NCBI RefSeq assembly: GCF_026676115.1
Contig: NZ_JAPONB010000001.1
Coordinates: 1 to 64,000, forward strand
Length of the DNA: 64,000 nt
Source of the DNA: Salinimicrobium sp. TH3
GTDB taxonomy: Bacteria; Bacteroidota; Bacteroidia; Flavobacteriales; Flavobacteriaceae
Direction of reading: 5' to 3'
A program made the position numbers and the translations under genes. A model generated the notes under the pieces. That model worked only from the letters and a program-made list of their open reading frames with translations. It did no database searches and was not told where the DNA came from. Positions 1 through 64,000 of this stretch are shown one piece after another. Within the stretch, counting starts at the first letter, position 1; every line of letters starts with the position of its first letter.

Positions 1-74
1 CTCCTCCTCTTGGGCTCGAACCAAGGACCCTCTGATTAACAGTCAGATGCTCTAACCAACTGAGCTAAGGAGGA
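1..74 (-). tRNA. tRNA-Asn (GTT), copy 1
   Basis: The reverse complement folds as a full 74-nt tRNA: acceptor stem TCCTCCT with AGGAGGA, D-arm, anticodon loop with GTT in CTGTTAATC, and T-arm with TTCGAGC. The 3' discriminator base is the first base of the window, so the gene is just complete. No CCA is encoded. It is identical to the second copy about 146 bp upstream and is probably cotranscribed with it from the promoter near 319-326. Confidence 0.95.
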
Positions 75-220
75 ATTCCAATATATCTTTAGTGTATTTA
101 ACGAGGTACTAAAACCCTCTAAAAATTTTGCTCTTCCTCTTGGGCTTCCCTCGATCCTGATAGTTATCGGGACTCGGGACAGGCTTCTCGCCCTAAGAAA
201 AATCTGCGTTTAAAACTTTG

Positions 221-294
221 CTCCTCCTCTTGGGCTCGAACCAAGGACCCTCTGATTAACAGTCAGATGCTCTAACCAACTGAGCTAAGGAGGA
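221..294 (-). tRNA. tRNA-Asn (GTT), copy 2
   Basis: This gene has the same 74-nt sequence as the copy at the window edge, with 7-bp acceptor stem, GTT anticodon and standard T-loop. It is the promoter-proximal member of the pair. The 146-bp spacer holds a degenerate 3' tRNA end (about 127-147) and an imperfect palindrome around CCTGATAGTTATCGGG. Confidence 0.95.
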
Positions 295-318
295 ATTTCG
301 CAACCATTTTTGCGGTTG

Positions 319-326
319 CAAATATA
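319..326 (-). promoter_or_regulatory. Putative TAnnTTTG promoter for tRNA-Asn pair
   Basis: The minus strand reads TATATTTG here, matching the Bacteroidetes -7 consensus TAnnTTTG. Transcription would start about 7 nt downstream, roughly 18 nt before the mature 5' end of the proximal tRNA-Asn. I see no clear -33 element. Confidence 0.5.
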
Positions 327-439
327 ATCGAAAATTTCTATTTCACTAAATAATGAAGCAAAAAAAGAAAAAGAAAAAAGCTATTTAAACAAGGCCGATT
401 TTATTTTAACCAAAAACCCTCTAGCGTTCATTGTTTTCG

Positions 440-1828
440 CTACCAGGTAAACAGATAGAGTGGTGGCAGGATAAGCAGCATCCCAGCCAGCATAAGGATC
501 AATACAAGTGGAAAAGCCCATTTAAACCATCTGTCATAGGGAACATTGGCAATTGCAAGCGCACCCATCGTTACTCCGCTGGTGGGGACAATTATGTTTG
601 TCAAGCCGTCTCCCATCTGGAATGCAAGAACAGCAATTTCCCGACTTATTCCCAGTACATCACTCAGCGGTGCCATTATAGGCATAGTTAATGCCGCCTG
701 ACCGGATCCTGACGGAATAAAGAAATTAAGCGCACATTGGAACAGGAACATCAGCTCTGCAGAGATGTAGCGAGGGTAATCTGCCGCCATTAAGGCTACT
801 CCGTTTAGCATGCTGTCGATGATCTTGCCGTCCTGGGCAATTACAAGTAAACCTTTGGCCAGCCCTATCACAAGGGCTGCTTTCATCATTTCTTTTGCCC
901 CGTTTACAAAGGCATCTATAGACCTTTGCAGGGACATTTGATAAATTACAGCTGCTACAATTGAGAGTCCCAGGAACAGGGCTGCTATTTCATTGATATA
1001 CCAGTCCAGTTCATTTACCCCGTATACCAGGAAAAGAATGGCAGCCAACAATGCAAAAAGGATAATTTTTCTCCGTAAAGTAAGTTGTGGCATTTCATCC
1101 CCGGAAAGCTCTGAGGAGAATTCTTCAGAGATGCCGTACATCAGACTCTTTTTCGGATTTTTTTCAATTTTTCGCGCATATCTTGCAAGAACGATGCATG
1201 CAATTCCCGTCATCACCACCCATACAAAAAGGCGATATTCCATTCCTCCAAAAATTGGCACCTGAGCAATGCTCTGAGCGATCCCAACCGTAAAAGGATT
1301 GGTAAAGGCTCCCGCGAATCCTACCCCCGTACCAATAATGGGAATTGCCGCCCCTACAAGTGCATCATAGCCCAGAGCCGTTGATAGAGGAATGGTGATG
1401 AGGATAAAGACAAGGATCTCCTCACTCATTCCGAAGGTGGCTCCTGCAAGAGAAAACAAGGCAGTAACCCCTGGAACAATGTAATTCTTGTACTGCGGAT
1501 TTTTACGGGCAAATTTTATAATACTGAAAAGCCCTGAGTTTATTGCTCCGGTTTCATTTAGAACTGAAAAAGCACCCCCCACAAGAAAGACAAAGCCTAT
1601 AACAAATGCAGCAGAAATAAATCCCTTAATGGGAGCCGTAAGAAAGGCTCCGATTCCCTGCGGATTAGGATCGACACTTGAAAATGAGTCGGGAATGATC
1701 ATTTCCCTGCCATCAATTACTTCCCGCTGATATTCTCCCGCCGGAACGATCCAGGTAAGGCCAATGAAAATAACCATTATCACCAATATTATAGCAATGG
1801 TGTCCGGGAATTTCTTTATTGTACGCAT
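440..1828 (-). CDS. YfcC-family membrane carrier
   Basis: This is a 462-residue polytopic inner-membrane protein of the YfcC/C4-dicarboxylate anaerobic carrier type. It opens with one hydrophobic helix and the family signature TWIVPAGEY at about residues 24-32. About a dozen hydrophobic segments follow, with a conserved GSGQAALTMPIMAPL stretch near residue 375. The length is normal for the family. It is the last gene of the SusC-SusD-peptidase operon, only 4 bp after the cyanophycinase-like gene. By context it may bring the amino acids or dipeptides released by the two peptidases into the cytoplasm. Family assignment is firm. The substrate is inferred: YfcC proteins are poorly characterised and are often called basic amino acid carriers, which would suit arginine from cyanophycin-like material. 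Confidence 0.85.
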   Translation of the reverse strand: MRTIKKFPDTIAIILVIMVIFIGLTWIVPAGEYQREVIDGREMIIPDSFSSVDPNPQGIGAFLTAPIKGFISAAFVIGFVFLVGGAFSVLNETGAINSGLFSIIKFARKNPQYKNYIVPGVTALFSLAGATFGMSEEILVFILITIPLSTALGYDALVGAAIPIIGTGVGFAGAFTNPFTVGIAQSIAQVPIFGGMEYRLFVWVVMTGIACIVLARYARKIEKNPKKSLMYGISEEFSSELSGDEMPQLTLRRKIILFALLAAILFLVYGVNELDWYINEIAALFLGLSIVAAVIYQMSLQRSIDAFVNGAKEMMKAALVIGLAKGLLVIAQDGKIIDSMLNGVALMAADYPRYISAELMFLFQCALNFFIPSGSGQAALTMPIMAPLSDVLGISREIAVLAFQMGDGLTNIIVPTSGVTMGALAIANVPYDRWFKWAFPLVLILMLAGMLLILPPLYLFTW

Positions 1829-1832
1829 TGAA

Positions 1833-2720
1833 CTATTGTTTCAGAAGAAAAATTTCACCCGGCAATTTAACACTTACCTTGAGATCGTCAGCACCCAGGA
1901 GCCCGTTCTTGGACCTTTTACTTCCGTTTCGATTTTCAATTAAGATTACCTGCGCATTTCCCACTACTTTGGCCGAATCATTTTGAACTAGCAGAGCAGT
2001 AGATTCATCTATCCCTATAGATATTTCTCCCGGATTTTCTATCGCCGTGCTTAGCAACCGGTTCATCCTCATCCGTTGTATAAAATGTTGATCGATAATT
2101 GCATTTTCCAAAAGACCAAGTCCTTCTTTGAGTTCAATATTATCTGCCTCAATGGTAGCAAAGTCGCCGGTATATACCGGATGCTTGTATTCATTGCCGG
2201 TGATCATTTTTTTACTCATAACTGCTGCACCTGCACTTGTACCCGCAATGGTGGCTCCATTATAATAGGCTTCTTTAATAGCCTTGTGTGCGGGAGAATT
2301 TAAAACAATATCCATGAATGTGCTCTGGTCGCCTCCGGAAATATAGATCAGGTTTGCCTTTTTCAAACTGTCTAATCTGGCAGGGTCCTGCTGCTCTTTC
2401 GTGAAATTGAAACCTTTGATTTTTTCTGCAGGCACACCAAGTTCAGTAAATTGTTTTGCTGCATAAAACACAGCGGAATCCTGTTCTGAACTTGACATGG
2501 GAAGAATTACTGCATAAGCCCCGTTCTCCATATTGCTTACTTCAATGAGTTCCTTTATCATTTCAGGAGGTCGTTTTCCGCCTCCAATGATGAACAATGT
2601 GCCCTTAGGTTTTTGAAAAATTTCTCCCGTAGTGCCTTTTAGCTCCTTTCCAGTGTTTATCTTACAGGAGAAGACCAGGCAGGAGCATAGCAGGGCTAAT
2701 AATATTATCGGTTTCTTCAT
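1833..2720 (-). CDS. Cyanophycinase-like peptidase S51 lipoprotein
   Basis: This 295-residue protein has a lipoprotein signal peptide ending at the cysteine near residue 19. The peptidase S51 (cyanophycinase/peptidase E) fold is shown by GTLFIIGGG at 40-48, ISGGDQ at 127-132 and the nucleophile elbow AGTSAGA, whose serine is S162. Cyanophycinases release beta-aspartyl-arginine from cyanophycin; related S51 enzymes cleave other aspartyl peptides. Its partner just upstream is an isoaspartyl peptidase, which is the natural next step for beta-aspartyl dipeptides. A lipid anchor puts it in the periplasm or at the outer membrane. The exact substrate, cyanophycin or other aspartyl peptides, cannot be told from sequence alone. 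Confidence 0.85.
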   Translation of the reverse strand: MKKPIILLALLCSCLVFSCKINTGKELKGTTGEIFQKPKGTLFIIGGGKRPPEMIKELIEVSNMENGAYAVILPMSSSEQDSAVFYAAKQFTELGVPAEKIKGFNFTKEQQDPARLDSLKKANLIYISGGDQSTFMDIVLNSPAHKAIKEAYYNGATIAGTSAGAAVMSKKMITGNEYKHPVYTGDFATIEADNIELKEGLGLLENAIIDQHFIQRMRMNRLLSTAIENPGEISIGIDESTALLVQNDSAKVVGNAQVILIENRNGSKRSKNGLLGADDLKVSVKLPGEIFLLKQ

Positions 2721-2749
2721 TTTTTTATGCGACTTAAATTCAAACTCAT

Positions 2750-3697
2750 TTAGATTTTTTCTTCCTTGTCCCAGATGAAAAGTTTACGTGTGGTATCAGT
2801 TGAAAATCCTCGGTACATTCCGGCTGAGTTATACGTCATGGAAATATTTCCTTCCCCGTCTACAGCAACGAGTCCGCCGTCTCCGCCCATTTTTCCATGG
2901 TGGTCAAAAATGGCTTTTTTGGAAGCTTCTTCGAGGGATAGGCCTGCAAATTCCATTAGATTGGAGACATAAGAGGCAACAGTAGCCCGAATAAAAAATT
3001 CGCCGATTCCCGTACAGGAAACAGCGCAACTATTGTTGTTGGCGTAGGTGCCACAGCCAATAATAGCCGAATCTCCTATTCTTCCTTCCATTTTATTTGT
3101 CATTCCACCCGTAGAGGTGGCGGCAGCTAGATTTCCGTCACTGTCCATTGCAACGGCACCCACAGTGCCCTTTTTAAAGTTGGAATGATCCAGAAAGGTC
3201 TCGTCTGCAGCATATTTTTGGGCCTGCTGCCATTGCTCTTTGCGGAAAGAGGTGTGAAAATAGTCATTTTCAACAATCTCATGTCCCATTTCTTCTGCGA
3301 GCAAATCGCTCTCTTTCCCAGATATCATCACGATGTCGTCTCTGTTCATAAGACTTTTTGCAAATTTCACAGGATTCTTGATTTTACTGCTGTTGGCCAG
3401 TGCGCCTGCTTTTAATTCCCGGCCTTCCATTAAGGAGGCTTCCAGCAAATGTTTTCCATTCCTGGAGTACACGGCTCCCCTGCCTGCGTTGAAGTGTTCG
3501 CTGTTTTCTAAATGCTCAACTGCCGCACAAACGGCATCCACGGCGCTTCCTCCTTCCTGAAGGATTTTTTCACCGGCTTTCAGACTTTTCTCGAGATCCT
3601 GCAGGATCAACTCTTTTTCCCCGGCAGATATAGTTGATTCATCGATCACCCCGGCTCCGCCATGTATACAGAGTGAATATTTTGTTTTTTTTGTCAT
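2750..3697 (-). CDS. Isoaspartyl peptidase / L-asparaginase (Ntn hydrolase)
   Basis: This is a type 2 asparaginase/beta-aspartyl peptidase of about 315 residues. CIHGGAG lies near the N-terminus, and the autoproteolysis site KKGTVGAVA supplies the nucleophile T178 counted from the ATG used here. TSTGGMTNK and GIGEFF follow in the small subunit. The frame stays open 99 bp further upstream to another ATG, but those extra 33 residues resemble no signal peptide, and the homologous domain starts only at MTKKTKYS. I therefore place the start at 3697. The enzyme removes N-terminal isoaspartyl residues from beta-aspartyl dipeptides, the products expected from the adjacent cyanophycinase-like enzyme. 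It sits between SusD and the S51 gene in one transcription unit. No export signal is seen, so it probably acts in the cytoplasm. Confidence 0.9.
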   Translation of the reverse strand: MTKKTKYSLCIHGGAGVIDESTISAGEKELILQDLEKSLKAGEKILQEGGSAVDAVCAAVEHLENSEHFNAGRGAVYSRNGKHLLEASLMEGRELKAGALANSSKIKNPVKFAKSLMNRDDIVMISGKESDLLAEEMGHEIVENDYFHTSFRKEQWQQAQKYAADETFLDHSNFKKGTVGAVAMDSDGNLAAATSTGGMTNKMEGRIGDSAIIGCGTYANNNSCAVSCTGIGEFFIRATVASYVSNLMEFAGLSLEEASKKAIFDHHGKMGGDGGLVAVDGEGNISMTYNSAGMYRGFSTDTTRKLFIWDKEEKI

Positions 3698-3834
3698 TTT
3701 TTTGTGGTTGTTCCGGTTATTCTGAAGGTAGAAACTTCCGGAAGAATGGTGCTTAAGTAGGTAAATGAGAGGGAGGGGAGATGCTGCTGTTTCCAACGCA
3801 CCTCCTGTCTCTAAATTAGGTAATTTTAGAAAAT

Positions 3835-5184
3835 CTAGTATCCGGGATTCTGCTCGATAACACCTCCTGAAATTGCGATTTCTCTCTGCGGAATTGGATA
3901 AACTGTACGGAAGGATTCTATTCCCAGGATAGCTTCAGCCCGGTCCAGGCGTACAATGTCAAACCATCTGTGTCCTTCAAAAGCCAGTTCTCTTGCGCGT
4001 TCTTCGAGGAGAATATCCACGAAGTCACTAAAACCGGCTACTTCTTCAGCTATTACCGGCATATCTGGCAGGGAGCGGGTTCGAACTTCATTAAGATCTT
4101 CTATGGCCATTTCGAGATCATCGGGATTTTGGCGGGCTCTTGCTTCCGCTCTTATCAGGTACATTTCAGAGAGCCTGAAAAGAATTGCGTTTCCTCCCAG
4201 CACACCGTCATTGGTTCCATACTTATCCACGAAGACAACTCTTCCATTGTCATAGTAAAGGTAACTTCGGGGGTCATCATCTGCATCCATAGGCTGGAAG
4301 AAATCGTCATAATTTGCGGAAACTTCAGGTGGAGAAATTGAGAAATACTCAGTTAAGGAGTTTCCATCTATTTCTGTGAACTGCAGTTCAAAAATAGCTT
4401 CCGCAGAACCTTCCGTTTCATAGATCTCATTATAATCGGAATTTAGAGCATAATCCGGATTTTCAATCACACTTGTGGCGAGTTCTTCTGCCATTACATA
4501 ATTCCCCTGATACAAATAGACCCTTGCCAGCAAAGCTTCCGCAGTAGCTTTGGACACCATGAATTTGTCTTCATCATACACCAGCAACTCTATGGCAGTC
4601 TCAAGATCTGAAATTATCTGAGCATAAGATGCTGCCACGCTGCTACGTGGGATCTCTAATGCAGCATTGACATTCACGTAATCAGTAAAAACGGGAATCC
4701 CATACGGAGAGTCATTCTCGGTGAATTTACCGAATTGTCTCAGCGCATCAAATAATCCTAATGCTCTAAAGAAATGAGCACTACCGGCTGCATTATCATT
4801 TTCGAGTCCCAGCTCTTCCATTTTATCAAAAACCAGGTTGCTTGAATTCACAAGGGCGTAAATATCTACCCAGTTGCTCTCAATATAAGCACTTGACGCG
4901 GGAATAACAGCCTCGTCGAGCTGGGCAAAACGCTCCCTGAATCCTGTGGCATCTGCAATCCCGCCCGTCAAAGCCTGCGCCATAATAAATTCGCCACCGT
5001 AGTAGGTGCCACTCTGCATGATGTCGTAAAGGCCAATCACGGCCGAGCGAAGGGAGATATCATCGGTTATAGCTTCTGTAGATCGAATTTCGTCATCCAG
5101 TTCAACGTCCAGTACATCATCACAGCCTGTAAAAATGAAGGTCAGCAATAGGACGCTCAGTATTGTATATTTAAATTTTTTCAT
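3835..5184 (-). CDS. SusD/RagB-family nutrient-binding lipoprotein
   Basis: This is a 449-residue SusD/RagB family protein with a lipoprotein signal ending at FTGC (C21). TPR-like helices carry the motif ATAEALLARVYLYQGNY at about 213-229, and the typical C-terminal block has RLSEMYLIRAEARAR and a terminal NPGY. At 449 residues it is near the short end for SusD. It starts 9 bp after the SusC stop and works with it as the lid of an outer-membrane import pair. Since the downstream genes are peptidases and no glycosidase is present, the cargo is more likely a peptide (RagB type) than a glycan; that is inference from context. Confidence 0.92.
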   Translation of the reverse strand: MKKFKYTILSVLLLTFIFTGCDDVLDVELDDEIRSTEAITDDISLRSAVIGLYDIMQSGTYYGGEFIMAQALTGGIADATGFRERFAQLDEAVIPASSAYIESNWVDIYALVNSSNLVFDKMEELGLENDNAAGSAHFFRALGLFDALRQFGKFTENDSPYGIPVFTDYVNVNAALEIPRSSVAASYAQIISDLETAIELLVYDEDKFMVSKATAEALLARVYLYQGNYVMAEELATSVIENPDYALNSDYNEIYETEGSAEAIFELQFTEIDGNSLTEYFSISPPEVSANYDDFFQPMDADDDPRSYLYYDNGRVVFVDKYGTNDGVLGGNAILFRLSEMYLIRAEARARQNPDDLEMAIEDLNEVRTRSLPDMPVIAEEVAGFSDFVDILLEERARELAFEGHRWFDIVRLDRAEAILGIESFRTVYPIPQREIAISGGVIEQNPGY

Positions 5185-5193
5185 GTCTGTAGA

Positions 5194-8193
5194 TTAAAAT
5201 GTTGCGTTAAACCCAATTGTGATGGTACGTGCCTGTCCCAGGGTTCCAAAATCTTCCCCCTGTAAAACATTAAGATCAGTTTGATTTGAAGTGTTGGTTG
5301 AGACTTCGGGATCAAAACCAAGATAATCTGTAAAGGTGAGCAGATTCTGACCCTGGATATATATACCGAAGTTGTTCATTCCAATCCTGTCGATCACAGA
5401 AGACGGAAGATTATAATTAAGGCGCAGGGTTTTTAGCCTGATGTAATCTCCATCCTCCAGAAACTGGGTGCTAAATCTTTGAAGCTGCCCGCTTTCTGTA
5501 GAAGGTCGTGGCACATCGGTCACCTGTCCCGGCTCTCTCCAATAGTTATCAAAAACCCTCTGGCTTATGTTCGCGTAAGGAATTCCGCTTCGGGTCCACC
5601 CAAAGTTTTCGTAAGCGTGCCTACTTTGGTTATAGATTTTGTTTCCTCCCGAAAAAGTGACATTTGCTGTAAGAGAGAAATTTTTATAGGAAAAGGTGTT
5701 TTGCCAGCCTCCAAAATAATCTGGAAGGGCGCTGCCTACGATCTGGCGGTCATCGAAGTTGATGAGCCCGTCGCCATTAACATCTTCAAAAAGGGCATCT
5801 CCTGTTTCGGGATCAACTCCTTCGTATTTTATAAGATAAAGAGTACTTACAGATTCCCCTTCTTTCAGGATGTGGTTTCTTCCCACTATCTCCCCGTCGT
5901 TGAGGAGTTTGATGATTTCGTTGTCCAGAAGCGAGAAGTTGATCCCCGATCTCCAGTTGAAATTCTTTCCTTCAATAATATCTGCTGTTAAGCTGAATTC
6001 GAACCCGGTATTCTGGATTTCACCTATGTTCTGGTAAACCGAACTGAATCCTGTAAGTCCCGGCACATCTGCACTTAGCAAAAGATCTTCGGTCTGTTTC
6101 TTAAAGTAGTCGGCAGTTATGCTGAAGCGCTCATTGAATAATCCGAAATCGAGTCCCAGGTTAAGCTGCTTGGTTTTTTCCCAGCCAAGATCTGCATTTT
6201 CAAGCCGGTTGGGTGCTATCCCTGGAATGTTGTTGTAACCTGCATTAAGCGAGTAGGTTCCCACCCAGTTGGAGGATATTTCCTGGTTTCCGGTAAGACC
6301 ATAACTTGCCCGAAGCTTCAGGTTTGAAACAGATTCAAAATCAAAGAAGCTCTCTTCATTGATTCTCCAGGCAACAGATGCAGAAGGGAAATAGCCATAC
6401 TGGTTTTCTGTTCCAAAACGAGAAGATCCATCTGCCCTTAGTGTAAAGGAGAAAATGTACCTGTTGTCAAAGCTATAGTTGGCGCGACCAAAGAAAGATT
6501 GAAGTCCGTATTCGTTTTTGGCAGATGTGCTGTTAATGATCGTGCTGGCTGCTGAAATACTGGTGGTGCTATTAGTGGCAAATCCAACCCCGGCCTGATC
6601 TGAGAACTGAGCTTTTGTCTCCTGTAGCGTCCACCCTGCAATTAAATCCAGATCGTGGAGCTGAGCGAAGCGACGGTTGTAGTTTAGCGTGTTTTCAAGT
6701 TGCCAGGTATTCTCTTCAAAAGTGGCAAAAATAGCTTCCCCCTGATCGGACTTATTCGTTCCCGGGGGAACAAAGGATTCTTCAACGAAGTTTGAGTACT
6801 CAGTTGAAAAGGCAGATCTAAAGGTAAGATCTGGAATAATGTCCCATTCCACAAAGGTAGAGGCCTGTACTCTTGTACTTCTCGAGTCATTAATATAATC
6901 TTCTGCAATCAATACCGGATTTTCCAGTGGCCACCAGGTATTGTAGTTGAAAGGATTCGTGAATTCCCCATTTTCATCCCTTATGGGTGCTGTAGGATCC
7001 CATCCCTGGGCATTAATGATCACCCCGTATTCATCATTCTCATTGATGGTACGGTCGTGTTCACTTCGGTTAAGGAATATTGTTGTTCCTATTTTTACTG
7101 AAGAGTTTATATCGTGATCAAGATTTAATCTCGTGCTCAGACGGTCAAAGTTTTGGCCAATCTGGATTCCTTCCTGTTCATATAAACTTCCGCTGAGGTA
7201 GAATCTCGTTTTTTCTGAACCGCCACGAACGCTTACATCCAGGTTCTGAGTAAGGCCGGTTCTAAAAATTTCATCATAGATATTTGTATGTACTCCGTTC
7301 GATGTATCAATCCAGTCAAAATAATCTGGTCCCAATCCGTCAAATTCCGCAGCAGTATTGAAAAAGGCCTTGAATTGCTCCGGTCCTACGAGATCGGGAG
7401 TGTTAGTAATTTCTGAAAATCCGGCGTAGTAGCCTACATTAACCAGGGTTTCACCTGCTTTTCCACGTTTAGTATTGATGAGCACTACCCCGTTGGCCCC
7501 TCTGGAACCATAGATCGAAGCAGCAGCAGCATCTTTTAGAATAGTAATGGATTTGATATCATTCGGATTGATGTCTGCCAGGGGATTGGTAGGCTGAATA
7601 TTGGTGTTAAGAGCGGAGTTGTTGCGGGAAACCAGAGGCACTCCGTCCACAATGAACAGCGGCTGGCTACTCGCTGAAATAGAAGAAACTCCCCGGATGT
7701 TAATGTTAATTGCCGAACCAGGGGTAGCTGAGGCAGAGGAGATATTTACTCCCGGAGTCTGCCCCTGAAGCGCAGTTTCAAAACTCGAAGCCGGACTTTT
7801 TGAAATCTCTTCGCTTTGAATCGTCTGGATACTGCTACTTACATCTTTACGTTCCTGAGTACCGTATCCAACGATGACTACCTCCTCAAGGGTTTTGTCA
7901 GATTCCAGTTGGATCTCATAGTTTGATTCTTCCGTTAATGGTATGGTTTGAGGTTTATAGCCAATATAAGAAACCTCCAGGGCCTGTACATCTTCGCCCA
8001 CTTCAATTGAGAAGTTACCGTCGAAATCTGCCACCACCCCTTTGTTGGTGTTGGGAACAAGAATATTCGCCCCAATAAGAGGCTGCCCCGTGTCCTGGGC
8101 GGTTACTTTTCCTGTAATGATACGTTGGGCATTGGCAGAGAAACTTATCAGAAGTACAAGAAAAGAAATGAGTAATGAGTTTTTTGCATTCAT
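5194..8193 (-). CDS. SusC/RagA-family TonB-dependent receptor
   Basis: This is a 999-residue outer-membrane receptor. Its signal peptide ends at SANA-Q (about residue 22). A carboxypeptidase-regulatory-like domain follows (about 23-105, with DFDGNFSIEV), then the SusC linker EEVVIVGYGTQ, the plug with AAAASIYGSRGANGVVLINTKRG ending near 245, and a 22-strand barrel closing on an aromatic ATF terminus. It forms an operon with the SusD-like gene and the isoaspartyl/cyanophycinase genes. The start lies only 2 nt after a long stem that involves the stop codon of an upstream leader frame, so translation is probably controlled by that leader. No sigma/anti-sigma genes are nearby. Confidence 0.93.
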   Translation of the reverse strand: MNAKNSLLISFLVLLISFSANAQRIITGKVTAQDTGQPLIGANILVPNTNKGVVADFDGNFSIEVGEDVQALEVSYIGYKPQTIPLTEESNYEIQLESDKTLEEVVIVGYGTQERKDVSSSIQTIQSEEISKSPASSFETALQGQTPGVNISSASATPGSAININIRGVSSISASSQPLFIVDGVPLVSRNNSALNTNIQPTNPLADINPNDIKSITILKDAAAASIYGSRGANGVVLINTKRGKAGETLVNVGYYAGFSEITNTPDLVGPEQFKAFFNTAAEFDGLGPDYFDWIDTSNGVHTNIYDEIFRTGLTQNLDVSVRGGSEKTRFYLSGSLYEQEGIQIGQNFDRLSTRLNLDHDINSSVKIGTTIFLNRSEHDRTINENDEYGVIINAQGWDPTAPIRDENGEFTNPFNYNTWWPLENPVLIAEDYINDSRSTRVQASTFVEWDIIPDLTFRSAFSTEYSNFVEESFVPPGTNKSDQGEAIFATFEENTWQLENTLNYNRRFAQLHDLDLIAGWTLQETKAQFSDQAGVGFATNSTTSISAASTIINSTSAKNEYGLQSFFGRANYSFDNRYIFSFTLRADGSSRFGTENQYGYFPSASVAWRINEESFFDFESVSNLKLRASYGLTGNQEISSNWVGTYSLNAGYNNIPGIAPNRLENADLGWEKTKQLNLGLDFGLFNERFSITADYFKKQTEDLLLSADVPGLTGFSSVYQNIGEIQNTGFEFSLTADIIEGKNFNWRSGINFSLLDNEIIKLLNDGEIVGRNHILKEGESVSTLYLIKYEGVDPETGDALFEDVNGDGLINFDDRQIVGSALPDYFGGWQNTFSYKNFSLTANVTFSGGNKIYNQSRHAYENFGWTRSGIPYANISQRVFDNYWREPGQVTDVPRPSTESGQLQRFSTQFLEDGDYIRLKTLRLNYNLPSSVIDRIGMNNFGIYIQGQNLLTFTDYLGFDPEVSTNTSNQTDLNVLQGEDFGTLGQARTITIGFNATF

Positions 8194-8195
8194 TT

Positions 8196-8276
8196 TAGAA
8201 CATTTTAGTTAATAATACACATCTCACTCTTCCGGGAAAGGGAAAAGAGAAAATACAGCTGAACTAAAATATTCTA
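8196..8276 (-). promoter_or_regulatory. Leader stem sequestering the SusC start region
   Basis: In the minus-strand RNA, UAGAAUAUUUUAGUU (8276 to 8262) pairs with AACUAAAAUGUUCUA (8210 to 8196). That is 15 consecutive pairs with one G-U wobble. The 5' arm begins with the UAG stop of the proximal leader frame; the 3' arm ends 2 nt before the SusC AUG. The loop holds a smaller UUCCCGGAA palindrome. A ribosome held at the UAG would open the stem and free the SusC start. The pairing is seen in the sequence; the control mechanism is inferred. Confidence 0.6.
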
Positions 8277-8399
8277 GCAGTCAAAGATTGGCTGAAGTCC
8301 TCTTAACGTAAGAGATTTGCAGCCAGAGGGAAAAGAAAATGATACTATGCTTTTCATCGTGTAAAAAAATAAAATGGTCAAAAAAAGAAGATGTTGCAT
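8274..8399 (-). CDS. Leader peptide A (proximal), C-terminal CKSLTLRGLQPIFDC
   Basis: This short frame lies in the SusC leader. From the ATG at 8399 it codes for 41 residues with a hydrophobic N-terminal part (LLFLTILFFY); an inner ATG at 8357 would give 27. It ends CKSLTLRGLQPIFDC followed by TAG. A second frame 165 bp upstream ends in the same 15 residues except for Q in place of R. Over these codons the differences are almost all silent (AAA/AAG, TCT/TCC, CTT/CTA, ACG/ACT, TTA/CTA, GGA/GGG, CTT/CTC), the mark of selection on protein. The ATG at 8399 is caught in a 7-bp hairpin. Conservation right up to the stop suggests an arrest-type regulatory peptide. A secreted peptide with a Cys-Cys bridge is the alternative. 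I do not recognise the family. Confidence 0.6.
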   Translation of the reverse strand: MQHLLFLTILFFYTMKSIVSFSFPSGCKSLTLRGLQPIFDC

Positions 8400-8415
8400 C
8401 TGGAAGATAGATGCA
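8395..8415 (-). promoter_or_regulatory. Hairpin over the start codon of leader peptide A
   Basis: TGCATCT and AGATGCA form a perfect 7-bp stem around a 7-nt loop on the minus-strand RNA. The ATG at 8399 lies inside the 3' arm, so initiation at this codon would need the hairpin to open, for example through a ribosome moving in from upstream, or initiation would shift to the ATG at 8357. The role is inferred from position. Confidence 0.45.
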
Positions 8416-8438
8416 GTTACAGCTGTTCCGATTGGAAT

Positions 8439-8519
8439 CTAGCAGTCAAAGATTGGCTGGAGCCCCTGTAGAGTTAGGGACTTGCAACAAAATGCCAATG
8501 TTGTTTTTTTAGTAATCAC
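8439..8519 (-). CDS. Leader peptide B (distal), C-terminal CKSLTLQGLQPIFDC
   Basis: This is a 26-codon frame from a GTG at 8519, close after the predicted promoter (8571-8578). The peptide starts MITKKTTLAFC and ends CKSLTLQGLQPIFDC, then TAG. No ATG is available in the open frame, so the GTG is the best start but remains uncertain. The last seven codons, the stop and the next base are identical in DNA to the proximal copy, while the eight codons before them differ mainly at silent positions. Both copies also share CAGCTGTA 12-13 nt after the stop, so the whole leader unit looks duplicated. It is the first frame a ribosome would meet on the SusC mRNA. Confidence 0.5.
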   Translation of the reverse strand: MITKKTTLAFCCKSLTLQGLQPIFDC

Positions 8520-8570
8520 CAGGTTTATTTCTAATTGGTTTGATAAAAGTATAAATAATTCTTAAAGAAA

Positions 8571-8578
8571 CAAATATA
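8571..8578 (-). promoter_or_regulatory. Putative promoter of the SusC leader/operon
   Basis: The minus strand reads TATATTTG, a full TAnnTTTG match. The predicted start point near 8564 would give a leader of about 370 nt before SusC, holding both short frames and all the inverted repeats. A clear -33 element is not seen. Confidence 0.5.
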
Positions 8579-8706
8579 AAATTGCTATTGTGATAAAATG
8601 AAGCTTTGGGAGTTGACTAAAATTGAAGGTAAAAAGAGGTCGGATTTCAATTTTTCGATCCCTCCTCAATCCACCGGTACCAGAGGGAAAGAAAAAACTA
8701 GAAAAA

Positions 8707-8737
8707 GAAAAAGCCCGGTTCCTGACCGGGCTTTTTC
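8707..8737. terminator. Bidirectional hairpin terminator
   Basis: GAAAAAGCCCGGT and ACCGGGCTTTTTC form a perfect inverted repeat with a 5-nt loop, A-rich on one side and T-rich on the other. It lies immediately downstream of the decayed proC tail and probably served as that gene's terminator. It now separates the acyl-CoA synthetase unit from the SusC leader. Confidence 0.8.
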
Positions 8738-8763
8738 ACACAACAATTTTTCTTAATTTATTT

Positions 8764-8880
8764 TTACTGTGCCAGCTCAATCGTTCTGTCAAAAGTAGCT
8801 TAAGCGGCACCTTGTATTAATTCCTTAACATTATTATCGTCCATGGAGTCAGGTACTGCAGGGGTTGTCCACCTTTTGAA
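8764..8880 (-). pseudogene. Decayed proC 3' fragment
   Basis: Read on the minus strand, this stretch aligns with the last 38 or so codons of the intact proC gene (10958-11764). A SKGG start is followed by a one-base frame change near 8868. Then DSMDDNNVKELI matches the intact protein residue for residue, and an in-frame TAA at 8800-8802 interrupts the match before a final frame resembling FDRAVEL. Conserved positions are those of protein-coding DNA, but the frame shift, internal stop and missing 5' two-thirds make it non-functional. Upstream bases around 8905-8925 still recall the ProC YFMNSML region. It sits just past the acyl-CoA synthetase gene, with its own terminator, so an old proC duplication or rearrangement is likely. 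Confidence 0.8.
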
Positions 8881-8973
8881 TCCTTAGCGAAATGACGATT
8901 TCAGTATTACTTCATAAAGTCAATTTTTGTTCTAAAGGTGAAAACATTTTAGGTTTGGGATTAGATGGAATTT

Positions 8974-10770
8974 TTAACTGTAAATCGACTGAATAAAATC
9001 CTGGTACTTCTCTATGATCGTTTTTCTTTTAAGCTTTAGGGTAGGAGTTAATTCCCCGCCTTCAATGGTCCATTCATTTGGAATTAACCGGAATTTCTTG
9101 ATTTGTTCTACAGGATTAAAATCCTGGTTGAATTGCGTGACAGATGCGCTTATTAATTCCCTCGCTTCCCTATCATGCATCACCTTGTCGTTCCCGGGAT
9201 AAGGTTTTTCCTGTTCCATATACCATTTTTTCAAGGCTTCAAAAGCAGGGACTACCAGAGCTCCTACAAATTTTTGTAGTTCCCCAACCACCATGATCTG
9301 CTCGATCCAGGGGCTCTCCACCATCTTATTTTCAATGGGTTGGGGTGCCACAAATTTCCCGCCGCTGGTTTTGATAAGTTCTTTCTTTCTATCGGTGATC
9401 TTCAGGAATTTCCCGTCTTTCATTTTTCCAATGTCGCCGGTACGCAGCCATTCTCCTTCCATTACCTCTTCAGTAAGATCGGGTCTTTTGTAATAGCCAA
9501 TCATTACGTTTGGTCCTTTGCACAGAATTTCTCCATCTTCGGCTATTTTCACCTCAACATCCTTCAGCAGTGGTCCCACAGTGCCAAACATCCTGTTCTT
9601 TTCGTCGTAACGATTCCCACTAATTATTGGTGAGGCTTCGGTGAGGCCGTAACCTTCCTGTATCACGATGTCGGCTGCAGTAAAGATCTTCAGCAAACGT
9701 ACCTGGCATGCAGCAGCTCCTGTAATGATAGATTTGATCTCGCCACCAAGGGCATCTCTCCATTTGCTGAAGATAAGCTTGTTGGCCAAGGCGAGCTGCA
9801 ACTTATAACTAAGGCTTTTTGGCTGATTGATCTCAAATCGCTCTGCCAGGCCCAGCGCCCAAAAGAATAGTTTCTTTTTAATTCCTGTCAGTTGATTTCC
9901 CTTGGCTAGAATGCCTTCGTAAATTTTCTCAAGAAGGCGTGGAACAGTAGTAAAAAGAGTTGGTTTAACCTCTTTAAGATTTGCGGCTATTGTATCCATA
10001 CTTTCCGCATAATAGACCGCTGCCCCGCTATAAAAAAAGCAGTAGGTTGCCATGCGTTCAAAAGCATGGTTAAGAGGCAGGAAACTTATCACTCTTTTTC
10101 CCTGTACTCCCACCTCCTGAATAACATCGGCAGCACCAAGGGAATTGCTAACGATGTTGCGGTGTGACAACATAACACCTTTTGGAGTTCCGGTTGTTCC
10201 TGAAGTATAAAGAATACTGGCAAGATCTGTTTCCTTTACAGCTACTTTTAGCTGTTGAACCTGCGACTTCTCCTCTGTTGTAAGCTCCTTCATTAATTGG
10301 GTTAGTTGAGGTAACCCGGGCACTTCCTTGAAAGAATAAACCTCCTGTAAAGCCGGTAAATTCTCTTTGATCTCTTTTATCTTTTTATAAAGAGGTTCAT
10401 CTCCAACGAAGATCATTTTCACACCTGCATCTTCCAGAATGAATTGTAATTCTTTAGTGGTGATATTTGGATAAACAGGAACAGACACAGCCCCAATCTG
10501 CTGAATTGCCAAATCCGCCATCATCCATTCGGGGCAGTTCTGGCTAATTATTCCAATTTTATCTTTTCCTTCTATACTGTTGTCACCTGCGGAAAATCCC
10601 ATTTTCAAAAGTGAGGCACTTATTTGATCTGCTTTTTCACTTACTTCGCTGGTGCTGTATTTTCTCCACTCACCATTTTCTTTAGCAGCAAGCATATCGG
10701 GAAGGGGGAAATTCTCAAGTTGATAATTAAGGCAGTCAAAAAGCCGCTTTGGATTTTGTTTAGATGCCAT
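8974..10770 (-). CDS. Long-chain fatty acid--CoA ligase (AMP-forming)
   Basis: This 598-residue ANL-superfamily enzyme activates long-chain fatty acids to acyl-CoA through an acyl-adenylate. The P-loop-like motif YTSGTTGTPKG is at 188-198, GYGLTEASP lies in the central block, and WLRTGDIGKMKDGKFLKITDRKKELIKTSGGK carries the hinge and C-terminal catalytic lysine. Length and order match bacterial/eukaryotic-like long-chain acyl-CoA synthetases. No signal peptide is seen; the enzyme should be cytoplasmic and membrane-associated. It follows proC on the same strand, but a terminator lies between them, so it is probably transcribed alone. Confidence 0.92.
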   Translation of the reverse strand: MASKQNPKRLFDCLNYQLENFPLPDMLAAKENGEWRKYSTSEVSEKADQISASLLKMGFSAGDNSIEGKDKIGIISQNCPEWMMADLAIQQIGAVSVPVYPNITTKELQFILEDAGVKMIFVGDEPLYKKIKEIKENLPALQEVYSFKEVPGLPQLTQLMKELTTEEKSQVQQLKVAVKETDLASILYTSGTTGTPKGVMLSHRNIVSNSLGAADVIQEVGVQGKRVISFLPLNHAFERMATYCFFYSGAAVYYAESMDTIAANLKEVKPTLFTTVPRLLEKIYEGILAKGNQLTGIKKKLFFWALGLAERFEINQPKSLSYKLQLALANKLIFSKWRDALGGEIKSIITGAAACQVRLLKIFTAADIVIQEGYGLTEASPIISGNRYDEKNRMFGTVGPLLKDVEVKIAEDGEILCKGPNVMIGYYKRPDLTEEVMEGEWLRTGDIGKMKDGKFLKITDRKKELIKTSGGKFVAPQPIENKMVESPWIEQIMVVGELQKFVGALVVPAFEALKKWYMEQEKPYPGNDKVMHDREARELISASVTQFNQDFNPVEQIKKFRLIPNEWTIEGGELTPTLKLKRKTIIEKYQDFIQSIYS

Positions 10771-10896
10771 TTGGTTCTTTTATCATTAAGTTATAAAAAT
10801 CTCTTTTTCCTGGAAGTTGGTAGGGACAATTCCCGGAGTGTAAAAATATCACATATTCAAATTAATAAGGGAGGGCTGCGGCTTTAAATATTGGAG

Positions 10897-10936
10897 AAAA
10901 AAAAGCCGGCAATGTTTTTGTAAAACACTGCCGGCT
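10897..10936 (-). terminator. proC terminator
   Basis: AGCCGGCA (10904-10911) and TGCCGGCT (10929-10936) pair, with additional TGTTTT/AAAACA pairing inside. On the minus strand the stem is followed by a run of eight T. It lies about 20 bp after the proC stop. Confidence 0.85.
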
Positions 10937-10957
10937 CAATATTGTCTCAAAATTTTT

Positions 10958-11764
10958 CTAACTCTCTTCTCCAAGTTCTACAGCCCGGTCAAAAGCAGCG
11001 TAGGCAGCCTCTTTGATCAATTCTTTTACATTATTGTCATCCATAGAATCCAGCGCTGCACGGGTAGTTCCTCCTTTTGAGGCCACCCTGTCCATCCATA
11101 GCGTAGGGGAAAGATCATTTTGGTTGAATAATTCCACTGCTCCTTCAAAGGTTTGGCTTACCAATACCCGGGAATCGTGTTCAGAAAAGCCCATTTTAAG
11201 AGCTGCTTCCAGCATAGAATTCATAAAGTAAAAAACATATGCGGGACCACTACCCGATATTCCTGTTGAGGCATCTATAAAATTCTCATTCTTAACATGA
11301 ATGGACTCTCCGGTTGTATCGAGAAGATTTCTTATCATAAGCAGCTCCACTCTTGAAACTTCCTTACTTTCGGTGTAGGAGGTAACTCCTTTTCCTACCT
11401 GGGCAGGTAAATTGGGCATCGACCTTACTACTTTCTTAATTCCCAGTCCTTCCTGGATCCTGCCAATGGTTACTCCGGCCATTAAAGAAACAGCAATCTG
11501 TTCTTTATGCATCAATGGCTTCATTCTCTCAAATAGTTCTTCGCTGTGAAAAGGTTTTACCGCAATAAAAACCACATCGGCTTCGGGTAAGGCATCTTCC
11601 AGTTTTTCATGAACATCAAAAATTCCCATATCCTTCAGCAGAACGGTCTTGTCTGGCGACACATCATAAATCATCAGCTTTCGCCTGTTTAAAAATGTTG
11701 ATGATGCCATCCCTTCTGCGTAGGTAAGACCCATATTTCCTCCTCCAATAACTAAAACTTTCAT
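10958..11764 (-). CDS. proC: Pyrroline-5-carboxylate reductase
   Basis: This 268-residue enzyme performs the last step of proline synthesis, NAD(P)H-dependent reduction of pyrroline-5-carboxylate. The N-terminal Rossmann motif is VIGGGNMG at 4-11. VFIAVKP and SLMAGVTIGRIQ are family blocks, and the C-terminal dimer domain has GISGSGPAYVFYFMNSMLEAALKMG and ASKGGTTRAALD. The length is usual. It has its own terminator. A broken copy of its 3' end lies 2 kb downstream, past the acyl-CoA synthetase gene. Confidence 0.95.
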   Translation of the reverse strand: MKVLVIGGGNMGLTYAEGMASSTFLNRRKLMIYDVSPDKTVLLKDMGIFDVHEKLEDALPEADVVFIAVKPFHSEELFERMKPLMHKEQIAVSLMAGVTIGRIQEGLGIKKVVRSMPNLPAQVGKGVTSYTESKEVSRVELLMIRNLLDTTGESIHVKNENFIDASTGISGSGPAYVFYFMNSMLEAALKMGFSEHDSRVLVSQTFEGAVELFNQNDLSPTLWMDRVASKGGTTRAALDSMDDNNVKELIKEAAYAAFDRAVELGEES

Positions 11765-11981
11765 TACTTTAATATTTTGTAAGGTTTGTGCAAAGACTGT
11801 ACAGGATCGCTCCTTAAAGTAATAAATTCTGAAGTTTCTTTTCTGAATTTCACTAATCCCTTTAATAATCAGGCTTATACAATATTTTGTGCTTCTGTTT
11901 TAACCCCGACATTTCGTCAATAACCTGAAAAGGCGTCAGTATCTGAAGCACTTCAGCAGGAAAACTTAGGGGTTTAATTGA

Positions 11982-11989
11982 TATATTTG
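11982..11989 (+). promoter_or_regulatory. Putative promoter of the M28 peptidase gene
   Basis: TATATTTG matches TAnnTTTG. Its expected start point near 11996 lies between two possible start codons of the peptidase and therefore favours the ATG at 12020 over the codon at 11978. Confidence 0.5.
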
Positions 11990-12019
11990 GTCAAAACAGA
12001 TATAAAAATATTAGTACTT

Positions 12020-13576
12020 ATGAGAAAATTTTCAGGAATATTGGTGCTATGGGCGCTCCTCTGGGGGCAGTTCTCTTTTGCACAAACCAGCGATGAAGTC
12101 ATTCAAAACATCATTCAGGAAGCCGAAGAGAATTCCAAACTTGAAGAACTGGCGCACCAGTTGCTTGACAGTATTGGCCCCAGGTTAGTAGGAACTCCTC
12201 AAATGAACAATGCACACAATTGGGCAGTAAAGAAATTTGAAAGCTGGGATATCCCGGCCGAAAAGCAGAAGTGGGGCGAATGGCGCGGCTGGGAACGCGG
12301 AATTACGCACATTGACATGATCGAACCGCGTGTACAAAGTCTCGAAGGAAGACAGCTGGCGTGGAGTCCATCAACCGGGAAAAAACCTGTGACCGCCGGG
12401 GTGATCACGCTGCCCGAAACTGTTTTAGACTCTATGGCTTTTCAACGCTGGCTTCCAAACGTGAAAGGGAAATTTGTGCTTATTTCCATGAAAGAGCCAA
12501 CCGGCCGGCCAGATTATAACTGGGAAGAGTTTGCAACCGAAGCATCTTTTCAAAAAATGAAACGTAAACGCCAGGAACAAACTGAGGCCTGGAGAGATAA
12601 GTTCCGCACAATTGGTTATACCTCACGTACCTTGCCCGCGGCACTGGAAAAAGCAGGAGCGGTTGGGGTTATTACTTCCAACTGGTCGGACGGATTTGGA
12701 GTGAACAAGATCTTTGGAGCCTACACTAAAAAAGTACCAACCCTGGATCTTGCCCTTGAAGACTACGCAATGCTTTACAGGCTGGCCGAAAATGGCAGCA
12801 AGCCAAAAATAAGGGTAACTGCGGAATCTAAAGACCTTGGGATGGTTCCCACTTTCAACACTATTGCGACTATCGAGGGAAGCGAATTACCTGAAGAATA
12901 CGTAATACTATCGGCTCATTTTGATTCCTGGGACGGTGGAACCGGTGCGACCGATAATGGTACCGGAGTTATTGTAATGATGGAAGCTGCAAGAATTCTG
13001 AAAGAGCACTATCCTAACCCAAAGCGTACTATTATTGTTGGCTTGTGGGGTAGCGAAGAGCAGGGGCTCAATGGTTCCCGTGCCTTTGTAGAAGATCATC
13101 CCGAAATTGTGAAGAATACCCAGGCGGTTTTCAACCAGGACAACGGCACCGGAAGAGTGGTGCGTATTTCGGGCAATGGCTTTTTACACGCCTATGATTA
13201 CCTGGGAGACTGGCTTTCTAGAGTGCCCGATACTGTTGCAGATCATGTGGAGACTAACTTCCCCGGAAAACCGGGTCGCGGCGGATCTGATTATGCATCT
13301 TTCCTCGCCGCCGGAGTGCCTGCATTTAATTTAAGTTCTCTTAACTGGTCCTATTGGAACTACACCTGGCACACCAACCGTGATACCTATGACAAGATCG
13401 TATTTGATGATGTGAGAAATAATGTTATCCTTACAGCAGTACTTGCTTATATGGCAAGTGAAGATGAGGAGGTGACTTCCCGGGAGCAGATAAAGCTGCC
13501 TAATAATGAACGAACCGGAGAGCCTGAAACCTGGCCAGAGCCAAGTTCCCCAACCCGAAGAGGCGGAGTGGAGTAA
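12020..13576 (+). CDS. Secreted M28-family zinc aminopeptidase
   Basis: This is a 518-residue exported peptidase. A signal peptide MRKFSGILVLWALLWGQFSFAQ starts at the chosen ATG; an alternative codon 42 bp upstream lies before the predicted promoter and is rejected. A PA-like insert (about 120-270, with AGAVGVITSNWSDG) precedes the M28 core: AHFDSWDGGTGATDNGTG supplies zinc ligands H300 and D312, and GSEEQGLNGS the catalytic E346 and ligand E347. The late zinc-site block includes NQDNGTGR and a histidine near the end (YTWHTNRDTYDK). It probably trims peptides in the periplasm. It is a stand-alone gene ending in a shared terminator region with the convergent HD gene. Confidence 0.9.
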   Translation: MRKFSGILVLWALLWGQFSFAQTSDEVIQNIIQEAEENSKLEELAHQLLDSIGPRLVGTPQMNNAHNWAVKKFESWDIPAEKQKWGEWRGWERGITHIDMIEPRVQSLEGRQLAWSPSTGKKPVTAGVITLPETVLDSMAFQRWLPNVKGKFVLISMKEPTGRPDYNWEEFATEASFQKMKRKRQEQTEAWRDKFRTIGYTSRTLPAALEKAGAVGVITSNWSDGFGVNKIFGAYTKKVPTLDLALEDYAMLYRLAENGSKPKIRVTAESKDLGMVPTFNTIATIEGSELPEEYVILSAHFDSWDGGTGATDNGTGVIVMMEAARILKEHYPNPKRTIIVGLWGSEEQGLNGSRAFVEDHPEIVKNTQAVFNQDNGTGRVVRISGNGFLHAYDYLGDWLSRVPDTVADHVETNFPGKPGRGGSDYASFLAAGVPAFNLSSLNWSYWNYTWHTNRDTYDKIVFDDVRNNVILTAVLAYMASEDEEVTSREQIKLPNNERTGEPETWPEPSSPTRRGGVE

Positions 13577-13579
13577 AAA

Positions 13580-13670
13580 AAGCGCAAGTGGCGCTTATAA
13601 AATACAACAAAAAGCTGCAGGAAGAACCTGTCACTAAGGTGTCAAAAAGGGGATTTTCTGCAGCTATTTT
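13580..13670. terminator. Terminator region between convergent genes
   Basis: Two nested signals are present. AAGCGC/GCGCTT (13580-13596) is a short hairpin right after the peptidase stop. AGCTGCAG (13613-13620) and CTGCAGCT (13658-13665) form an 8-bp stem with a 37-nt loop, followed by ATTTTATTTT. The second hairpin can serve the plus-strand gene and, with AAAA on its other side, the minus-strand gene. Confidence 0.65.
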
Positions 13671-14193
13671 ATTTTAAGTTGAGAGCTTTTTTGCCTTCGT
13701 TAACTTCTTTACAGGCTTTTTCAAAAAGGATTGGATCGCCACCCACAAGAACTCTGGTGAGCTTATCCATTTCTGAAAGATATTTAGGGCCGAAGCCGGG
13801 ATTGTTCTTAACAATATCGGGAGTATTGTCAATGACATCTGCCAGTTTAATGGTCTTTGCCTCATTGCTTATGGTGGCCTGTCGCTCCACCTCCTTATCT
13901 TTTCTCCTGCGTCGGTTTAAATGGGGGTATTTCTCCTTTACAAATTCATCTGTAAGCTCCTCAACCAGCTGAGCTACTTTATTTCCAAACTTCTTTTTTA
14001 TTTCTTCAATTTCCACCGGGGTATCTTCCACCACATCATGCAGGTATGCCGCGCAGATCATTTCGGTAGTATGAGAAACGGTGCGAACAGTCTCTGCAAC
14101 TCTTTTAGGGTGTTCAATATAGAGTTCTTCAGAATATTTTCGCAGTTGTTCCCCATGTGCCTTCCGTGCAAACTCTAAAGCTTTTTCCTCCAT
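13669..14193 (-). CDS. HD-domain phosphohydrolase (MESH1/SpoT-like)
   Basis: This 174-residue single-domain protein has the HD metal-site pattern of (p)ppGpp hydrolases: H28 in EHPKRV, H52-D53 in YLHDVVEDT, and D119 in IKLADVIDN. It resembles the hydrolase domain of RelA/SpoT without the synthetase, TGS or ACT domains, so it is a small alarmone hydrolase candidate (Mesh1-like). The catalytic residues appear intact. It is monocistronic and ends at the shared terminator. The substrate is inferred from the family; other HD proteins of this size cleave nucleotides other than ppGpp. Confidence 0.8.
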   Translation of the reverse strand: MEEKALEFARKAHGEQLRKYSEELYIEHPKRVAETVRTVSHTTEMICAAYLHDVVEDTPVEIEEIKKKFGNKVAQLVEELTDEFVKEKYPHLNRRRRKDKEVERQATISNEAKTIKLADVIDNTPDIVKNNPGFGPKYLSEMDKLTRVLVGGDPILFEKACKEVNEGKKALNLK

Positions 14194-14250
14194 GTCTTTT
14201 CTTTTTAAAATAGGGAATTTTTTTGAAGTTGGAAAAGAGCGAATAAAAAA

Positions 14251-14366
14251 GAGGCCCTTAAAAAGCTATGAAAATCGTCATCCTGAATTTATTTCAGAAT
14301 TTCCTGCACGAGAACCTGAAATTAGTTCAGGCTCATACATAATTTGATTTACTTTTTAAGGACCTC
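14251..14366. repeat. 116-bp element with inverted ends
   Basis: GAGGCCCTTAAAAAG (14251-14265) and CTTTTTAAGGACCTC (14352-14366) are inverted with one mismatch in 15. Inside, CCTGAATTTATTTCAG (14282-14297) and CTGAAATTAGTTCAGG are again inverted, so the whole element can fold into one long hairpin. On the minus strand one end is followed by a T run, so it may act as the terminator of the upstream lipoprotein gene. A small non-autonomous repeat is the alternative. It carries no reading frame of note. Confidence 0.55.
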
Positions 14367-14386
14367 CTAAAATGTCATTTTGGGAA

Positions 14387-14761
14387 CTATTTGTTTAGAG
14401 GCGCTCCCACAGGAATTGAACAGTCATGCCCCGGTTCTCCATGTGCAGGATTCACGCTTGGGGTTTGATCTACCCTAATAGGCGAAACCGAAGTTGAAGG
14501 CAATTGGCTGGTAGGAGTAGGGTTGGGTGTACTTCCCGCACTGGCATTCAATGGTGCACCTACCGGAAGATCACACCTGTGGCCTGGCAACCCATGGGCC
14601 GGGTTCACCTTTACTTCTTCGGTACCTTCGGCTTTAGAAGTGGTTTCGGAAGTTTCCTGTGGCGTGGCTTCGGCAGTCTTCTCTTCGTCTTTACAGGAAA
14701 CCATAAGGATCAATCCCAGGACAACTATGATGTAATTAATGTTTAAATTTTTCATTTTCAA
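14387..14761 (-). CDS. Small lipoprotein with two NPAHGxPGHxC repeats
   Basis: This 124-residue protein of unknown function has a lipoprotein signal ending at VSC (C23). A short acidic, Thr/Glu-rich linker follows. Two copies of a 21-residue unit of the form VNPAHGxPGHxCxxPVGAPLN lie at about 52-72 and 103-123, separated by a Pro/Ser/Thr linker. The spaced His, His and Cys in each unit suggest a metal or haem ligand set, but nothing here proves it. The gene starts 1 bp after the end of the DUF1028 gene upstream and is likely cotranscribed with it. An ATG at 14755 is an equally good start. Confidence 0.7.
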   Translation of the reverse strand: MKMKNLNINYIIVVLGLILMVSCKDEEKTAEATPQETSETTSKAEGTEEVKVNPAHGLPGHRCDLPVGAPLNASAGSTPNPTPTSQLPSTSVSPIRVDQTPSVNPAHGEPGHDCSIPVGAPLNK

Positions 14762-14762
14762 T

Positions 14763-15755
14763 TTATTTTATGAGGTTCAGTAATTCTTGTGACGGGATGT
14801 TAAGAAGTCCTGCAGAGGGTAATCTACGGGTCATTTCCTTCCAGTTTTCATCTTCTTTGAAAACAGCTTCAAAAATGGGTTTTGCTTCGTCCATTCTTCC
14901 GCTGTTTGCGAGTGCTACTGCAGTCCAGTACTGCATTTCCAGGTTATCGGGAAACAATTCCATGGCATTCCCGTACTCCTCCAGCGCTTTGTCTACTTTG
15001 TTTGCTTCCATTGCCAGGTCACCACGGTTCATAAATTCATAGGCTCGGGCAACCTTTAGCAAACGTTCAAGTTCTACCAGGGGTTGTTCATGATCGTCCA
15101 CGCGAAGGTCGATCTTTTTTTCTTCCCATGCATTCTCCACTTTCTTGGGACCAACAACCAGGATGGCAGCCGACTGACTTCCGCGGATATCTCCCCCGGC
15201 AGCCTCGGCAGCCTGAAGCACTTTTAAAACCCTTTCGGCCAGTGGTAGTTTGGCATTGTCTAGGAATGCCTTTTGCATAGCAGGAACTACAGTGGCATTG
15301 AGCATCATATTAGCCTGAACGGAATAATTTTGTCCGGTGATATGATCTGCAGCTTCCACGCAGTTTTCGCCCGTATGTGCAGCAGTGTTTCCTGAAGTAT
15401 CCAAAAATGCCACCTGGCGGTACTCTTTTCCTTCATCTTGTGCCAGCAAAATACCTAATGCTTCTGAAGGTTGTTTCCCCTGTTCCATTAGCTCCAGCCC
15501 TTGAGGCCCATAAGCCGGGTTGACAAAGGATTGGGTCGCAACCACTCCCACCCCCGATTTTCCCCAGGAGACGATAGAGCCAACAGAAAACCAGTGGCTT
15601 TGTACTCCCACAGCCATTTCTCCGGTTTTCGCATCTCTTGCCACTATTGAATAAGTGTGTGCAAAAGCATCTTTCATGATCTCAGGATTTTTAGTCTGGG
15701 AAAATACGGAAGTGCAACAAAAGATGGTAAGTAGAGAAAGGATCTTCATGATCAA
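14763..15755 (-). CDS. DUF1028-domain exported protein with TPR-like tail
   Basis: This is a 330-residue protein with a signal peptide ending at VFSQ (about residue 20). The DUF1028 domain spans about 29-240, with HTYSIVARDAKTGEMAVGVQSHWFSVGS and the block GPQGLELMEQG. DUF1028 proteins have an Ntn-hydrolase-like fold, but no reaction is established to my knowledge. The C-terminal 90 residues form TPR-like helices (YEFMNRGDLAMEANKVDKALEEYGNAMELFPDN). It precedes the small repeat lipoprotein by 1 bp. The function remains open; hydrolysis of an amide in the periplasm is a reasonable guess from the fold. Confidence 0.8.
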   Translation of the reverse strand: MIMKILSLLTIFCCTSVFSQTKNPEIMKDAFAHTYSIVARDAKTGEMAVGVQSHWFSVGSIVSWGKSGVGVVATQSFVNPAYGPQGLELMEQGKQPSEALGILLAQDEGKEYRQVAFLDTSGNTAAHTGENCVEAADHITGQNYSVQANMMLNATVVPAMQKAFLDNAKLPLAERVLKVLQAAEAAGGDIRGSQSAAILVVGPKKVENAWEEKKIDLRVDDHEQPLVELERLLKVARAYEFMNRGDLAMEANKVDKALEEYGNAMELFPDNLEMQYWTAVALANSGRMDEAKPIFEAVFKEDENWKEMTRRLPSAGLLNIPSQELLNLIK

Positions 15756-15970
15756 ATATTTTTTTTAAATGTAATAAATATTCCTTTATCGGAAATATGG
15801 TGGTTGTTCCCGTAAATTCTGATGATTCTAATTAAATTATATGAAGATCAAATTAACAGAGATATGAGTTCGCGAGATATTGGGATAAATTAATTTGTTG
15901 AATTAAGGGTGACGATCTGGGAACTTTTACAGGCATTCCTAACAATGCCAGATAAACCCAACAAAAATTT

Positions 15971-16003
15971 AAAAACCTGATAATCATTGATTAACAGGTT
16001 TTT
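15971..16003 (-). terminator. tRNA-Arg terminator
   Basis: AAAAACCTG (15971-15979) and CAGGTTTTT (15995-16003) form a 9-bp stem with a 15-nt loop about 20 bp past the 3' end of the tRNA, with flanking A/T runs. Confidence 0.7.
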
Positions 16004-16024
16004 AATCTTTTTTAAAAATTGAAG

Positions 16025-16096
16025 TAGCCTCGCCAAGAATCGAACTTGGATCTACAGTTTAGGAAACTACTATTCTATCCATTGAACTACGAGGCC
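16025..16096 (-). tRNA. tRNA-Arg (CCT)
   Basis: The reverse complement folds as a 72-nt tRNA: acceptor stem GGCCTCG/CGAGGCT with one G-U pair, D-stem GTTC/GAAT, anticodon loop TTCCTAA giving CCT, and T-arm CCAAG-TTCGATT-CTTGG. The discriminator is A, and CCA is not encoded. Confidence 0.92.
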
Positions 16097-16218
16097 GGGT
16101 GGCGTGCAAATTTAAAAACTTCCATTAAGTAATCGTAAAATAATATCAGAAAATGAAAAAATAGGCAAAACTTCATCTTCAGGAATCCTGTAAATTAGTG
16201 ACTCTAAAAATCTTTAAA

Positions 16219-17340
16219 ATGCGAATCATTCCTCTCCTCCTCATTGCCACTTTATTTTGTAGTTGCCAGTCTGCACAACCTCCCGAAATGAAATATTTCA
16301 AGGCCGAGCATGAAAATTTCACCTATTCTGGACGCAGTATAAGTTCAGCAGAAGGAAGGGAGCTAATTGCTTCGGCAGCATCGGTTAGCACCAGGGTTAC
16401 GGGAGATACCGTTACTGTTTTTCTCAAGAGCAACAATGAAAACCATCAATATGTAGCCGTAGAACTCAATAAGGAACATTTAGGGCGGTTCAGAATTAAA
16501 AAAGATACTCTGAAGTTTGCACTTCCGGCTTCAGATTCTACCAGTCTTCTCACGGTGTACAAAGAAACAGAAGCTTCTAACGGCAGCATCATTTTTAGTG
16601 GACTTCGGGTTCAAAATACAGAAAAGCCAGCCGAAGAAAAACGTGCAAAGATCGAATTCATCGGAGATTCCATAACTTGTGGAATGGGTGCCGATACAAA
16701 TGTAATTAATTGTGAAGAAGGAGAATGGTATGATCAGCATAGTGCGTATATGGCATATGGGCCACGTGTGGCGCGGGCGCTGGAAGTGGATTTTGAAGTA
16801 AATTGTGTTTCGGGTATGGGAATGTATAGGAACTGGAACGACGAAGACCAACCCGTAATGCCCGACGTCTACCCTTATCTTCACCTCATCCCTAACAAGG
16901 GCCAAAAGGCTGAGGTAAAAGAGGAAAACGCGCCGCAAATTGTAAGTATTGCTTTAGGTACAAATGATTTTTCTTTAGGGGACCAACTAAAGGAACGCTC
17001 ACCTTTCAACGCCGAAAAGTTCAGGGAGAACTATATTGGATTTCTAAAAACAATTTTTGACAGGTACCCCAATACAAAGGTTGCCCTTATTTCCAGTCCC
17101 ATGACCGGCGAAAATGAGGGGGAGGAGTTGATTTCTATTCTTAAGGAAATTAAACGAGAACTGGCAGATCACCCTATTGAGGTTTTCGAATTCCAAAAAA
17201 TGAATGCAGAAGGATGTACAGGCCACCCTAGTGTAGAAGACCATGCAGCAATGGCCGAAAAATTGCTCCCATTCTATCGGGAGCTTCTTTCAAAGGATTA
17301 TTCCAAAAGCTCCCCCGGGTTAGAAGAAAAAACTTTATAA
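16219..17340 (+). CDS. CE2-like SGNH acetylesterase lipoprotein
   Basis: This is a 373-residue lipoprotein (signal to FCSC). A GTG 21 bp upstream is an alternative start, but the ATG at 16219 begins the signal peptide proper. An N-terminal jelly-roll-like region (about 25-135) is followed by an SGNH hydrolase domain with GDSIT (nucleophile S151), ALGTND and the C-terminal GHPSVEDHAAMAE. This two-domain order is that of carbohydrate esterase family 2, which removes acetyl groups from xylan and mannan. It overlaps no gene and is followed 1 bp later by a second esterase gene. In the context of a mannan locus, deacetylation of acetylated (gluco)mannan is the likely role. Confidence 0.82.
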   Translation: MRIIPLLLIATLFCSCQSAQPPEMKYFKAEHENFTYSGRSISSAEGRELIASAASVSTRVTGDTVTVFLKSNNENHQYVAVELNKEHLGRFRIKKDTLKFALPASDSTSLLTVYKETEASNGSIIFSGLRVQNTEKPAEEKRAKIEFIGDSITCGMGADTNVINCEEGEWYDQHSAYMAYGPRVARALEVDFEVNCVSGMGMYRNWNDEDQPVMPDVYPYLHLIPNKGQKAEVKEENAPQIVSIALGTNDFSLGDQLKERSPFNAEKFRENYIGFLKTIFDRYPNTKVALISSPMTGENEGEELISILKEIKRELADHPIEVFEFQKMNAEGCTGHPSVEDHAAMAEKLLPFYRELLSKDYSKSSPGLEEKTL

Positions 17341-17341
17341 T

Positions 17342-18724
17342 ATGAAACAATTTACTTACCTAACTTTGTTACTCGTAATGTCTACTGTAGAAGCATTTTC
17401 AAACGTAAGCCTGCCCGCAATTTTTTCCGATAATATGGTATTACAACGAAATGCTGATGTTAAGATCTGGGGTTGGGCAAAACCCGGGGAAGTAGTTAAA
17501 TTAACTACCTCCTGGAGTTCTGATACCCTCCAGACTAAAGTGGGAAAAAACGGAACCTGGGAACTGTTTTTGCCAACTCCCGATGTTCGGGAACCACAAG
17601 AGATTACCCTCACAGGCTACAACACTGTAATTCTCCAAAATGTGTTGTTGGGCGAGGTTTGGCTGGTAAGCGGCCAATCCAATATGGAATGGAGTGCCGC
17701 TGCTGGCATTGACAATGCTGCTGAAGCTATTGCCGGCGCAGAAAATGATCAGATCAGGTTTTTTACTGTTTTAAACAGATCGGCGCCTTATCCACAGCAG
17801 GATCTCGATGGCGAATGGGTGGCGAGTACCCCCGAAACAATGAAGCACTTTAGCGCCGTTGCCTACTTCTTCGGAAGAAAACTGAATGAAGAACTTAATG
17901 TGCCGGTGGGACTTATAAATTCGAGCTGGGGCGGAACGCCTGCAGAAGTGTGGATGCCGGCAGAAGTTATTGTGGAAAATGAGGAGCTCAGCAAAGCTGC
18001 CGCAATGTTACCCGATGTGGAATGGGGACCCAGAAAACCCGGCGCCCTTTACAACGCTATGATCGCACCTCTTACTTCCTTCAACATTGCAGGGGTATTG
18101 TGGTACCAGGGAGAGTCGAATACAGATAATGCCGATCATTATGAACAAATTTTCTCTGCGCTCATTAATTCATGGCGCCAAAAATGGAATTCCAAATTGC
18201 CTTTTTACTACGCACAAATAGCTCCCTATGATTACGGCGACAACTTCGCCGGCGTGAAAGTAAGAGACGCCCAGCGCAGGGTTCTAAAAATGCCAAAAAC
18301 AGGTATGGTTATGACCAGCGACATAGGCGACATAGAAGAAATTCATCCCCGGAATAAGAAAGATGTTGGCTTACGCTTCGCCAATCTCGCCTTGAACGAA
18401 ATCTACGAAAAAGAAACAGCTGCCTATTTTCCACTTTTTGAGAGGGTAGAGAAAAAGAAAGATAAGTTGCAGATCTATTTTGCAAATGCTGAAGAATTAA
18501 GAGTTGACAGACAAAACTCAGGGTCACAATTTGAAGTGGCCGGAGAGGATGGAGAATTTCAAACAGTGGCAATGAAAGTAAACAAGGATTTCGTAGAGCT
18601 GAACATTGAAAAGATCGAAAATCCTACGCAAGTCCGCTATTCCTGGAGAAACACCGGCACTTCAAACATTTTTAACAAAGCAGGTTTACCGGCCTCAAGT
18701 TTTCTTGAAGGAATTCAGAAATAG
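17342..18724 (+). CDS. Sialate O-acetylesterase-like (SASA) carbohydrate esterase
   Basis: This 460-residue exported enzyme has a signal peptide ending near AFSN. Its N-terminal beta region carries NMVLQRNADVKIWGWA, and its SGNH-type SASA domain has SGQSNMEW (S113), INSSWGGTPAEVW and GVLWYQGESNT. The C-terminal His/Asp region includes GDIEEIHPRNKKDVG. Members of this family deacetylate sialic acids, and others act on acetylated plant polysaccharides. The tight coupling to the CE2-like gene and the surrounding hemicellulose genes favour the second. At 460 residues it is shorter than many members, lacking the extra C-terminal sheet region. It ends at a convergent terminator shared with the GH3 gene. 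Confidence 0.82.
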   Translation: MKQFTYLTLLLVMSTVEAFSNVSLPAIFSDNMVLQRNADVKIWGWAKPGEVVKLTTSWSSDTLQTKVGKNGTWELFLPTPDVREPQEITLTGYNTVILQNVLLGEVWLVSGQSNMEWSAAAGIDNAAEAIAGAENDQIRFFTVLNRSAPYPQQDLDGEWVASTPETMKHFSAVAYFFGRKLNEELNVPVGLINSSWGGTPAEVWMPAEVIVENEELSKAAAMLPDVEWGPRKPGALYNAMIAPLTSFNIAGVLWYQGESNTDNADHYEQIFSALINSWRQKWNSKLPFYYAQIAPYDYGDNFAGVKVRDAQRRVLKMPKTGMVMTSDIGDIEEIHPRNKKDVGLRFANLALNEIYEKETAAYFPLFERVEKKKDKLQIYFANAEELRVDRQNSGSQFEVAGEDGEFQTVAMKVNKDFVELNIEKIENPTQVRYSWRNTGTSNIFNKAGLPASSFLEGIQK

Positions 18725-18754
18725 TTCTGCTTTTTCAATTTGAGTGGAATAAAA

Positions 18755-18791
18755 AAATACTCTTCAAAAATGCCTTTTTCGAAGAGTATTT
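18755..18791. terminator. Convergent terminator (SASA / GH3)
   Basis: AAATACTCTTC and GAAGAGTATTT form a perfect 11-bp stem with A/T tracts on both sides. The loop contains a variant of the recurring AAAAATGCCATTTTT word. It serves both converging units. Confidence 0.85.
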
Positions 18792-18832
18792 AATTTTTCT
18801 GATTTTTCCCGGAAGTTAAGAATTCACCTTAA

Positions 18833-21145
18833 TTATTCTTCTCCCAAGGTAAAGGAAGTCTTTAGAGTTTCTACCGAATTCCCACCGACGAAGACTTCAA
18901 ATTCTCCCGGTTCCACCAGGTACTCGCCCTTATTATTATAGAAACCAAGTTCTTCTTCAGTCAGTGTAAAATTCACTGTTCTTCTTTCACCTTTTTTCAG
19001 CTCTACCAATTCGAAACCTTTGAGTTCTCTTACAGGTCTTACAGTGCTTCCGTAGAGATCACGAATGTAAAGCTGCACAACTTCCTTTCCGTCGTAGTTT
19101 CCGGTGTTGGTAATGTCTACAGAAACCTGCACATCCTCTCCCATTTCAAACTGGTTTTTGTTCAGCTTTAGATTGTCGTACTTGAAGGTAGTATAGCTCA
19201 ACCCGTAGCCAAAAGGATAGAGCGGGGTGTTTTCCACATCCATATAATGTGACCACCAAACCATGTCTGCTCCCGGTTGGGGATCTTCGGGACGGCCGGT
19301 ATTCTGATGGTTGTAATAAATTGGTGTTTGACCAATGTTCCTGGGGAAGGTCATTGGTAGTTTTCCGCTGGGGTTATAATCTCCATAAAGTACCTGCGCA
19401 ACAGCGTTACCTGTCTGTGTACCCAGCTGCCATGCCTCGACAATTGTCGGAATATTTTCTGCGGCCCAGTCAATAGCCAGAGGTCTTCCGTTATTTAGAA
19501 CCAAAACGACATTTTTGTTAGCTGTATAAACTTCCTCAAGAAGTTCCTGTTGTACCCCTGGAAGGTCCAGATTTGTGCGGCTTCTTCCTTCCCCGCTCTG
19601 GAAGCCATGCTCTCCAAGAACCATAACTACCACATCTGCATTTTTTGCAGCTTTAACGGCTGCAGGGAATCCGCTTTTGTCGGTGGTGTTGAAATTAACT
19701 TCAGTTAAAAAGGATTCTTCTCCGACCACAAGCTGGGCACCCTGCACAAAAGTGAGTTTATTGCCTTTATACTTTTGCATTCCTTCAAGAACCGAAACTG
19801 CTGTGTTGTCATCTGAAGCTATTCTCCAGCTTCCAAGTGGGCTGTTCTTATCATCTGCAAGATCTCCGATCAATGCTATGTTTTGTCCGTTTTTCTTTAG
19901 CGGAAGCAGATTTCTTTCATTTTTAAGAAGGACGATGGACTTTTTAGCCATATCCAGTACAGCTTCGTGGTGGGCAGGGTTACCAACCACCTCTTTTTCT
20001 CTTTGCGCGTCAAGATATCTATATGGATCATCCATTAGACCCAGTTCATATTTCACCCGAAGAATTCTTCTCACTGCATCATCCACAAGAGCTTCATCAA
20101 GCTTACCTTCGTTTACTAGTCCAACGATCTCGTTCACGTAAGAATATGCTTCCATATCCATGTCTACTCCTGCTTCCACTGCTTTTTTAGCAGCCATTTT
20201 CTCATCTTTCACAAAGCCATGAACCACCATTTCTTCAATAGAAGCATAATCGGAAATTACGAATCCGTCAAATCCCCATTTTCCCTTTAAAATTTCTCTT
20301 AGAATAAATTCATTTCCTGTTACCGGAATCTCATTTAAGGTATTAAAACCGGTCATGAAAGTTCTTACCCCGGCTTCTTCGGCTGCCTTGAATGGTGGCA
20401 GGACCATATTGAATAAGGTCGAAGTCCCTATGTCTGCTTTGTTGTATTCACGACCGGCTTCAGCAAAACCATAACCCGCGAAATGTTTTGCAGTGGCAGC
20501 AACCGTAAGTGGATCTGAAAGATCATTTCCCTGGAATCCTTTCACTCTTGCGGCTGCGATTTTGCTCCCCAGGTAAGGATCTTCTCCTCCGCCTTCCATC
20601 ACCCGTCCCCACCGGGCATCGCGTGATACATCAACCATTGGTGCAAAAGTCCAGTTAATTCCCGAAGCAGCAGCTTCTGCGGCACCTACTGCAGCAGATT
20701 TTTTTATCGCCTCAAGATCCCAACTGGCAGCTTCGGCTAAAGGGATAGGGCTAAGTGTTTTGTAACCGTGGATCACGTCGAAACCTATAATAAGTGGAAT
20801 TCCCAGTCTTGATTCATTAACTACGATTTCCTGCACCGCTCTCACCTGGTCGACGCCACGCACGGTCAACATAGCACCCACGCGGCCATTTCTTAGATGC
20901 TCATACTTAAGTGCGGCATCCCCGTCCTTAGGTGCAGGACCAGTAACCTCCCAAAAACCATTGTACTGGTTCATTTGCCCGGCTTTTTCTTCAAGGGTCA
21001 TTATACTCAGCAAGGAATCAATTTTTGCCTCTATGCTGTCGTTGGAAGATTGGGTTGGATTCATATTACGATCTTGTTTTACGGTAAATCCGCTCAGCAT
21101 CAAACCAGATACTATGAGCAGAGCAAGGGACATTCTTGTTCTCAT
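18833..21145 (-). CDS. GH3 beta-glycosidase (BglX-like)
   Basis: This is a 770-residue exported GH3 enzyme. The TIM-barrel domain (about 40-390) holds AKHF (K220-H221) and GFVISDY with the nucleophile D299. The sandwich domain (about 395-640) holds GEHGFQSGEGRSRTNLDLPG, which carries the acid/base region, and a fibronectin-III-like domain ends the protein (about 675-765). Length and domain order match periplasmic BglX. It is the last gene of the minus-strand mannan operon, 2 bp after the GH140-like gene. Beta-glucosidase is the default call. In this locus it may take glucose or mannose from the non-reducing end of glucomannan oligosaccharides. Confidence 0.9.
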   Translation of the reverse strand: MRTRMSLALLIVSGLMLSGFTVKQDRNMNPTQSSNDSIEAKIDSLLSIMTLEEKAGQMNQYNGFWEVTGPAPKDGDAALKYEHLRNGRVGAMLTVRGVDQVRAVQEIVVNESRLGIPLIIGFDVIHGYKTLSPIPLAEAASWDLEAIKKSAAVGAAEAAASGINWTFAPMVDVSRDARWGRVMEGGGEDPYLGSKIAAARVKGFQGNDLSDPLTVAATAKHFAGYGFAEAGREYNKADIGTSTLFNMVLPPFKAAEEAGVRTFMTGFNTLNEIPVTGNEFILREILKGKWGFDGFVISDYASIEEMVVHGFVKDEKMAAKKAVEAGVDMDMEAYSYVNEIVGLVNEGKLDEALVDDAVRRILRVKYELGLMDDPYRYLDAQREKEVVGNPAHHEAVLDMAKKSIVLLKNERNLLPLKKNGQNIALIGDLADDKNSPLGSWRIASDDNTAVSVLEGMQKYKGNKLTFVQGAQLVVGEESFLTEVNFNTTDKSGFPAAVKAAKNADVVVMVLGEHGFQSGEGRSRTNLDLPGVQQELLEEVYTANKNVVLVLNNGRPLAIDWAAENIPTIVEAWQLGTQTGNAVAQVLYGDYNPSGKLPMTFPRNIGQTPIYYNHQNTGRPEDPQPGADMVWWSHYMDVENTPLYPFGYGLSYTTFKYDNLKLNKNQFEMGEDVQVSVDITNTGNYDGKEVVQLYIRDLYGSTVRPVRELKGFELVELKKGERRTVNFTLTEEELGFYNNKGEYLVEPGEFEVFVGGNSVETLKTSFTLGEE

Positions 21146-21146
21146 T

Positions 21147-22556
21147 TTATTGAAGTTTTTTTAGCTTAAAGTTTTTATGCTTCGGAAGAAGAACCAGTAG
21201 CCAATCCTGGCCTTTTCCCGAAGATACTGGTTTAAAAATGTCATTTTTGAGCAGCTCGTTTTTTACCGCTTCTTTTGAAGTACCTGTACGCGGATTAAAC
21301 CAGTAGGCCTTTGGATCTTCAAAGTTCAAGTGAGTAAGATCCACCTGAAATGATTGTCCTTCCGGTGTGTAAAAAAGGGCAAACTGAGGTGCATTTGCGG
21401 CAAGAATATGGCCTGAATTCTCAGGATTTGAGCCTTTTATGAGCTCTTGTGCCGGTTTCATTTGCTGCCATTCCAGAGAATTGAAGAATTCCCGAAGGTA
21501 TTTCATTTGCTGGGCTCCCGGCAGGTCGAGGGCTTTTTTCCAGCCAAGTCTGGCATTCAGAGTGGGGATTCTGCCTTGATCAAACATTTGCCAAATATCA
21601 TTACTGCCATAAGTATAGCCTGCAGCCCCTCCCAGAAAACTATTGTATGCAGACACTCTTACATCTGTCTCGTCCAGACGTCCATAACTTTCCTCCTCCC
21701 AAAACCGGTCGGGAATATCCTCGTACCTTGCTTCCCCATTTATAACCGGTCTTTTAAATGTTTTCTCCATGCTTTTTTGAGGATACTGATATTCTTTGGC
21801 AAGGCTGGAATGTCCGCTTTGATACATATCGATATCCAGCCAGCTTTCATCAAAAAAGTCTGAAGCCAGCTTTGCACCCGATGGATGGTAACTTATAAGG
21901 TGATTTTGATCCTCACTTTGAATTCCTTTCGCAAGAGCGCGTATAACATTGTAATGCTGTTTATTTTCTGGGACTCTATCTCCTCCCAGGATCCAGATAA
22001 TATTGGGATAATCTTTGTACCTTTTTCCTAAAAGCTCCCCGTATTCTTCAGCATTTTCGGGAGTAAAGATTTCCGGGCCAACACCCCATCTTTTATTGAA
22101 TTTGTCACCCCAGGCGGGCAGCAAACCTACATATAAATCATTTTTTTCTGCCTCGGAAAGCACAAAATCCAGGTGCTTAAAATATTCTTCATTTAACCGG
22201 GTTGGATCCTTTTCAATAAGAGGTTTATGGCCATAGACATTAGGTGTATTAAGGCCATCCATCTCTGCTAAGATCACCGTCTGTATAACAGTAAATTCTT
22301 TAGCCTGTCGGTTCTCAAGATACAATATCACTTCCTCACGATTGAGGCGATGTACCAACTCCCAGGCGGTATCTCCAAGCCAGAGGAAGGGTTCCCCGTT
22401 CTCAGTTTCCAGGTAACCCCTGTCTTCACTTAATTTTAGGAAAGGTATTTGCTGGGCTGTCAACTGGCTTACAGAATATAGAAGAATGAAAAAAGCCACC
22501 AACCTGAACTTTATTGGAGATAAAAGCAAAAGAGGTGAGCAGTACGTTTTCATCAT
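21147..22556 (-). CDS. GH140-like (DUF4038) glycoside hydrolase
   Basis: This is a 469-residue exported protein; the signal peptide is long, ending at SQLTAQQ (about residue 35), and the second codon is also ATG. The barrel starts with FLWLGDTAWEL and includes DGLNTPNVYG, LLPAWGD, YPNIIWILGGDR, ISYHPSG, MYQSGH and INGEARYEDIPD. It ends with a beta-sandwich (WFNPRTG). This is the DUF4038/apiosidase-like family that includes GH140. Characterised GH140 enzymes act on apiose in rhamnogalacturonan II, which does not fit a mannan operon well, so a different specificity is likely here. The protein lies in the middle of the operon between GH5_7-like and GH3 genes with short gaps. It contains one copy of the AAAAATGTCATTTTT palindrome (21234-21248). 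Confidence 0.78.
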   Translation of the reverse strand: MMKTYCSPLLLLSPIKFRLVAFFILLYSVSQLTAQQIPFLKLSEDRGYLETENGEPFLWLGDTAWELVHRLNREEVILYLENRQAKEFTVIQTVILAEMDGLNTPNVYGHKPLIEKDPTRLNEEYFKHLDFVLSEAEKNDLYVGLLPAWGDKFNKRWGVGPEIFTPENAEEYGELLGKRYKDYPNIIWILGGDRVPENKQHYNVIRALAKGIQSEDQNHLISYHPSGAKLASDFFDESWLDIDMYQSGHSSLAKEYQYPQKSMEKTFKRPVINGEARYEDIPDRFWEEESYGRLDETDVRVSAYNSFLGGAAGYTYGSNDIWQMFDQGRIPTLNARLGWKKALDLPGAQQMKYLREFFNSLEWQQMKPAQELIKGSNPENSGHILAANAPQFALFYTPEGQSFQVDLTHLNFEDPKAYWFNPRTGTSKEAVKNELLKNDIFKPVSSGKGQDWLLVLLPKHKNFKLKKLQ

Positions 22557-22580
22557 TTAAATTTATGAGCTTGTGTTCTT

Positions 22581-23897
22581 CTATTTCTGAACAGCTTCAG
22601 GATTTATTATTTCATTGTACTTCTTGATCAATTGAAGCGTGGAATCATCCTGTGCAAAAACAGTGTTTAATCCTTGTGGTTCTTGTGGGGGATCCCCTGT
22701 AAAGTCGTCTCCAATTTCCCATTTTCCGCGTACCTGATCGGTTTTAGCAAAGCCGCCAAAGCCCCAGAAATTCGCTCCTGCCAAATGTCCTTTTTCTTCA
22801 TGGCTCTCCTTTAATTTCAAAAAAAGAGCTTCATAGAATTTATCCCTGTTCTCTACGGACGCACTCAAAGCTAAACTTTCCTTTTCTCTTGGAAATCCAA
22901 ATTCCGAAAGAACTATAGGTTTATTCAATTTTCGAGCTACTTCCACATGTTCATTGATGTACTTATAAGCATTATCAATAGAAACCTGAAGACTTCCTTT
23001 TTCATCTTCGATATTATACCATCCCCAGTTCTTTGGCCACATATGAGCAGTTAAATAATCAATCTTTGGATTGGAGTGCAGGGTTTCATACTCGACAAGA
23101 TCCTCCAAATAACTGGCTTTACCTTCGGCACCTGTTGAGATGAGGGTGTTGGGATCTAAGCTTTCCAGTAGATCAACAACTTCTTTAAGCCAGTCTCTAA
23201 AAGGCTCCCTGTCCTCCTCAGTAAAGATGCGGGGTTCGTTCGCCACCTGCCAGGACATAATGGTAGTGTCATCTGTATATGGTCGGCCCGTGTACTGATT
23301 GGTCCTGCCAATAATAAATTTTACGTGAGCCATAAAAGCTTCCCGACAAGGCGTACATGTGTGGAATTGCTGAGTGTATTGGAAATAATCACCCCACGAA
23401 TATTTCTCCAAAAAAGGGTTTGCCACCTCGCCATAGCCGTTCCACTCAAGATATGCCGACATTCCGCCAGACCATATCCAGTTGTTGTTAAGGTAGAGCA
23501 CGGCATACATATCTCTTTTAGCCATTTCGGCCAGAAGAAAATCCAGGCCATCCAGCAGGTCTTCATTATACTCCCCTTGTGCGGGCTGTAATGCAGGCTT
23601 AACCTGGAAATCCTGAGTTCCGCCCTCTGCGCCCACCAGGATTCTCAGGTTATCTATTCCTTTGCTCTTCATTAGATCCAGCTCCTTTATAAGCCTTTCT
23701 CTATCCCCGATATTACTTGCGCCTATTAAAGGTCCATACCAGTAATTCGCACCTACAAAATAATAAGGTTCACTGCCTTTGTAAAAAATTCCATCCTTAA
23801 CAGTGATGGGTTCAGGTCCTTCATCCATAGTTTGCACACTGCCACAGGAAACAAGAAACATTGCTGAAGCCAGTGCTAAAAAAGATAGTTTTTTCAT
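22581..23897 (-). CDS. GH5 (subfamily 7-like) beta-mannanase lipoprotein
   Basis: This 438-residue lipoprotein (C18 in FLVSC) has a GH5 barrel of the type found in GH5_7 endo-beta-mannanases: FVGANYWYG near 47-55, LRILVGAEG, LYLNNNWIWSGG, WQVANEPR with acid/base E221, HMWPKNW, and VLSEFGFPRE with nucleophile E332. The C-terminal FWGFGGFA matches the family. It probably attacks beta-1,4-mannan at the cell surface or in the periplasm alongside the two GH26 enzymes. The neighbouring genes on both sides are 15-25 bp away on the same strand. Confidence 0.88.
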   Translation of the reverse strand: MKKLSFLALASAMFLVSCGSVQTMDEGPEPITVKDGIFYKGSEPYYFVGANYWYGPLIGASNIGDRERLIKELDLMKSKGIDNLRILVGAEGGTQDFQVKPALQPAQGEYNEDLLDGLDFLLAEMAKRDMYAVLYLNNNWIWSGGMSAYLEWNGYGEVANPFLEKYSWGDYFQYTQQFHTCTPCREAFMAHVKFIIGRTNQYTGRPYTDDTTIMSWQVANEPRIFTEEDREPFRDWLKEVVDLLESLDPNTLISTGAEGKASYLEDLVEYETLHSNPKIDYLTAHMWPKNWGWYNIEDEKGSLQVSIDNAYKYINEHVEVARKLNKPIVLSEFGFPREKESLALSASVENRDKFYEALFLKLKESHEEKGHLAGANFWGFGGFAKTDQVRGKWEIGDDFTGDPPQEPQGLNTVFAQDDSTLQLIKKYNEIINPEAVQK

Positions 23898-23912
23898 AAT
23901 TATTGATTGAGC

Positions 23913-25154
23913 TCAATTTGGGAGGTTATACATATCTGGCATTTCGTGCAGTAAAAGCGGTTCCTCCTTTTGAATGAATTCCAAAAAGTCTTCCTCTCCT
24001 TCAACTCCCGGTACAGGAACGGTATAAACATTTTCTGAATTGGACCAGAACATCACAAAACCAATCTGAATTTCATTATCAGTAAGCACCTCGTATAAAT
24101 TTTCTGAATAGAAGTTTGCCGGCAACGGATTGTTTGGTACAAAGAGTCCGGTTTCGGTCATGGCAGCGATCTTAACTTTATCTTTTGCCAGCTCTGAAAC
24201 CATTTTAAGCTTAGCATTTGCAGCTGTAAGTTTTGAAGCATCCCCGGGCAAAAAGTCTCCGTAATTGTCCATTCCCAAAATATCAACATATTCGTCACCG
24301 GGATATCGCTGCAGGTAGGTAGTAGCAGTGGAGTAAGAATTATCCGGCGCGTAAGCATAAAGAATGTTATGCACTTCCAGGTCATCTCCTAAATATTCAA
24401 CTGTAAATCTCCAGAGGGTTTTAAAATCCTGTGGACTGACATATGGCGCTCCCCACCAGAACCACCCACCATCAAACTCGTGGAAGGGTCTGAAAATTAT
24501 AGGAATTAAATTTCCGTCACTTCCTCTCAGGCTTTTGGTCACTTCAGCAACTTTCTGAAGTTTTTCTTTATAATATTCATGATTGGCCCCGCCGGGAAGT
24601 ATGCTCTTAAAAGCATTTGCCTTTTGGAATTCCGTCATCTCATCTGCATAAAAATGATCACCCTCATAGGGTTCTCTCAAATGCCAGGTAAAATGATTTA
24701 CCATCCCTTTGTCGTACGCCTCTACAACATCGGCTATGATTTGCTGTTCCTGTTGGTAAAACCAGTTATTTGGTTGTTCATTATTATTGTCATCTGTAAT
24801 GAACATAAAGTCTGAGCCCAACAATCCGGGGTCGCTACCTGCTACTTTTTTGATGTCCGATTCTCCACCGTTGTTTCCGTAGAAGGCACTAAAAGCATCC
24901 TGTTGGCCAACTATAAAATTGGTTCGGGAAAGGGTTTTTAGCTGGTAAAAAAGTGCAACTGTCTCTTCCGTAGCCGAAGCATCAACCATATAAGTCCGGG
25001 TATCCCCGGGCTGAAGAATAAAATCCTCCTCTTCGGGAGGGTCCACTGGGTCTACAGGATCAACAGGATCCGGTTCCGGAACAATTGGGTCGTTGTCCTC
25101 GCTACAACCCGCAAGGACCAGGGACATGCACATAAAAAGAAAGAATTTTTTCAT
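23913..25154 (-). CDS. GH26 endo-beta-mannanase lipoprotein (first)
   Basis: This 413-residue lipoprotein (AGC, C17) carries an extended Pro/Asp linker (PEPDPVDPVDPVDPP, about 26-40) that would hold the catalytic domain away from the membrane. The GH26 domain spans about 55-400. The acid/base is E226 in FRPFHEFDGGWFWWG, and the nucleophile is E334 in AMTETGLF. WHLREP and AYAPD are also family blocks. It should hydrolyse beta-1,4-mannan. The linker and early acidic residues after the cysteine suggest surface exposure. It lies 4 bp after the AGE epimerase gene in the same operon. The window has a second GH26 with a different N-terminus. Confidence 0.92.
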   Translation of the reverse strand: MKKFFLFMCMSLVLAGCSEDNDPIVPEPDPVDPVDPVDPPEEEDFILQPGDTRTYMVDASATEETVALFYQLKTLSRTNFIVGQQDAFSAFYGNNGGESDIKKVAGSDPGLLGSDFMFITDDNNNEQPNNWFYQQEQQIIADVVEAYDKGMVNHFTWHLREPYEGDHFYADEMTEFQKANAFKSILPGGANHEYYKEKLQKVAEVTKSLRGSDGNLIPIIFRPFHEFDGGWFWWGAPYVSPQDFKTLWRFTVEYLGDDLEVHNILYAYAPDNSYSTATTYLQRYPGDEYVDILGMDNYGDFLPGDASKLTAANAKLKMVSELAKDKVKIAAMTETGLFVPNNPLPANFYSENLYEVLTDNEIQIGFVMFWSNSENVYTVPVPGVEGEEDFLEFIQKEEPLLLHEMPDMYNLPN

Positions 25155-25157
25155 GAC

Positions 25158-26348
25158 TTATTTTGTTAAGACAATACATGCACGGGCATTGTGATAAGGA
25201 CATTTCCACATCCCCAGTTTATCCTCCTGCACATAAGGTCGGTTGTTTTCGTCTATTCTTAAGAACCAATCGCCATTTTCGTGATCAATAATATTCTTTT
25301 GAGTGAATTTCCAGATATCAGTGATCGCCTCTCTGAACTTCTTATCTCCGGAAATCTGATAAGCATATTCAAGCCCGACCATGGCTTCAGCCTGTGGCCA
25401 CCAATGTCTGTCTGTATCTGTTGCTCCGGAATCCAGATCTTTTTCGTTCATCACTCCTTTTCCGGAAATATATGCTTCCGTTAAAAAAGTATCTGCCACA
25501 GGCACAGCAATTCCCTGGGTTCTATAAATTAGTTCTTTATTACCAGATCCTTTTGCAGCCTCTATCATGAGCCATATAGCCTCGATGTCATGTCCAAAAG
25601 AGACAATATTTCCCTCCCGGTTCCATTGCTTATCAAAAAACAGATTAAAATGCTGATTTCTAGCATCATAAAATTTTTCAAGGAAGATTTCGACGAGGTT
25701 GTCAAGGGCTTCTTTGACAGCTTCAGCTTTTGTGATCTTATAAAGAGTGGTGTAGGCTTCCATAACATGCAAATGAGTGTTCATGGTCTTGGCTGAGTTT
25801 TTGTCCTTCTCACTAAGTCGCATGTCATCAATAGGAGACCAGTCCTCCTGGAATGCTTCCAGGTAACCGTTATTTTCTCTCTCCCGGGCATATTTTTCTA
25901 CTAGCTTGAAAAGCTTAAAGGCCCATTCTTTGACCTCTTCCTCTCCTGAAAGTATGTAATATTCAGAAAGGGCATAAATTGCAAAAGCTTGGGCATAAAT
26001 CTGCTTTCTCCTGTTTGCCGGATTTCCTTTAGCATCAACCTCCCAGAATACTCCTCCAAAAATGTCATCCCGAAAGGCCTTCTTTATATACCCGTAGGCA
26101 CGATCGGCTAAAAACCTCAGCTCGCCTTCCTTTTCCTTTTTATGATTTGCAATTGCCGAAAAAGACCAAAGGATGCGGGTATTGAGAATAATTCCTTTGG
26201 AAGCGTTTGGTATTTCTTTATTATAATGATCCCTTTGCCCAATAAAACCGCCATTTTTTTTATCCACACTGAATTCTTTCCAGTATTTAAGAATGTTCTC
26301 CAATTCTTCAGATAATTCGACTTTTAATTGTGCTTCGGAATCTTTCAT
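25158..26348 (-). CDS. AGE-family epimerase, probable mannobiose 2-epimerase
   Basis: This is a 396-residue alpha/alpha-barrel protein of the N-acylglucosamine 2-epimerase family without a signal peptide. Visible blocks are GGFIGQRDH (about 32-40), TRILWSFSAI, QIYAQAFAIYALSEYY, FGHDIEAIWLM, DRHWWPQAEAMVGLEYAYQ and the C-terminal WKCPYHNARAC. Its conserved histidines in FGHD, RHWW and YHN match epimerases of this family. The gene overlaps the GH130 gene by 4 bp, so the two proteins are made together. In known mannan pathways the epimerase converts beta-1,4-mannobiose to mannosylglucose, which GH130 then splits with phosphate. Activity on cellobiose is also possible for this family. Confidence 0.88.
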   Translation of the reverse strand: MKDSEAQLKVELSEELENILKYWKEFSVDKKNGGFIGQRDHYNKEIPNASKGIILNTRILWSFSAIANHKKEKEGELRFLADRAYGYIKKAFRDDIFGGVFWEVDAKGNPANRRKQIYAQAFAIYALSEYYILSGEEEVKEWAFKLFKLVEKYARERENNGYLEAFQEDWSPIDDMRLSEKDKNSAKTMNTHLHVMEAYTTLYKITKAEAVKEALDNLVEIFLEKFYDARNQHFNLFFDKQWNREGNIVSFGHDIEAIWLMIEAAKGSGNKELIYRTQGIAVPVADTFLTEAYISGKGVMNEKDLDSGATDTDRHWWPQAEAMVGLEYAYQISGDKKFREAITDIWKFTQKNIIDHENGDWFLRIDENNRPYVQEDKLGMWKCPYHNARACIVLTK

Positions 26349-27538
26349 TTCAAAATTTCTTTATTTCGATTTACAAGATCAACTATTGCGTTTACTGATG
26401 CACTTGAGGTTAAGCCATCCTGAGGGCTATTCTTAACATAATCCAGAAGTTTGTCCACCGAGGAAATTGCAACATGGCAACGTGTGTCTGATGATGCGTA
26501 ATAAATAAACATTTTACCGTCATCATTTTTGATCCAACCATTCCCAAACAAGACATTTGGTACGTCTCCAACTGTCTCTTCATAGTTTGGCGCCATAAAA
26601 TAACCTGCCGGCTGATGAATCACTTTCGAGATGTCATGCAGGTCGGTCATAAATAGGTAAAGGGTATATCGTAGGCCTCCTGCTGTATTTCTTACCCCGT
26701 GGGCAAGATGAAGCCAACCTTCTTCAGTTTTTATTGGAGCAGGACCCAGACCATTTTTCAATTCATAGACCGTGTGGTAAATTTTATGGTTGATGATCTT
26801 TTCGTCTTCCAAAATGGGATTAGTAATGTTGGTTATATAACCGAGGCCGATACCTCCCCCTTTTCCTACTTCAATAAAACCATCTTGTGGTCGGGTGTAT
26901 AGGGCATACTTCCCATTGACAAATTCTGGATGCATTACCACATTTCGCTGTTGACCCGAAGTTGAAATCAAATCTGGAAGTCTTTCCCAATTTAAAAGGT
27001 CTTTGGTTCTTGCAATTCCAGCATTGGCAACTGCTGCGCTGGTATCGGGATTGGTTTTATCCTTGCGTTCTGTACAGAAAACTCCGTAGATCCAGCCATC
27101 TTCATGCTGCGTAAGTCTCATGTCATAAACATTGGTATCGGGTTCTTCAGTTTGTGGCAGTTCTACAGGTTTGTCCCAGAACTCGAAATTGTCGACTCCA
27201 TTAGGACTTTCGGCCATTGCGAAGAAGGATTTGCGATCATTTCCTTCAACTCTTACTGCCAACACATATTTACCATTCCATTTAATAGCTCCCGGATTGA
27301 AAGTGGCATTCACCCCAATTCTTTCCAGTCCCAGGGGATTTGTTGCAGCATTAAAATCATACCTCCAATGTAATGGTGCATGTGCTGCAGTAATGACAGG
27401 ATTTTTATAACGTTGTACAATTCCATTTGAATTGCCCAAAGGCTTATTCAGGATCTGAATAAAATCTTTATGCTCTTTTATGAGTTCTTCGTATTGAGGA
27501 ATTTTTCTCATTACTTCTCTTTGTTTGGTTAAAGGCAT
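26345..27538 (-). CDS. GH130 beta-1,4-mannosylglucose phosphorylase
   Basis: This is a 397-residue cytoplasmic five-bladed propeller enzyme. It has the GH130_1-type opening RYKNPVITAAHAPLHWRYD (about 43-61), then VRVEGNDRKSFFAMAES, NVYDMRLT with the likely catalytic D139, and FCTERKD. The family phosphorolyses 4-O-beta-D-mannosyl-D-glucose to mannose 1-phosphate and glucose. The start codon follows the symporter stop by 13 bp, and its end overlaps the AGE gene by 4 bp. This transport-epimerase-phosphorylase triad is a textbook mannobiose pathway, which supports the specificity. The start ATG could also be one of two codons slightly downstream. Confidence 0.92.
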   Translation of the reverse strand: MPLTKQREVMRKIPQYEELIKEHKDFIQILNKPLGNSNGIVQRYKNPVITAAHAPLHWRYDFNAATNPLGLERIGVNATFNPGAIKWNGKYVLAVRVEGNDRKSFFAMAESPNGVDNFEFWDKPVELPQTEEPDTNVYDMRLTQHEDGWIYGVFCTERKDKTNPDTSAAVANAGIARTKDLLNWERLPDLISTSGQQRNVVMHPEFVNGKYALYTRPQDGFIEVGKGGGIGLGYITNITNPILEDEKIINHKIYHTVYELKNGLGPAPIKTEEGWLHLAHGVRNTAGGLRYTLYLFMTDLHDISKVIHQPAGYFMAPNYEETVGDVPNVLFGNGWIKNDDGKMFIYYASSDTRCHVAISSVDKLLDYVKNSPQDGLTSSASVNAIVDLVNRNKEILK

Positions 27539-27551
27539 TTTTCTTTAAATG

Positions 27552-29387
27552 TTATTTTATATTTACTCCTGCTTCCTTTTTAATGTGATCCCACCAGTTT
27601 TTCTTCAGAATAAAAACACATATTACAAGAATAACAATTGAAAGGATCATAGGAATATTATCATGTAGAATGAAATAAAGGGGAATGAGCACCAATACCG
27701 TTTGAGCTATTACTCCAATCAATACATTAAACATATCTCTTGAAAAATTCTTGTTCCTGGTCACTTCAGGAAGTTCGTCTTTCAATCTTTCCAGAATAGG
27801 TTTCCAGAATCCCCACGGACGGGTTTTTAGATAAAAATCCTTAAGAATTTCTTCATTGGTTGGAGGAGCAGTGTAGGTTCCAATAATACTTCCTGCCAGG
27901 GAAATAAGCAAAATTACAGGGAAATAGTAAAGATCCAGGGTGTCGGTGAATAGGGGGAAAATCATTGCAGGAATAATTCCCGATACCATTCCCCAAAAGT
28001 AGCCTTCCCCGTTGAACCGCCACCAATACCATTTCAGAGTATTAGAAATCACGTAGCTTCCATAAAGGGCTGAAACGATCCACTGTAAAATTGAATTCAC
28101 ATCAAGTACAAAAAAGCCGAGGACAATACTTATAAGTACCACAACAATCCCACTCCCGTAGTTCATTTTCTTCACCTCTTGGTTAGAAGCATCGGGCCTG
28201 TATTTTAAATATATATCATTAACCAGATACGCTTGTGCAGCATTTAAAGTTCCAGCAAAAGTGGACATGAAAGCCGCCAAAAGACCGGCGAGAAGTAGCC
28301 CCAGTAAACCAACAGGAACAAATTGTTCAATAGCTGCAGGTAGGATCTTCTCAAAGTCCAGAATTCCGGCAGTTTCCAGCCTCAGATCTTCGTAGAAAAG
28401 AATGGCAAGAATTGAAAAGCCACCCACCATTAAATATCTTGTAGGGATCAGGGCTGCAATGGAAAAAGCACTCATTTTGGCAGCTTCCAACGGATTTTTT
28501 GTAGAAAGAATTTTTTGCATATCATAGTTAGGTGCGGGACCGGCAACACTGGAAAGAATTCCTTTAAAAACCATGAGCATAAAAAATATTCCAAACAGAG
28601 AATATTGATCTGATGCTATTTTGTCGTTTACCTCATCAATGATACCACTCCAGTCGATATCGAGTTCCCAGCCAAAGAGCGGGTTCATCCAACCATCAGG
28701 GACGTTCATTTCGTGCTCTCCCATAGCCTGCCAGGCAATGACAGCAATGGCTATAGAAGATATTGTCATAATGGAATACTGTAGAAGATCTGTCCATACG
28801 ATTCCCGACATCCCTCCAAGAACTGAATAAAAAACAGCGAACATGGTGAAGACAACTCCGTAGAAGTGTGGGATATATTCTGCAGGAACATTAAAGGGAA
28901 TGTAGGCCGAAACGATCTCCCAGGGAATAAAGATCTCCACGAATTTACCAAGGCCTATAAAACCGTACGCAAGGAAGCCAAGGCAGCTTAAAATGGCAAA
29001 GATGACGATGATGCTGTGAGACCTGTTTCCGCCCTGTCCTTTACCAAACCGGAAGTGTATCCATTCTGCACCTGTTGTCACTTGTGAGCGACGAAGCCAG
29101 GTGGCAAGAAATACCATTAAGAACACCTGGTTGAAAACAGGCCAAAGCCATGGGATCCAGATACTTTTAAGTCCGTAAACAAAGGTAAGAGTTACCAGCC
29201 ACATGGTTCCAGAAATGTCAAACATTCCCGATGCATTAGAGAGTCCCAGCATATACCAGGGCAGGTCCTTTCCTCCTAAAAGATAATCATCCTTACTCTT
29301 TTGGGCTTTCTTTCTTAAAGCCAGTCCAATTAAAATGGTGCCAACCAGATAAGCTAAAATTATTGCAATATCTAAACCTTGTAACAT
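27552..29387 (-). CDS. Sodium:solute symporter (SSS), probable mannobiose transporter
   Basis: This 611-residue polytopic membrane protein of the SSS family has about 14 hydrophobic segments. It starts with LDIAIILAYLVGTILIGL, followed by KSKDDYLLGGKDLPWYMLGLS, typical of the first two helices. TTGAEWIHFRFGKG and GIVWTDLLQY are further family blocks. A soluble stretch at about 505-550 precedes the last two helices. It is encoded between the second GH26 and the GH130 phosphorylase, so the cargo is probably mannobiose or another short manno-oligosaccharide delivered with Na+. The sequence does not show the substrate directly. Confidence 0.88.
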   Translation of the reverse strand: MLQGLDIAIILAYLVGTILIGLALRKKAQKSKDDYLLGGKDLPWYMLGLSNASGMFDISGTMWLVTLTFVYGLKSIWIPWLWPVFNQVFLMVFLATWLRRSQVTTGAEWIHFRFGKGQGGNRSHSIIVIFAILSCLGFLAYGFIGLGKFVEIFIPWEIVSAYIPFNVPAEYIPHFYGVVFTMFAVFYSVLGGMSGIVWTDLLQYSIMTISSIAIAVIAWQAMGEHEMNVPDGWMNPLFGWELDIDWSGIIDEVNDKIASDQYSLFGIFFMLMVFKGILSSVAGPAPNYDMQKILSTKNPLEAAKMSAFSIAALIPTRYLMVGGFSILAILFYEDLRLETAGILDFEKILPAAIEQFVPVGLLGLLLAGLLAAFMSTFAGTLNAAQAYLVNDIYLKYRPDASNQEVKKMNYGSGIVVVLISIVLGFFVLDVNSILQWIVSALYGSYVISNTLKWYWWRFNGEGYFWGMVSGIIPAMIFPLFTDTLDLYYFPVILLISLAGSIIGTYTAPPTNEEILKDFYLKTRPWGFWKPILERLKDELPEVTRNKNFSRDMFNVLIGVIAQTVLVLIPLYFILHDNIPMILSIVILVICVFILKKNWWDHIKKEAGVNIK

Positions 29388-29403
29388 AGGGGCCTATCTT
29401 CTT

Positions 29404-30549
29404 TTAGTTGGTAATATTTTCCACTTCCTCCAGGAACAGGATTTCTTCCAGCTCTGCAAATTCTTTGAAATCCTTCTGGGAAATTTCGCCGGGATAAGTT
29501 GCGAAATAATGAGACGGTCTCGCATTTCTCCATAACAAAACCCATGCTGTCCCCGACCCCTTTATACCGGGATATAGAGTTTGCGTCCACCAAGATGGAT
29601 CTTCCCCAAAGTTGTTATTTCCTGTTTCCGTCAGAGCAAAAGGTTTATCGGCTAAAATTGCCTTTTTACGAACTATTTCCAGATTCCGGGTTACATCTTT
29701 AGTAAAAGCTTCATTTTCGCTGTGGTTATAGATGTCCACCCCAAGAATATCCACGAACTCGTCTCCGGGATAATATTTATTAAATTCTTCTTCGCTACTA
29801 ATGGTATTGGGAGAGTAGGCATATAATAGACTGTGAACACCATTCTGCTTTAAAAGCTGCTGCGTTTCTTTCCAAAGTTGTTTATAATCTTCTGGCGAAA
29901 CATTTTCTCCTCCCCACCAAAACCAGGAGCCGTTCATTTCATGATATGGTCGAAAAACTACAGGGATCAAATTTCCATCCTCGTCTTTTAAAGACTTAAA
30001 AAAATCTGCCAGTCTTCTTATCCAGAGTTCATATTTCTCCCGTTGTTCGCCTCCTGCAAGTATTGCGGGAACAGCGGGAGTCTTATCCCAGGAGCTACCA
30101 TCTGTCACAGGGTTGTCCAGGTGCCAACTCATGGTAATAATTGCCCCTTTTTCGTTCAGCTTTTGAATATGTTCTCTCATCAAAGCAAAAGAAACGGTAT
30201 CGAGATTGTGAGTCTTCCCCAATTCGATGTGGCCAATATCATAACCGTGAACTGCAGGAAAATCTCCTGCCACTTCTTTTATATCACTCCTAAGCAAATT
30301 TGGCTCCTCCTCATGTTTCCAGCCAATCCCGTAGGCTGTGGCATCCTGATGTCCGAATGCAATGCCTCTTTTTGATATTTTTTGTATATCGTGGTAAAGA
30401 AGTTTTGTAGCCCTGGTTGCTCCTGCATCTGAAACCTTAATTGATTTGAAATCAATGCCTGAAGAGGATTTGCATCCGGACATTTGAGTCAGAATTACTA
30501 ATATTACAAGCCTTTGTACAATATATTTTAGGTCGTATGTAAATTTCAT
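29404..30549 (-). CDS. GH26 endo-beta-mannanase lipoprotein (second)
   Basis: This is a 381-residue lipoprotein counted from the ATG at 30549; a TTG 15 bp upstream is an alternative. The signal has lipobox QMSGC. The GH26 domain carries GHQDATAYGIGW, MSWHLDNP, FRPYHEMNGSWFWWG with acid/base E204, LYAYSPN and LTETGNNNFG with nucleophile E308. It lacks the long Pro/Asp linker of the first GH26, so it may sit in the periplasm and act on imported oligosaccharides; that division of labour is inferred. It is the first gene of the minus-strand operon, facing the divergent AraC gene across 187 bp. Confidence 0.92.
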   Translation of the reverse strand: MKFTYDLKYIVQRLVILVILTQMSGCKSSSGIDFKSIKVSDAGATRATKLLYHDIQKISKRGIAFGHQDATAYGIGWKHEEEPNLLRSDIKEVAGDFPAVHGYDIGHIELGKTHNLDTVSFALMREHIQKLNEKGAIITMSWHLDNPVTDGSSWDKTPAVPAILAGGEQREKYELWIRRLADFFKSLKDEDGNLIPVVFRPYHEMNGSWFWWGGENVSPEDYKQLWKETQQLLKQNGVHSLLYAYSPNTISSEEEFNKYYPGDEFVDILGVDIYNHSENEAFTKDVTRNLEIVRKKAILADKPFALTETGNNNFGEDPSWWTQTLYPGIKGSGTAWVLLWRNARPSHYFATYPGEISQKDFKEFAELEEILFLEEVENITN

Positions 30550-30686
30550 GCTTCTATTTGACAATATATTTTATATTAAAAAATCTTAGCTTATATTTAA
30601 CTTTCGAAATTTGGATATTCTATTTTCTGAAAGGATAAATTATGATATTCAAAATTAACCTGTCCATTGCGATTTAATTAATAGGA

Positions 30687-30710
30687 TTTTGTCATTTAAT
30701 AATGAAATTT
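30687..30710. promoter_or_regulatory. Possible AraC operator in the divergent spacer
   Basis: TTTTGTCATTTA (30687-30698) followed by TAATGAAATTT forms an imperfect inverted repeat. Its left half matches 10 of 12 bases of the perfect palindrome in front of the second SusC gene (TTTTATCATTAA, 32748-32759). It lies between the divergent AraC and GH26 genes, 27 bp before the AraC start. The assignment is inference from two sites only. Confidence 0.35.
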
Positions 30711-30736
30711 TTTCCAGAACCTAAATATTATAAAAA

Positions 30737-31609
30737 ATGACCGCTGAAGTGCATCGGGAAATAACTCCATTATCCCCAGAAGACAGTTTTTTAGTTTTTG
30801 ACCGAATTAAAGATGATTTTGATTTTCCGATACATTTTCATCCTGAGTATGAGCTGAATTTTATCCTTAATGGAAAAGGGGTGAGAAGGGTAATAGGTGA
30901 CAGCATGGAAGATATTGAAGAGATTGAGTTGGTGCTTGTAGGACCTAACCTCCAGCATGGCTGGGAACTTCACAACTGCACGAATAAAGACATTCACGAG
31001 ATCACTATACAATTCCATAATGATCTTTTTGATGAAAAACTTCTGGGTCGTAGAATCATGAAACCTATTAAAGATATGTTTGAACGTTCTGCTCATGGAA
31101 TCTTGTTTTCCGAAAAAATCACCAGGGAGGTTAAGCCAAAAATTCTTAAGCTCTCAAAAATAGACAGTATTGATTATTTCCTGGAACTTATCTCCATTCT
31201 TCAGGACCTTGCTACCTCAAGGAACCAGCGCTTGCTTTCCTCCTACATTTCTAACAATAAAGATTTCGAGAACAGCGACAAAATCAAAACTATCTACGAA
31301 TTCGTTCAGGATAATTATCAACATAAGATTTCTTTAAATAAGATTTCGGAATTGGTAAATATGAGTCCAGTCTCCTTTAATCGCTTCATCAAGAAAAGGA
31401 CAGGGAAAACGTTAATTGAATATATTAATGACACTCGTATAGGCTATGCTTCGCGCTGGTTAATTGAAAGGGATTTGAGTATTGCCGAAATTGCCTTTAA
31501 GTGTGGATTCAACAATATCGCCAACTTCAACAGGGTATTTAAAAAGAATAAAAACTGCACTCCATCTCAGTATCGTGAAGAGTTTAGCGGAATCAAAAGA
31601 GTACTTTAA
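30737..31609 (+). CDS. AraC-family transcriptional regulator
   Basis: This 290-residue one-component regulator has an N-terminal cupin sensor (about 20-85, with FPIHFHPEYELNFILNGKG and LVGPNLQHGWE) and a C-terminal double HTH (about 195-285, with ISLNKISELVNMSPVSFNRFIKKRTG and LSIAEIAFKCGFNNIANFNRVFKK). It is divergent from the GH26/symporter operon and starts a plus-strand run of GH5 and SusCD genes 15 bp downstream. It is therefore the best candidate for mannan-responsive control of both units. The sensor probably binds a small sugar such as mannobiose; that is inferred. Most flavobacterial SusCD loci use hybrid two-component or sigma systems, so an AraC controller is typical of the phosphorolytic mannan type. 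Confidence 0.9.
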   Translation: MTAEVHREITPLSPEDSFLVFDRIKDDFDFPIHFHPEYELNFILNGKGVRRVIGDSMEDIEEIELVLVGPNLQHGWELHNCTNKDIHEITIQFHNDLFDEKLLGRRIMKPIKDMFERSAHGILFSEKITREVKPKILKLSKIDSIDYFLELISILQDLATSRNQRLLSSYISNNKDFENSDKIKTIYEFVQDNYQHKISLNKISELVNMSPVSFNRFIKKRTGKTLIEYINDTRIGYASRWLIERDLSIAEIAFKCGFNNIANFNRVFKKNKNCTPSQYREEFSGIKRVL

Positions 31610-31623
31610 TTAAAAATTCCACG

Positions 31624-32619
31624 ATGAAAATCCTTAGATTTACTTTCTCCTTTTTGTTCTTATTATTTCTAAGTTACAGCTGCTCCTCTCAAAAAGAGGC
31701 TCCTGATGAAAAATTGTTGGACCAGTCGCCAGTAGATAAACATGGACAGTTAAGTATTAAAGATGGTATGCTCGTGGATGTTTCTGGGGAAATGGTTCAA
31801 TTAAAGGGCATGTCATTATTCTGGAGCCAGTGGCAACCTCAGTTCTTTAATCACCAAACTGTGGAAAATCTTGTGGGGGGCTGGGATATTCAGCTTATTC
31901 GTGCTGCTATGGCCGTAGAGCACGATGGTTATCTGGAAAATCCCGAGAGAGAAATGGATAAGGTGAAGAAAGTTATAGAGGCCGCAATAGATCAGGGGAT
32001 CTATGTAATTGTAGATTGGCATGATCACCACGCAGAGGATCACTTAATAGAAGCTAAAGATTTCTTTTCAAAAATTGCAAAGGAATATGGAGATTATCCC
32101 CACCTCATCTACGAACCATACAACGAACCTCTTGATGTTTCCTGGACGGGAGTTTTAAAACCTTATCATGAAGAAGTCATAGCTTCGATCCGGCAATATG
32201 ATCCCGATAATATTATAGTATTAGGAACTCCTAACTGGTCGCAAAGGGTGGATCTTGCTGCAGAGGATCCTGTGCGAGGTGAAAATTTGGCTTATACTCT
32301 TCATTTTTATGCCGGTACTCATGGGCAGGAGTTGAGGGGAATAACTAAAAACGCCATGGATAAAGGTTTGCCGATCTTTGTTACTGAATTCGGTACTACA
32401 GACGCCAATGGAGATGGTCTCGTTTACGCAAAAGAAACGCGGGACTGGATGGAATTTATGGACCGCCACAACCTTTCATGGGCAAACTGGTCTGTAGCCG
32501 ATAAAGATGAATCGTCAGCAGCTGTTCTTCCATGTACTACTCCTTCAGAAATAAATAATGAAGAAAAAATTTCCACTTCAGGGAAATTAGTAAGATCCTA
32601 TTTGAAATATTCTAAATAA
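31624..32619 (+). CDS. GH5 (subfamily 2-like) endo-beta-glucanase lipoprotein
   Basis: This is a 331-residue lipoprotein (YSC, C20). The GH5 barrel resembles subfamily 2 endoglucanases: LKGMSLFWSQW (about 60-70), IQLIRAAMAVEHDGYL, VIVDWHDHHAE, LIYEPYNEPL with acid/base E168, LHFYAGTHG, and VTEFGTTDANGDG with nucleophile E255. SWANWSVADKDESSA near the end is a typical substrate-cleft block. The likely activity is on beta-1,4-glucose bonds of glucomannan or cellulose-like chains, which complements the GH26 mannanases. It starts 15 bp after the AraC gene. A weak hairpin at about 32621-32643 follows it, so the SusC gene probably has its own promoter. Confidence 0.88.
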   Translation: MKILRFTFSFLFLLFLSYSCSSQKEAPDEKLLDQSPVDKHGQLSIKDGMLVDVSGEMVQLKGMSLFWSQWQPQFFNHQTVENLVGGWDIQLIRAAMAVEHDGYLENPEREMDKVKKVIEAAIDQGIYVIVDWHDHHAEDHLIEAKDFFSKIAKEYGDYPHLIYEPYNEPLDVSWTGVLKPYHEEVIASIRQYDPDNIIVLGTPNWSQRVDLAAEDPVRGENLAYTLHFYAGTHGQELRGITKNAMDKGLPIFVTEFGTTDANGDGLVYAKETRDWMEFMDRHNLSWANWSVADKDESSAAVLPCTTPSEINNEEKISTSGKLVRSYLKYSK

Positions 32620-32745
32620 AGATCCTTTCAAAAAAGGGATTTTAGAGTCTTTTAACCGAACAAAGGTTCCGTTGCTGAATACTAATTTGCTTCCCTTCCT
32701 ACAATATTCTTATTAAAGAGAATTCCTATTGAGAAATAAGGAAAA

Positions 32746-32770
32746 TATTTTATCATTAATTGATAAAATA
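32746..32770. promoter_or_regulatory. 10-bp perfect inverted repeat upstream of SusC
   Basis: TATTTTATCA (32746-32755) and TGATAAAATA (32761-32770) are perfect inverted arms separated by TTAAT. The centre lies about 54 bp before the predicted transcription start, where an activator such as the neighbouring AraC protein would bind. No T tract follows, so a terminator is less likely. Confidence 0.5.
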
Positions 32771-32797
32771 ATATTAACAACAGCTTAACATGTGCTT

Positions 32798-32805
32798 TAA
32801 ATTTG
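32798..32805 (+). promoter_or_regulatory. Putative promoter of the SusC operon
   Basis: TAAATTTG matches TAnnTTTG. The start point near 32812 would give a leader of about 98 nt. The overlapping GAGTTAG/CTAACTC inverted repeat (32805-32828) would form a hairpin at the very 5' end of the mRNA. Confidence 0.5.
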
Positions 32806-32909
32806 AGTTAGGAAATTACTTCTAACTCTAATGATTTCGCTCATATTCTGTTAGAAGATTTTCCTGTAAAATTAACCAGTTAACAAAATATATTAACAAC
32901 TCAATTCTT

Positions 32910-35900
32910 ATGTACAGAAATCCAATCAAGAGCGAAAACGTTTTCTATCGCTATGGCAAGATTTTGCTCATGCTGATCTTCTGCGCGGCCCCAACTATGG
33001 CACAGGCCCAAGACAGTGTGAACGGTACTGTAACCGACAGTAATGGCATACCTCTTTTGGGGGTGAATGTTATTGAGAAGGGAACAACAAACGGTACCAC
33101 AACAGACTTTGACGGAAATTTTGAACTTACTGTTGAAGGACCAACAAACCTTGTCTTCAGTTATGTAGGTTTCGTCACTCAGGAAGTACGGGTAACTCCT
33201 GGACAGAATTTAAGTATAACTCTAAATGACGATGCCGAAGCACTTGAAGAAGTAGTGGTAATTGGATATGGGGCGCAACTGGAAGAGAACATAACAGGGT
33301 CTGTTGCCAGGATAAGTTCTGAAGAACTGGAGAACGTACCACAGGTAAGTGTCGACCAGCTTATGCAGGGTCGTGCTGCAGGGGTGGCTATTTCCAAAAA
33401 CTCCGGTCAACCGGGAGCCGCCGTATCAGTAAGGATACGCGGAGTAAACTCGATTACTGGGTCCAGTGAACCTCTTTATATTATTGATGGAGTACCTACA
33501 TCGGGAGAAGCAGGTGCTGAAGGGCTTAGCCCCCTCGCCGCACTAAACCCAAATGATATCGAATCAATTAATATTCTTAAAGATGCTTCAGCTACTGCTA
33601 TCTACGGTTCCAGAGGTTCTAACGGGGTCGTCCTAATTACTACTAAAAAGGGAAAATTAGGCCAAAGCAAACTGGTCTATAACAGTTATGTTGCCTTACA
33701 GCGTCCTACTAATAAGATGGAGGTGATGAATCTGCAAGAATATGCTACTCACCAAAATAACATTGGGGAAATTTATAATCTTGATCCACAGATCGAATTC
33801 CTGAATCCAAGTCTTCTGGGACCCGGAACAGACTGGCAAGCTGAGGTATTTGATGATGCTATCCTGCAAAACCATCAATTGGCCTTTTCAGGAGCAAAAG
33901 AAGGAGTGAATTATTTCCTTTCCACCTCCTATACAGACCAGGAAGGTACCGTTATAGGATCCGGTTTTGATCGAATGACTGTGAGGGCAAACGTGAACGC
34001 CGATATTAAAGACTGGATCTCTACAGGAATTAATATCTCTGCCAGTAGAACTAACGACAAGATCACGCTGAACAACGCAAGCAACGGGATCATATCACTT
34101 TCCCTGCTCAACAACCCTGCGACTGCAGTCTACAACCCTGACGGATCCTTTGCCGGCCCTGTAACTCCCGATGAGATCGCCTACGGAACCCGGAACCCGA
34201 TTGCCGAGGCTTTGAGCATCCAAAATACTGTTGAAAGGAACAGGGTTTTCGGAAATATCTTTGTAGAACTTGACCTGCCTGCCAACTTTTCTCTTAGAAC
34301 AGAAGTTGGTGGTGATATGGGAAACAACCTGAGAGACTTTTTTCAACCTACTTATTCCTACGGAAATATTGTAAGTGGCCAGAACAGGCTTCAGGTAACC
34401 CGCGAAAACAGCACCTTCTGGATCTTAAAGAACCTGTTAACCTACAACAACAGCTTTGCAGACAGACATGATGTAACTGTGCTTGTAGGACAGGAAGTGC
34501 AGGAGTCCAGCTGGGAAGGAGTTACTTCTGTCGACGGACAATTTGTAAGTAACAAACTCCCCGTACTTGGACAGGGAAATGCCGATGACCTGGTAGATCA
34601 GTACATCGGAAGCTCAGCCCTGGAATCCTACTTTGGACGTGCTATATACACTTTTGACGACAAGTATAACGTGACTCTTTCTTTAAGAGCAGATGGTTCT
34701 TCAAAATTTGCAGATGGAAACAAATGGGGTTACTTCCCATCGGCATCTGCTTCATGGTTACTCTCGAGAGAACCATTTATGGAAAACTTTACGAGTCTGG
34801 CAGATATCAAGATCTATGGCGGATATGGAGAGGTAGGAAATCAGAACATCCCGAACTTTGCTTATGGTGTGGTTCTTAACCCTATGAATACAGGATTGGG
34901 TACCGGATTCGAATATGCCAACTTTAAGAATGAAGACCTCACCTGGGAATCTTCAGTAATGTCCAACTTCGGGATTGATTTTGCAGCTTTCGGTAACAGA
35001 CTCAACACAACCCTGGAACTTTGGCACAAAACCTCAAAAGATTTCTTATTCCAGTATGCCGTAACAGATTTTGTAACGGGTGGGCAATCTCCCGGTGCTA
35101 TCGCGGCTCCATGGATCAACCTTGGAGAGATGGTCAACAAAGGGATCGACCTTGCTGTAAGCTACAAAACGTTGGGAGATTCAGACTTCAACTACGGCGG
35201 GACCTTAACATTTTCGCACTATAAGAATGAGGTTACCGAGCTTCTTGGAGATCTTACGATCAATCAGGCACTCTACATCAGTGATTCGAATATGAACGTC
35301 ACCCTTACCCAGGTTGGAGAGCCTGTAGGAATGTTCTACGGCTACAAAGTAGCAGGAATGTTCAGAACTCTTGAAGATCTTGAAAACGCACCGATTCAAT
35401 TTGGAAGACCTGTTAGAGATGAACTTTTTGGAACTACCTGGTTGGGTGATATCAAATATGAAGACATCAATGGCGATGGCGTTGTAAACAGCGACGACAG
35501 AACGGTTATAGGTAACCCACACCCGGATTTCACCTTCGGATTTCAAAACAACTTCAGCTATAAGAACTTCGATCTCGGAGTGTTCCTACAGGGATCCTAC
35601 GGAAATGACATTTTTAGCGGGGTAAAACGTACCCTTACTGCAGGAAGCAGTTACTATGTAAACCAGGATCCAGTAGTTCTTGACTTCTGGTCTGTCACAA
35701 ATCCCGATGGGCAACAGCCACGTCTTGTTAGAGGTAGTGAAGCAAACCCAAACATCATTATGTCTGACAGATATATTGAAGATGGCTCCTATTTAAGAAT
35801 TCAAAATGTTACTTTAGGCTATACCCTTGGACGTGAGACAGCTGAGTCGTTTGGAATAGGGAATCTTAAGGTCTATGGAAGCATACAGAACCTTTACACT

Positions 35901-36029
35901 TTTGATAATTATTATGGATATGATCCCGAAGTTGGAACCTATAACCAGAACACTCTTTTGATGGGTGTAGATAACGGTCGTTATCCATCCCCAAGGACAT
36001 TTACTCTTGGATTAAATGTGGAATTATAA
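32910..36029 (+). CDS. SusC-family TonB-dependent receptor (mannan locus)
   Basis: This 1039-residue outer-membrane receptor has a signal peptide that ends at AQAQ (about residue 34) after a basic N-terminal extension. The carboxypeptidase-regulatory-like domain (about 36-112) contains DFDGNFELTVEG, followed by LEEVVVIGYGAQ, the plug with ATAIYGSRGSNGVVLITTKKG (about 227-250), and a long barrel with LRADGSSKFADGNKWGYFPSASASW, typical of SusC. It lies directly before SusD (stop and SusD start 7 nt apart). By neighbours it imports manno- or glucomanno-oligosaccharides. A perfect inverted repeat and a TAnnTTTG promoter precede it. Confidence 0.93.
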   Translation: MYRNPIKSENVFYRYGKILLMLIFCAAPTMAQAQDSVNGTVTDSNGIPLLGVNVIEKGTTNGTTTDFDGNFELTVEGPTNLVFSYVGFVTQEVRVTPGQNLSITLNDDAEALEEVVVIGYGAQLEENITGSVARISSEELENVPQVSVDQLMQGRAAGVAISKNSGQPGAAVSVRIRGVNSITGSSEPLYIIDGVPTSGEAGAEGLSPLAALNPNDIESINILKDASATAIYGSRGSNGVVLITTKKGKLGQSKLVYNSYVALQRPTNKMEVMNLQEYATHQNNIGEIYNLDPQIEFLNPSLLGPGTDWQAEVFDDAILQNHQLAFSGAKEGVNYFLSTSYTDQEGTVIGSGFDRMTVRANVNADIKDWISTGINISASRTNDKITLNNASNGIISLSLLNNPATAVYNPDGSFAGPVTPDEIAYGTRNPIAEALSIQNTVERNRVFGNIFVELDLPANFSLRTEVGGDMGNNLRDFFQPTYSYGNIVSGQNRLQVTRENSTFWILKNLLTYNNSFADRHDVTVLVGQEVQESSWEGVTSVDGQFVSNKLPVLGQGNADDLVDQYIGSSALESYFGRAIYTFDDKYNVTLSLRADGSSKFADGNKWGYFPSASASWLLSREPFMENFTSLADIKIYGGYGEVGNQNIPNFAYGVVLNPMNTGLGTGFEYANFKNEDLTWESSVMSNFGIDFAAFGNRLNTTLELWHKTSKDFLFQYAVTDFVTGGQSPGAIAAPWINLGEMVNKGIDLAVSYKTLGDSDFNYGGTLTFSHYKNEVTELLGDLTINQALYISDSNMNVTLTQVGEPVGMFYGYKVAGMFRTLEDLENAPIQFGRPVRDELFGTTWLGDIKYEDINGDGVVNSDDRTVIGNPHPDFTFGFQNNFSYKNFDLGVFLQGSYGNDIFSGVKRTLTAGSSYYVNQDPVVLDFWSVTNPDGQQPRLVRGSEANPNIIMSDRYIEDGSYLRIQNVTLGYTLGRETAESFGIGNLKVYGSIQNLYTFDNYYGYDPEVGTYNQNTLLMGVDNGRYPSPRTFTLGLNVEL

Positions 36030-36036
36030 TATTGAT

Positions 36037-37578
36037 ATGATGAAGAAATTATTTAAAACTAAGAAAGTATTTGTGCTGGCAGGACTCTCTGCGGCACTTA
36101 TTCTGGCCTCCTGTTCTGACGATTTTCTGGACAGAACTCCCGAAGACGCTTATAACGTTGATGACTTTTATCAAACCGAAGCTGAAGTGGAAGCTGCCGC
36201 AAACCACCTCTATTCGAGACCATGGTACTCTTTTGTTAGCAACGTTTCATGGGGTATTGGAGAATTAGCTTCGGGAAATGCCCGTACCTGGGATGCCCGT
36301 AACTCTGAGTTCCAGACTTTTGCCATCACCGGTGAGCACGGAACTTTGACTCAGGCATGGGAAAGCCTTTATGCTGTAATCGCACAGGCAAACTCGGTGA
36401 TCAACACCTTACCCGAAAAAGTAAGCCCGAACGTATCTGAGGAAGTCGTCAATAACTCGATAGCCGAAGCAAGGATGATTCGTGCTACGGCGTACTTCTA
36501 CCTTGTGCGAATATTTGGATCGGTGCCAATCCTCGAAGACAACACCAAATATGTGCTTGAACCAGTTGTTCCCCGAAATCGTGTAGAAGACATCTACGAA
36601 TTCATAAAGCGTGATCTACAGTTTGCAGTAGAGAACCTTCACGACAGGACTGAGACCTCGCAGTATGAGGTAGGTAGAGTTGACAGTAATTCAGCTAAAG
36701 CAATGCTGGCCAAAATCCATCTTTATCAGGAAAACTGGTCCATGGCTTATCAACTGGCAAACGAGGTAATTAATTCCGGAGCTTTCAGCCTTATGGAAGA
36801 ATATAATGATCTTTTCCTTGTTGAAAATGATAATAATGTAGAATCTGTATTTGCCTTACAATGGACAGATTCCGGTGTATATTCAGAAGGAAACTCCATC
36901 CAGTCTTTCTTTGGTTCTTCAGGTATATCCGGCTTTGCTGATGGTTGGTCTGCTTTAGGTCCCTCGATAAGTCTGCAGGATGCATATGAAGATGATGATG
37001 AGCGCTTCTACGGTACTATTATGGCTCCCGGAGCAGTTTATCCAAACCTTAACGGAGGCTATACCGTACCCGAAAATGTCAATTTCCAGGGAACTAATGT
37101 CGGGATCAAAAAGTATGTAGTTGGCAAAGTGGGAGGAGGAATGATGAGCTATCCTAACAACACCTACATTATGCGATATGCCGAAGTACTTTTAATTAAA
37201 GCTGAAGCAGCGATTATGGGAGGAGGCCCTGTTGAAGAAGGACTTAAAGCCCTGAACAAAGTTCGCGACAGAGCCGGATTGGAGGATCTTGAAAGTTATG
37301 ATCTTGAAGATGTATTTCATGAGAGGAGAATTGAACTTGCTCTTGAGGGAGAGTTTTGGTACGACGTAATCCGCCGTGGGCCTGAATTTTCAATCCCATT
37401 CCTTGCAGCACAGGAAAAAGGAACTTTTGATAATTCTACAACTCCTGCAACTGTGGCATCAGAAAAATTTACGCCAATCCTGGCTGATCTGTTATTCCCT
37501 TACCCAAGTAACGAAATTCAGAATAACCCGGCATTATTGGAGCCGCCGGTTCCTTTTGACTTTGGTGATGAAAATTAA
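36037..37578 (+). CDS. SusD-family glycan-binding lipoprotein (mannan locus)
   Basis: This is a 513-residue SusD protein with lipoprotein cysteine in ILASC. The start at 36037 follows the SusC stop by 7 bp; the open frame begins 21 bp earlier with a codon that overlaps SusC and is not needed. TPR-type helices contain AEARMIRATAYFYLVRIFGSVP (about 150-171) and SAKAMLAKIHLYQENW. The C-terminal block has MRYAEVLLIKAEAAI and RRIELALEGEFWYDVIR. It caps the SusC barrel and binds incoming oligosaccharide. It is followed 14 bp later by the surface glycan-binding protein gene. Confidence 0.93.
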   Translation: MMKKLFKTKKVFVLAGLSAALILASCSDDFLDRTPEDAYNVDDFYQTEAEVEAAANHLYSRPWYSFVSNVSWGIGELASGNARTWDARNSEFQTFAITGEHGTLTQAWESLYAVIAQANSVINTLPEKVSPNVSEEVVNNSIAEARMIRATAYFYLVRIFGSVPILEDNTKYVLEPVVPRNRVEDIYEFIKRDLQFAVENLHDRTETSQYEVGRVDSNSAKAMLAKIHLYQENWSMAYQLANEVINSGAFSLMEEYNDLFLVENDNNVESVFALQWTDSGVYSEGNSIQSFFGSSGISGFADGWSALGPSISLQDAYEDDDERFYGTIMAPGAVYPNLNGGYTVPENVNFQGTNVGIKKYVVGKVGGGMMSYPNNTYIMRYAEVLLIKAEAAIMGGGPVEEGLKALNKVRDRAGLEDLESYDLEDVFHERRIELALEGEFWYDVIRRGPEFSIPFLAAQEKGTFDNSTTPATVASEKFTPILADLLFPYPSNEIQNNPALLEPPVPFDFGDEN

Positions 37579-37592
37579 TTCTAAAGCTTAAA

Positions 37593-38672
37593 ATGAAAAC
37601 CATGAAATTTAGTAGAAACACAAAATTTCCCATTCTTTTTCTTCTCCTCACAGTTTTTTCTTTTACTTCCTGTGAAAGCGATTTTGATGTCGAAGAGATA
37701 GAGGGAGGGAGTGAGCCTCCGGTGATCACAAGCGTGAGTGAAGCCCGGGAAGATATTCCTGTTACCCAGGGGGTACTCGAAAACACCTATATCATAAGAG
37801 GGGAAAATTTTGCCTCCCTTACCGAAATCTGGTTTAATGGTGTACGAGCAAGTTTTAACCCTGCTCTAACTACAGATAACCTTACTTTCACATCTGTACC
37901 CAGAGAAGCGCCATATGTAGGACAGGAGAACACATTAAGGCTGGTCAATCTCCATGGGGAAACTACCTATGACTTCTCTCTTTTAACAATCGATGATTTC
38001 ACCGAGGCTACTACCGATGAAGGTGTAAAAACAGTAACATTAATTGGAGGTGATTTTTCTGAAACCAGCAAGGTAACTTTTGTTTCGGGTACTGCGGAAG
38101 AAGGAAACCTTGTAGAGCGTGAGGCAGAAATACTCTCTGTTTCCGAGACTCAGGTTACAGTAAAAGTACCGGACGGAATAGAACAGGCATATATCTTTTT
38201 GGAAACAGCCAGGGGAGCAGTGGCCCAATCGGACTCTTACGGATTTAGTTATTCCATATTCATTGATGCCCTCAACCCCGATTGGGAAATGAGCCAGTGG
38301 GGCGGAACTTTTGATGTAGAAAATACAGATCCGGCATTGGGACAGTATTCCATAGCCAGTTACCGTGAAGGTTGGTCTGGTTTGACTTTCTTACCTACGA
38401 CCAATGTTTCTTATACGGGTTATCAGGCTCTGACGGTATCATTATATGGAACAGTAGAAGGACAATTGGTAAACATTGCTTTAAACGATTTTGACTCCTT
38501 TGTACAGGTAGAATTAGTCAAGGGGCAATGGACAAAATTTGTTATTCCTCTTAGAGACTGGTATCCTACAGGAGGCGCTCCTGTCCTAATCACAAGGATC
38601 GATTTTCAGGAGGCAAGTAATACCGGGTTACCACAATACATCTTCTATGTAGATGACTTTGGTTTCCTCTAA
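37593..38672 (+). CDS. IPT/TIG surface glycan-binding lipoprotein
   Basis: This is a 359-residue lipoprotein (signal to FTSC). Two Ig-like IPT/TIG domains occupy about 38-120 and 121-205 (ENTYIIRGENFASLTEIWFNG; KTVTLIGGDFSETSKVTF). A C-terminal beta-sandwich (about 215-359) has aromatic residues suited to sugar binding (NPDWEMSQWGGTFDVENT, WSGLTF, IPLRDWYPTGGAP) and ends in YIFYVDDFGFL. Position directly after SusD and this architecture match surface glycan-binding proteins (SusE/F position) of polysaccharide loci. The ligand is inferred to be beta-mannan. An ATG three codons in is a possible start. Confidence 0.85.
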   Translation: MKTMKFSRNTKFPILFLLLTVFSFTSCESDFDVEEIEGGSEPPVITSVSEAREDIPVTQGVLENTYIIRGENFASLTEIWFNGVRASFNPALTTDNLTFTSVPREAPYVGQENTLRLVNLHGETTYDFSLLTIDDFTEATTDEGVKTVTLIGGDFSETSKVTFVSGTAEEGNLVEREAEILSVSETQVTVKVPDGIEQAYIFLETARGAVAQSDSYGFSYSIFIDALNPDWEMSQWGGTFDVENTDPALGQYSIASYREGWSGLTFLPTTNVSYTGYQALTVSLYGTVEGQLVNIALNDFDSFVQVELVKGQWTKFVIPLRDWYPTGGAPVLITRIDFQEASNTGLPQYIFYVDDFGFL

Positions 38673-38780
38673 GATTAAGTAAAAAAGGAATACACAATGG
38701 ATCCGGGAGGAGGTTGAATAAGCTACTTTCCTATCTTCAAAAACCAGACTTCCGGATTCATTCAAACAAAATACAACCAG

Positions 38781-41261
38781 ATGAAAAAATTAAAGTTACT
38801 CTCTCTTTTAATGCTGCTGGCAGTAGTGAGTTTTGTTTCCTGTGACAAGGAAGACGACCTCTACCCACAGTTGGGGGATGATCCCCGCAACCTCAGTGAG
38901 ATCATATCCTCCACTCCAGATCTCTCCTCTTTCTATGGAGCTATGACCGATATTGAGTTGAATCTTGATTCAATTCTGAGGCAAACAACTACCTACACGG
39001 TATTTGCACCACAGGATGCCGCTTTTGCCAATATGGATGCAGAGGTTACAGAAAACCTTGTGCTTAATCATATTATCCGTACGATAACTGCCGATTTTAG
39101 TCACAATTTGGCTACCGGTTATATCCCTACAATGGCAACAGGTCCCGATGGTGAGTTCCTGGATCTTTTTATAAATACGGAAGGCGGGATTACGCTTAAC
39201 GGTATGGCTGCAGTGCAAGCCGGCACATCGGATGTTGGCGCTACCAACGGTGTACTGCATGTAATTGATGGTGTTTTAGTACCTCCTACAGTAGCCGATC
39301 ATACAGAAGCCAATCCTAATTTCTCCATGTTGGCAGCTGCTGTAGAAAGAGCAGGATTGACCGAAACCCTTTCAATAAGAGATTCTGAAAATGAATCTTT
39401 TCCTATAACCTTTTTCGCTCCCACCAATGCAGCCTTTGAGAATTTGATGAGTCAGCTCAACGGAGCATTTGGCTGGGCCACTTTAGAAGATGTACCGGTT
39501 GAAACGCTTCAGGAAATTCTCATGTACCACGTGGTGACCGGAGAGAATATCCTTTCGGCTACCATCGCCGGAACAGAACAAACAACCTTGCAGGGAGATG
39601 CTTTTGTCATTGATGAAAATGTCGTCATTTCTGACGGATCCTATTCAACTGCAAATTTTGTGACCCTGGATATCCAGGGAGTAAATGGAATCGTTCACAG
39701 CATTGATAAAGTACTCCTTCCTGAAGAAGTTTTCCAGTCCATACTTGGAGCTACTCTAAATATTGCTGAACGAAGTGAAGACAGAGGTTTTACTTCATTT
39801 CTTGCAGCCGCCGAGAAAGCCGGCTTAACAACTATTCTTAGTGAGGATGAGCTTACGGCCTTTGTCCCAAACAATGAAGCCTTCACTGCTCTCTTTGCTG
39901 TTGTAGAAAATTTTGAAAGTCTTGATGATTTTAATACCCCTGAAGAATTAGAGCTTCTAAAAAACCTTTTACAGTACCATCTGCATTCCGGAGTTCTAAT
40001 GTCAAGTCAGCTAAGTAATGGTCAAAGCATTTCCACACTGCATGAAGATGCATTTACAGTAGACCTTACCGGTGACAATCCAAGACTGAGACCCACATAC
40101 GAAGATGCCATCCCATCGGGAATTGTAATGGCGAATTTGGGAGCAACAAACGGTGTTATCCACGAGATCAACCGGGTGTTGGTACCAGATGATTTGGTAT
40201 CTGCTCTTGGTTTCCCTTCAGATGAAGGTGGAGTATGCCCTGTAGGTGATCCGGAGCTTGTTTTCTTTGATTGGGATACTAAAGGTCCCTGGTGGGGAAA
40301 TGTAGCAGCCGAAAACAATCCTGCTCTAAGCCTTGATGGCAGCAGTTACGGCAGAGCTAACTTCCAGACCGGGGGTACCGGATGGGTAGATCTCTTCTGG
40401 AGAAATGGTGGCAGCCTTAACGGTGCTCAAATTGTGGGCGATGACCTGCAGGGATATGCCCTTAAGTTTGATATCAATGTCATAGAACCAATTTCTGAAG
40501 GTATGTTCAGAATAAGATTCCGCGATGCTGATGGTGTAGACGCTTTCTACAACTGGCAACCCTGGAATGATACTGGTGAACCATTTACAACAGATGGTTG
40601 GGAAACTATAGAAATTCCACTTTCTGTTCTGGGCGTACCGGACTTTAGTCTGGTGGATGCCGAATTCGGGATGGCCTTTGAAGGTGCGGACACTCTGCTC
40701 AACTTCGCAATAGACAACGTTCGATTTGATACTCCCGGGTGTGGTGGTCCAGATCCTGTGCAGGATACAGATGCCGTTTTCTTTGACTGGGATACTAATG
40801 GCCCATGGTGGGGGAATGTTGCGGCAGAAAATGATGCTGCAATAAGCCTTGACGGAAGCAGCTATGGAAGAGCAAACTTCCAGACCGGCGGAACAGGATG
40901 GGTAGACCTTTTCTGGAGAAATGATGCCTCTACTTTCCATGGTGCAGACATGGTGGGTTCAAACATTAATGACTATGTCTTAAAGTTTGATATTGCCACT
41001 TTTGAACCTATCAATGATGGAATGTTCAGGATTAGGTTCAATGCCACTACAGGTGTTGATGCGTTTTATGACTGGGCTCCATGGGAGGATACGGGAGAAC
41101 CATTCTCGACAGATGGAGAATGGACAACGGTAACAATTCCATTGTCTTTGATTGGTCAACCCAATTACAGTCTTGTAGATGCAGAATTTGGAATGGCTTT
41201 CGAAGGGGCGGATGTTCTTCTCAATTTCGCCATCGACAATGTGAGATTTGAAAAAAAGTAA
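38781..41261 (+). CDS. Three-FAS1 lipoprotein with two tandem CBM-like modules
   Basis: This is an 826-residue lipoprotein (VSC, C21). Three fasciclin (FAS1) domains occupy roughly 33-172, 178-317 and 322-478, each with the YTVFAPQDAAF/ITFFAPTNAAF type motif and the H..(I/V)...L block (NGVLHVIDGVL, NGIVHSIDKVL, NGVIHEINRVL). They are followed by two near-identical modules of about 160 residues (about 494-655 and 666-826) starting VFFDWDT(K/N)GPWWGN and ending LNFAIDNVRF. The modules are rich in exposed Trp and share SSYGRANFQTGGTGWVDLFWRN; they look like jelly-roll carbohydrate-binding modules related in style to the C-terminal domain of the protein encoded just upstream. FAS1 domains mediate adhesion; joined to binding modules in a SusCD operon, the protein may hold polysaccharide at the cell surface. 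Function is inferred. Confidence 0.85.
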   Translation: MKKLKLLSLLMLLAVVSFVSCDKEDDLYPQLGDDPRNLSEIISSTPDLSSFYGAMTDIELNLDSILRQTTTYTVFAPQDAAFANMDAEVTENLVLNHIIRTITADFSHNLATGYIPTMATGPDGEFLDLFINTEGGITLNGMAAVQAGTSDVGATNGVLHVIDGVLVPPTVADHTEANPNFSMLAAAVERAGLTETLSIRDSENESFPITFFAPTNAAFENLMSQLNGAFGWATLEDVPVETLQEILMYHVVTGENILSATIAGTEQTTLQGDAFVIDENVVISDGSYSTANFVTLDIQGVNGIVHSIDKVLLPEEVFQSILGATLNIAERSEDRGFTSFLAAAEKAGLTTILSEDELTAFVPNNEAFTALFAVVENFESLDDFNTPEELELLKNLLQYHLHSGVLMSSQLSNGQSISTLHEDAFTVDLTGDNPRLRPTYEDAIPSGIVMANLGATNGVIHEINRVLVPDDLVSALGFPSDEGGVCPVGDPELVFFDWDTKGPWWGNVAAENNPALSLDGSSYGRANFQTGGTGWVDLFWRNGGSLNGAQIVGDDLQGYALKFDINVIEPISEGMFRIRFRDADGVDAFYNWQPWNDTGEPFTTDGWETIEIPLSVLGVPDFSLVDAEFGMAFEGADTLLNFAIDNVRFDTPGCGGPDPVQDTDAVFFDWDTNGPWWGNVAAENDAAISLDGSSYGRANFQTGGTGWVDLFWRNDASTFHGADMVGSNINDYVLKFDIATFEPINDGMFRIRFNATTGVDAFYDWAPWEDTGEPFSTDGEWTTVTIPLSLIGQPNYSLVDAEFGMAFEGADVLLNFAIDNVRFEKK

Positions 41262-41285
41262 ATTAAATTGATTAGCCTTTAAGTG

Positions 41286-41324
41286 TTCCCTGTCAATGTT
41301 CATCTTCGGCAGGGAATATTTTTT
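41286..41324 (+). terminator. Terminator after the FAS1 gene
   Basis: TTCCCTG (41286-41292) and CAGGGAA (41310-41316) pair across a 17-nt loop and are followed by TATTTTTTT. It probably reduces, without excluding, readthrough into the GH27 gene 15 bp further on. Confidence 0.75.
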
Positions 41325-41338
41325 TAAACAAAACAAAT

Positions 41339-42544
41339 ATGAAAAATAAAGGTCTCCTACTACTCTTTACGTTTATTAGTCTTAGCGCTTTTCCCCAAAA
41401 ATTTGAAGGTCTTGCAGAGACTCCTCCTATGGGTTGGAACAGCTGGAATACTTTTGCCACAGACATAAATGAACAATTGGTTAAAGACGTAGCAGATAAA
41501 TTTGTTGAACTAGGACTTAAAGATGCCGGATATGAGTACATTGTCCTCGATGATGGCTGGATGGCCATGGAGCGGGATGAGAATGGAGATCTGGTACCCC
41601 ATCCGGAAAAATTTCCCAACGGAATGAAAGCCGTTGCAGACTACGTACACTCCAAAGGGCTTAAATTCGGTTTATATGGTGATGCCGGAACAAAGACCTG
41701 TGCAGGATATCCCGGAAATAGGGGGTATGAATATCAGGATGCCAAAAAATATGCAGAATGGGGTATAGACTTTCTAAAGTACGACTGGTGCAGCACAGGG
41801 AAACAGAATGCTGAAGCATCTTATATAACTATGCGTGATGCTCTATATGATGCCGGCAGACCTGTAGTCTTAAGCATTTGTGAATGGGGCGACAATGAGC
41901 CGTGGACCTGGGCAGAAGATGTGGGACACATGTGGCGCGTTACCGGTGATATTATCAACTGCTGGGATTGTGAAGTAGGTCATGGTTCATGGTCCTCCTG
42001 GGGTATATGGCCTATAATTAATATGCGCGGTAATATTCGAAAAGCAGCAGGTCCCGGTCATTGGAACGATTATGATATGATGGAAGTAGGAAATGGTCTT
42101 ACTGACGCCGAAAACAGATCTCACTTTGCAATGTGGAGTATACTGGCCTCGCCGTTGATCATGGGCAATGACCTTAGAACAGCCTCAAAAGAAACAATAA
42201 AGACTCTTGCCAATAAAGAGGTTGTTGCCGTAAATCAGGACAAACTGGGGCTACCCGGTTTGCGATTTAGTAATGAAGAAGATTTTGAAATTTGGGTGAA
42301 GCCGCTTGCTGACGGAGAGTGGGCTATGGCTTTCGTAAACATGGCAGAAGAACCAAGGAACCTGGATTTCGACTGGAACAGGCATCAAATTGGAGATGAT
42401 CTGAACAACAGACGCCTGGATGTGAAGAATAAAAAGTATAAAATTCGCGATCTGTATAATCATAAAGAGATAGGCGACACAGGTAATAATCTCAAAGCGA
42501 CTATAGGCTCTCATGATGTTCTAATGGTACGCCTTAGAGAATAA
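41339..42544 (+). CDS. GH27 alpha-galactosidase
   Basis: This 401-residue exported enzyme has a signal peptide ending at SAFPQ (about residue 20). The GH27 barrel begins ETPPMGWNSWNTFA, then YIVLDDGWMA, GLYGDAGTKTC, DFLKYDWC with nucleophile D149, and RVTGDI with acid/base D204. The C-terminal antiparallel domain covers about 300-401. It removes alpha-1,6-galactose side groups from galactomannan, which lets the mannanases and the phosphorolytic route proceed. It stands last in the plus-strand SusCD run behind a terminator, and no transmembrane anchor is seen, so it is most likely periplasmic. Confidence 0.93.
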   Translation: MKNKGLLLLFTFISLSAFPQKFEGLAETPPMGWNSWNTFATDINEQLVKDVADKFVELGLKDAGYEYIVLDDGWMAMERDENGDLVPHPEKFPNGMKAVADYVHSKGLKFGLYGDAGTKTCAGYPGNRGYEYQDAKKYAEWGIDFLKYDWCSTGKQNAEASYITMRDALYDAGRPVVLSICEWGDNEPWTWAEDVGHMWRVTGDIINCWDCEVGHGSWSSWGIWPIINMRGNIRKAAGPGHWNDYDMMEVGNGLTDAENRSHFAMWSILASPLIMGNDLRTASKETIKTLANKEVVAVNQDKLGLPGLRFSNEEDFEIWVKPLADGEWAMAFVNMAEEPRNLDFDWNRHQIGDDLNNRRLDVKNKKYKIRDLYNHKEIGDTGNNLKATIGSHDVLMVRLRE

Positions 42545-42565
42545 TATTATCATAAGTAGTAGTAA

Positions 42566-42596
42566 AAATGACCCCGGAACTTCACCGGGGTCATTT
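42566..42596. terminator. Convergent terminator (GH27 / AGE lipoprotein)
   Basis: AAATGACCCCGG and CCGGGGTCATTT form a perfect 12-bp stem with a 7-nt loop, with T-rich or A-rich sequence on both sides. Confidence 0.9.
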
Positions 42597-42622
42597 GATT
42601 TTATAAGTAAAGACAGAAAATA

Positions 42623-43987
42623 TCAGTTTTCCTCTTTCAGCATCTTAAGCACGTTCTGCAGTGCCCGGAAATTATGGTAAGCAGCTTTCCAGATGTGTCC
42701 TTTCAGGTCGTCTTTTGCTTGGGGAGTTTGATCCAGCCCCCATTCATACCAGCCCCCGTATTCATCATCCATAATATAGGTTTGAATATAATCCCACTGC
42801 TCTTCAAAGTAGCGCCTGTAATTCCTTTCATCTTCAGGAAAAAGTTGGCTCATTATAAACAAGGTATTCAATCCTTCGGCCTGAGCCCACCAGTTCTTCT
42901 TACTGTTTACAATGCTTATTTCTTTTTCATCCGGAAAATAATATCCGCCGTCGTAGAACCCGCCCACTTCCTGGTCCCACCCGGTGCTAAGGGAATGATC
43001 TACCATTTTTTTCCCTTTTTGAAGAGTAACTGAATCATTTTCCAGTCCCAGGGCATGGGAAGCTTCCAGCATCAGGTAAGCTGTTTCCACGTCATGCCCG
43101 AAAGAGACGTGGTCCAGGTAATAATGCCTTTTAATTTCCTCTTTTGTTTTATCCTTAAAACTTACAGGTGTCCAGTCCTGCTCAAAAAACAGGTTCATAT
43201 GTCCTTTGTCGGTAGTAATGGTGTCGCGGATCAATATCAGTAATTCCTCCAGACGCTCCCGCAGTAATTCATCCGGCCATACTTCGTATAAGGTGGTGAA
43301 GGCTTCAAGAAGGTGAATGGAACTGTTCTGGTCCTTATATCCAACATCAGATGTGGAAGGCCATTCGCTTGTGCGCTTGATTGTAGTTCCGTCTATTTCA
43401 AGGGTATTAAAATACCCTTTGTGTTCGGGATCATGCGCCATTTTCTCTAACCAATAAAAGGCATCTTTTGCCAGTTCTAAAGCCTCTTCGTTCCCGGAGG
43501 CGCGATAGTATTCGGCCAGACCGTAAATGGCAAAAGCATTTCCGTAGGCAGTTTTTTCCTGTCCCTTTTGTAAAACAGGTTCTCCTTCTTTTGTTACCAG
43601 ATTATGAAAACCGCCGTGAACAGAATCCCACATCTTATCACGCAAAAATTGAAATCCATGTTCTGAGTAGTCCAGGTATGTCTGGTTTTCAGGATAAAAT
43701 CCTGCAGCTTTTGCATTGGTCCAAATGTGCCGTGCCTGGGTCACGATCATTTTGTCATGCTTTTCCCCAATTTTAAAATCTTGGGTTATTTGACTGTAAT
43801 AGCCGCCATCATCATGATCTAGTGCCAGAGGATACCACTTATCCATTAGCTGCTCCTTTGCAGCATATCCTAGTTCCTGTACCAGAATTTGATTGTCGGG
43901 GCTTTCAGATTTTTGACTGGTGCCACATCCTGTAAAAATTAAAGCTGAAAAAAAGAAATAAAGTAAAGCTCTCATCATAATTTCCAT
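42623..43987 (-). CDS. AGE-family epimerase with a lipoprotein signal
   Basis: This is a 454-residue member of the N-acylglucosamine 2-epimerase family. The alpha/alpha-barrel blocks are GGYYSQITQDF, RHIWTNAKAAGFY, KTAYGNAFAIYGLAEYYRAS, SFGHDVETAYLMLEASH, NWWAQAEGLNTLF and a C-terminal WKAAYHNFRAL. Unlike the cytoplasmic member of this window, it starts with MMRALLYFFFSALIFTGC, a clear lipoprotein signal, and has about 45 extra residues before the barrel. Family enzymes are normally cytoplasmic, so an exported one is notable. It could epimerise oligosaccharides in the periplasm before uptake, or be a sugar-binding or hydrolytic relative. It is a single gene on the opposite strand between the GH27 and GH9 genes. 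Confidence 0.82.
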   Translation of the reverse strand: MEIMMRALLYFFFSALIFTGCGTSQKSESPDNQILVQELGYAAKEQLMDKWYPLALDHDDGGYYSQITQDFKIGEKHDKMIVTQARHIWTNAKAAGFYPENQTYLDYSEHGFQFLRDKMWDSVHGGFHNLVTKEGEPVLQKGQEKTAYGNAFAIYGLAEYYRASGNEEALELAKDAFYWLEKMAHDPEHKGYFNTLEIDGTTIKRTSEWPSTSDVGYKDQNSSIHLLEAFTTLYEVWPDELLRERLEELLILIRDTITTDKGHMNLFFEQDWTPVSFKDKTKEEIKRHYYLDHVSFGHDVETAYLMLEASHALGLENDSVTLQKGKKMVDHSLSTGWDQEVGGFYDGGYYFPDEKEISIVNSKKNWWAQAEGLNTLFIMSQLFPEDERNYRRYFEEQWDYIQTYIMDDEYGGWYEWGLDQTPQAKDDLKGHIWKAAYHNFRALQNVLKMLKEEN

Positions 43988-44116
43988 TATTAGGACTAAA
44001 GATAAAATATTCGGTGAGACCCTGCTCCGGCTGAAAGAATACTACCTGAAATCGACAAAAAAGTATTAAATCAAAATTCCTTTAAAGGCATATTTTTAAG
44101 GTTCAAACTGCAAACT

Positions 44117-46603
44117 ATGAAGATCTACCTTCAATTCTTTTTCTGTCTTTTTTTTCTGAGTGCATTTGCTCAGGAAAGTTCTGATACTACCGATGTCTTT
44201 AGAATAAACGAACAGGAATATCTTGAAAGACGTGGCGCAAATGTGATGCTGGCTCATGATTTCTACCCCGAAAGTCATCAGGGAGGCGTAGGAATTATCC
44301 AGAACGGGATCAGAGTAGCTACAAACGGAGATCTTCGGCTGGAGCCTGCACCCGGCCAGTGGCAGCCGGTACCAAAAGTAGGGGAAAGACAGGTAGATCG
44401 GCAAACAGGTGAAATAAGTGTCGACATGAGCTATCCCGATCCTTCCAAAGACCGGGTGGGATTTAACCCGATCATTTATCCTGATCTGGACATGGCTTAT
44501 ACGCTCAAAGTTCTTCCGGAAGGAAAGTCCTTCAGGATTGTGGTCGATCTGGAAAAGCCACTTCCGGAGGAATGGGTTGGTAAAGTGGGAATGAACATTG
44601 AGCTTTTTCCGGCGATCCTTTTCGGAAAATCATATTATATGGGAGATGAATTTGGAATATTTAACCTGCAGGCAAATGGTCCGGGGTTTTACACTGAAGA
44701 CGGAGAATACCGTCTTGAGCCAATGGCGACCGGGAAAGAACTTACCGTAGCACCCGAAGACCCGAGACAAACCATAACTATACGCAATCTTAAGGATAAC
44801 AATCTGGAACTTCTTGACGGCCGTGCCATTCACAGCAACGGCTGGTTCATTGTTCGTTCTCTGGTCCCTGCCAATGCTACAGAGAATGCGATAGAATGGT
44901 TGATCACTCCAAACGTTATTGAGAATTTTACCTATGAGCCTGTGGTGCAGGTTTCCCAGGTGGGATATCATCCTGCCCAGGAAAAAATAGCCGTTGTTGA
45001 GACTGATAAGAAGGATACAGACCTCAAAGAAATTAAGCTTCTGAAAGTAAAATCCGATGGAGGTTTTGCTGAAGTTATCTCTCAAAAACCTGAATTATGG
45101 GGGGATTTTGTGAGGTACAGGTATTATCAGCTGGATTTTACCAACATTACAGATCCGGGAATGTATGTTCTGGAATATGGAGATTACACAACTGAGCCTT
45201 TTCAGATCAGCCGGGAGGTCTATAAGAAAGATGTCTGGCAGCCAACGCTGGAGTATTTCCTTCCGGTGCAAATGTGTCATATGCGGGTGAACGACCGCTA
45301 CAAGGTATGGCATGGGCTGTGTCACATGGATGACGCGCGAATGGCGCCGACAGATCTTAACCATTTTGACGGATACCTCCAGGGTAGTGAAACCCTGACC
45401 AAATATGAACCGGGAGAGCATGTACCGCGGCTGAACCAGGGTGCCTGGCATGACGCGGGAGATTATGATTTACGAATAGAGTCCCAGGCCGCAACAGTGC
45501 AGGGCTTATCTCACATCTATGAGATATTTCAGGAAAAGTATGACAACACCAGCATTGATCAGGAAACAAGAATTGTGGAGATCCTGCGACCCGACGGGAA
45601 GCCGGATATTCTTCAGCAGATAGAACACGGGTTGCTTTCCATCGTTGGAGGCTATGAATCCCTCGGAAGGTTTTACCGCGGAATTATTGTACCCACTAAC
45701 AGACAGTATATTTTACTTGGAGATCCCGTCACCCACAGCGACAATGTGCCGTTTTCCAATGATCCCGAAGATGAGGATATTCCCATAGGTCTTAAAGGTG
45801 CACCGGATGACCGATGGGTGTTCACAGAAAATAATCCTGCAAGAGAACTGGATGCTGCTGCAGGTTTGGCAGCTGCAGCCAGAGTGATGAAGGATTTCAA
45901 CCCGGACCTTGCCCGGCGGAGTTTGAGGATTTCGGAAGAGATCTGGAGCATTACCGATACTGATAATCAGCTTCAAAAAGTGATGCTGGCAGTGGAACTT
46001 TTAAGAACTACAAAGGAGAAAAAATATTCAGATTTTCTTGTAGCCAATACTAATCTTATTGCCGAAAACATTGCTAACACAGGTTGGATCGTGGGTCCCG
46101 CTCTTCCTTTGATCAACAACAAAAACTTTAAGCAGAAAATCAGAGGCGCTGTAAAATTGCATTTACAGACCGTTCAGGAAGAGGAAAAAAAGACGCCCTA
46201 CGGCATGCCTTATGAGCCGGGCATTTGGGGTGCAGGCTGGGGAATTCAGAATTTTGGTGTAAAACAATACTATTTCCACACCAGCTATCCTGATATTTTC
46301 CCTGCCAAATTCATGTTGAGCGCCATGAACTTTGTCCTGGGAGTTCATCCTGGGGTTAATACCTCTTCCTTTGCCTCCGGTGTAGGTTCAAGATCCTTGA
46401 CTCAGGCATACGGAGTAAACAGAGGGGATTTTTCTCATATTCCGGGAGGAATTGGATCGGGAACGGCCTTAATTCGTCCTGATTTTCCTGAACTGCTCGA
46501 ATGGCCGTTCCTGTGGCAACAAACTGAATATGTTTTAGGTGGTGGAACTACGGATTATCTGTTTCTGGTCCTCGCGGCAGATAAGTTGCTGAACGAAAAA
46601 TAG
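44117..46603 (+). CDS. GH9 endo-beta-glucanase
   Basis: This is an 828-residue exported enzyme with signal peptide ending at SAFAQ (about residue 18). An N-terminal beta-rich region of about 250 residues (YPESHQGGVGIIQNG) comes first, then an Ig-like CelD_N domain (about 277-365, VVQVSQVGYHPAQEKIAVV). The GH9 catalytic barrel follows: GAWHDAGDYD places the base pair of aspartates at D446 and D449, and the C-terminal HPGVNTSSFASGVGSRSLTQAYG and YVLGGGTTDYLFLVLAADKLLNEK match the family end. Domain order matches Bacteroidetes GH9 enzymes acting on xyloglucan, mixed-linkage glucan or glucomannan. It starts a plus-strand trio with clan GH-A and GH51 genes. Confidence 0.9.
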   Translation: MKIYLQFFFCLFFLSAFAQESSDTTDVFRINEQEYLERRGANVMLAHDFYPESHQGGVGIIQNGIRVATNGDLRLEPAPGQWQPVPKVGERQVDRQTGEISVDMSYPDPSKDRVGFNPIIYPDLDMAYTLKVLPEGKSFRIVVDLEKPLPEEWVGKVGMNIELFPAILFGKSYYMGDEFGIFNLQANGPGFYTEDGEYRLEPMATGKELTVAPEDPRQTITIRNLKDNNLELLDGRAIHSNGWFIVRSLVPANATENAIEWLITPNVIENFTYEPVVQVSQVGYHPAQEKIAVVETDKKDTDLKEIKLLKVKSDGGFAEVISQKPELWGDFVRYRYYQLDFTNITDPGMYVLEYGDYTTEPFQISREVYKKDVWQPTLEYFLPVQMCHMRVNDRYKVWHGLCHMDDARMAPTDLNHFDGYLQGSETLTKYEPGEHVPRLNQGAWHDAGDYDLRIESQAATVQGLSHIYEIFQEKYDNTSIDQETRIVEILRPDGKPDILQQIEHGLLSIVGGYESLGRFYRGIIVPTNRQYILLGDPVTHSDNVPFSNDPEDEDIPIGLKGAPDDRWVFTENNPARELDAAAGLAAAARVMKDFNPDLARRSLRISEEIWSITDTDNQLQKVMLAVELLRTTKEKKYSDFLVANTNLIAENIANTGWIVGPALPLINNKNFKQKIRGAVKLHLQTVQEEEKKTPYGMPYEPGIWGAGWGIQNFGVKQYYFHTSYPDIFPAKFMLSAMNFVLGVHPGVNTSSFASGVGSRSLTQAYGVNRGDFSHIPGGIGSGTALIRPDFPELLEWPFLWQQTEYVLGGGTTDYLFLVLAADKLLNEK

Positions 46604-46672
46604 AGCATGCTGAAAATACCATTTTTGAAACATTAGTTACAGGTTAATTAATCCTGAAGAAATAAAAAACAA

Positions 46673-48655
46673 ATGATGAAACTTAACCTACAGCACAACT
46701 ACATTAAAACCCTCTTGAAGACCTCCGCTGTTTTAGCAGTAGCCTTGATTCCCTTTAATTCGAATGCTCAGGCGGAATTTACAACCTGGGGGAATATGAC
46801 AGGAATCCGGGTAGACAATCAGTTGATGAAGTTCAACAGCAGTCTGGCCGTGGAAAATCAATGGGGTGACACCTGGCGTACCCGGAAAGAAGGGCAGGAT
46901 ATAGAGTTTAAAAGAGAAGGATCAAAAAAGATCTTCTCCTATGGAATGGGAGATTTACAATGGACAAAATCTATTGAAACTCTGGAAGACGCAAAGGCCG
47001 AAGTGGAGGTAGTGTTCAGTTCTCCAAAAGATACTTTAATCAACGGAGCTTTTTTTACTATTGATCTCCCGGAGGAATTTGGACCTGAAACAACTTTTAG
47101 CTTCATTAACCAGGGAAATGTCGGCCTAAAGGATCTGAAATCCGGCGCCACAAAAGCAGATTATAAAGCTCCGGCACAGGGTATGACCATTCAATCTCCA
47201 AGCCGCAAACTTGAAATAACCTTTGTAAGGCCTGCGGAAGTGACTATTAACCGGGAGGGGACGCCTACTGGGAATATCAGGGTCAATATTGCCCTGGCTT
47301 CAGGAGAGATCGAGGCTAATGAGATTTACAGAAATAGTTTTGTAATAACCGTTTCCGGAGAAATAGATAAAAGTCCGGTGGCTATAAAAATTTATCCGGA
47401 GCAGGAAGGAAAAGCCTTTGATGGAATTGGGGGAAACTTCAGACTTCAAAATGCAGCGACAGATCCGCAGGTAATTGACTACATTTTGGAGAACCTGAAC
47501 GTTACCTGGGGAAGAGTAGAAATGCCGTGGCAATTCTGGCACCAGAATGAAAATGAAGATCCGTTGGAGGAGGCTAGAAATGGAAATCTTCATCCAAAGG
47601 TTAAAGCCGCAATGGAAATGGCGCAACGACTCCACCAAATGGATATGCCGGTGATGCTCGCGGCCTGGTTTCCGCCCGATTGGGCTATTATTGGTGAACG
47701 TTTTAAAGGAAAACGACCTGACGGCAGTATGGGCAATAAGCTGGATCTTACCAAAAGCGACAAGATCTATAAGTCACTGGTGTTCTATATTAAATTTCTG
47801 CAAGAGGAGTACGGCGTCGAAACCGTCATGTTCTCCTTTAATGAATCTGATTTAGGTATTGATGTTCAGCAAACCGATGTAGAGCATAATGAATTAATAA
47901 AAGAAATGGGTGCTTTATTAAGGACGGAAGGGCTGCAAACAGAATTTCTTCTGGGAGACACGGCCGATGCGAACGGCTGGGACTTTACCACCCTTGCCTC
48001 CACAGATCCTGAAAGTCTGCCATACATTGGCGGAGTTTCCTTCCACTCCTGGAGGGGTTATACAGAAGAGAACCTTTTAAAATGGCGGGATATATCGAAC
48101 AGAGTCGGGGAGCCGCTTTTCATTGGAGAAGGAAGTATCGATGCCGGAGCGTGGAGATATCCGCAGATCTTTGAGGAACCGACCTATGCTCTGGAAGAAA
48201 TAGATGTATACGTTAAAATGATGGACATCGCTCAGCCGCTTTCTATCCTTCAATGGCAGCTCACGGCAGATTACTCGGTCATGTCAGGGGGAGGAATATT
48301 TGGAAATAATGAAGATAAATTATACCCAACGCAGCGCTTCTTTAACCTCAAACAACTCAGTAACACGCCCGAGGGTTTATTTTACATCCCGATCACCGTT
48401 GATAAAGAAGGAGTGAGAGCAGCCGCTTTGGGAGACAAAACAATAGGGAGCTACGCGATTCATATGGTTAACAAAGGTGCCACGAGAAAAGTCAGACTCG
48501 CCGGACTTCCAAAAGATATTAAATCAATGAACCTGTACATCACTAACAAGGACGCTTCTTTTATGAAATCAAAAAATGTAAAGGTTCAGAATGGAAATGC
48601 AGAGTTTGAACTGGAAGGCGCAAGTTTTATTTCTCTTTTTAGCAACACAAATTGA
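46673..48655 (+). CDS. Clan GH-A glycoside hydrolase, family not assigned (GH30-like)
   Basis: This 660-residue exported protein (signal to NSNAQAEF, about residue 33) has an N-terminal beta region (about 35-230). From FDGIGGNFRLQNAATDP (about 247-263) a TIM barrel runs, with WGRVEMPWQFWHQNE, MLAAWFPPDWAI, FSFNESDLG holding the likely acid/base E391, and FIGEGSIDAGAW with the likely nucleophile E486. A beta-sandwich closes the protein (about 560-655). The FDGIGG opening and the late sandwich recall GH30, but several standard GH30 blocks are altered, so I leave the family open. It overlaps the next gene's open frame slightly and sits between GH9 and GH51, suggesting action on a beta-linked hemicellulose backbone or side chain. 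Confidence 0.72.
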   Translation: MMKLNLQHNYIKTLLKTSAVLAVALIPFNSNAQAEFTTWGNMTGIRVDNQLMKFNSSLAVENQWGDTWRTRKEGQDIEFKREGSKKIFSYGMGDLQWTKSIETLEDAKAEVEVVFSSPKDTLINGAFFTIDLPEEFGPETTFSFINQGNVGLKDLKSGATKADYKAPAQGMTIQSPSRKLEITFVRPAEVTINREGTPTGNIRVNIALASGEIEANEIYRNSFVITVSGEIDKSPVAIKIYPEQEGKAFDGIGGNFRLQNAATDPQVIDYILENLNVTWGRVEMPWQFWHQNENEDPLEEARNGNLHPKVKAAMEMAQRLHQMDMPVMLAAWFPPDWAIIGERFKGKRPDGSMGNKLDLTKSDKIYKSLVFYIKFLQEEYGVETVMFSFNESDLGIDVQQTDVEHNELIKEMGALLRTEGLQTEFLLGDTADANGWDFTTLASTDPESLPYIGGVSFHSWRGYTEENLLKWRDISNRVGEPLFIGEGSIDAGAWRYPQIFEEPTYALEEIDVYVKMMDIAQPLSILQWQLTADYSVMSGGGIFGNNEDKLYPTQRFFNLKQLSNTPEGLFYIPITVDKEGVRAAALGDKTIGSYAIHMVNKGATRKVRLAGLPKDIKSMNLYITNKDASFMKSKNVKVQNGNAEFELEGASFISLFSNTN

Positions 48656-48699
48656 AATTTAACCTCATTTTATACATCTGTGGTTCAATAAAATTCACA

Positions 48700-50244
48700 A
48701 TGAAAGACTTTTATCTGCCCCTGATCGGACTGTTTCTGTTCCTTCACCCATTGATGGCCGAAGCACAGAACACCGTCAAACTACTTCCTTCTGAAGATGC
48801 TCCCAAAATAAGCCGACATATTTACGGCCATTTCGCAGAACATCTCGGCCGCGGAATCTATGACGGGTTGTACGTGGGAGAAGACAGTGAGATCCCCAAT
48901 ACAGCGGGGGTTAGAAATGATCTGATCGAGGCATTGAAGAGGATAAAAATTCCCAATCTGAGATGGCCCGGAGGCTGTTTTGCTGATACATACCACTGGA
49001 AAGACGGAATAGGTCCCAAAGAAGACCGACCAACTGTAGTAAATCAATGGTGGGGTGGAACTACCGAAGATAATAGTTTTGGCACCCACGATTTCCTGAA
49101 TCTTTGTGAGCAGCTTGGGGCTGAACCTTATTTAGCGGCCAATGTGGGGAGTGGAACAGTAAAAGAGCTTGCGGACTGGGTCCAATATGTCAACCATGGC
49201 GGGATTAGTCCCATGGCCGATCTAAGAAAGGAATATGGACGGGAAAAACCCTGGAACGTCAAATATTGGGGAGTTGGGAACGAAATGTGGGGATGTGGTG
49301 GTAATATGACTGCGGAATATTACGCCAATCTTTATAAGCAGTATGCAACGTTCATGGCAGACTGGAGTGATTCTTCAGACCTTTATAGAATAGCCTCCGG
49401 AGCCAGCGATGACGACTATCACTGGACAGAAGTTTTAATGCGGGAGGTGCCAAAACATTTAATTGAGGGAGTGGCTTTGCACTATTATGCGGTAATCGAC
49501 TGGAATAATAAAGGTACAGACATTGGTTTTAGTGAGGAGCAGTATTTCCAGACGATGCAGAGAGCTCTTAAAATGGAGGAGCTAATAGAAAAGCACGTTG
49601 CCGTAATGAACAAATATGATCCTGAAAAACAAATAGATCTTGTTGTAGATGAATGGGGAGGCTGGTATGATGTGGAAGGGAAACCCCAATTGGGGGTTCT
49701 TTTTCAGCAAAGTACCATGCGGGATGCGATGATCGCAGGTGCCACCCTGAACATCTTTAACAACCACAGCGATCGTGTAAAAATGGCAAACCTTGCTCAG
49801 ACAGTCAACGTACTCCAGGCAGTAGCATTAACTGAAGGTGAAAAAATGCTGCTCACTCCCACCTATCATGTGCTGGAGATGTATACGGTTCATCATGATT
49901 CTCAATTGATTCCCGTAGAAATCATTTCTCCTGAGTTTATTTACAATGGTGAGTCCTTACCCGCTTTGTCGGTTTCAGCCTCCCGTGGAGATGACGGGAA
50001 TGTAAATATTTCGCTCGTAAATATCGATTCCAGGAAGGGTCATAATGTTACCATAGATGTCAGTAACCTGGAGATTGAAACTTTGAAAGCTCGGATCCTT
50101 ACATCCGAAGAACTTCAGGATCATAACACTTTTGAAAAGCCAGACGAGATTGCGCCGGCTTCTTTTTCAGGTTTTAGCATCCGGGGAGACGAACTTGAAG
50201 TAGCTTTACCACCATTTTCTGTGGTAGTGCTTAGTGAAGAATAA
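48700..50244 (+). CDS. GH51 alpha-L-arabinofuranosidase
   Basis: This is a 514-residue enzyme from the ATG at 48700, which directly starts a signal peptide (MKDFYLPLIGLFLFLHPLMAEAQ). A TTG 48 bp upstream overlaps the previous gene and is not preferred. GH51 blocks are GHFAEHLGRGIYDGLYVG, NLRWPGGCFADTYHWKDGIGP, YWGVGNEMWGCGGN with acid/base E195, and VVDEWGGWY with nucleophile E318. The C-terminal sandwich has the LPPFSVVVL ending. It removes arabinofuranose side groups from xylan, arabinan or arabinoxyloglucan. With GH9 it suggests the locus also treats arabinosylated beta-glucans. Most characterised GH51 enzymes are intracellular; this one is exported. Confidence 0.92.
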   Translation: MKDFYLPLIGLFLFLHPLMAEAQNTVKLLPSEDAPKISRHIYGHFAEHLGRGIYDGLYVGEDSEIPNTAGVRNDLIEALKRIKIPNLRWPGGCFADTYHWKDGIGPKEDRPTVVNQWWGGTTEDNSFGTHDFLNLCEQLGAEPYLAANVGSGTVKELADWVQYVNHGGISPMADLRKEYGREKPWNVKYWGVGNEMWGCGGNMTAEYYANLYKQYATFMADWSDSSDLYRIASGASDDDYHWTEVLMREVPKHLIEGVALHYYAVIDWNNKGTDIGFSEEQYFQTMQRALKMEELIEKHVAVMNKYDPEKQIDLVVDEWGGWYDVEGKPQLGVLFQQSTMRDAMIAGATLNIFNNHSDRVKMANLAQTVNVLQAVALTEGEKMLLTPTYHVLEMYTVHHDSQLIPVEIISPEFIYNGESLPALSVSASRGDDGNVNISLVNIDSRKGHNVTIDVSNLEIETLKARILTSEELQDHNTFEKPDEIAPASFSGFSIRGDELEVALPPFSVVVLSEE

Positions 50245-50308
50245 ATTATATTCTCACAGTTTTACTGCAGTACAAATACTTCCAGAATTTTGGAAGAGAG
50301 AATCACAG

Positions 50309-50836
50309 CTACTGCTTTACATCCTCCAATAGCCACTCTTCAACTTGCTTATCTTCCTCCTGATGATGTAATACCGAAATATCGCCTGTAGTTTCAAAAA
50401 CTACTGCCTTTACCTGTGACAGGCTTATTACATTTGCTTCCCGCAGTTTTGCACGCAGGTCCCCTTTTGTAACCCTGGCCTTTTTCAAATTTTCTTCCAG
50501 AACCTCTGACCCGTTCATTAATAGAAAAGGTTTATTCTCTACAATAAGTCCAAAAGAAGGAAACCTTCTAAAGTAAGCGACCAACTGTTGCAGAAGGTAG
50601 ATTGATGCCAAACCAATAATTCCCGTTGTGAGGCTTACAGAAGCTAAAAGAAGCGTACTGCCTACAATAGATCCAATTGCGATAGTCATAGCAAAATCAA
50701 AACTCGACATCTTGGAAAAACTACGTTTCCCAGCGATCCTGGTGAAAAGGATCACCGTAAAATAAATGCCAACTGCCGATAAAAATACAGCCAGTAAAGA
50801 TCCTGCTGATACGCCGAAGTATTTATCCATATCCAA
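50309..50836 (-). CDS. DUF421 (YetF-like) membrane protein
   Basis: This 175-residue protein has three hydrophobic segments in the first 95 residues, then the DUF421 soluble domain with LIVENKPFLLMNGSEVLEENLKKARVTKGDLRAKLREANV (about 96-136). The motif RIAGKRSFSKMSSFDFAMTIAIGSIVGS before it is typical. The family is widespread and of unknown biochemical function. It is divergent from the ferric-reductase-like gene and appears to be a single transcript. Confidence 0.82.
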   Translation of the reverse strand: MDMDKYFGVSAGSLLAVFLSAVGIYFTVILFTRIAGKRSFSKMSSFDFAMTIAIGSIVGSTLLLASVSLTTGIIGLASIYLLQQLVAYFRRFPSFGLIVENKPFLLMNGSEVLEENLKKARVTKGDLRAKLREANVISLSQVKAVVFETTGDISVLHHQEEDKQVEEWLLEDVKQ

Positions 50837-50987
50837 AAGTTTTATTCCAAGATAGTAATTCTAATGTTCAATGGGACAAGTCTTGGAGAGGTCTATGGCT
50901 AACTTAATATGTTGAACAGACAGATTGATATATGTCATGGATTAAAATGTCACTGCTCCTTAATTTTAGGTTCTCTATTCTCATAAA

Positions 50988-52286
50988 ATGGTTTTAAGAA
51001 AGAAAAGAGCATTACTTGCTACTTTTAGTGCAGTGTTCTTCGGGATTGTTCTCTGGTATTTTTCCTTCCCAACGACTGGAATCAAACATAATTTCCAGCC
51101 CCTGCTGGTCTATGGCAGCCAGGTATTTTCTGTAGCGGGCTATACCCTTTTTTCCCTCTCATTTGTGTTTTCAGTAAGACATAAAGTATTGGACAGGCTT
51201 TTTGGAGGACTGGATAAACTATATCACTTACACCACAGTACAGGAAAACTTGCATTTTTCGTTTTGTTGATTCATCCTTTACTTCTTGCGCTAAGATGGA
51301 TTCCCGAAAACAATGAAAAAGCATTGACATACTTTCTTCCTTTGCACCGGAAACCGGAAATAGACCTGGGCAGTTGGTCTTTGTTAGGACTAACCCTTTT
51401 AATCCTGTTAACTATTGTGATCAAATTGCCATACGATAGATGGAAGGTTACCCATAAATTCATGGGTCTTTTTTATGTGCTGGGAATTATGCATGTATTT
51501 TACATCGATTCTTTTTTTGAACAAAACACGCTTCTGGCTGTTTACCTGTTGTTGTTCTCTGTGTTAGGAGTACTTGCTTTCCTCTATATGTCGATTTTCT
51601 ACGGAATATTCTCTAAAAAACATCATTTTGAAGTAAAAGAAATTACCCGTCACAGCTCCCGGATTATGGAAATATCTCTTGTTCCTCAGAATACGAAACT
51701 GGATTTTATTCCGGGACAATTCTGCTTCTTCCGGTTTAAACAAAAAGGTATTAGCAGGGAAAGCCATCCCTATACCATTTGTAGCACATCATCAAATTCT
51801 TCTATAGAAATACTTGTGAAGGATCTCGGTGACTATACCACTAAACTCCATAACCTTCTTAAGACAGGTACACCTGCCATCTTGGATGGACCTTACGGGT
51901 GTTTTAATTTTAGGCAGGGAAGTGAAAAACAAATTTGGATTGCCGGTGGGGTGGGAATAGCCCCTTTTATAAGTTGGGCTGCAGAATTGAATTCAGCGGA
52001 AAATACAGAGCTGGAAATTGACCTTTACTATTGCTTTAAGAATAAAAATGACGGTCTCTTTCATGTAGAACTCCAAAAGCTGGAAAAAAAGCATAAGAAT
52101 TTCCGGATACACAGAATATGTTCAGAAGAGGCAGGTCATTTAAAAGCATCAGACCTCCATCAACCCGAAAAAAAGTCCATTTTTATCTGTGGTCCTAAAA
52201 ATCTGCGTCAAACTTTAGTGAAGGATTTCCGGACCCTTAGAACTCCCGGAAAGAATATCCATTTCGAGGATTTCGATTTCTCATAA
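50988..52286 (+). CDS. Ferric reductase-like transmembrane flavoprotein
   Basis: This 432-residue protein begins with about six transmembrane helices (residues 8-210). It holds paired histidines of a ferric-reductase-like b-haem domain (LYHLHHSTGKLAFFVLLIHPLLL and WKVTHKFMGLFYVLGIMHVFYID). The C-terminal half is an FNR-type module: the FAD block HPYTICSTSS (about 262-271), GPYGCFNF, and the NAD(P) motif WIAGGVGIAPFISW (about 320-333) with IFICGPKNLRQTL. It should move electrons from cytoplasmic NAD(P)H across the membrane to iron or another acceptor. It is monocistronic, and the partner is unknown. Confidence 0.87.
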   Translation: MVLRKKRALLATFSAVFFGIVLWYFSFPTTGIKHNFQPLLVYGSQVFSVAGYTLFSLSFVFSVRHKVLDRLFGGLDKLYHLHHSTGKLAFFVLLIHPLLLALRWIPENNEKALTYFLPLHRKPEIDLGSWSLLGLTLLILLTIVIKLPYDRWKVTHKFMGLFYVLGIMHVFYIDSFFEQNTLLAVYLLLFSVLGVLAFLYMSIFYGIFSKKHHFEVKEITRHSSRIMEISLVPQNTKLDFIPGQFCFFRFKQKGISRESHPYTICSTSSNSSIEILVKDLGDYTTKLHNLLKTGTPAILDGPYGCFNFRQGSEKQIWIAGGVGIAPFISWAAELNSAENTELEIDLYYCFKNKNDGLFHVELQKLEKKHKNFRIHRICSEEAGHLKASDLHQPEKKSIFICGPKNLRQTLVKDFRTLRTPGKNIHFEDFDFS

Positions 52287-52360
52287 TAACGTATATGGAG
52301 CCTTAAAGACTGAAGTTAGGCTGAATTTGGAGAGAAATGTTCTCTTTAGCATCATTTTTA

Positions 52361-52437
52361 AAAACCTCAGCCTTATTAAGATAGCTTCTCCGGAATTTGT
52401 CTGTTATCCTTAAATAGTAGTAAATTACTGAGGTTTT
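52361..52437. repeat. 10-bp inverted repeat with long loop
   Basis: AAAACCTCAG (52361-52370) and CTGAGGTTTT (52428-52437) are perfect inverted arms 57 bp apart, between the ferric-reductase-like gene and the channel gene. The right arm is followed by AGTTTTCC. It may be a weak terminator or part of a leader; no reading frame of note lies inside. Confidence 0.4.
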
Positions 52438-52467
52438 AGTTTTCCAATATCTTAAAAACGCATTTAT

Positions 52468-53565
52468 ATGAGCTTCGGCAAGATCATAATCTTTTTCTTT
52501 TTTATTTCAGCAATCCTTTTCAGTAGTTCCGTCCGGGCACAGGAGGATTCTCTTTTTTTTGAAGAAGGAAAGGAACTCATAGTGGGACTAAATCCCGAAC
52601 CTCCTTTTGTTATTCAGGGTGAAAATGGCACCTGGGATGGTATCAGTATAAGGCTGTGGCGGGCGGTAGCCGATAGTCTGAATATGACTTATCAATTTGC
52701 TGAAGTAAATAAGAGAGGATCGGCTGTAGAAATTCTTAATGGAGATGTTGATGTCCTGCTGCTTGGGGATGTAACCTCAAAATCTGAAGCCGATGTTGAC
52801 TTCAGCCATATTTATTACACCTCAGAACTTGGTCTGGCTACTTCCGGTTCAATCTCTCTCTCCCGTCTTTCCAAGGCTTTTTTTAATGAGCGTTTCTGGA
52901 AAATCGCTCTTGCTTTATCAATCCTATTGCTCATTGTAGGTTCTATTATTTATTTAGTGGAGCGGGGTTCTAATGAAGATCATTTTGGAGGGGATCGCTC
53001 TTTGGCTAAGGGAATTGGATCGGGATTTTGGTGGGCAGGAGTGACGATGACCACTATTGGGTACGGAGACAAAGCTCCCGTGACTTTCCTGGGTCGTGCA
53101 CTCGCATTGATCTGGATGTTGATCGCCATGGCTGTTACTGCCGTTCTTACGGCTTCCCTTGTATCGGTGGTTATGGGTAGTTCTGGGGGCAAAAAAATTG
53201 AAGCTCCCGGTGATCTTCGGAATATGAAAATAGCTGCGATAGAAGGTTCTGCTGTTTCACAGTATCTGGATTCAGAAAGAATTGCTTACAAAGCTTTTTC
53301 CAATCTTTCAGAAGCTCTAGAGGCGGTAAATAAAAATGATCTTAAAGGGGTGTTTCACACGGTACCGGCATTGAGGTACCATATCAACAATGACCCTGAT
53401 CTTTCTTTGCGGGTACAGCCACTAAAGCTCGACCCTCACTATTATGCTTTTGCTGTAGCTCCAAAAAGCCCTTTACGGGAGGAAATTAATCTGGGGCTCC
53501 TTACTATCCTCAACACTGCCTTATGGCGGCAGGAATTAGATCGTTTCATTCCCGAAAAGAAGTAA
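52468..53565 (+). CDS. GluR0-like ligand-gated potassium channel
   Basis: This 365-residue protein has the architecture of prokaryotic ionotropic glutamate receptors. A signal peptide (to VRAQ, about 24) is followed by the first half of a periplasmic ligand-binding domain (about 35-135, with LIVGLNPEPPFVIQ). Then come TM1 (about 144-163), a re-entrant pore with the potassium filter MTTIGYGD (194-201), TM2 (about 211-234) and the second half of the binding domain (about 243-362, with IEAPGDLRNMKIAAIEGS). It should open a K+ path when an external amino acid or similar ligand binds. The ligand cannot be read from the sequence. It is a single gene between the ferric-reductase-like and SYLF genes. 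Confidence 0.88.
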   Translation: MSFGKIIIFFFFISAILFSSSVRAQEDSLFFEEGKELIVGLNPEPPFVIQGENGTWDGISIRLWRAVADSLNMTYQFAEVNKRGSAVEILNGDVDVLLLGDVTSKSEADVDFSHIYYTSELGLATSGSISLSRLSKAFFNERFWKIALALSILLLIVGSIIYLVERGSNEDHFGGDRSLAKGIGSGFWWAGVTMTTIGYGDKAPVTFLGRALALIWMLIAMAVTAVLTASLVSVVMGSSGGKKIEAPGDLRNMKIAAIEGSAVSQYLDSERIAYKAFSNLSEALEAVNKNDLKGVFHTVPALRYHINNDPDLSLRVQPLKLDPHYYAFAVAPKSPLREEINLGLLTILNTALWRQELDRFIPEKK

Positions 53566-53672
53566 ATTTAAACCTAAAGAAACCTTAAGATTTCGTGAAA
53601 TAACTTGCGGTTAACAGTCTACGCAGGTATAAATGAGTAATTTGAGAACATAACCTTAAAAATTATATAGTT

Positions 53673-54245
53673 ATGAAACGTATTTCTTACAATTTATATA
53701 GCGGACTTGTAGTTCTGATGTTACTCCTTGCTTCGGGAAATGTTAATGCTCAGGATCAGGAGATGATCATGGACATGGAAAAGAGAGAAGTAATCAAGAC
53801 TGACGCAATGGACGCGAAAATGGCCTTTATGAGAGCAAATCCTGAATTAGAAGGTATGCTTTCAAATGCAGCAGGATATGCTATTTTCCCTAATGTAGGT
53901 AAAGGTGCCTGGATCCTGGGAGGAGCTGCCGGAAACGGTGTAGTTTATGAAAACGGACAAGTAGTCGGATATGCTGAATTAAGACAAATAGATGTTGGAT
54001 TCCAGTTTGGAGGTAAAGCCTTTAGAGAACTAATCGTATTTGAAACCCAGGAAGCCCTTGACAAATTCAAAGAAGGAAATTTTGAATTTGGCGGTAGTGC
54101 TTCTGCAGTGATTTGGGATGAAGGAGCAGGTGAAGCCCTTACTTTTGAAAATGGAGCCGGAGTTGCGATTATGCCAAAAGCCGGACTTATGGCAGGTATT
54201 TCTGTAGGTGGTCAGGAGTTTGATTACCGTGCAGTAAATAAATAA
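53673..54245 (+). CDS. SYLF (YSC84-like) lipid-binding protein
   Basis: This 190-residue exported protein has a signal peptide ending at NVNAQ (about residue 27). The SYLF domain occupies about 55-185, with NAAGYAIFPNVGKGAWILGGAAGNGVVY, GGKAFRELIVF and GAGVAIMPKAGLMAGISVGGQEF. The family binds lipids or phosphoinositides in eukaryotes; the bacterial role is not established, though an envelope function is implied by export. It ends in a strong terminator and is probably monocistronic. Confidence 0.87.
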   Translation: MKRISYNLYSGLVVLMLLLASGNVNAQDQEMIMDMEKREVIKTDAMDAKMAFMRANPELEGMLSNAAGYAIFPNVGKGAWILGGAAGNGVVYENGQVVGYAELRQIDVGFQFGGKAFRELIVFETQEALDKFKEGNFEFGGSASAVIWDEGAGEALTFENGAGVAIMPKAGLMAGISVGGQEFDYRAVNK

Positions 54246-54266
54246 TATTTTAAAATAGCATTTTTG

Positions 54267-54297
54267 AAACCGGATCTTTTAGATCCGGTTTTTTTTA
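54267..54297 (+). terminator. Terminator after the SYLF gene
   Basis: AACCGGATCT and AGATCCGGTT form a 10-bp stem with a very short loop, followed by eight T. It is a canonical intrinsic terminator. Confidence 0.93.
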
Positions 54298-54327
54298 TGC
54301 CTAACACTGGGTAAAATAAGGAAGCTT

Positions 54328-54345
54328 ATGTAACAAAAGTTGCAT
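54328..54345. promoter_or_regulatory. Crp/Fnr-like palindrome upstream of the sulfide operon
   Basis: ATGTAACAAAAGTTGCAT is an inverted repeat with one mismatched pair, close to the GTAAC-N4-GTTAC pattern bound by Crp/Fnr-family regulators of the HcpR type. It lies 52 bp before the chosen start of the SQR-like gene. The pattern is seen; the regulator is inferred. Confidence 0.45.
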
Positions 54346-54396
54346 AAAAAAAGATCTTCAGGTCTTAAATTTACATTGTTATTTAAAACCTTAGTC

Positions 54397-55626
54397 ATGA
54401 AGAATTTAGTAATCCTTGGAGCCGGTACTGCAGGTACCATGATGGCTAATCATCTACGTCCAAAATTAAAGAGCTCAGACTGGAATATCACCATTATAGA
54501 TCAGTATAAAACTCACTATTATCAGCCGGGATTTTTATTCCTTCCTTTTGATATATATACCGAAGATCAGGTGAAGAAAGTCGGGAAAAAGTTTATTCCG
54601 AAAGGGGTCAATTACGTTCAGAAAAAGATCGAGCAAATCTTCCCTGAAGATAAAAAGGTAAAGCTGGAAGATGAAACTCTGGACTATGACATTCTTATCA
54701 TTGCCACCGGCTCAAAAATTGCCCCTGAAGAAGTGGAAGGAATGAAGGGGAAAAACTGGCATAAGAATGTTTTCGACTTCTATACCTATGAGGGAGCACT
54801 TGCCCTTAGAAATAAAATTAGAGAGTGGAATGGTGGCCACCTGGTGGTACATATCACCGAAATGCCTATCAAGTGCCCTGTTGCACCCCTGGAATTTGCT
54901 TTTCTTGCCGATTCCCATTTTGAAAAGAAAGGCATACGGGATAAAGTTAAGATCACTTATGTTACACCACTTTCCGGAGCCTTTACAAAAGAAAAATGTT
55001 CAAAATCCCTCGGTCATCTTCTAAAAGAAAAAAATATCAATTTAGAAATTGACTTTGCGATAGAACGGGTAGATAATGATAACAACAAGATCATTGATTA
55101 CGCCGGGAGAGAGATTCCCTACGACCTACTGGTAACTGTCCCCACCAATATGGGAGATGAGGTCATAGAAAGATCCGGAATGGGGGATGATCTAAACTTT
55201 GTACCAACAGATCACAACACGCTTCAATCAAAGGAATATAAAGATGTTTTCGTCATTGGAGATGCGACAGATGTTCCTGCTTCAAAAGCCGGTTCTGTAG
55301 CGCATTTTGAAGCAGAAACCCTTACAGATAATATTCTGCTTTACATCAATGACAAACCTCTAAAACCGGAATTTGACGGGCATGCAAACTGTTTCATTGA
55401 AACCGGCAAGAATAAAGCATTGTTGATAGACTTTAATTACAAACAGGAGCCGGTGGAAGGAACTTTTCCGGTCCCGGGTTTAGGTCCTTTAAAACTTCTT
55501 AAGGAAAGTGTTTTTAACCACTGGGGAAAATTAGCTTTTAGATGGATCTACTGGAATATGCTTCTTAAAGGAACTCCAATTCCTTTAGTAAGTCGAAATA
55601 TGAGTACCAAAGGCAAAAAACTATAA
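54397..55626 (+). CDS. Sulfide:quinone oxidoreductase-like flavoprotein
   Basis: This is a 409-residue FAD enzyme from the ATG at 54397; a frame extension of 19 residues upstream overlaps the palindromic operator and is rejected. The Rossmann motif VILGAGTAGTMMANHL is at the N-terminus. YYQPGFLFLPF and IIATGSKIAPEEVEG are family blocks, and MPIKCPVAPLEFAFLAD supplies a redox cysteine. VFVIGDATDVPASKAGSVAHFEAE is the second FAD block, and GHANCFIETGKNKALLIDF is also typical of SQR. It should oxidise sulfide to persulfide/sulfane sulfur and pass electrons to quinone. It is followed 25 bp later by TusE/DsrC-like and DsrE-like genes, which accept sulfane sulfur, so the three likely form one relay. 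Confidence 0.87.
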   Translation: MKNLVILGAGTAGTMMANHLRPKLKSSDWNITIIDQYKTHYYQPGFLFLPFDIYTEDQVKKVGKKFIPKGVNYVQKKIEQIFPEDKKVKLEDETLDYDILIIATGSKIAPEEVEGMKGKNWHKNVFDFYTYEGALALRNKIREWNGGHLVVHITEMPIKCPVAPLEFAFLADSHFEKKGIRDKVKITYVTPLSGAFTKEKCSKSLGHLLKEKNINLEIDFAIERVDNDNNKIIDYAGREIPYDLLVTVPTNMGDEVIERSGMGDDLNFVPTDHNTLQSKEYKDVFVIGDATDVPASKAGSVAHFEAETLTDNILLYINDKPLKPEFDGHANCFIETGKNKALLIDFNYKQEPVEGTFPVPGLGPLKLLKESVFNHWGKLAFRWIYWNMLLKGTPIPLVSRNMSTKGKKL

Positions 55627-55651
55627 GATTTACAATTTAAAATTAAATATC

Positions 55652-55960
55652 ATGGAAACTTTAATTACAGGATCAAACGTAAAAGTAAACGAAGAAGGTT
55701 ATTTACTTGATTTTTCTCAATGGAACCGGCAGGTTGGAGAAGAAATAGCTCAAAAAGAAGGTATTACTATGACTCCCCGACACTGGGAAGTGATAGAATG
55801 GATCCAGGAACAGGTAAAGGCAGATAAGGCCCTGTCTATAAGGGGTATTAAAAAAAGTGGTGTTCTCGATATCAAAGAATTCTACGCTCTTTTCCCCGGA
55901 GGACCTTTAAAGATCTCAACCAAGATTGCAGGGGTGCCTAAACCCAAAAGCTGTATCTAA
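55652..55960 (+). CDS. TusE/DsrC-family sulfur-relay protein
   Basis: This 102-residue protein has the DsrC/TusE fold: GYLLDFSQWNRQVGEEIAQKEGI, MTPRHWEVIEWIQEQ and the C-terminal arm FPGGPLKISTKIAGVPKPKSCI. The penultimate cysteine, the persulfide carrier, is present. The second cysteine of true DsrC, expected about ten residues earlier, is replaced by Thr, so it is of the TusE or RspA type and not a dissimilatory sulfite-reductase partner. It sits between the SQR-like and DsrE-like genes, and its frame ends 16 bp before the latter starts. Confidence 0.88.
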   Translation: METLITGSNVKVNEEGYLLDFSQWNRQVGEEIAQKEGITMTPRHWEVIEWIQEQVKADKALSIRGIKKSGVLDIKEFYALFPGGPLKISTKIAGVPKPKSCI

Positions 55961-55976
55961 TTTAAAACCTACTACA

Positions 55977-56453
55977 ATGAGCAAGACAAAAGTGAAAAAG
56001 ATGCTCTTCATCTTATCAAAGGCAACCATTGAAAATGTATATGCAGCTTTTATAATGGCGAATGGCGCCAGGATGGAAGGAATAGAATCTGAAATTTTCT
56101 TTACCTTCTTTGGTCTGGAAGCCGTACAGAAGAAAAAGTTGAACAAACTACGCGTGGCAACTGTGGGTAATCCTGCCATGCATATGCCTACAATGGTGGG
56201 AGGACTTCCCGGGATGGAAGCAATTGCCACTAAAATGATGAAAAAAGAAATGGATAAGCTGGATATGCCTCCGGTAGATGAATTTCTTGAGATCCTTTCG
56301 GCTTCTGGGGTAAAACTCTGGGCCTGTAAACTGGCTTATGATATGTTCCATCTTAAAGAAGATGACCTAATCGATGAGCTTGACGGAATTTTGACCATAG
56401 GCGATTTTTATAATCGTGCAGATCAGGATGGAGTACAAATGTTATTCATTTAA
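55977..56453 (+). CDS. DsrE/DsrF-like sulfur-transfer protein
   Basis: This 158-residue protein of the DsrE/F/H superfamily is counted from the ATG at 55977; the open frame starts 51 bp earlier inside the upstream gene and is not needed. It has the N-terminal strand KKMLFILSKATIENVYAAFIMANGARM, FFTFFGLEAV, and SGVKLWACKLAYDMFHL with the conserved acceptor cysteine (about residue 119). Such proteins take sulfane sulfur and hand it on to TusE/DsrC-like partners, and the preceding two genes fit that role. It ends at a strong terminator. Confidence 0.85.
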   Translation: MSKTKVKKMLFILSKATIENVYAAFIMANGARMEGIESEIFFTFFGLEAVQKKKLNKLRVATVGNPAMHMPTMVGGLPGMEAIATKMMKKEMDKLDMPPVDEFLEILSASGVKLWACKLAYDMFHLKEDDLIDELDGILTIGDFYNRADQDGVQMLFI

Positions 56454-56505
56454 AGAAAGAATTATAATTTTTGATTCCTGTTTTTCATGATCAGGTTGAT
56501 AGTGG

Positions 56506-56537
56506 AGCCGGTTGAGTTTTTCAGCCGGCTTTTTTAA
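56506..56537 (+). terminator. Terminator of the sulfide operon
   Basis: AGCCGGTTGA and TCAGCCGGCT form a stem with one G-U pair, followed by seven T. It lies about 50 bp after the DsrE-like stop. Confidence 0.85.
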
Positions 56538-56650
56538 ATCCTGCTCAAAAATGCCATTTTTGACTGCTTCTGTTCGTATTTTATTTTGATCCTTTCCAGT
56601 TATAAAATATTGTTCTGGGCTTGCTGATCACTGATCACTGCCAACTGGAA

Positions 56651-57427
56651 TCATGCTCCCTGGCCAACATTTTGCATTAATCCGCCGTCCATGACGTAAG
56701 TGGAGCCGGTGACATAATCTGAATCTGAGGAAGCAAGGAAAACTGCAAGCTTCCCTATCTCTTCGGGCTTTCCTGCTCTTTTCATTGGGATGTGTTGTAC
56801 CTGGTCCTCTCTTGTCTTCTTATCCTCAATAGCTTCCTGGTTCATGGGAGTAAGGATCATTCCGGGAGCGATATTATTAACATTGATACCTTCTTCGGCC
56901 AGTTCCAGTGCAAGCACCCGGGTGAAATTTCGCACCGCACCTTTGGAAGCACAATATTCTGCAGTGCCGGGAGCAGGAATTTCCTCATGGACCGAACTCA
57001 CGTTAATAATTTTTCCTTTGCTTTTTTGCTTTTTCAGCTCCTTGATAAACCTTCGGGTGCAAAAGAATGTACCGTAAAGGTTGATTTTTATAGCCTTATC
57101 AAAATTCCTGGTTGGCATTTCGGCAACTTTAAAGCCCTGCCCGTCAATGGCGGCATTATTCATAAGGATATTGATCTTTCCAAATTCTTCCAGGGCTTTA
57201 TCGAACATGCTTTCAACTTCTTTTTCTTCAGAAATATCCACCTTTATAACAATTCCCTTTCTTCCTTCCAGTTCGATTTTTTGAAGGGTTTCTTTGGCAC
57301 CTTCCTCATCTGTGTGATAAGTTACCACTACATTTGCTCCTTCTTTTGCCAAGGCTATTGCTGAAGCCTGCCCAATTCCCGAGTCAGACCCGGTGATTAG
57401 TGCTACCTTTCCATCAAGTTTTCCCAT
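56651..57427 (-). CDS. SDR-family oxidoreductase (glucose 1-dehydrogenase-like)
   Basis: This 258-residue classical SDR is counted from the ATG at 57427; an ATG 24 bp upstream is possible, but the domain begins at MGKLDGK. ALITGSDSGIGQASAIALAKEGANVVVTYH is the NAD(P) site, LMNNAAIDGQG and INVSSVHEEIPAPGTAEYCASKGA give the Ser, Tyr and Lys of the active site, and YVTGSTYVMDGGLMQNVGQG is the terminal block. It resembles glucose 1-dehydrogenases and general-stress SDRs. The substrate is not determinable. It is a single gene between a terminator and the barrel-protein gene. Confidence 0.85.
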   Translation of the reverse strand: MGKLDGKVALITGSDSGIGQASAIALAKEGANVVVTYHTDEEGAKETLQKIELEGRKGIVIKVDISEEKEVESMFDKALEEFGKINILMNNAAIDGQGFKVAEMPTRNFDKAIKINLYGTFFCTRRFIKELKKQKSKGKIINVSSVHEEIPAPGTAEYCASKGAVRNFTRVLALELAEEGINVNNIAPGMILTPMNQEAIEDKKTREDQVQHIPMKRAGKPEEIGKLAVFLASSDSDYVTGSTYVMDGGLMQNVGQGA

Positions 57428-57527
57428 AACTGCTTTTTTTCTGATTTTCAATATCTTATTAAACTAAGCAGGAATTTCGAAAACCAGCGTTAAGGAAACT
57501 GTAATATCAATAACCCGATATAGAAAT

Positions 57528-60500
57528 CTAATATTTAAAGTTGAGCATTACGCTTAAACGGTTTCCGTCACCACCGTGATAGAGTCCGATGTTACCCGTT
57601 ACGGCCAAACCGGCACTTACCCAGACAGAACCACCATAATTGTTGTGCCATTGTTCTGAATCTTCCCCAGGCGTCCAAACCCGGCCGTAATCGAACCCGG
57701 CAGTGACACCATAAACAAGGGGAATAAAACTATTTTCCCAAATCCCTAGCGCTGTTCTCAAATCTGTGCTGTGGTAAAATGCCTGTTTTCCATTGAAACG
57801 ATGATTGCGATATCCCCTAAGGCTGCGGTTTCCCCCTATCGTGGCAGCGTGATAGATTTCATAATCATCTCCAAAGATCACTTCTCCTCCAAGTTTTGAT
57901 GCAATGACTGCATAGCCGCTGGGAATAAGCGGATAGTTAAAAGAAACGGAAGGTTCCAGGTAAGCAAATTCATTCCCAATACCGTCTATGCTCCTTTTGT
58001 AACCTGTGGTAATTAGAACATTCGATCCAAGACTGGGATAGGCTGCGCTGTTTTTGCTGTAGAACTTGTAATTAGCTTCCGCTCCTGCATATAATTGTCT
58101 GTCAAAAATGTCATTTTCGGGAGATAAAATTTCACCCAGATAAATATCCCGCTCATATTTTACTTTGAAGGATTCGATCATGGTTCTGAAATCAAATACA
58201 CTTCCGGCGTCATTTCGCCAAATTAATGAAGGTGAAAAATGCCATTTTTCGATCCTTATGCGGTTGTAGTCTTTACTTACTTCATTGCTGTCGTATTGGC
58301 TTTCCGATCCACTTCCGAAGTAATTGAGGGTGTAATTAGGGCTGGTATAGCGGGCGGTAATGCCCAGGTTCCAGTTATTGAAGAGGTGGGCGAACTCTCC
58401 CTCATACCGAAGAGAAAATCCATTGGTAGCAAAGTAGTAATTGGCCAAAAGTTCATGTTGTGCCTGGAAAGGGTTGTTCACCAGTCCATACTTCGTCCAG
58501 ACCGTTTCTGCACCGAGGGTAAAACCGGCATCGGTTTCAAAGTTGACATAGGGCATCGCCTTGAATGTGCTGTACTTGAATTTTTTATAATGGAAGTTGT
58601 TGATCTCGTAGGAATCCACCAACAACTTGCGCGATCCCGGCTGTAAAATCTCACTTTCTGAACTTTTAAAGTCGTAGAGCTTTACCTTTCTTTTATTCTG
58701 AAAGTCGTACACATCCTTTCCCGGACCTCCCAAAGTTCTTAACCTTACCAGATCATCGCCAGAACCGGTGACACTAAAAGTATCCTCTCCTGCCATGCCG
58801 TAGATCCAAATCTCCTCTGTCTCTTCTGAATTATATGTTTTTCTGAAGATCTCTTCGCCTTCAGATATCTGGACGATTTCGGTATTTCCATTTTCCATTC
58901 GTGTGATCTTGAAGTTCTCATCTTCATCTGTACCTGTGATCACAGTAAATTCCTGCATGTGCTCGTAGTATTCGCGGGCGATATCCATTAAATTCCCACG
59001 ACGACCCTTTAGCTTTTGTTTGATTTCCTCGATGCTCTGGTCCTGTGCTGCTGCCGGTAATTCGGCAAAGGCAGCCTCAATTTGTTCATCTGAAATAGTA
59101 TTTTGAATGAGTTCCACCTGCTTCTCCCATTGTTCCCAGTTACTTTTAAAAAGGATCTGAAGGTCTAAAGGGTAACCAGACCAGTTGAACCATTCCACAC
59201 TGTCAATATCTTCGTCAAAAGTCTGCATCTTTCGAAGGTTTGGCACCGCAAGCTTAATCAGCCGAATGAGCGGGCCATCATATTTTGAGAAGGATTGATC
59301 GCGGTCTCTGGGAATGGGCACATAAAACTTTTCTCCATTTTCTTCATACTCGGCCCAACGCCAGTTGTCCTGGTGACGATCCCAGTCGCCAATCAACATA
59401 TCAAACAACCTGGCTTTTATATATTCACTTTCATCAACACTGGCCTTAGGATTTTCCCTAAGCTCTTCTAAAAGGTCAAAAGAACTCAAGATCTCCTGTG
59501 GTTTCTCGAACTGCGCAAATGATTTGTTCTCACTCCCCGCATGGGCCTGCAATTCATAAAGTTCATCGCCATATTCATCATTATGAATATCCAGTGCAGG
59601 CTGGCGCGGCACATAATAGATATCGGGTTTTATGTGGGGCAGGTCAAGAGCTTCAGCAAAATTATCAAGTGCAAATTTTGCATAAGGATGGGAGGTAGTG
59701 AAGTAGTCTTTCACCAACCTTTCGGGCAGGGTGTTGTTGATCCTGTCTCCTATATAGGAAGTTGGAAGTAGATCGGCTTGTATGTATTGGGAAGGACTTT
59801 TCCTTAGAGCCCTAAGGGTATATTCATTTTCATCTTCATTTATAAACCTGATGGAACGGGATTGTTGCCCCCCTCCTTCTTTTACAGGGGTGAGTCCCCC
59901 ATGAATGGTATCAAGGAGCAATACGGGAACCTCGATCTTAGTGTTGTAGACCTCCCGGTAGTGGTCCCCCCATAGAAAACGATAGACTCCGCTTTTGCTG
60001 GTCTCTTCGGAAGTATAAATGGAAGCCGAAAAGGTATCCTCTAGTTCTTTCCATTTCTCTCCCTCCAGGTCAATTTTGGTATTTCTTTCCCGCGGAATTG
60101 TGGTGCTGAATAAAAGCTCTTCAGCTGATTCCTCAACTTTAAAGAATTGCAATTCAGAATTGCCATTTTTGAAGATTGTTAATTTTGCGTAGCCGGGTTC
60201 TTCAGAGGCGAAATGACCTTCTCCTTTAGCTTTGGCAGATTCTGTTTTTGCTGCTGTAGCACTTATAATTTGGGGATTTCTGTCGTTGGTGAGATATTGC
60301 AGGTTTCGATCATTGCCAGAGATAAAGATCACGTCGTCAAACTGGCTTGCAAGGGTTTCAAGCTTATTGCGTAGTTCGCGATACAAAGGATTATTAAAGT
60401 TTTGTCGGGAAAAAGGAAAGACGTTACTCAAAAAGCCCGAAGTCGAGGAACTCAGCACCGGGTGATGCAAAGCCACAATTTTAACCTTCCCAAAATTATC

Positions 60501-61127
60501 TTTTAACGCATCTTTTACCTCTATAAAAAATCTCTCTTTGGTTCTAATGTCGCAATCCACATTAAAATCACTAGTGCTGTCCCAGTCTTCGAGGTACCAT
60601 TGTGAATCCAAGGTAATCAGGGCAATCTCTTCATTTATTACAATGTCTTCGACGGGACAACCATCATCTGGTATAAACTCCCGGTCGCTGTTTTCCTGTA
60701 AAAAACTTTCCAGGTCGTCCAGACTTTGAGGGGCAGATTCGTTCCATTCGTTTACTCCAGGTACAAAAATGATGTTTCCATTAAAGTTTTTGAGAGGTTG
60801 TAAAAGTTCCTTTTTAAGGAATTCCTGTGTCTGTTGCCTTTCTTGATCTCCCTCGGGGTATCCCATTTCTTTTGTGATATTTCCCAAAAGTAGAAGGGAA
60901 GCAGAGGAATCATTCCTGGACGCTTGCGAAATTTTTTCAAGTAGAGCAGGAGTGGCCATATCTGCACCCGGTCCTGTATTTGAAAGAATATAAAAGGAAC
61001 GGGAAATAGCTAAAGAATCGTCTTTTGGTTCCTGTGCAAAGGAAGAAACCGAAAACAAAATGGAGAAAAATAGTTGAATTAAGATAGTTCTGAAAAATAG
61101 AATGGGGGATACCATGTTTGGGATCAT
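57528..61127 (-). CDS. Omp85-type barrel fused to a degenerate metallophosphoesterase domain
   Basis: This is a 1199-residue outer-membrane protein with signal peptide ending at VSSFAQ (about 31). An N-terminal calcineurin-like phosphoesterase domain (about 40-340) keeps VALHHPVLS but has lost most metal ligands: the usual GD, GDN and GNHD motifs read LSNTG, LGNITK and PGVNEW. A middle region (about 345-780, with a kinase-like segment ARLFDMLIGDWDRHQDNWRW) leads to a BamA/Omp85-type barrel (about 840-1199, ending in LNFKY). The family is common in Bacteroidetes and usually has an intact phosphoesterase. It is a single gene; two copies of the AAAAATGNCATTTTT word lie within it. Confidence 0.82.
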   Translation of the reverse strand: MIPNMVSPILFFRTILIQLFFSILFSVSSFAQEPKDDSLAISRSFYILSNTGPGADMATPALLEKISQASRNDSSASLLLLGNITKEMGYPEGDQERQQTQEFLKKELLQPLKNFNGNIIFVPGVNEWNESAPQSLDDLESFLQENSDREFIPDDGCPVEDIVINEEIALITLDSQWYLEDWDSTSDFNVDCDIRTKERFFIEVKDALKDNFGKVKIVALHHPVLSSSTSGFLSNVFPFSRQNFNNPLYRELRNKLETLASQFDDVIFISGNDRNLQYLTNDRNPQIISATAAKTESAKAKGEGHFASEEPGYAKLTIFKNGNSELQFFKVEESAEELLFSTTIPRERNTKIDLEGEKWKELEDTFSASIYTSEETSKSGVYRFLWGDHYREVYNTKIEVPVLLLDTIHGGLTPVKEGGGQQSRSIRFINEDENEYTLRALRKSPSQYIQADLLPTSYIGDRINNTLPERLVKDYFTTSHPYAKFALDNFAEALDLPHIKPDIYYVPRQPALDIHNDEYGDELYELQAHAGSENKSFAQFEKPQEILSSFDLLEELRENPKASVDESEYIKARLFDMLIGDWDRHQDNWRWAEYEENGEKFYVPIPRDRDQSFSKYDGPLIRLIKLAVPNLRKMQTFDEDIDSVEWFNWSGYPLDLQILFKSNWEQWEKQVELIQNTISDEQIEAAFAELPAAAQDQSIEEIKQKLKGRRGNLMDIAREYYEHMQEFTVITGTDEDENFKITRMENGNTEIVQISEGEEIFRKTYNSEETEEIWIYGMAGEDTFSVTGSGDDLVRLRTLGGPGKDVYDFQNKRKVKLYDFKSSESEILQPGSRKLLVDSYEINNFHYKKFKYSTFKAMPYVNFETDAGFTLGAETVWTKYGLVNNPFQAQHELLANYYFATNGFSLRYEGEFAHLFNNWNLGITARYTSPNYTLNYFGSGSESQYDSNEVSKDYNRIRIEKWHFSPSLIWRNDAGSVFDFRTMIESFKVKYERDIYLGEILSPENDIFDRQLYAGAEANYKFYSKNSAAYPSLGSNVLITTGYKRSIDGIGNEFAYLEPSVSFNYPLIPSGYAVIASKLGGEVIFGDDYEIYHAATIGGNRSLRGYRNHRFNGKQAFYHSTDLRTALGIWENSFIPLVYGVTAGFDYGRVWTPGEDSEQWHNNYGGSVWVSAGLAVTGNIGLYHGGDGNRLSVMLNFKY

Positions 61128-61455
61128 AAGGAACTTTCAGTTTATGTTTTTCTTTTATAAAATCTAATACCTGGCAAATGTTCCAATTTCTAAAAAAAAG
61201 CGCCCATTCTATTGGTATTTAACCCGTTTATAACAATAAAAGCAGGATTTCCTAAAAATACTCCTAAAGCTGAAGGAGAAGAGAAAACTGTTATATGGTT
61301 AAACTTGAACTGAGGAAAACTGTTTTTCCTTCAGGTGGATATAAGTTTTATTGGAGCTGCCCAACAGGATAGAATTAAAAGCACCTCAAAAAATTTTCCT
61401 AAAGAGAAATTGGAATTATATTTGTTGCAGGCCTTAAGCCTTTAATTCCTGAAGT
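61128..61455. other. Intergenic region upstream of the propeller sensor
   Basis: These 328 bp hold no convincing gene, RNA or repeat. The only signal I support is the TAnnTTTG promoter near its right end. The two flanking genes are divergent, so a promoter for the barrel-protein gene should lie near the left end, but I see no clear match. Confidence 0.6.
61417..61424 (+). promoter_or_regulatory. Putative promoter of the propeller sensor gene
   Basis: TATATTTG matches TAnnTTTG. A T-rich patch (ATTTTCC) lies about 20 bp upstream at the -33 position. The start point near 61431 would precede the TTG start codon by about 25 nt. Confidence 0.5.
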
Positions 61456-64000
61456 TTGCGGTATATCATATCTTTTTTATTTCTTTTTTCTTTCTTCCCT
61501 CTTTGGTCCCAGGAATTAGCTCCGGTTATTAATTTTAATCCGAATGATTATAATGCCGGAAATCAAAACTGGATGATCTCTCAAGGAGAGGATAAGAATA
61601 TTTATATAGCCAACAGCCTGGGGCTACTGGAATTCACAGGTGCACACTGGAATTTGTATCCTATGCCTAACAATACAATTGTACGGTCTGTGGAAGTAGT
61701 GGGAGATAAAGTTTTTACTGGAGCTTATATGGATGTAGGGTTTTGGGAAAAAGATGTCTTCAACAAGCTTCAGTACACAAGTCTCTTACCATATTTTCCG
61801 GGAGAAGTGAGTGACGGGGAGCAATTTTGGCATATTGAAAATATTGGCGAAACTGTGATTATTCAAAGTTTTGATGCTATTTATCTTTATGATATTTCTT
61901 CCAAGGCGGTGAAGGTGCTGGAAACTCCTAATGACCAAACAATACTCAACCTTTATAAGGTCAATAATGAAATTTATTATCTCATTCCCGAGAGCGGCTT
62001 GTACCGCGTCTCCAATGCTTCAGGGGAATTGCTAATTCCTTCAAATTCTCTGGATGGTTCAGAGATCGTTATGATTAATAGAAGAAATAATGGGATAGAG
62101 CTCATTACCCGGGCTGGTAATTTCTATAAATGGGAAGAAGGGGTAGTAGAGAGAACACACCTTGAAATAAGTGAGAAACTTAAAAATGTGAGTCTTTTTT
62201 CAGCACTTGTTTTGGAGGATGATACTTTTTTATTGGGGAGTGTAGAAAATGGACTGTATCAAATCGATAGGGAAGGAAAAATCTTACAACATTATAATCA
62301 GGAAAGGGGATTTCAAAATAATACTGTGCTTTCTCTTTTTTCGGATGCTGAAGAGAATATCTGGGTAGGACTAGATAATGGATTGAGTGTTATTAATATC
62401 AATTCACCATTCCAGCTTTTTCACGATAATGTTGGTAAAATTGGTACCGTCTATACATCTTATCAAGATGAGGATTACCTTTATCTGGGAACAAATCAGG
62501 GCTTATACTTCAGGAAAAATTTAGAGGAAAAATTCACCTTTTTGGAAGGTACAAACGGCCAGGTATGGAGCATTCAGGAGATTGATGGTGACGTGTTTTG
62601 TGGACATAATAACGGCACTTTCATTATTAAGGGAGAAAAGGCCGAAAAGATTTCCAATAGGCAGGGAACTTGGATTGTCAAAGACTTCCTTCCAAAGGAG
62701 AACGTTTATATTCAGGGTCATTACAATGGCTTTAGTTTTTTAAACAAAACTTCAGAAGGTTTTAAGGACTTACCGCTGGTTAAAGATTTTCCCCATTCTT
62801 CGAAACATATAGTATCAAAAGCTAATGGAGAGATTTGGATTGGAAATGAGCATAAGGGCGTTTTTAGACTTAAACTTGAAGATTCATTACAAAGAATTAA
62901 ATATTTCCAAAACTTTCCATTTGAAAATAGCATAGGAATTACATCGAGTATATTTGAATTTCAGGATTCCTTATATTATTCCAGTAGGGAGAATATTTTC
63001 TTATACGACAGGGAAAAAGATGTTTTTACAGAGAATAATAAGCTGGCCAGATCTCTGAAAGGAATAAACAGGATCTCGGGGCGCATTTTTCTTCAAAATG
63101 AAAAATTATGGGCTTTTTCTGAACATTCTGTTCTAAGCATAGTCCAATCTCAGTTAAACGAAGATTTTTTTATTGAGGAGATTTTTATTCCAAAGGAATT
63201 AAGAACTATACCTCAGGGGTATGAAAATATTTCTCATTTAAGATCGAATAAGTATCTACTTGGGCTTGTAGATGGGTATTTAATTTTTGAGGAGGATTTT
63301 AAAGACTTCTATTCTGAAGGGAGTATTAGAATCGAAAATGTACTAAAATCAACATTAGAAGAAGATTCCCTCTACGTGCCTCTTTCGGGTTCTGAACCTT
63401 TACATTACAGGAGTAACAATTTAAAATTTAATTATAGCATTCCTGAATACTCGCAGTTCACAGTGCCTGTTTTTAGTTACAGGCTAATTGGACTCAGTGA
63501 CAGGTGGAGCAGTTGGAACTCTTCAACTACAGCTACCTTTAAGAACCTGCCTTTTGGAAATTATTCTTTTGAGGTAAAGGGGAAAATAGGTAATACATTG
63601 ATTCCTGCCGACAGTTTTTCCTTTGAAATTGCGAGGCCCTGGTATTGGAGTAACTTAGCCATTGCAGTATATATTCTTCTGTTCTTGTTTCTGCTGTACA
63701 TAATTCACCAGGTTTACAAAAGAGAACATGAGAAAAGAATACGGGAAAATGAAAAGGCATTGCGAGTTCAAAACCTCGAAGCTGAACAGGAAATCATAAA
63801 ATTGAAGAATGAAAGACTGGAAAGAGAAATGGAAAGCAAAAACAAGGAACTTGCTGTTTCTACCATGAGCCTTATTAAAAAGAATGAATTCCTTAGTAAA
63901 ATAAAAGAACAGCTCAAGGAGAATGGGAATGCTCCCCAGGTCAAGACCGTTATTAAAACTATAGATAAAGATATAAGTGAAGAAGATAACTGGAAGTTCT
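61456..64000 (+). CDS. Two-component-regulator propeller / Y_Y_Y sensor with predicted HTH (3' truncated)
   Basis: The frame starts at a TTG that opens a signal peptide (RYIISFLFLFSFFPLWSQ) and stays open for 848 codons to the window edge. The only alternative start is downstream of the signal. Periplasmic beta-propeller repeats run from about 24 to 620 (NWMISQGEDKNIYIANSLGLLEFTG; ENIWVGLDNGLSVINI). A Y_Y_Y domain follows (about 650-735, SYRLIGLSDRWSSWNSS), then one transmembrane helix (about 737-757), a long coiled coil (EKRIRENEKALRVQNLEAEQE) and the lead-in EEDNWKF. In flavobacteria such proteins end in a LuxR-type HTH, expected just past the edge. It probably senses extracellular sugar or peptide and controls a nearby uptake locus; the target is unknown. 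Confidence 0.85.
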   Translation, partial: MRYIISFLFLFSFFPLWSQELAPVINFNPNDYNAGNQNWMISQGEDKNIYIANSLGLLEFTGAHWNLYPMPNNTIVRSVEVVGDKVFTGAYMDVGFWEKDVFNKLQYTSLLPYFPGEVSDGEQFWHIENIGETVIIQSFDAIYLYDISSKAVKVLETPNDQTILNLYKVNNEIYYLIPESGLYRVSNASGELLIPSNSLDGSEIVMINRRNNGIELITRAGNFYKWEEGVVERTHLEISEKLKNVSLFSALVLEDDTFLLGSVENGLYQIDREGKILQHYNQERGFQNNTVLSLFSDAEENIWVGLDNGLSVININSPFQLFHDNVGKIGTVYTSYQDEDYLYLGTNQGLYFRKNLEEKFTFLEGTNGQVWSIQEIDGDVFCGHNNGTFIIKGEKAEKISNRQGTWIVKDFLPKENVYIQGHYNGFSFLNKTSEGFKDLPLVKDFPHSSKHIVSKANGEIWIGNEHKGVFRLKLEDSLQRIKYFQNFPFENSIGITSSIFEFQDSLYYSSRENIFLYDREKDVFTENNKLARSLKGINRISGRIFLQNEKLWAFSEHSVLSIVQSQLNEDFFIEEIFIPKELRTIPQGYENISHLRSNKYLLGLVDGYLIFEEDFKDFYSEGSIRIENVLKSTLEEDSLYVPLSGSEPLHYRSNNLKFNYSIPEYSQFTVPVFSYRLIGLSDRWSSWNSSTTATFKNLPFGNYSFEVKGKIGNTLIPADSFSFEIARPWYWSNLAIAVYILLFLFLLYIIHQVYKREHEKRIRENEKALRVQNLEAEQEIIKLKNERLEREMESKNKELAVSTMSLIKKNEFLSKIKEQLKENGNAPQVKTVIKTIDKDISEEDNWKF

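Follow-up and report, generated by a model that had tools for sequence, protein, structure and literature searches.

The locus raises the question of why two short open frames with nearly the same C-terminal ending stand one behind the other ahead of a single operon, and what their products do. The window, that is, the whole stretch of DNA that was analysed, comprises 64,000 nucleotides of Salinimicrobium sp. TH3. Both frames are read from its minus strand and are flanked by a promoter-like site (8574-8545) on one side and the start of SusC (8193) on the other; the region is organised as follows.

8545..8574, minus strand: Bacteroidota-type promoter candidate, TTTG-N19-TAnnTTT, with the window letters TTTG...TACTTTT
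8439..8519, minus strand: leader A, GTG start, 26 codons, MITKKTTLAFCCKSLTLQGLQPIFDC-TAG, conserved block 8442-8486
8274..8357, minus strand: leader B, ATG start, 27 codons, MKSIVSFSFPSGCKSLTLRGLQPIFDC-TAG, conserved block 8277-8321
5194..8193, minus strand: SusC/RagA TonB-linked outer-membrane protein, first structural gene of the operon, TIGR04056 above cutoff
3835..5184, minus strand: SusD-family lipoprotein
2750..3697, minus strand: Asparaginase_2 / isoaspartyl (beta-aspartyl) peptidase, the ATG-started form of frame 2750-3796
1833..2720, minus strand: cyanophycinase, TIGR02069 at 155.1 bits against a cutoff of 126.6, Pfam Peptidase_S51
440..1828, minus strand: YfcC-like transporter, last gene of the operon, below the equivalog cutoff

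The promoter candidate was assigned by what we take to be the Bacteroidota promoter consensus. The Asparaginase_2 product matched the beta-aspartyl-peptidase model with a score below the equivalog cutoff; its frame 2750-3796 begins at TTG, and the ATG at 3697 gives a protein of 315 aa, which matches the length of its homologues. Both leaders terminate in CKSLTL(Q/R)GLQPIFDC-stop, an ending of 15 common codons. Eight of these differ between leaders A and B (AAG/AAA, TCC/TCT, CTA/CTT, ACT/ACG, CTA/TTA, CAG/AGA, GGG/GGA and CTC/CTT), and reading of both frames bears out the first-pass annotation, which had counted seven silent differences and one replacement of Q by R. A repeat search of the window returned the pair as a direct repeat of 49 nt with 80% identity, 165 nt apart, and the 21-nt motif core occurred twice (three mismatches or fewer) against 0.00 expected in the shuffled window. 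Searched with this core and two degenerate patterns, the genome itself holds two copies only, both of them the window leaders. We propose that these frames belong to a new family of cis-acting leader peptides which control cyanophycin use by ligand-dependent termination arrest, in the manner of TnaC and SpeFL, and we put the probability of this reading at about 0.72.

The family was collected with a degenerate scan for GLQPIFxC-stop over one genome per species (84,980 genomes), which yielded 75 stretches, 57 of them judged leader-like. The other 18 were excluded: five had TGG in place of the stop, twelve were without [DN]C, and in L133 (GLQPIFNC) there was no room for a start codon. The 57 leader-like stretches, the window and two operons found through SusD (L052, with CKSLTLRGLQPIFNC-TGA, and L053, with CKPLTLQ/CKSLTLKGLQPIFDC-TAA, both of the same gene order as the window operon) together gave 101 distinct copies with 89 distinct cores, from which 45 representatives were taken. 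The consensus reads K-[SP]-L-x-L-x-[GN]-L-Q-P-[IV]-F-[DN]-C-stop, since a relaxed search brought out extra variants at the same loci in which N replaces G and V replaces I, e.g. RNLQPIFDC-stop. All records of the 57 stretches are named as Bacteroidota groups, save two MAGs with SusC genes, and the genera include Flavobacterium, Christiangramia, Galbibacter, Tamlana, Aquimarina, Robertkochia, Marivirga, Mangrovivirga, Marinigracilibium, Flammeovirga, Schleiferia, Phaeodactylibacter and other Saprospiraceae. The first-pass annotation had staked its idea on there being other genomes with the motif in frame near a SusC gene, and such genomes were found. Close orthologous operons (SusD 65-66% identical) carry the motif in both G120 (one copy, TGA stop) and G304 (two copies, TAA stop); the motif is absent from six paralogous SusCD loci with SusD identities of 34-39%.

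The family is rare: among 395 genomes of the class three hold real copies, and among 395 of the phylum again three, with the own genome and G445 belonging to both sets. The GLQPIFxC pattern matched in 12 class genomes, of which three hold real leaders (own, G445 and G634) and nine were set down to chance by their context despite zero matches in the reversed control. A wider pattern matched in four phylum genomes, three of them real (own, G445 and G878), and the match WTFQPIFNC in G095 was rejected as chance. At the DNA level, the 411-nt leader searched against 99 relatives matched 29 genomes at E <=0.01, the own genome included; the matches in other relatives spanned 22-56 nt at E 1e-4 or weaker and were judged chance. 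The same applies to the 21-mer with up to three mismatches (three other genomes of 299, against four for the reversed control) and to two pattern matches in the viral collection, and the DNA search of the plasmid collection gave no match. Rfam reported three tRNAs only above the gathering score in the whole window, and NCBIfam gave no family for either peptide at E 1, a weak test with such short queries. No published description of the family was found among the matches listed by a literature search whose coverage leaves out most subscription journals and preprints.

Codon use in the 101 copies shows what kind of element is conserved. Position -2 is Leu in 98 copies with all six Leu codons in use, position -6 is Lys in 89 and Glu in 11, and position -4 is Leu in 76. 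Residues R, K, Q and M interchange, as do D (47 copies) and N (54), in rows that had been filtered for [DN], so that the restriction to these two is fixed by the selection of rows. All three stops are used (38 TAG, 37 TGA and 26 TAA), and the common TAG remarked on in the first-pass annotation thus stands for both window copies and does not extend family-wide. In a codon-linkage permutation, first and third codon bases were shuffled among the 45 representatives in 4000 permutations. None of these reached the observed counts of Leu at -2 (43 against 37.5 expected) or of R/K/Q/M at -1 (31 against 18.6); the same result was obtained for Leu at +1 (45 against 38.5) and for the stop (45 against 39.7), both of which the row filter required, the raw pattern having permitted Phe and TGG. 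The Phe and TGG matches all lacked the upstream block. Linkage was weak at position -6 (p 0.02) and not significant at position -4 (28 Leu against 26.6 expected) in the same 45 representatives. The use of all three stops and the codon linkage fit a constraint on the amino acids and on termination as such rather than on the bases, and selection on the peptide, earlier read from the two frames, is confirmed far beyond the window locus. Conservation ends exactly at the stop, and the N-terminus is free.

The genes behind the leaders point to one substrate. In 68 readable copies, sorted by hand, the next gene lies on the same strand at a median of 105 nt from the leader stop and encodes SusC in 39, cyanophycinase in 13, Asparaginase_2 in two, a choice-of-anchor-J type protein in 13 and another protein in one. 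A cyanophycinase or Asparaginase_2 gene was present within the fetched stretches in 44 of 60 loci. For 14 of the remaining 16, whole-genome search of 13 genomes gave 37 leader matches and none in the reversed control; by hand count, 29 of the 37 are followed within 8 kb by a same-strand Peptidase_S51 gene, four stand before Asparaginase_2 operons, three lie at a contig end and one (L173:2036, plus strand) has neither. In a test free of the motif, 5 of 299 genomes of the bacterial family (own included) had a cyanophycinase at E <=1e-40, and the leader was present in four of the five. The first-pass annotation had suggested a product of aspartyl-peptide breakdown as the ligand, and the gene context supports this link while narrowing it to cyanophycin, whose breakdown leads to beta-Asp-Arg. 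Published work gives beta-Asp-Arg as the cyanophycinase product (PMC10206079) and uses gene context to connect a TonB-dependent transporter with cyanophycinase (PMC3400609).

Several genomes carry multiple leaders, each ahead of its own gene or operon (L079, L170 and L173), which argues for action in cis. On the minus strand of L079, a Cytophagales MAG, there are four leaders, three of them with N for G (RNLQPIFDC, LNLQPIFNC and LNLQPIFDC); three stand before separate genes of the cyanophycin cluster (two cyanophycinases and one Asparaginase_2) and the fourth is near the end of the stretch. An orphan leader at L173:2036 on the plus strand, equal to a copy in L077 (MKRKNKMIPTKTLSLRGLQPIFNC), has no cyanophycin gene adjacent, and the next sizeable gene, 416 nt away, is of F420_oxidored type. 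In the same bacterial family, L155 (G206) has a cyanophycinase operon with SusCD and no leader. Its 354-aa upstream protein resembles by eye an anti-sigma factor of FecR type, which suggests another regulator there.

A gene of choice-of-anchor-J type is often the first behind the leader (L075, L086, L090, L095, L100, L101, L107 and L110, and further L124, L128, L129, L140, L147, L167 and L168), and many of these loci are from Saprospiraceae. The assignment was confirmed by a model in L086 and made by eye in the others, and a T9SS tail was seen in L086 and L100; such a tail is also present on some cyanophycinases. The choice-of-anchor-J protein is perhaps a surface cyanophycin-binding protein. 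Divergent leader pairs about 280-460 nt apart occur in L086, L090, L098, L101, L107, L110, L124, L128, L129, L140 and L147; in these Saprospiraceae-like loci one leader faces SusC and the other the choice-of-anchor-J/cyanophycinase arm.

Where leaders occur in tandem, the two copies differ in their start codons. A distance rule sorted 25 first and 25 second copies. L080 was re-sorted, the copy at 7709 (ATG, codon 27) being the second, behind a GLQPVF variant, and that at 7929 (TTG, codon 26) the first. After this exchange an in-frame TTG or GTG was found in all 25 first copies; counted from the stop, it is codon 26 in 24 of them and codon 24 in one, and three (L074, L112 and L080 7929) also have an ATG closer to the stop. 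An in-frame ATG is present in every one of the 25 second copies, and 42 of 51 copies without a recognised neighbour likewise use ATG. We know of no report of such a non-AUG/AUG division between tandem leaders. A TAnnTTT element stands 22-35 nt upstream of the start in 22 of 24 first-leader copies examined, a count from AT-rich DNA without a control.

The RNA behind the stops has features of its own. In the first 25 nt after the stop, C makes up 24% and G 12% (C/G 2.06), with C exceeding G in 84% of 87 rows. The ratio was 0.89 in 194 control regions taken from ahead of other genes at these loci, which may include coding DNA, and over 50 nt the difference had a Mann-Whitney p of 3e-18, related rows being non-independent. 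This bias fits Rho loading and is no proof of Rho. Against dinucleotide shuffles, the segments between the last stop and the gene had a mean z of -1.52 (24 of 51 below -1.64), and those from A to B likewise -1.52 (9 of 23 below -1.64). The A-to-B segment of the window reached z -2.70; no structure emerged when such segments from Flavobacterium were folded to a consensus. The window contains the following elements.

8380..8415, minus strand: hairpin and U-tract after leader A, 7-bp stem 8415-8395, U-tract 8389-8380
8262..8273, minus strand: 5' helix arm, first base directly after the stop codon of leader B
8227..8249, minus strand: inner hairpin between the arms, from the fold
8199..8210, minus strand: 3' helix arm, 6-17 nt upstream of the SusC ATG (8193)

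The first is a terminator-like candidate by its predicted shape, with the U-tract displaced 5 nt from the stem. The pairing of 8273-8262 with 8210-8199 (fold z -4.92, duplex z -3.82) is predicted to form a helix that would mask the ribosome entry site of SusC. Pairing from the stop to SusC was detected in 12 of 47 groups, with strong cases in six groups of Flavobacterium and two of Christiangramia, by a test that shuffled single bases of one arm and in which related species are non-independent. It was not seen in three Flammeovirga groups or in most Saprospiraceae, and masking of the ribosome binding site was rejected as a general mechanism on the 12 of 47.

Taken together, the conservation to the stop, the free N-terminus, the separate cis copies of the targets in one genome and the candidate attenuator features of the RNA behind the stop are best fitted by an arrest-type reading, in which the leader peptides probably act as switches by ribosome stalling. 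The ligand would be a breakdown product of cyanophycin, most likely beta-Asp-Arg and next L-arginine; beta-Asp-Arg is ranked first because it is the cyanophycinase product and specific to the pathway. If sensed, it would be, to our knowledge, the first peptide metabolite known to be sensed by the ribosome. With ligand, the nascent C-terminus in the exit tunnel would keep the finished peptide from being released; the ribosome, held at the stop codon, would cover the RNA immediately downstream. At leader A it would prevent premature transcription termination, of Rho type or at a weak hairpin, and at leader B of the window it would cover the arm 8273-8262 and free 8210-8199, opening SusC translation. 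Without ligand the ribosome would depart and the operon remain off. This division of labour in the window, with A acting on transcription and B on SusC translation, is inferred, and the weakness of the non-AUG start codon in leader A probably determines how frequently the gate is sampled. Extended to the family, it would make a two-gate nascent-chain sensor in which the UUG/GUG copy gates transcription and the AUG copy gates SusC translation, which senses beta-aspartyl-arginine and controls a scattered cyanophycin regulon of Bacteroidota; in this full form the proposal is tentative and rather doubtful. Four points go beyond the first-pass annotation: the non-AUG/AUG division, the helix pairing with the ribosome binding site, the cyanophycin regulon and the distribution across Bacteroidota.

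PMC8429421 describes TnaC as a leader whose release at the stop codon is prevented by tryptophan; the stationary ribosome then lies over a rut site just downstream. The likeness lies in the length (24 residues, against 24-30 in our tandem copies), in key residues of the C-terminal half reaching to the stop, in a catabolic operon with a transporter, and in RNA rich in C and poor in G immediately behind the stop, the place of the rut site in tnaC (PMC8429421). It is this anatomy, together with the free N-terminus, that led us to propose termination arrest. There is no sequence likeness: the TnaC residue set Trp12, Asp16, Ile19 and Pro24 named in that paper is not reproduced, as the family ends in [DN]C with Cys in place of the essential Pro24, conserved Trp is absent and so is the Trp12/Asp16 pattern. 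The family differs further in its phylum and substrate, its tandem copies, its non-AUG first copy and, in some members, a helix masking the ribosome binding site. In attenuators of ErmC type, a ribosome stalled on the leader opens a helix that holds the following start codon, and the geometry predicted after leader B is alike; unlike ErmC, the present family shows such pairing in just 12 of 47 groups, no antibiotic gene is involved and arrest presumably takes place at the stop. We know of no sequence likeness of the family to SpeFL or to the fungal arginine attenuator peptide, which is eukaryotic and whose arginine sensing we take from its name. SpeFL of gammaproteobacteria, which responds to L-ornithine, shares with our proposal a small-molecule termination arrest in the arginine/ornithine sphere and differs in having an N-terminal sensor domain (PMC8429421), the N-terminus of our family being unconserved; the attenuator peptide is named in PMC8429421 beside TnaC and SpeFL for nascent-chain sensing. 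Leader-like short frames have been noted in Bacteroides (PMC7366714), and our literature search found no small-molecule arrest peptide of Bacteroidota among the matches listed.

Other readings have to be weighed against termination arrest. The peptides could be real and act in cis by classical attenuation, the switch being set by slow codons or limiting charged tRNA; amino-acid biosynthesis operons of Flavobacterium are controlled by leader-peptide attenuation with short leaders and attenuator-like RNA, according to PMC9723704, and the present peptides do contain a codon for Asp or Asn and in many copies one for Arg or Lys. Runs of a single codon are absent from the 101 copies (codon table by eye), D and N as well as R, K, Q and M swap, and the conserved Leu, Gln, Pro, Ile, Phe and Cys are unrelated to the amino acids of cyanophycin, which makes attenuation unlikely. 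An arrest could also be constitutive and independent of ligand, sensing for instance stress in outer-membrane assembly or in secretion for SusC and T9SS cargo. SecM and VemP are comparators of this kind for Sec. Many targets are indeed exported (SusC, T9SS cyanophycinases and choice-of-anchor-J proteins). By eye, however, there is no signal peptide or membrane segment that could be pulled, leaders also stand directly before Asparaginase_2 genes (L127, L085 and L170), and the family is tied to one substrate and not to SusC generally, with two copies in the own genome by the patterns used, so we hold this reading to be somewhat less probable still.

A pheromone, small membrane protein or toxin, that is, a peptide secreted or acting in trans, would agree with the short length, the hydrophobic residues, the C-terminal Cys and the two Cys of many copies, and the first-pass annotation had listed a secreted Cys-bounded signal as the rival. 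Such a signal is disfavoured: copies in the same genome each stand ahead of their own gene or operon, the N-terminus is unconserved with about 11 residues before the block in the 26-mers, and the first Cys of the motif is C in only 47 of 101 copies, and we consider a role in trans distinctly improbable. A conserved RNA or DNA element, a riboswitch or an operator with an incidental open frame, was considered first because a small core hairpin, present in each window copy, seemed to covary between the two, and the region downstream is structured. Rfam has no overlap with 8274-8519 even at E 5, the window core folds no better than about z -1.9, and third positions are free while the residues and any stop are kept. 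By the Rfam search, the fold scores and above all the linked-codon test the structured RNA was rejected, and we regard this as the least likely of these readings.

Small-molecule-sensing arrest peptides are rare, and termination arrest, if correct, comes here with a comparative set of about 100 copies and with the same sensor twice in one leader under differing start codons. The pathway is named, and the list of ligands is therefore short. It would show how the consumption of cyanophycin, in which cyanobacteria store nitrogen, is switched on in Bacteroidota. The family further marks the little-known choice-of-anchor-J proteins as likely parts of this pathway. Two further elements of the window may be recorded. 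A perfect 13-bp inverted repeat with T/A flanks (8707-8737) lies between an AMP-binding gene (8974-10770) and the leader and is probably the terminator of that gene. Two tRNA genes of equal Rfam score are found on the minus strand at 1-74 and 221-294, their starts 220 bases apart.
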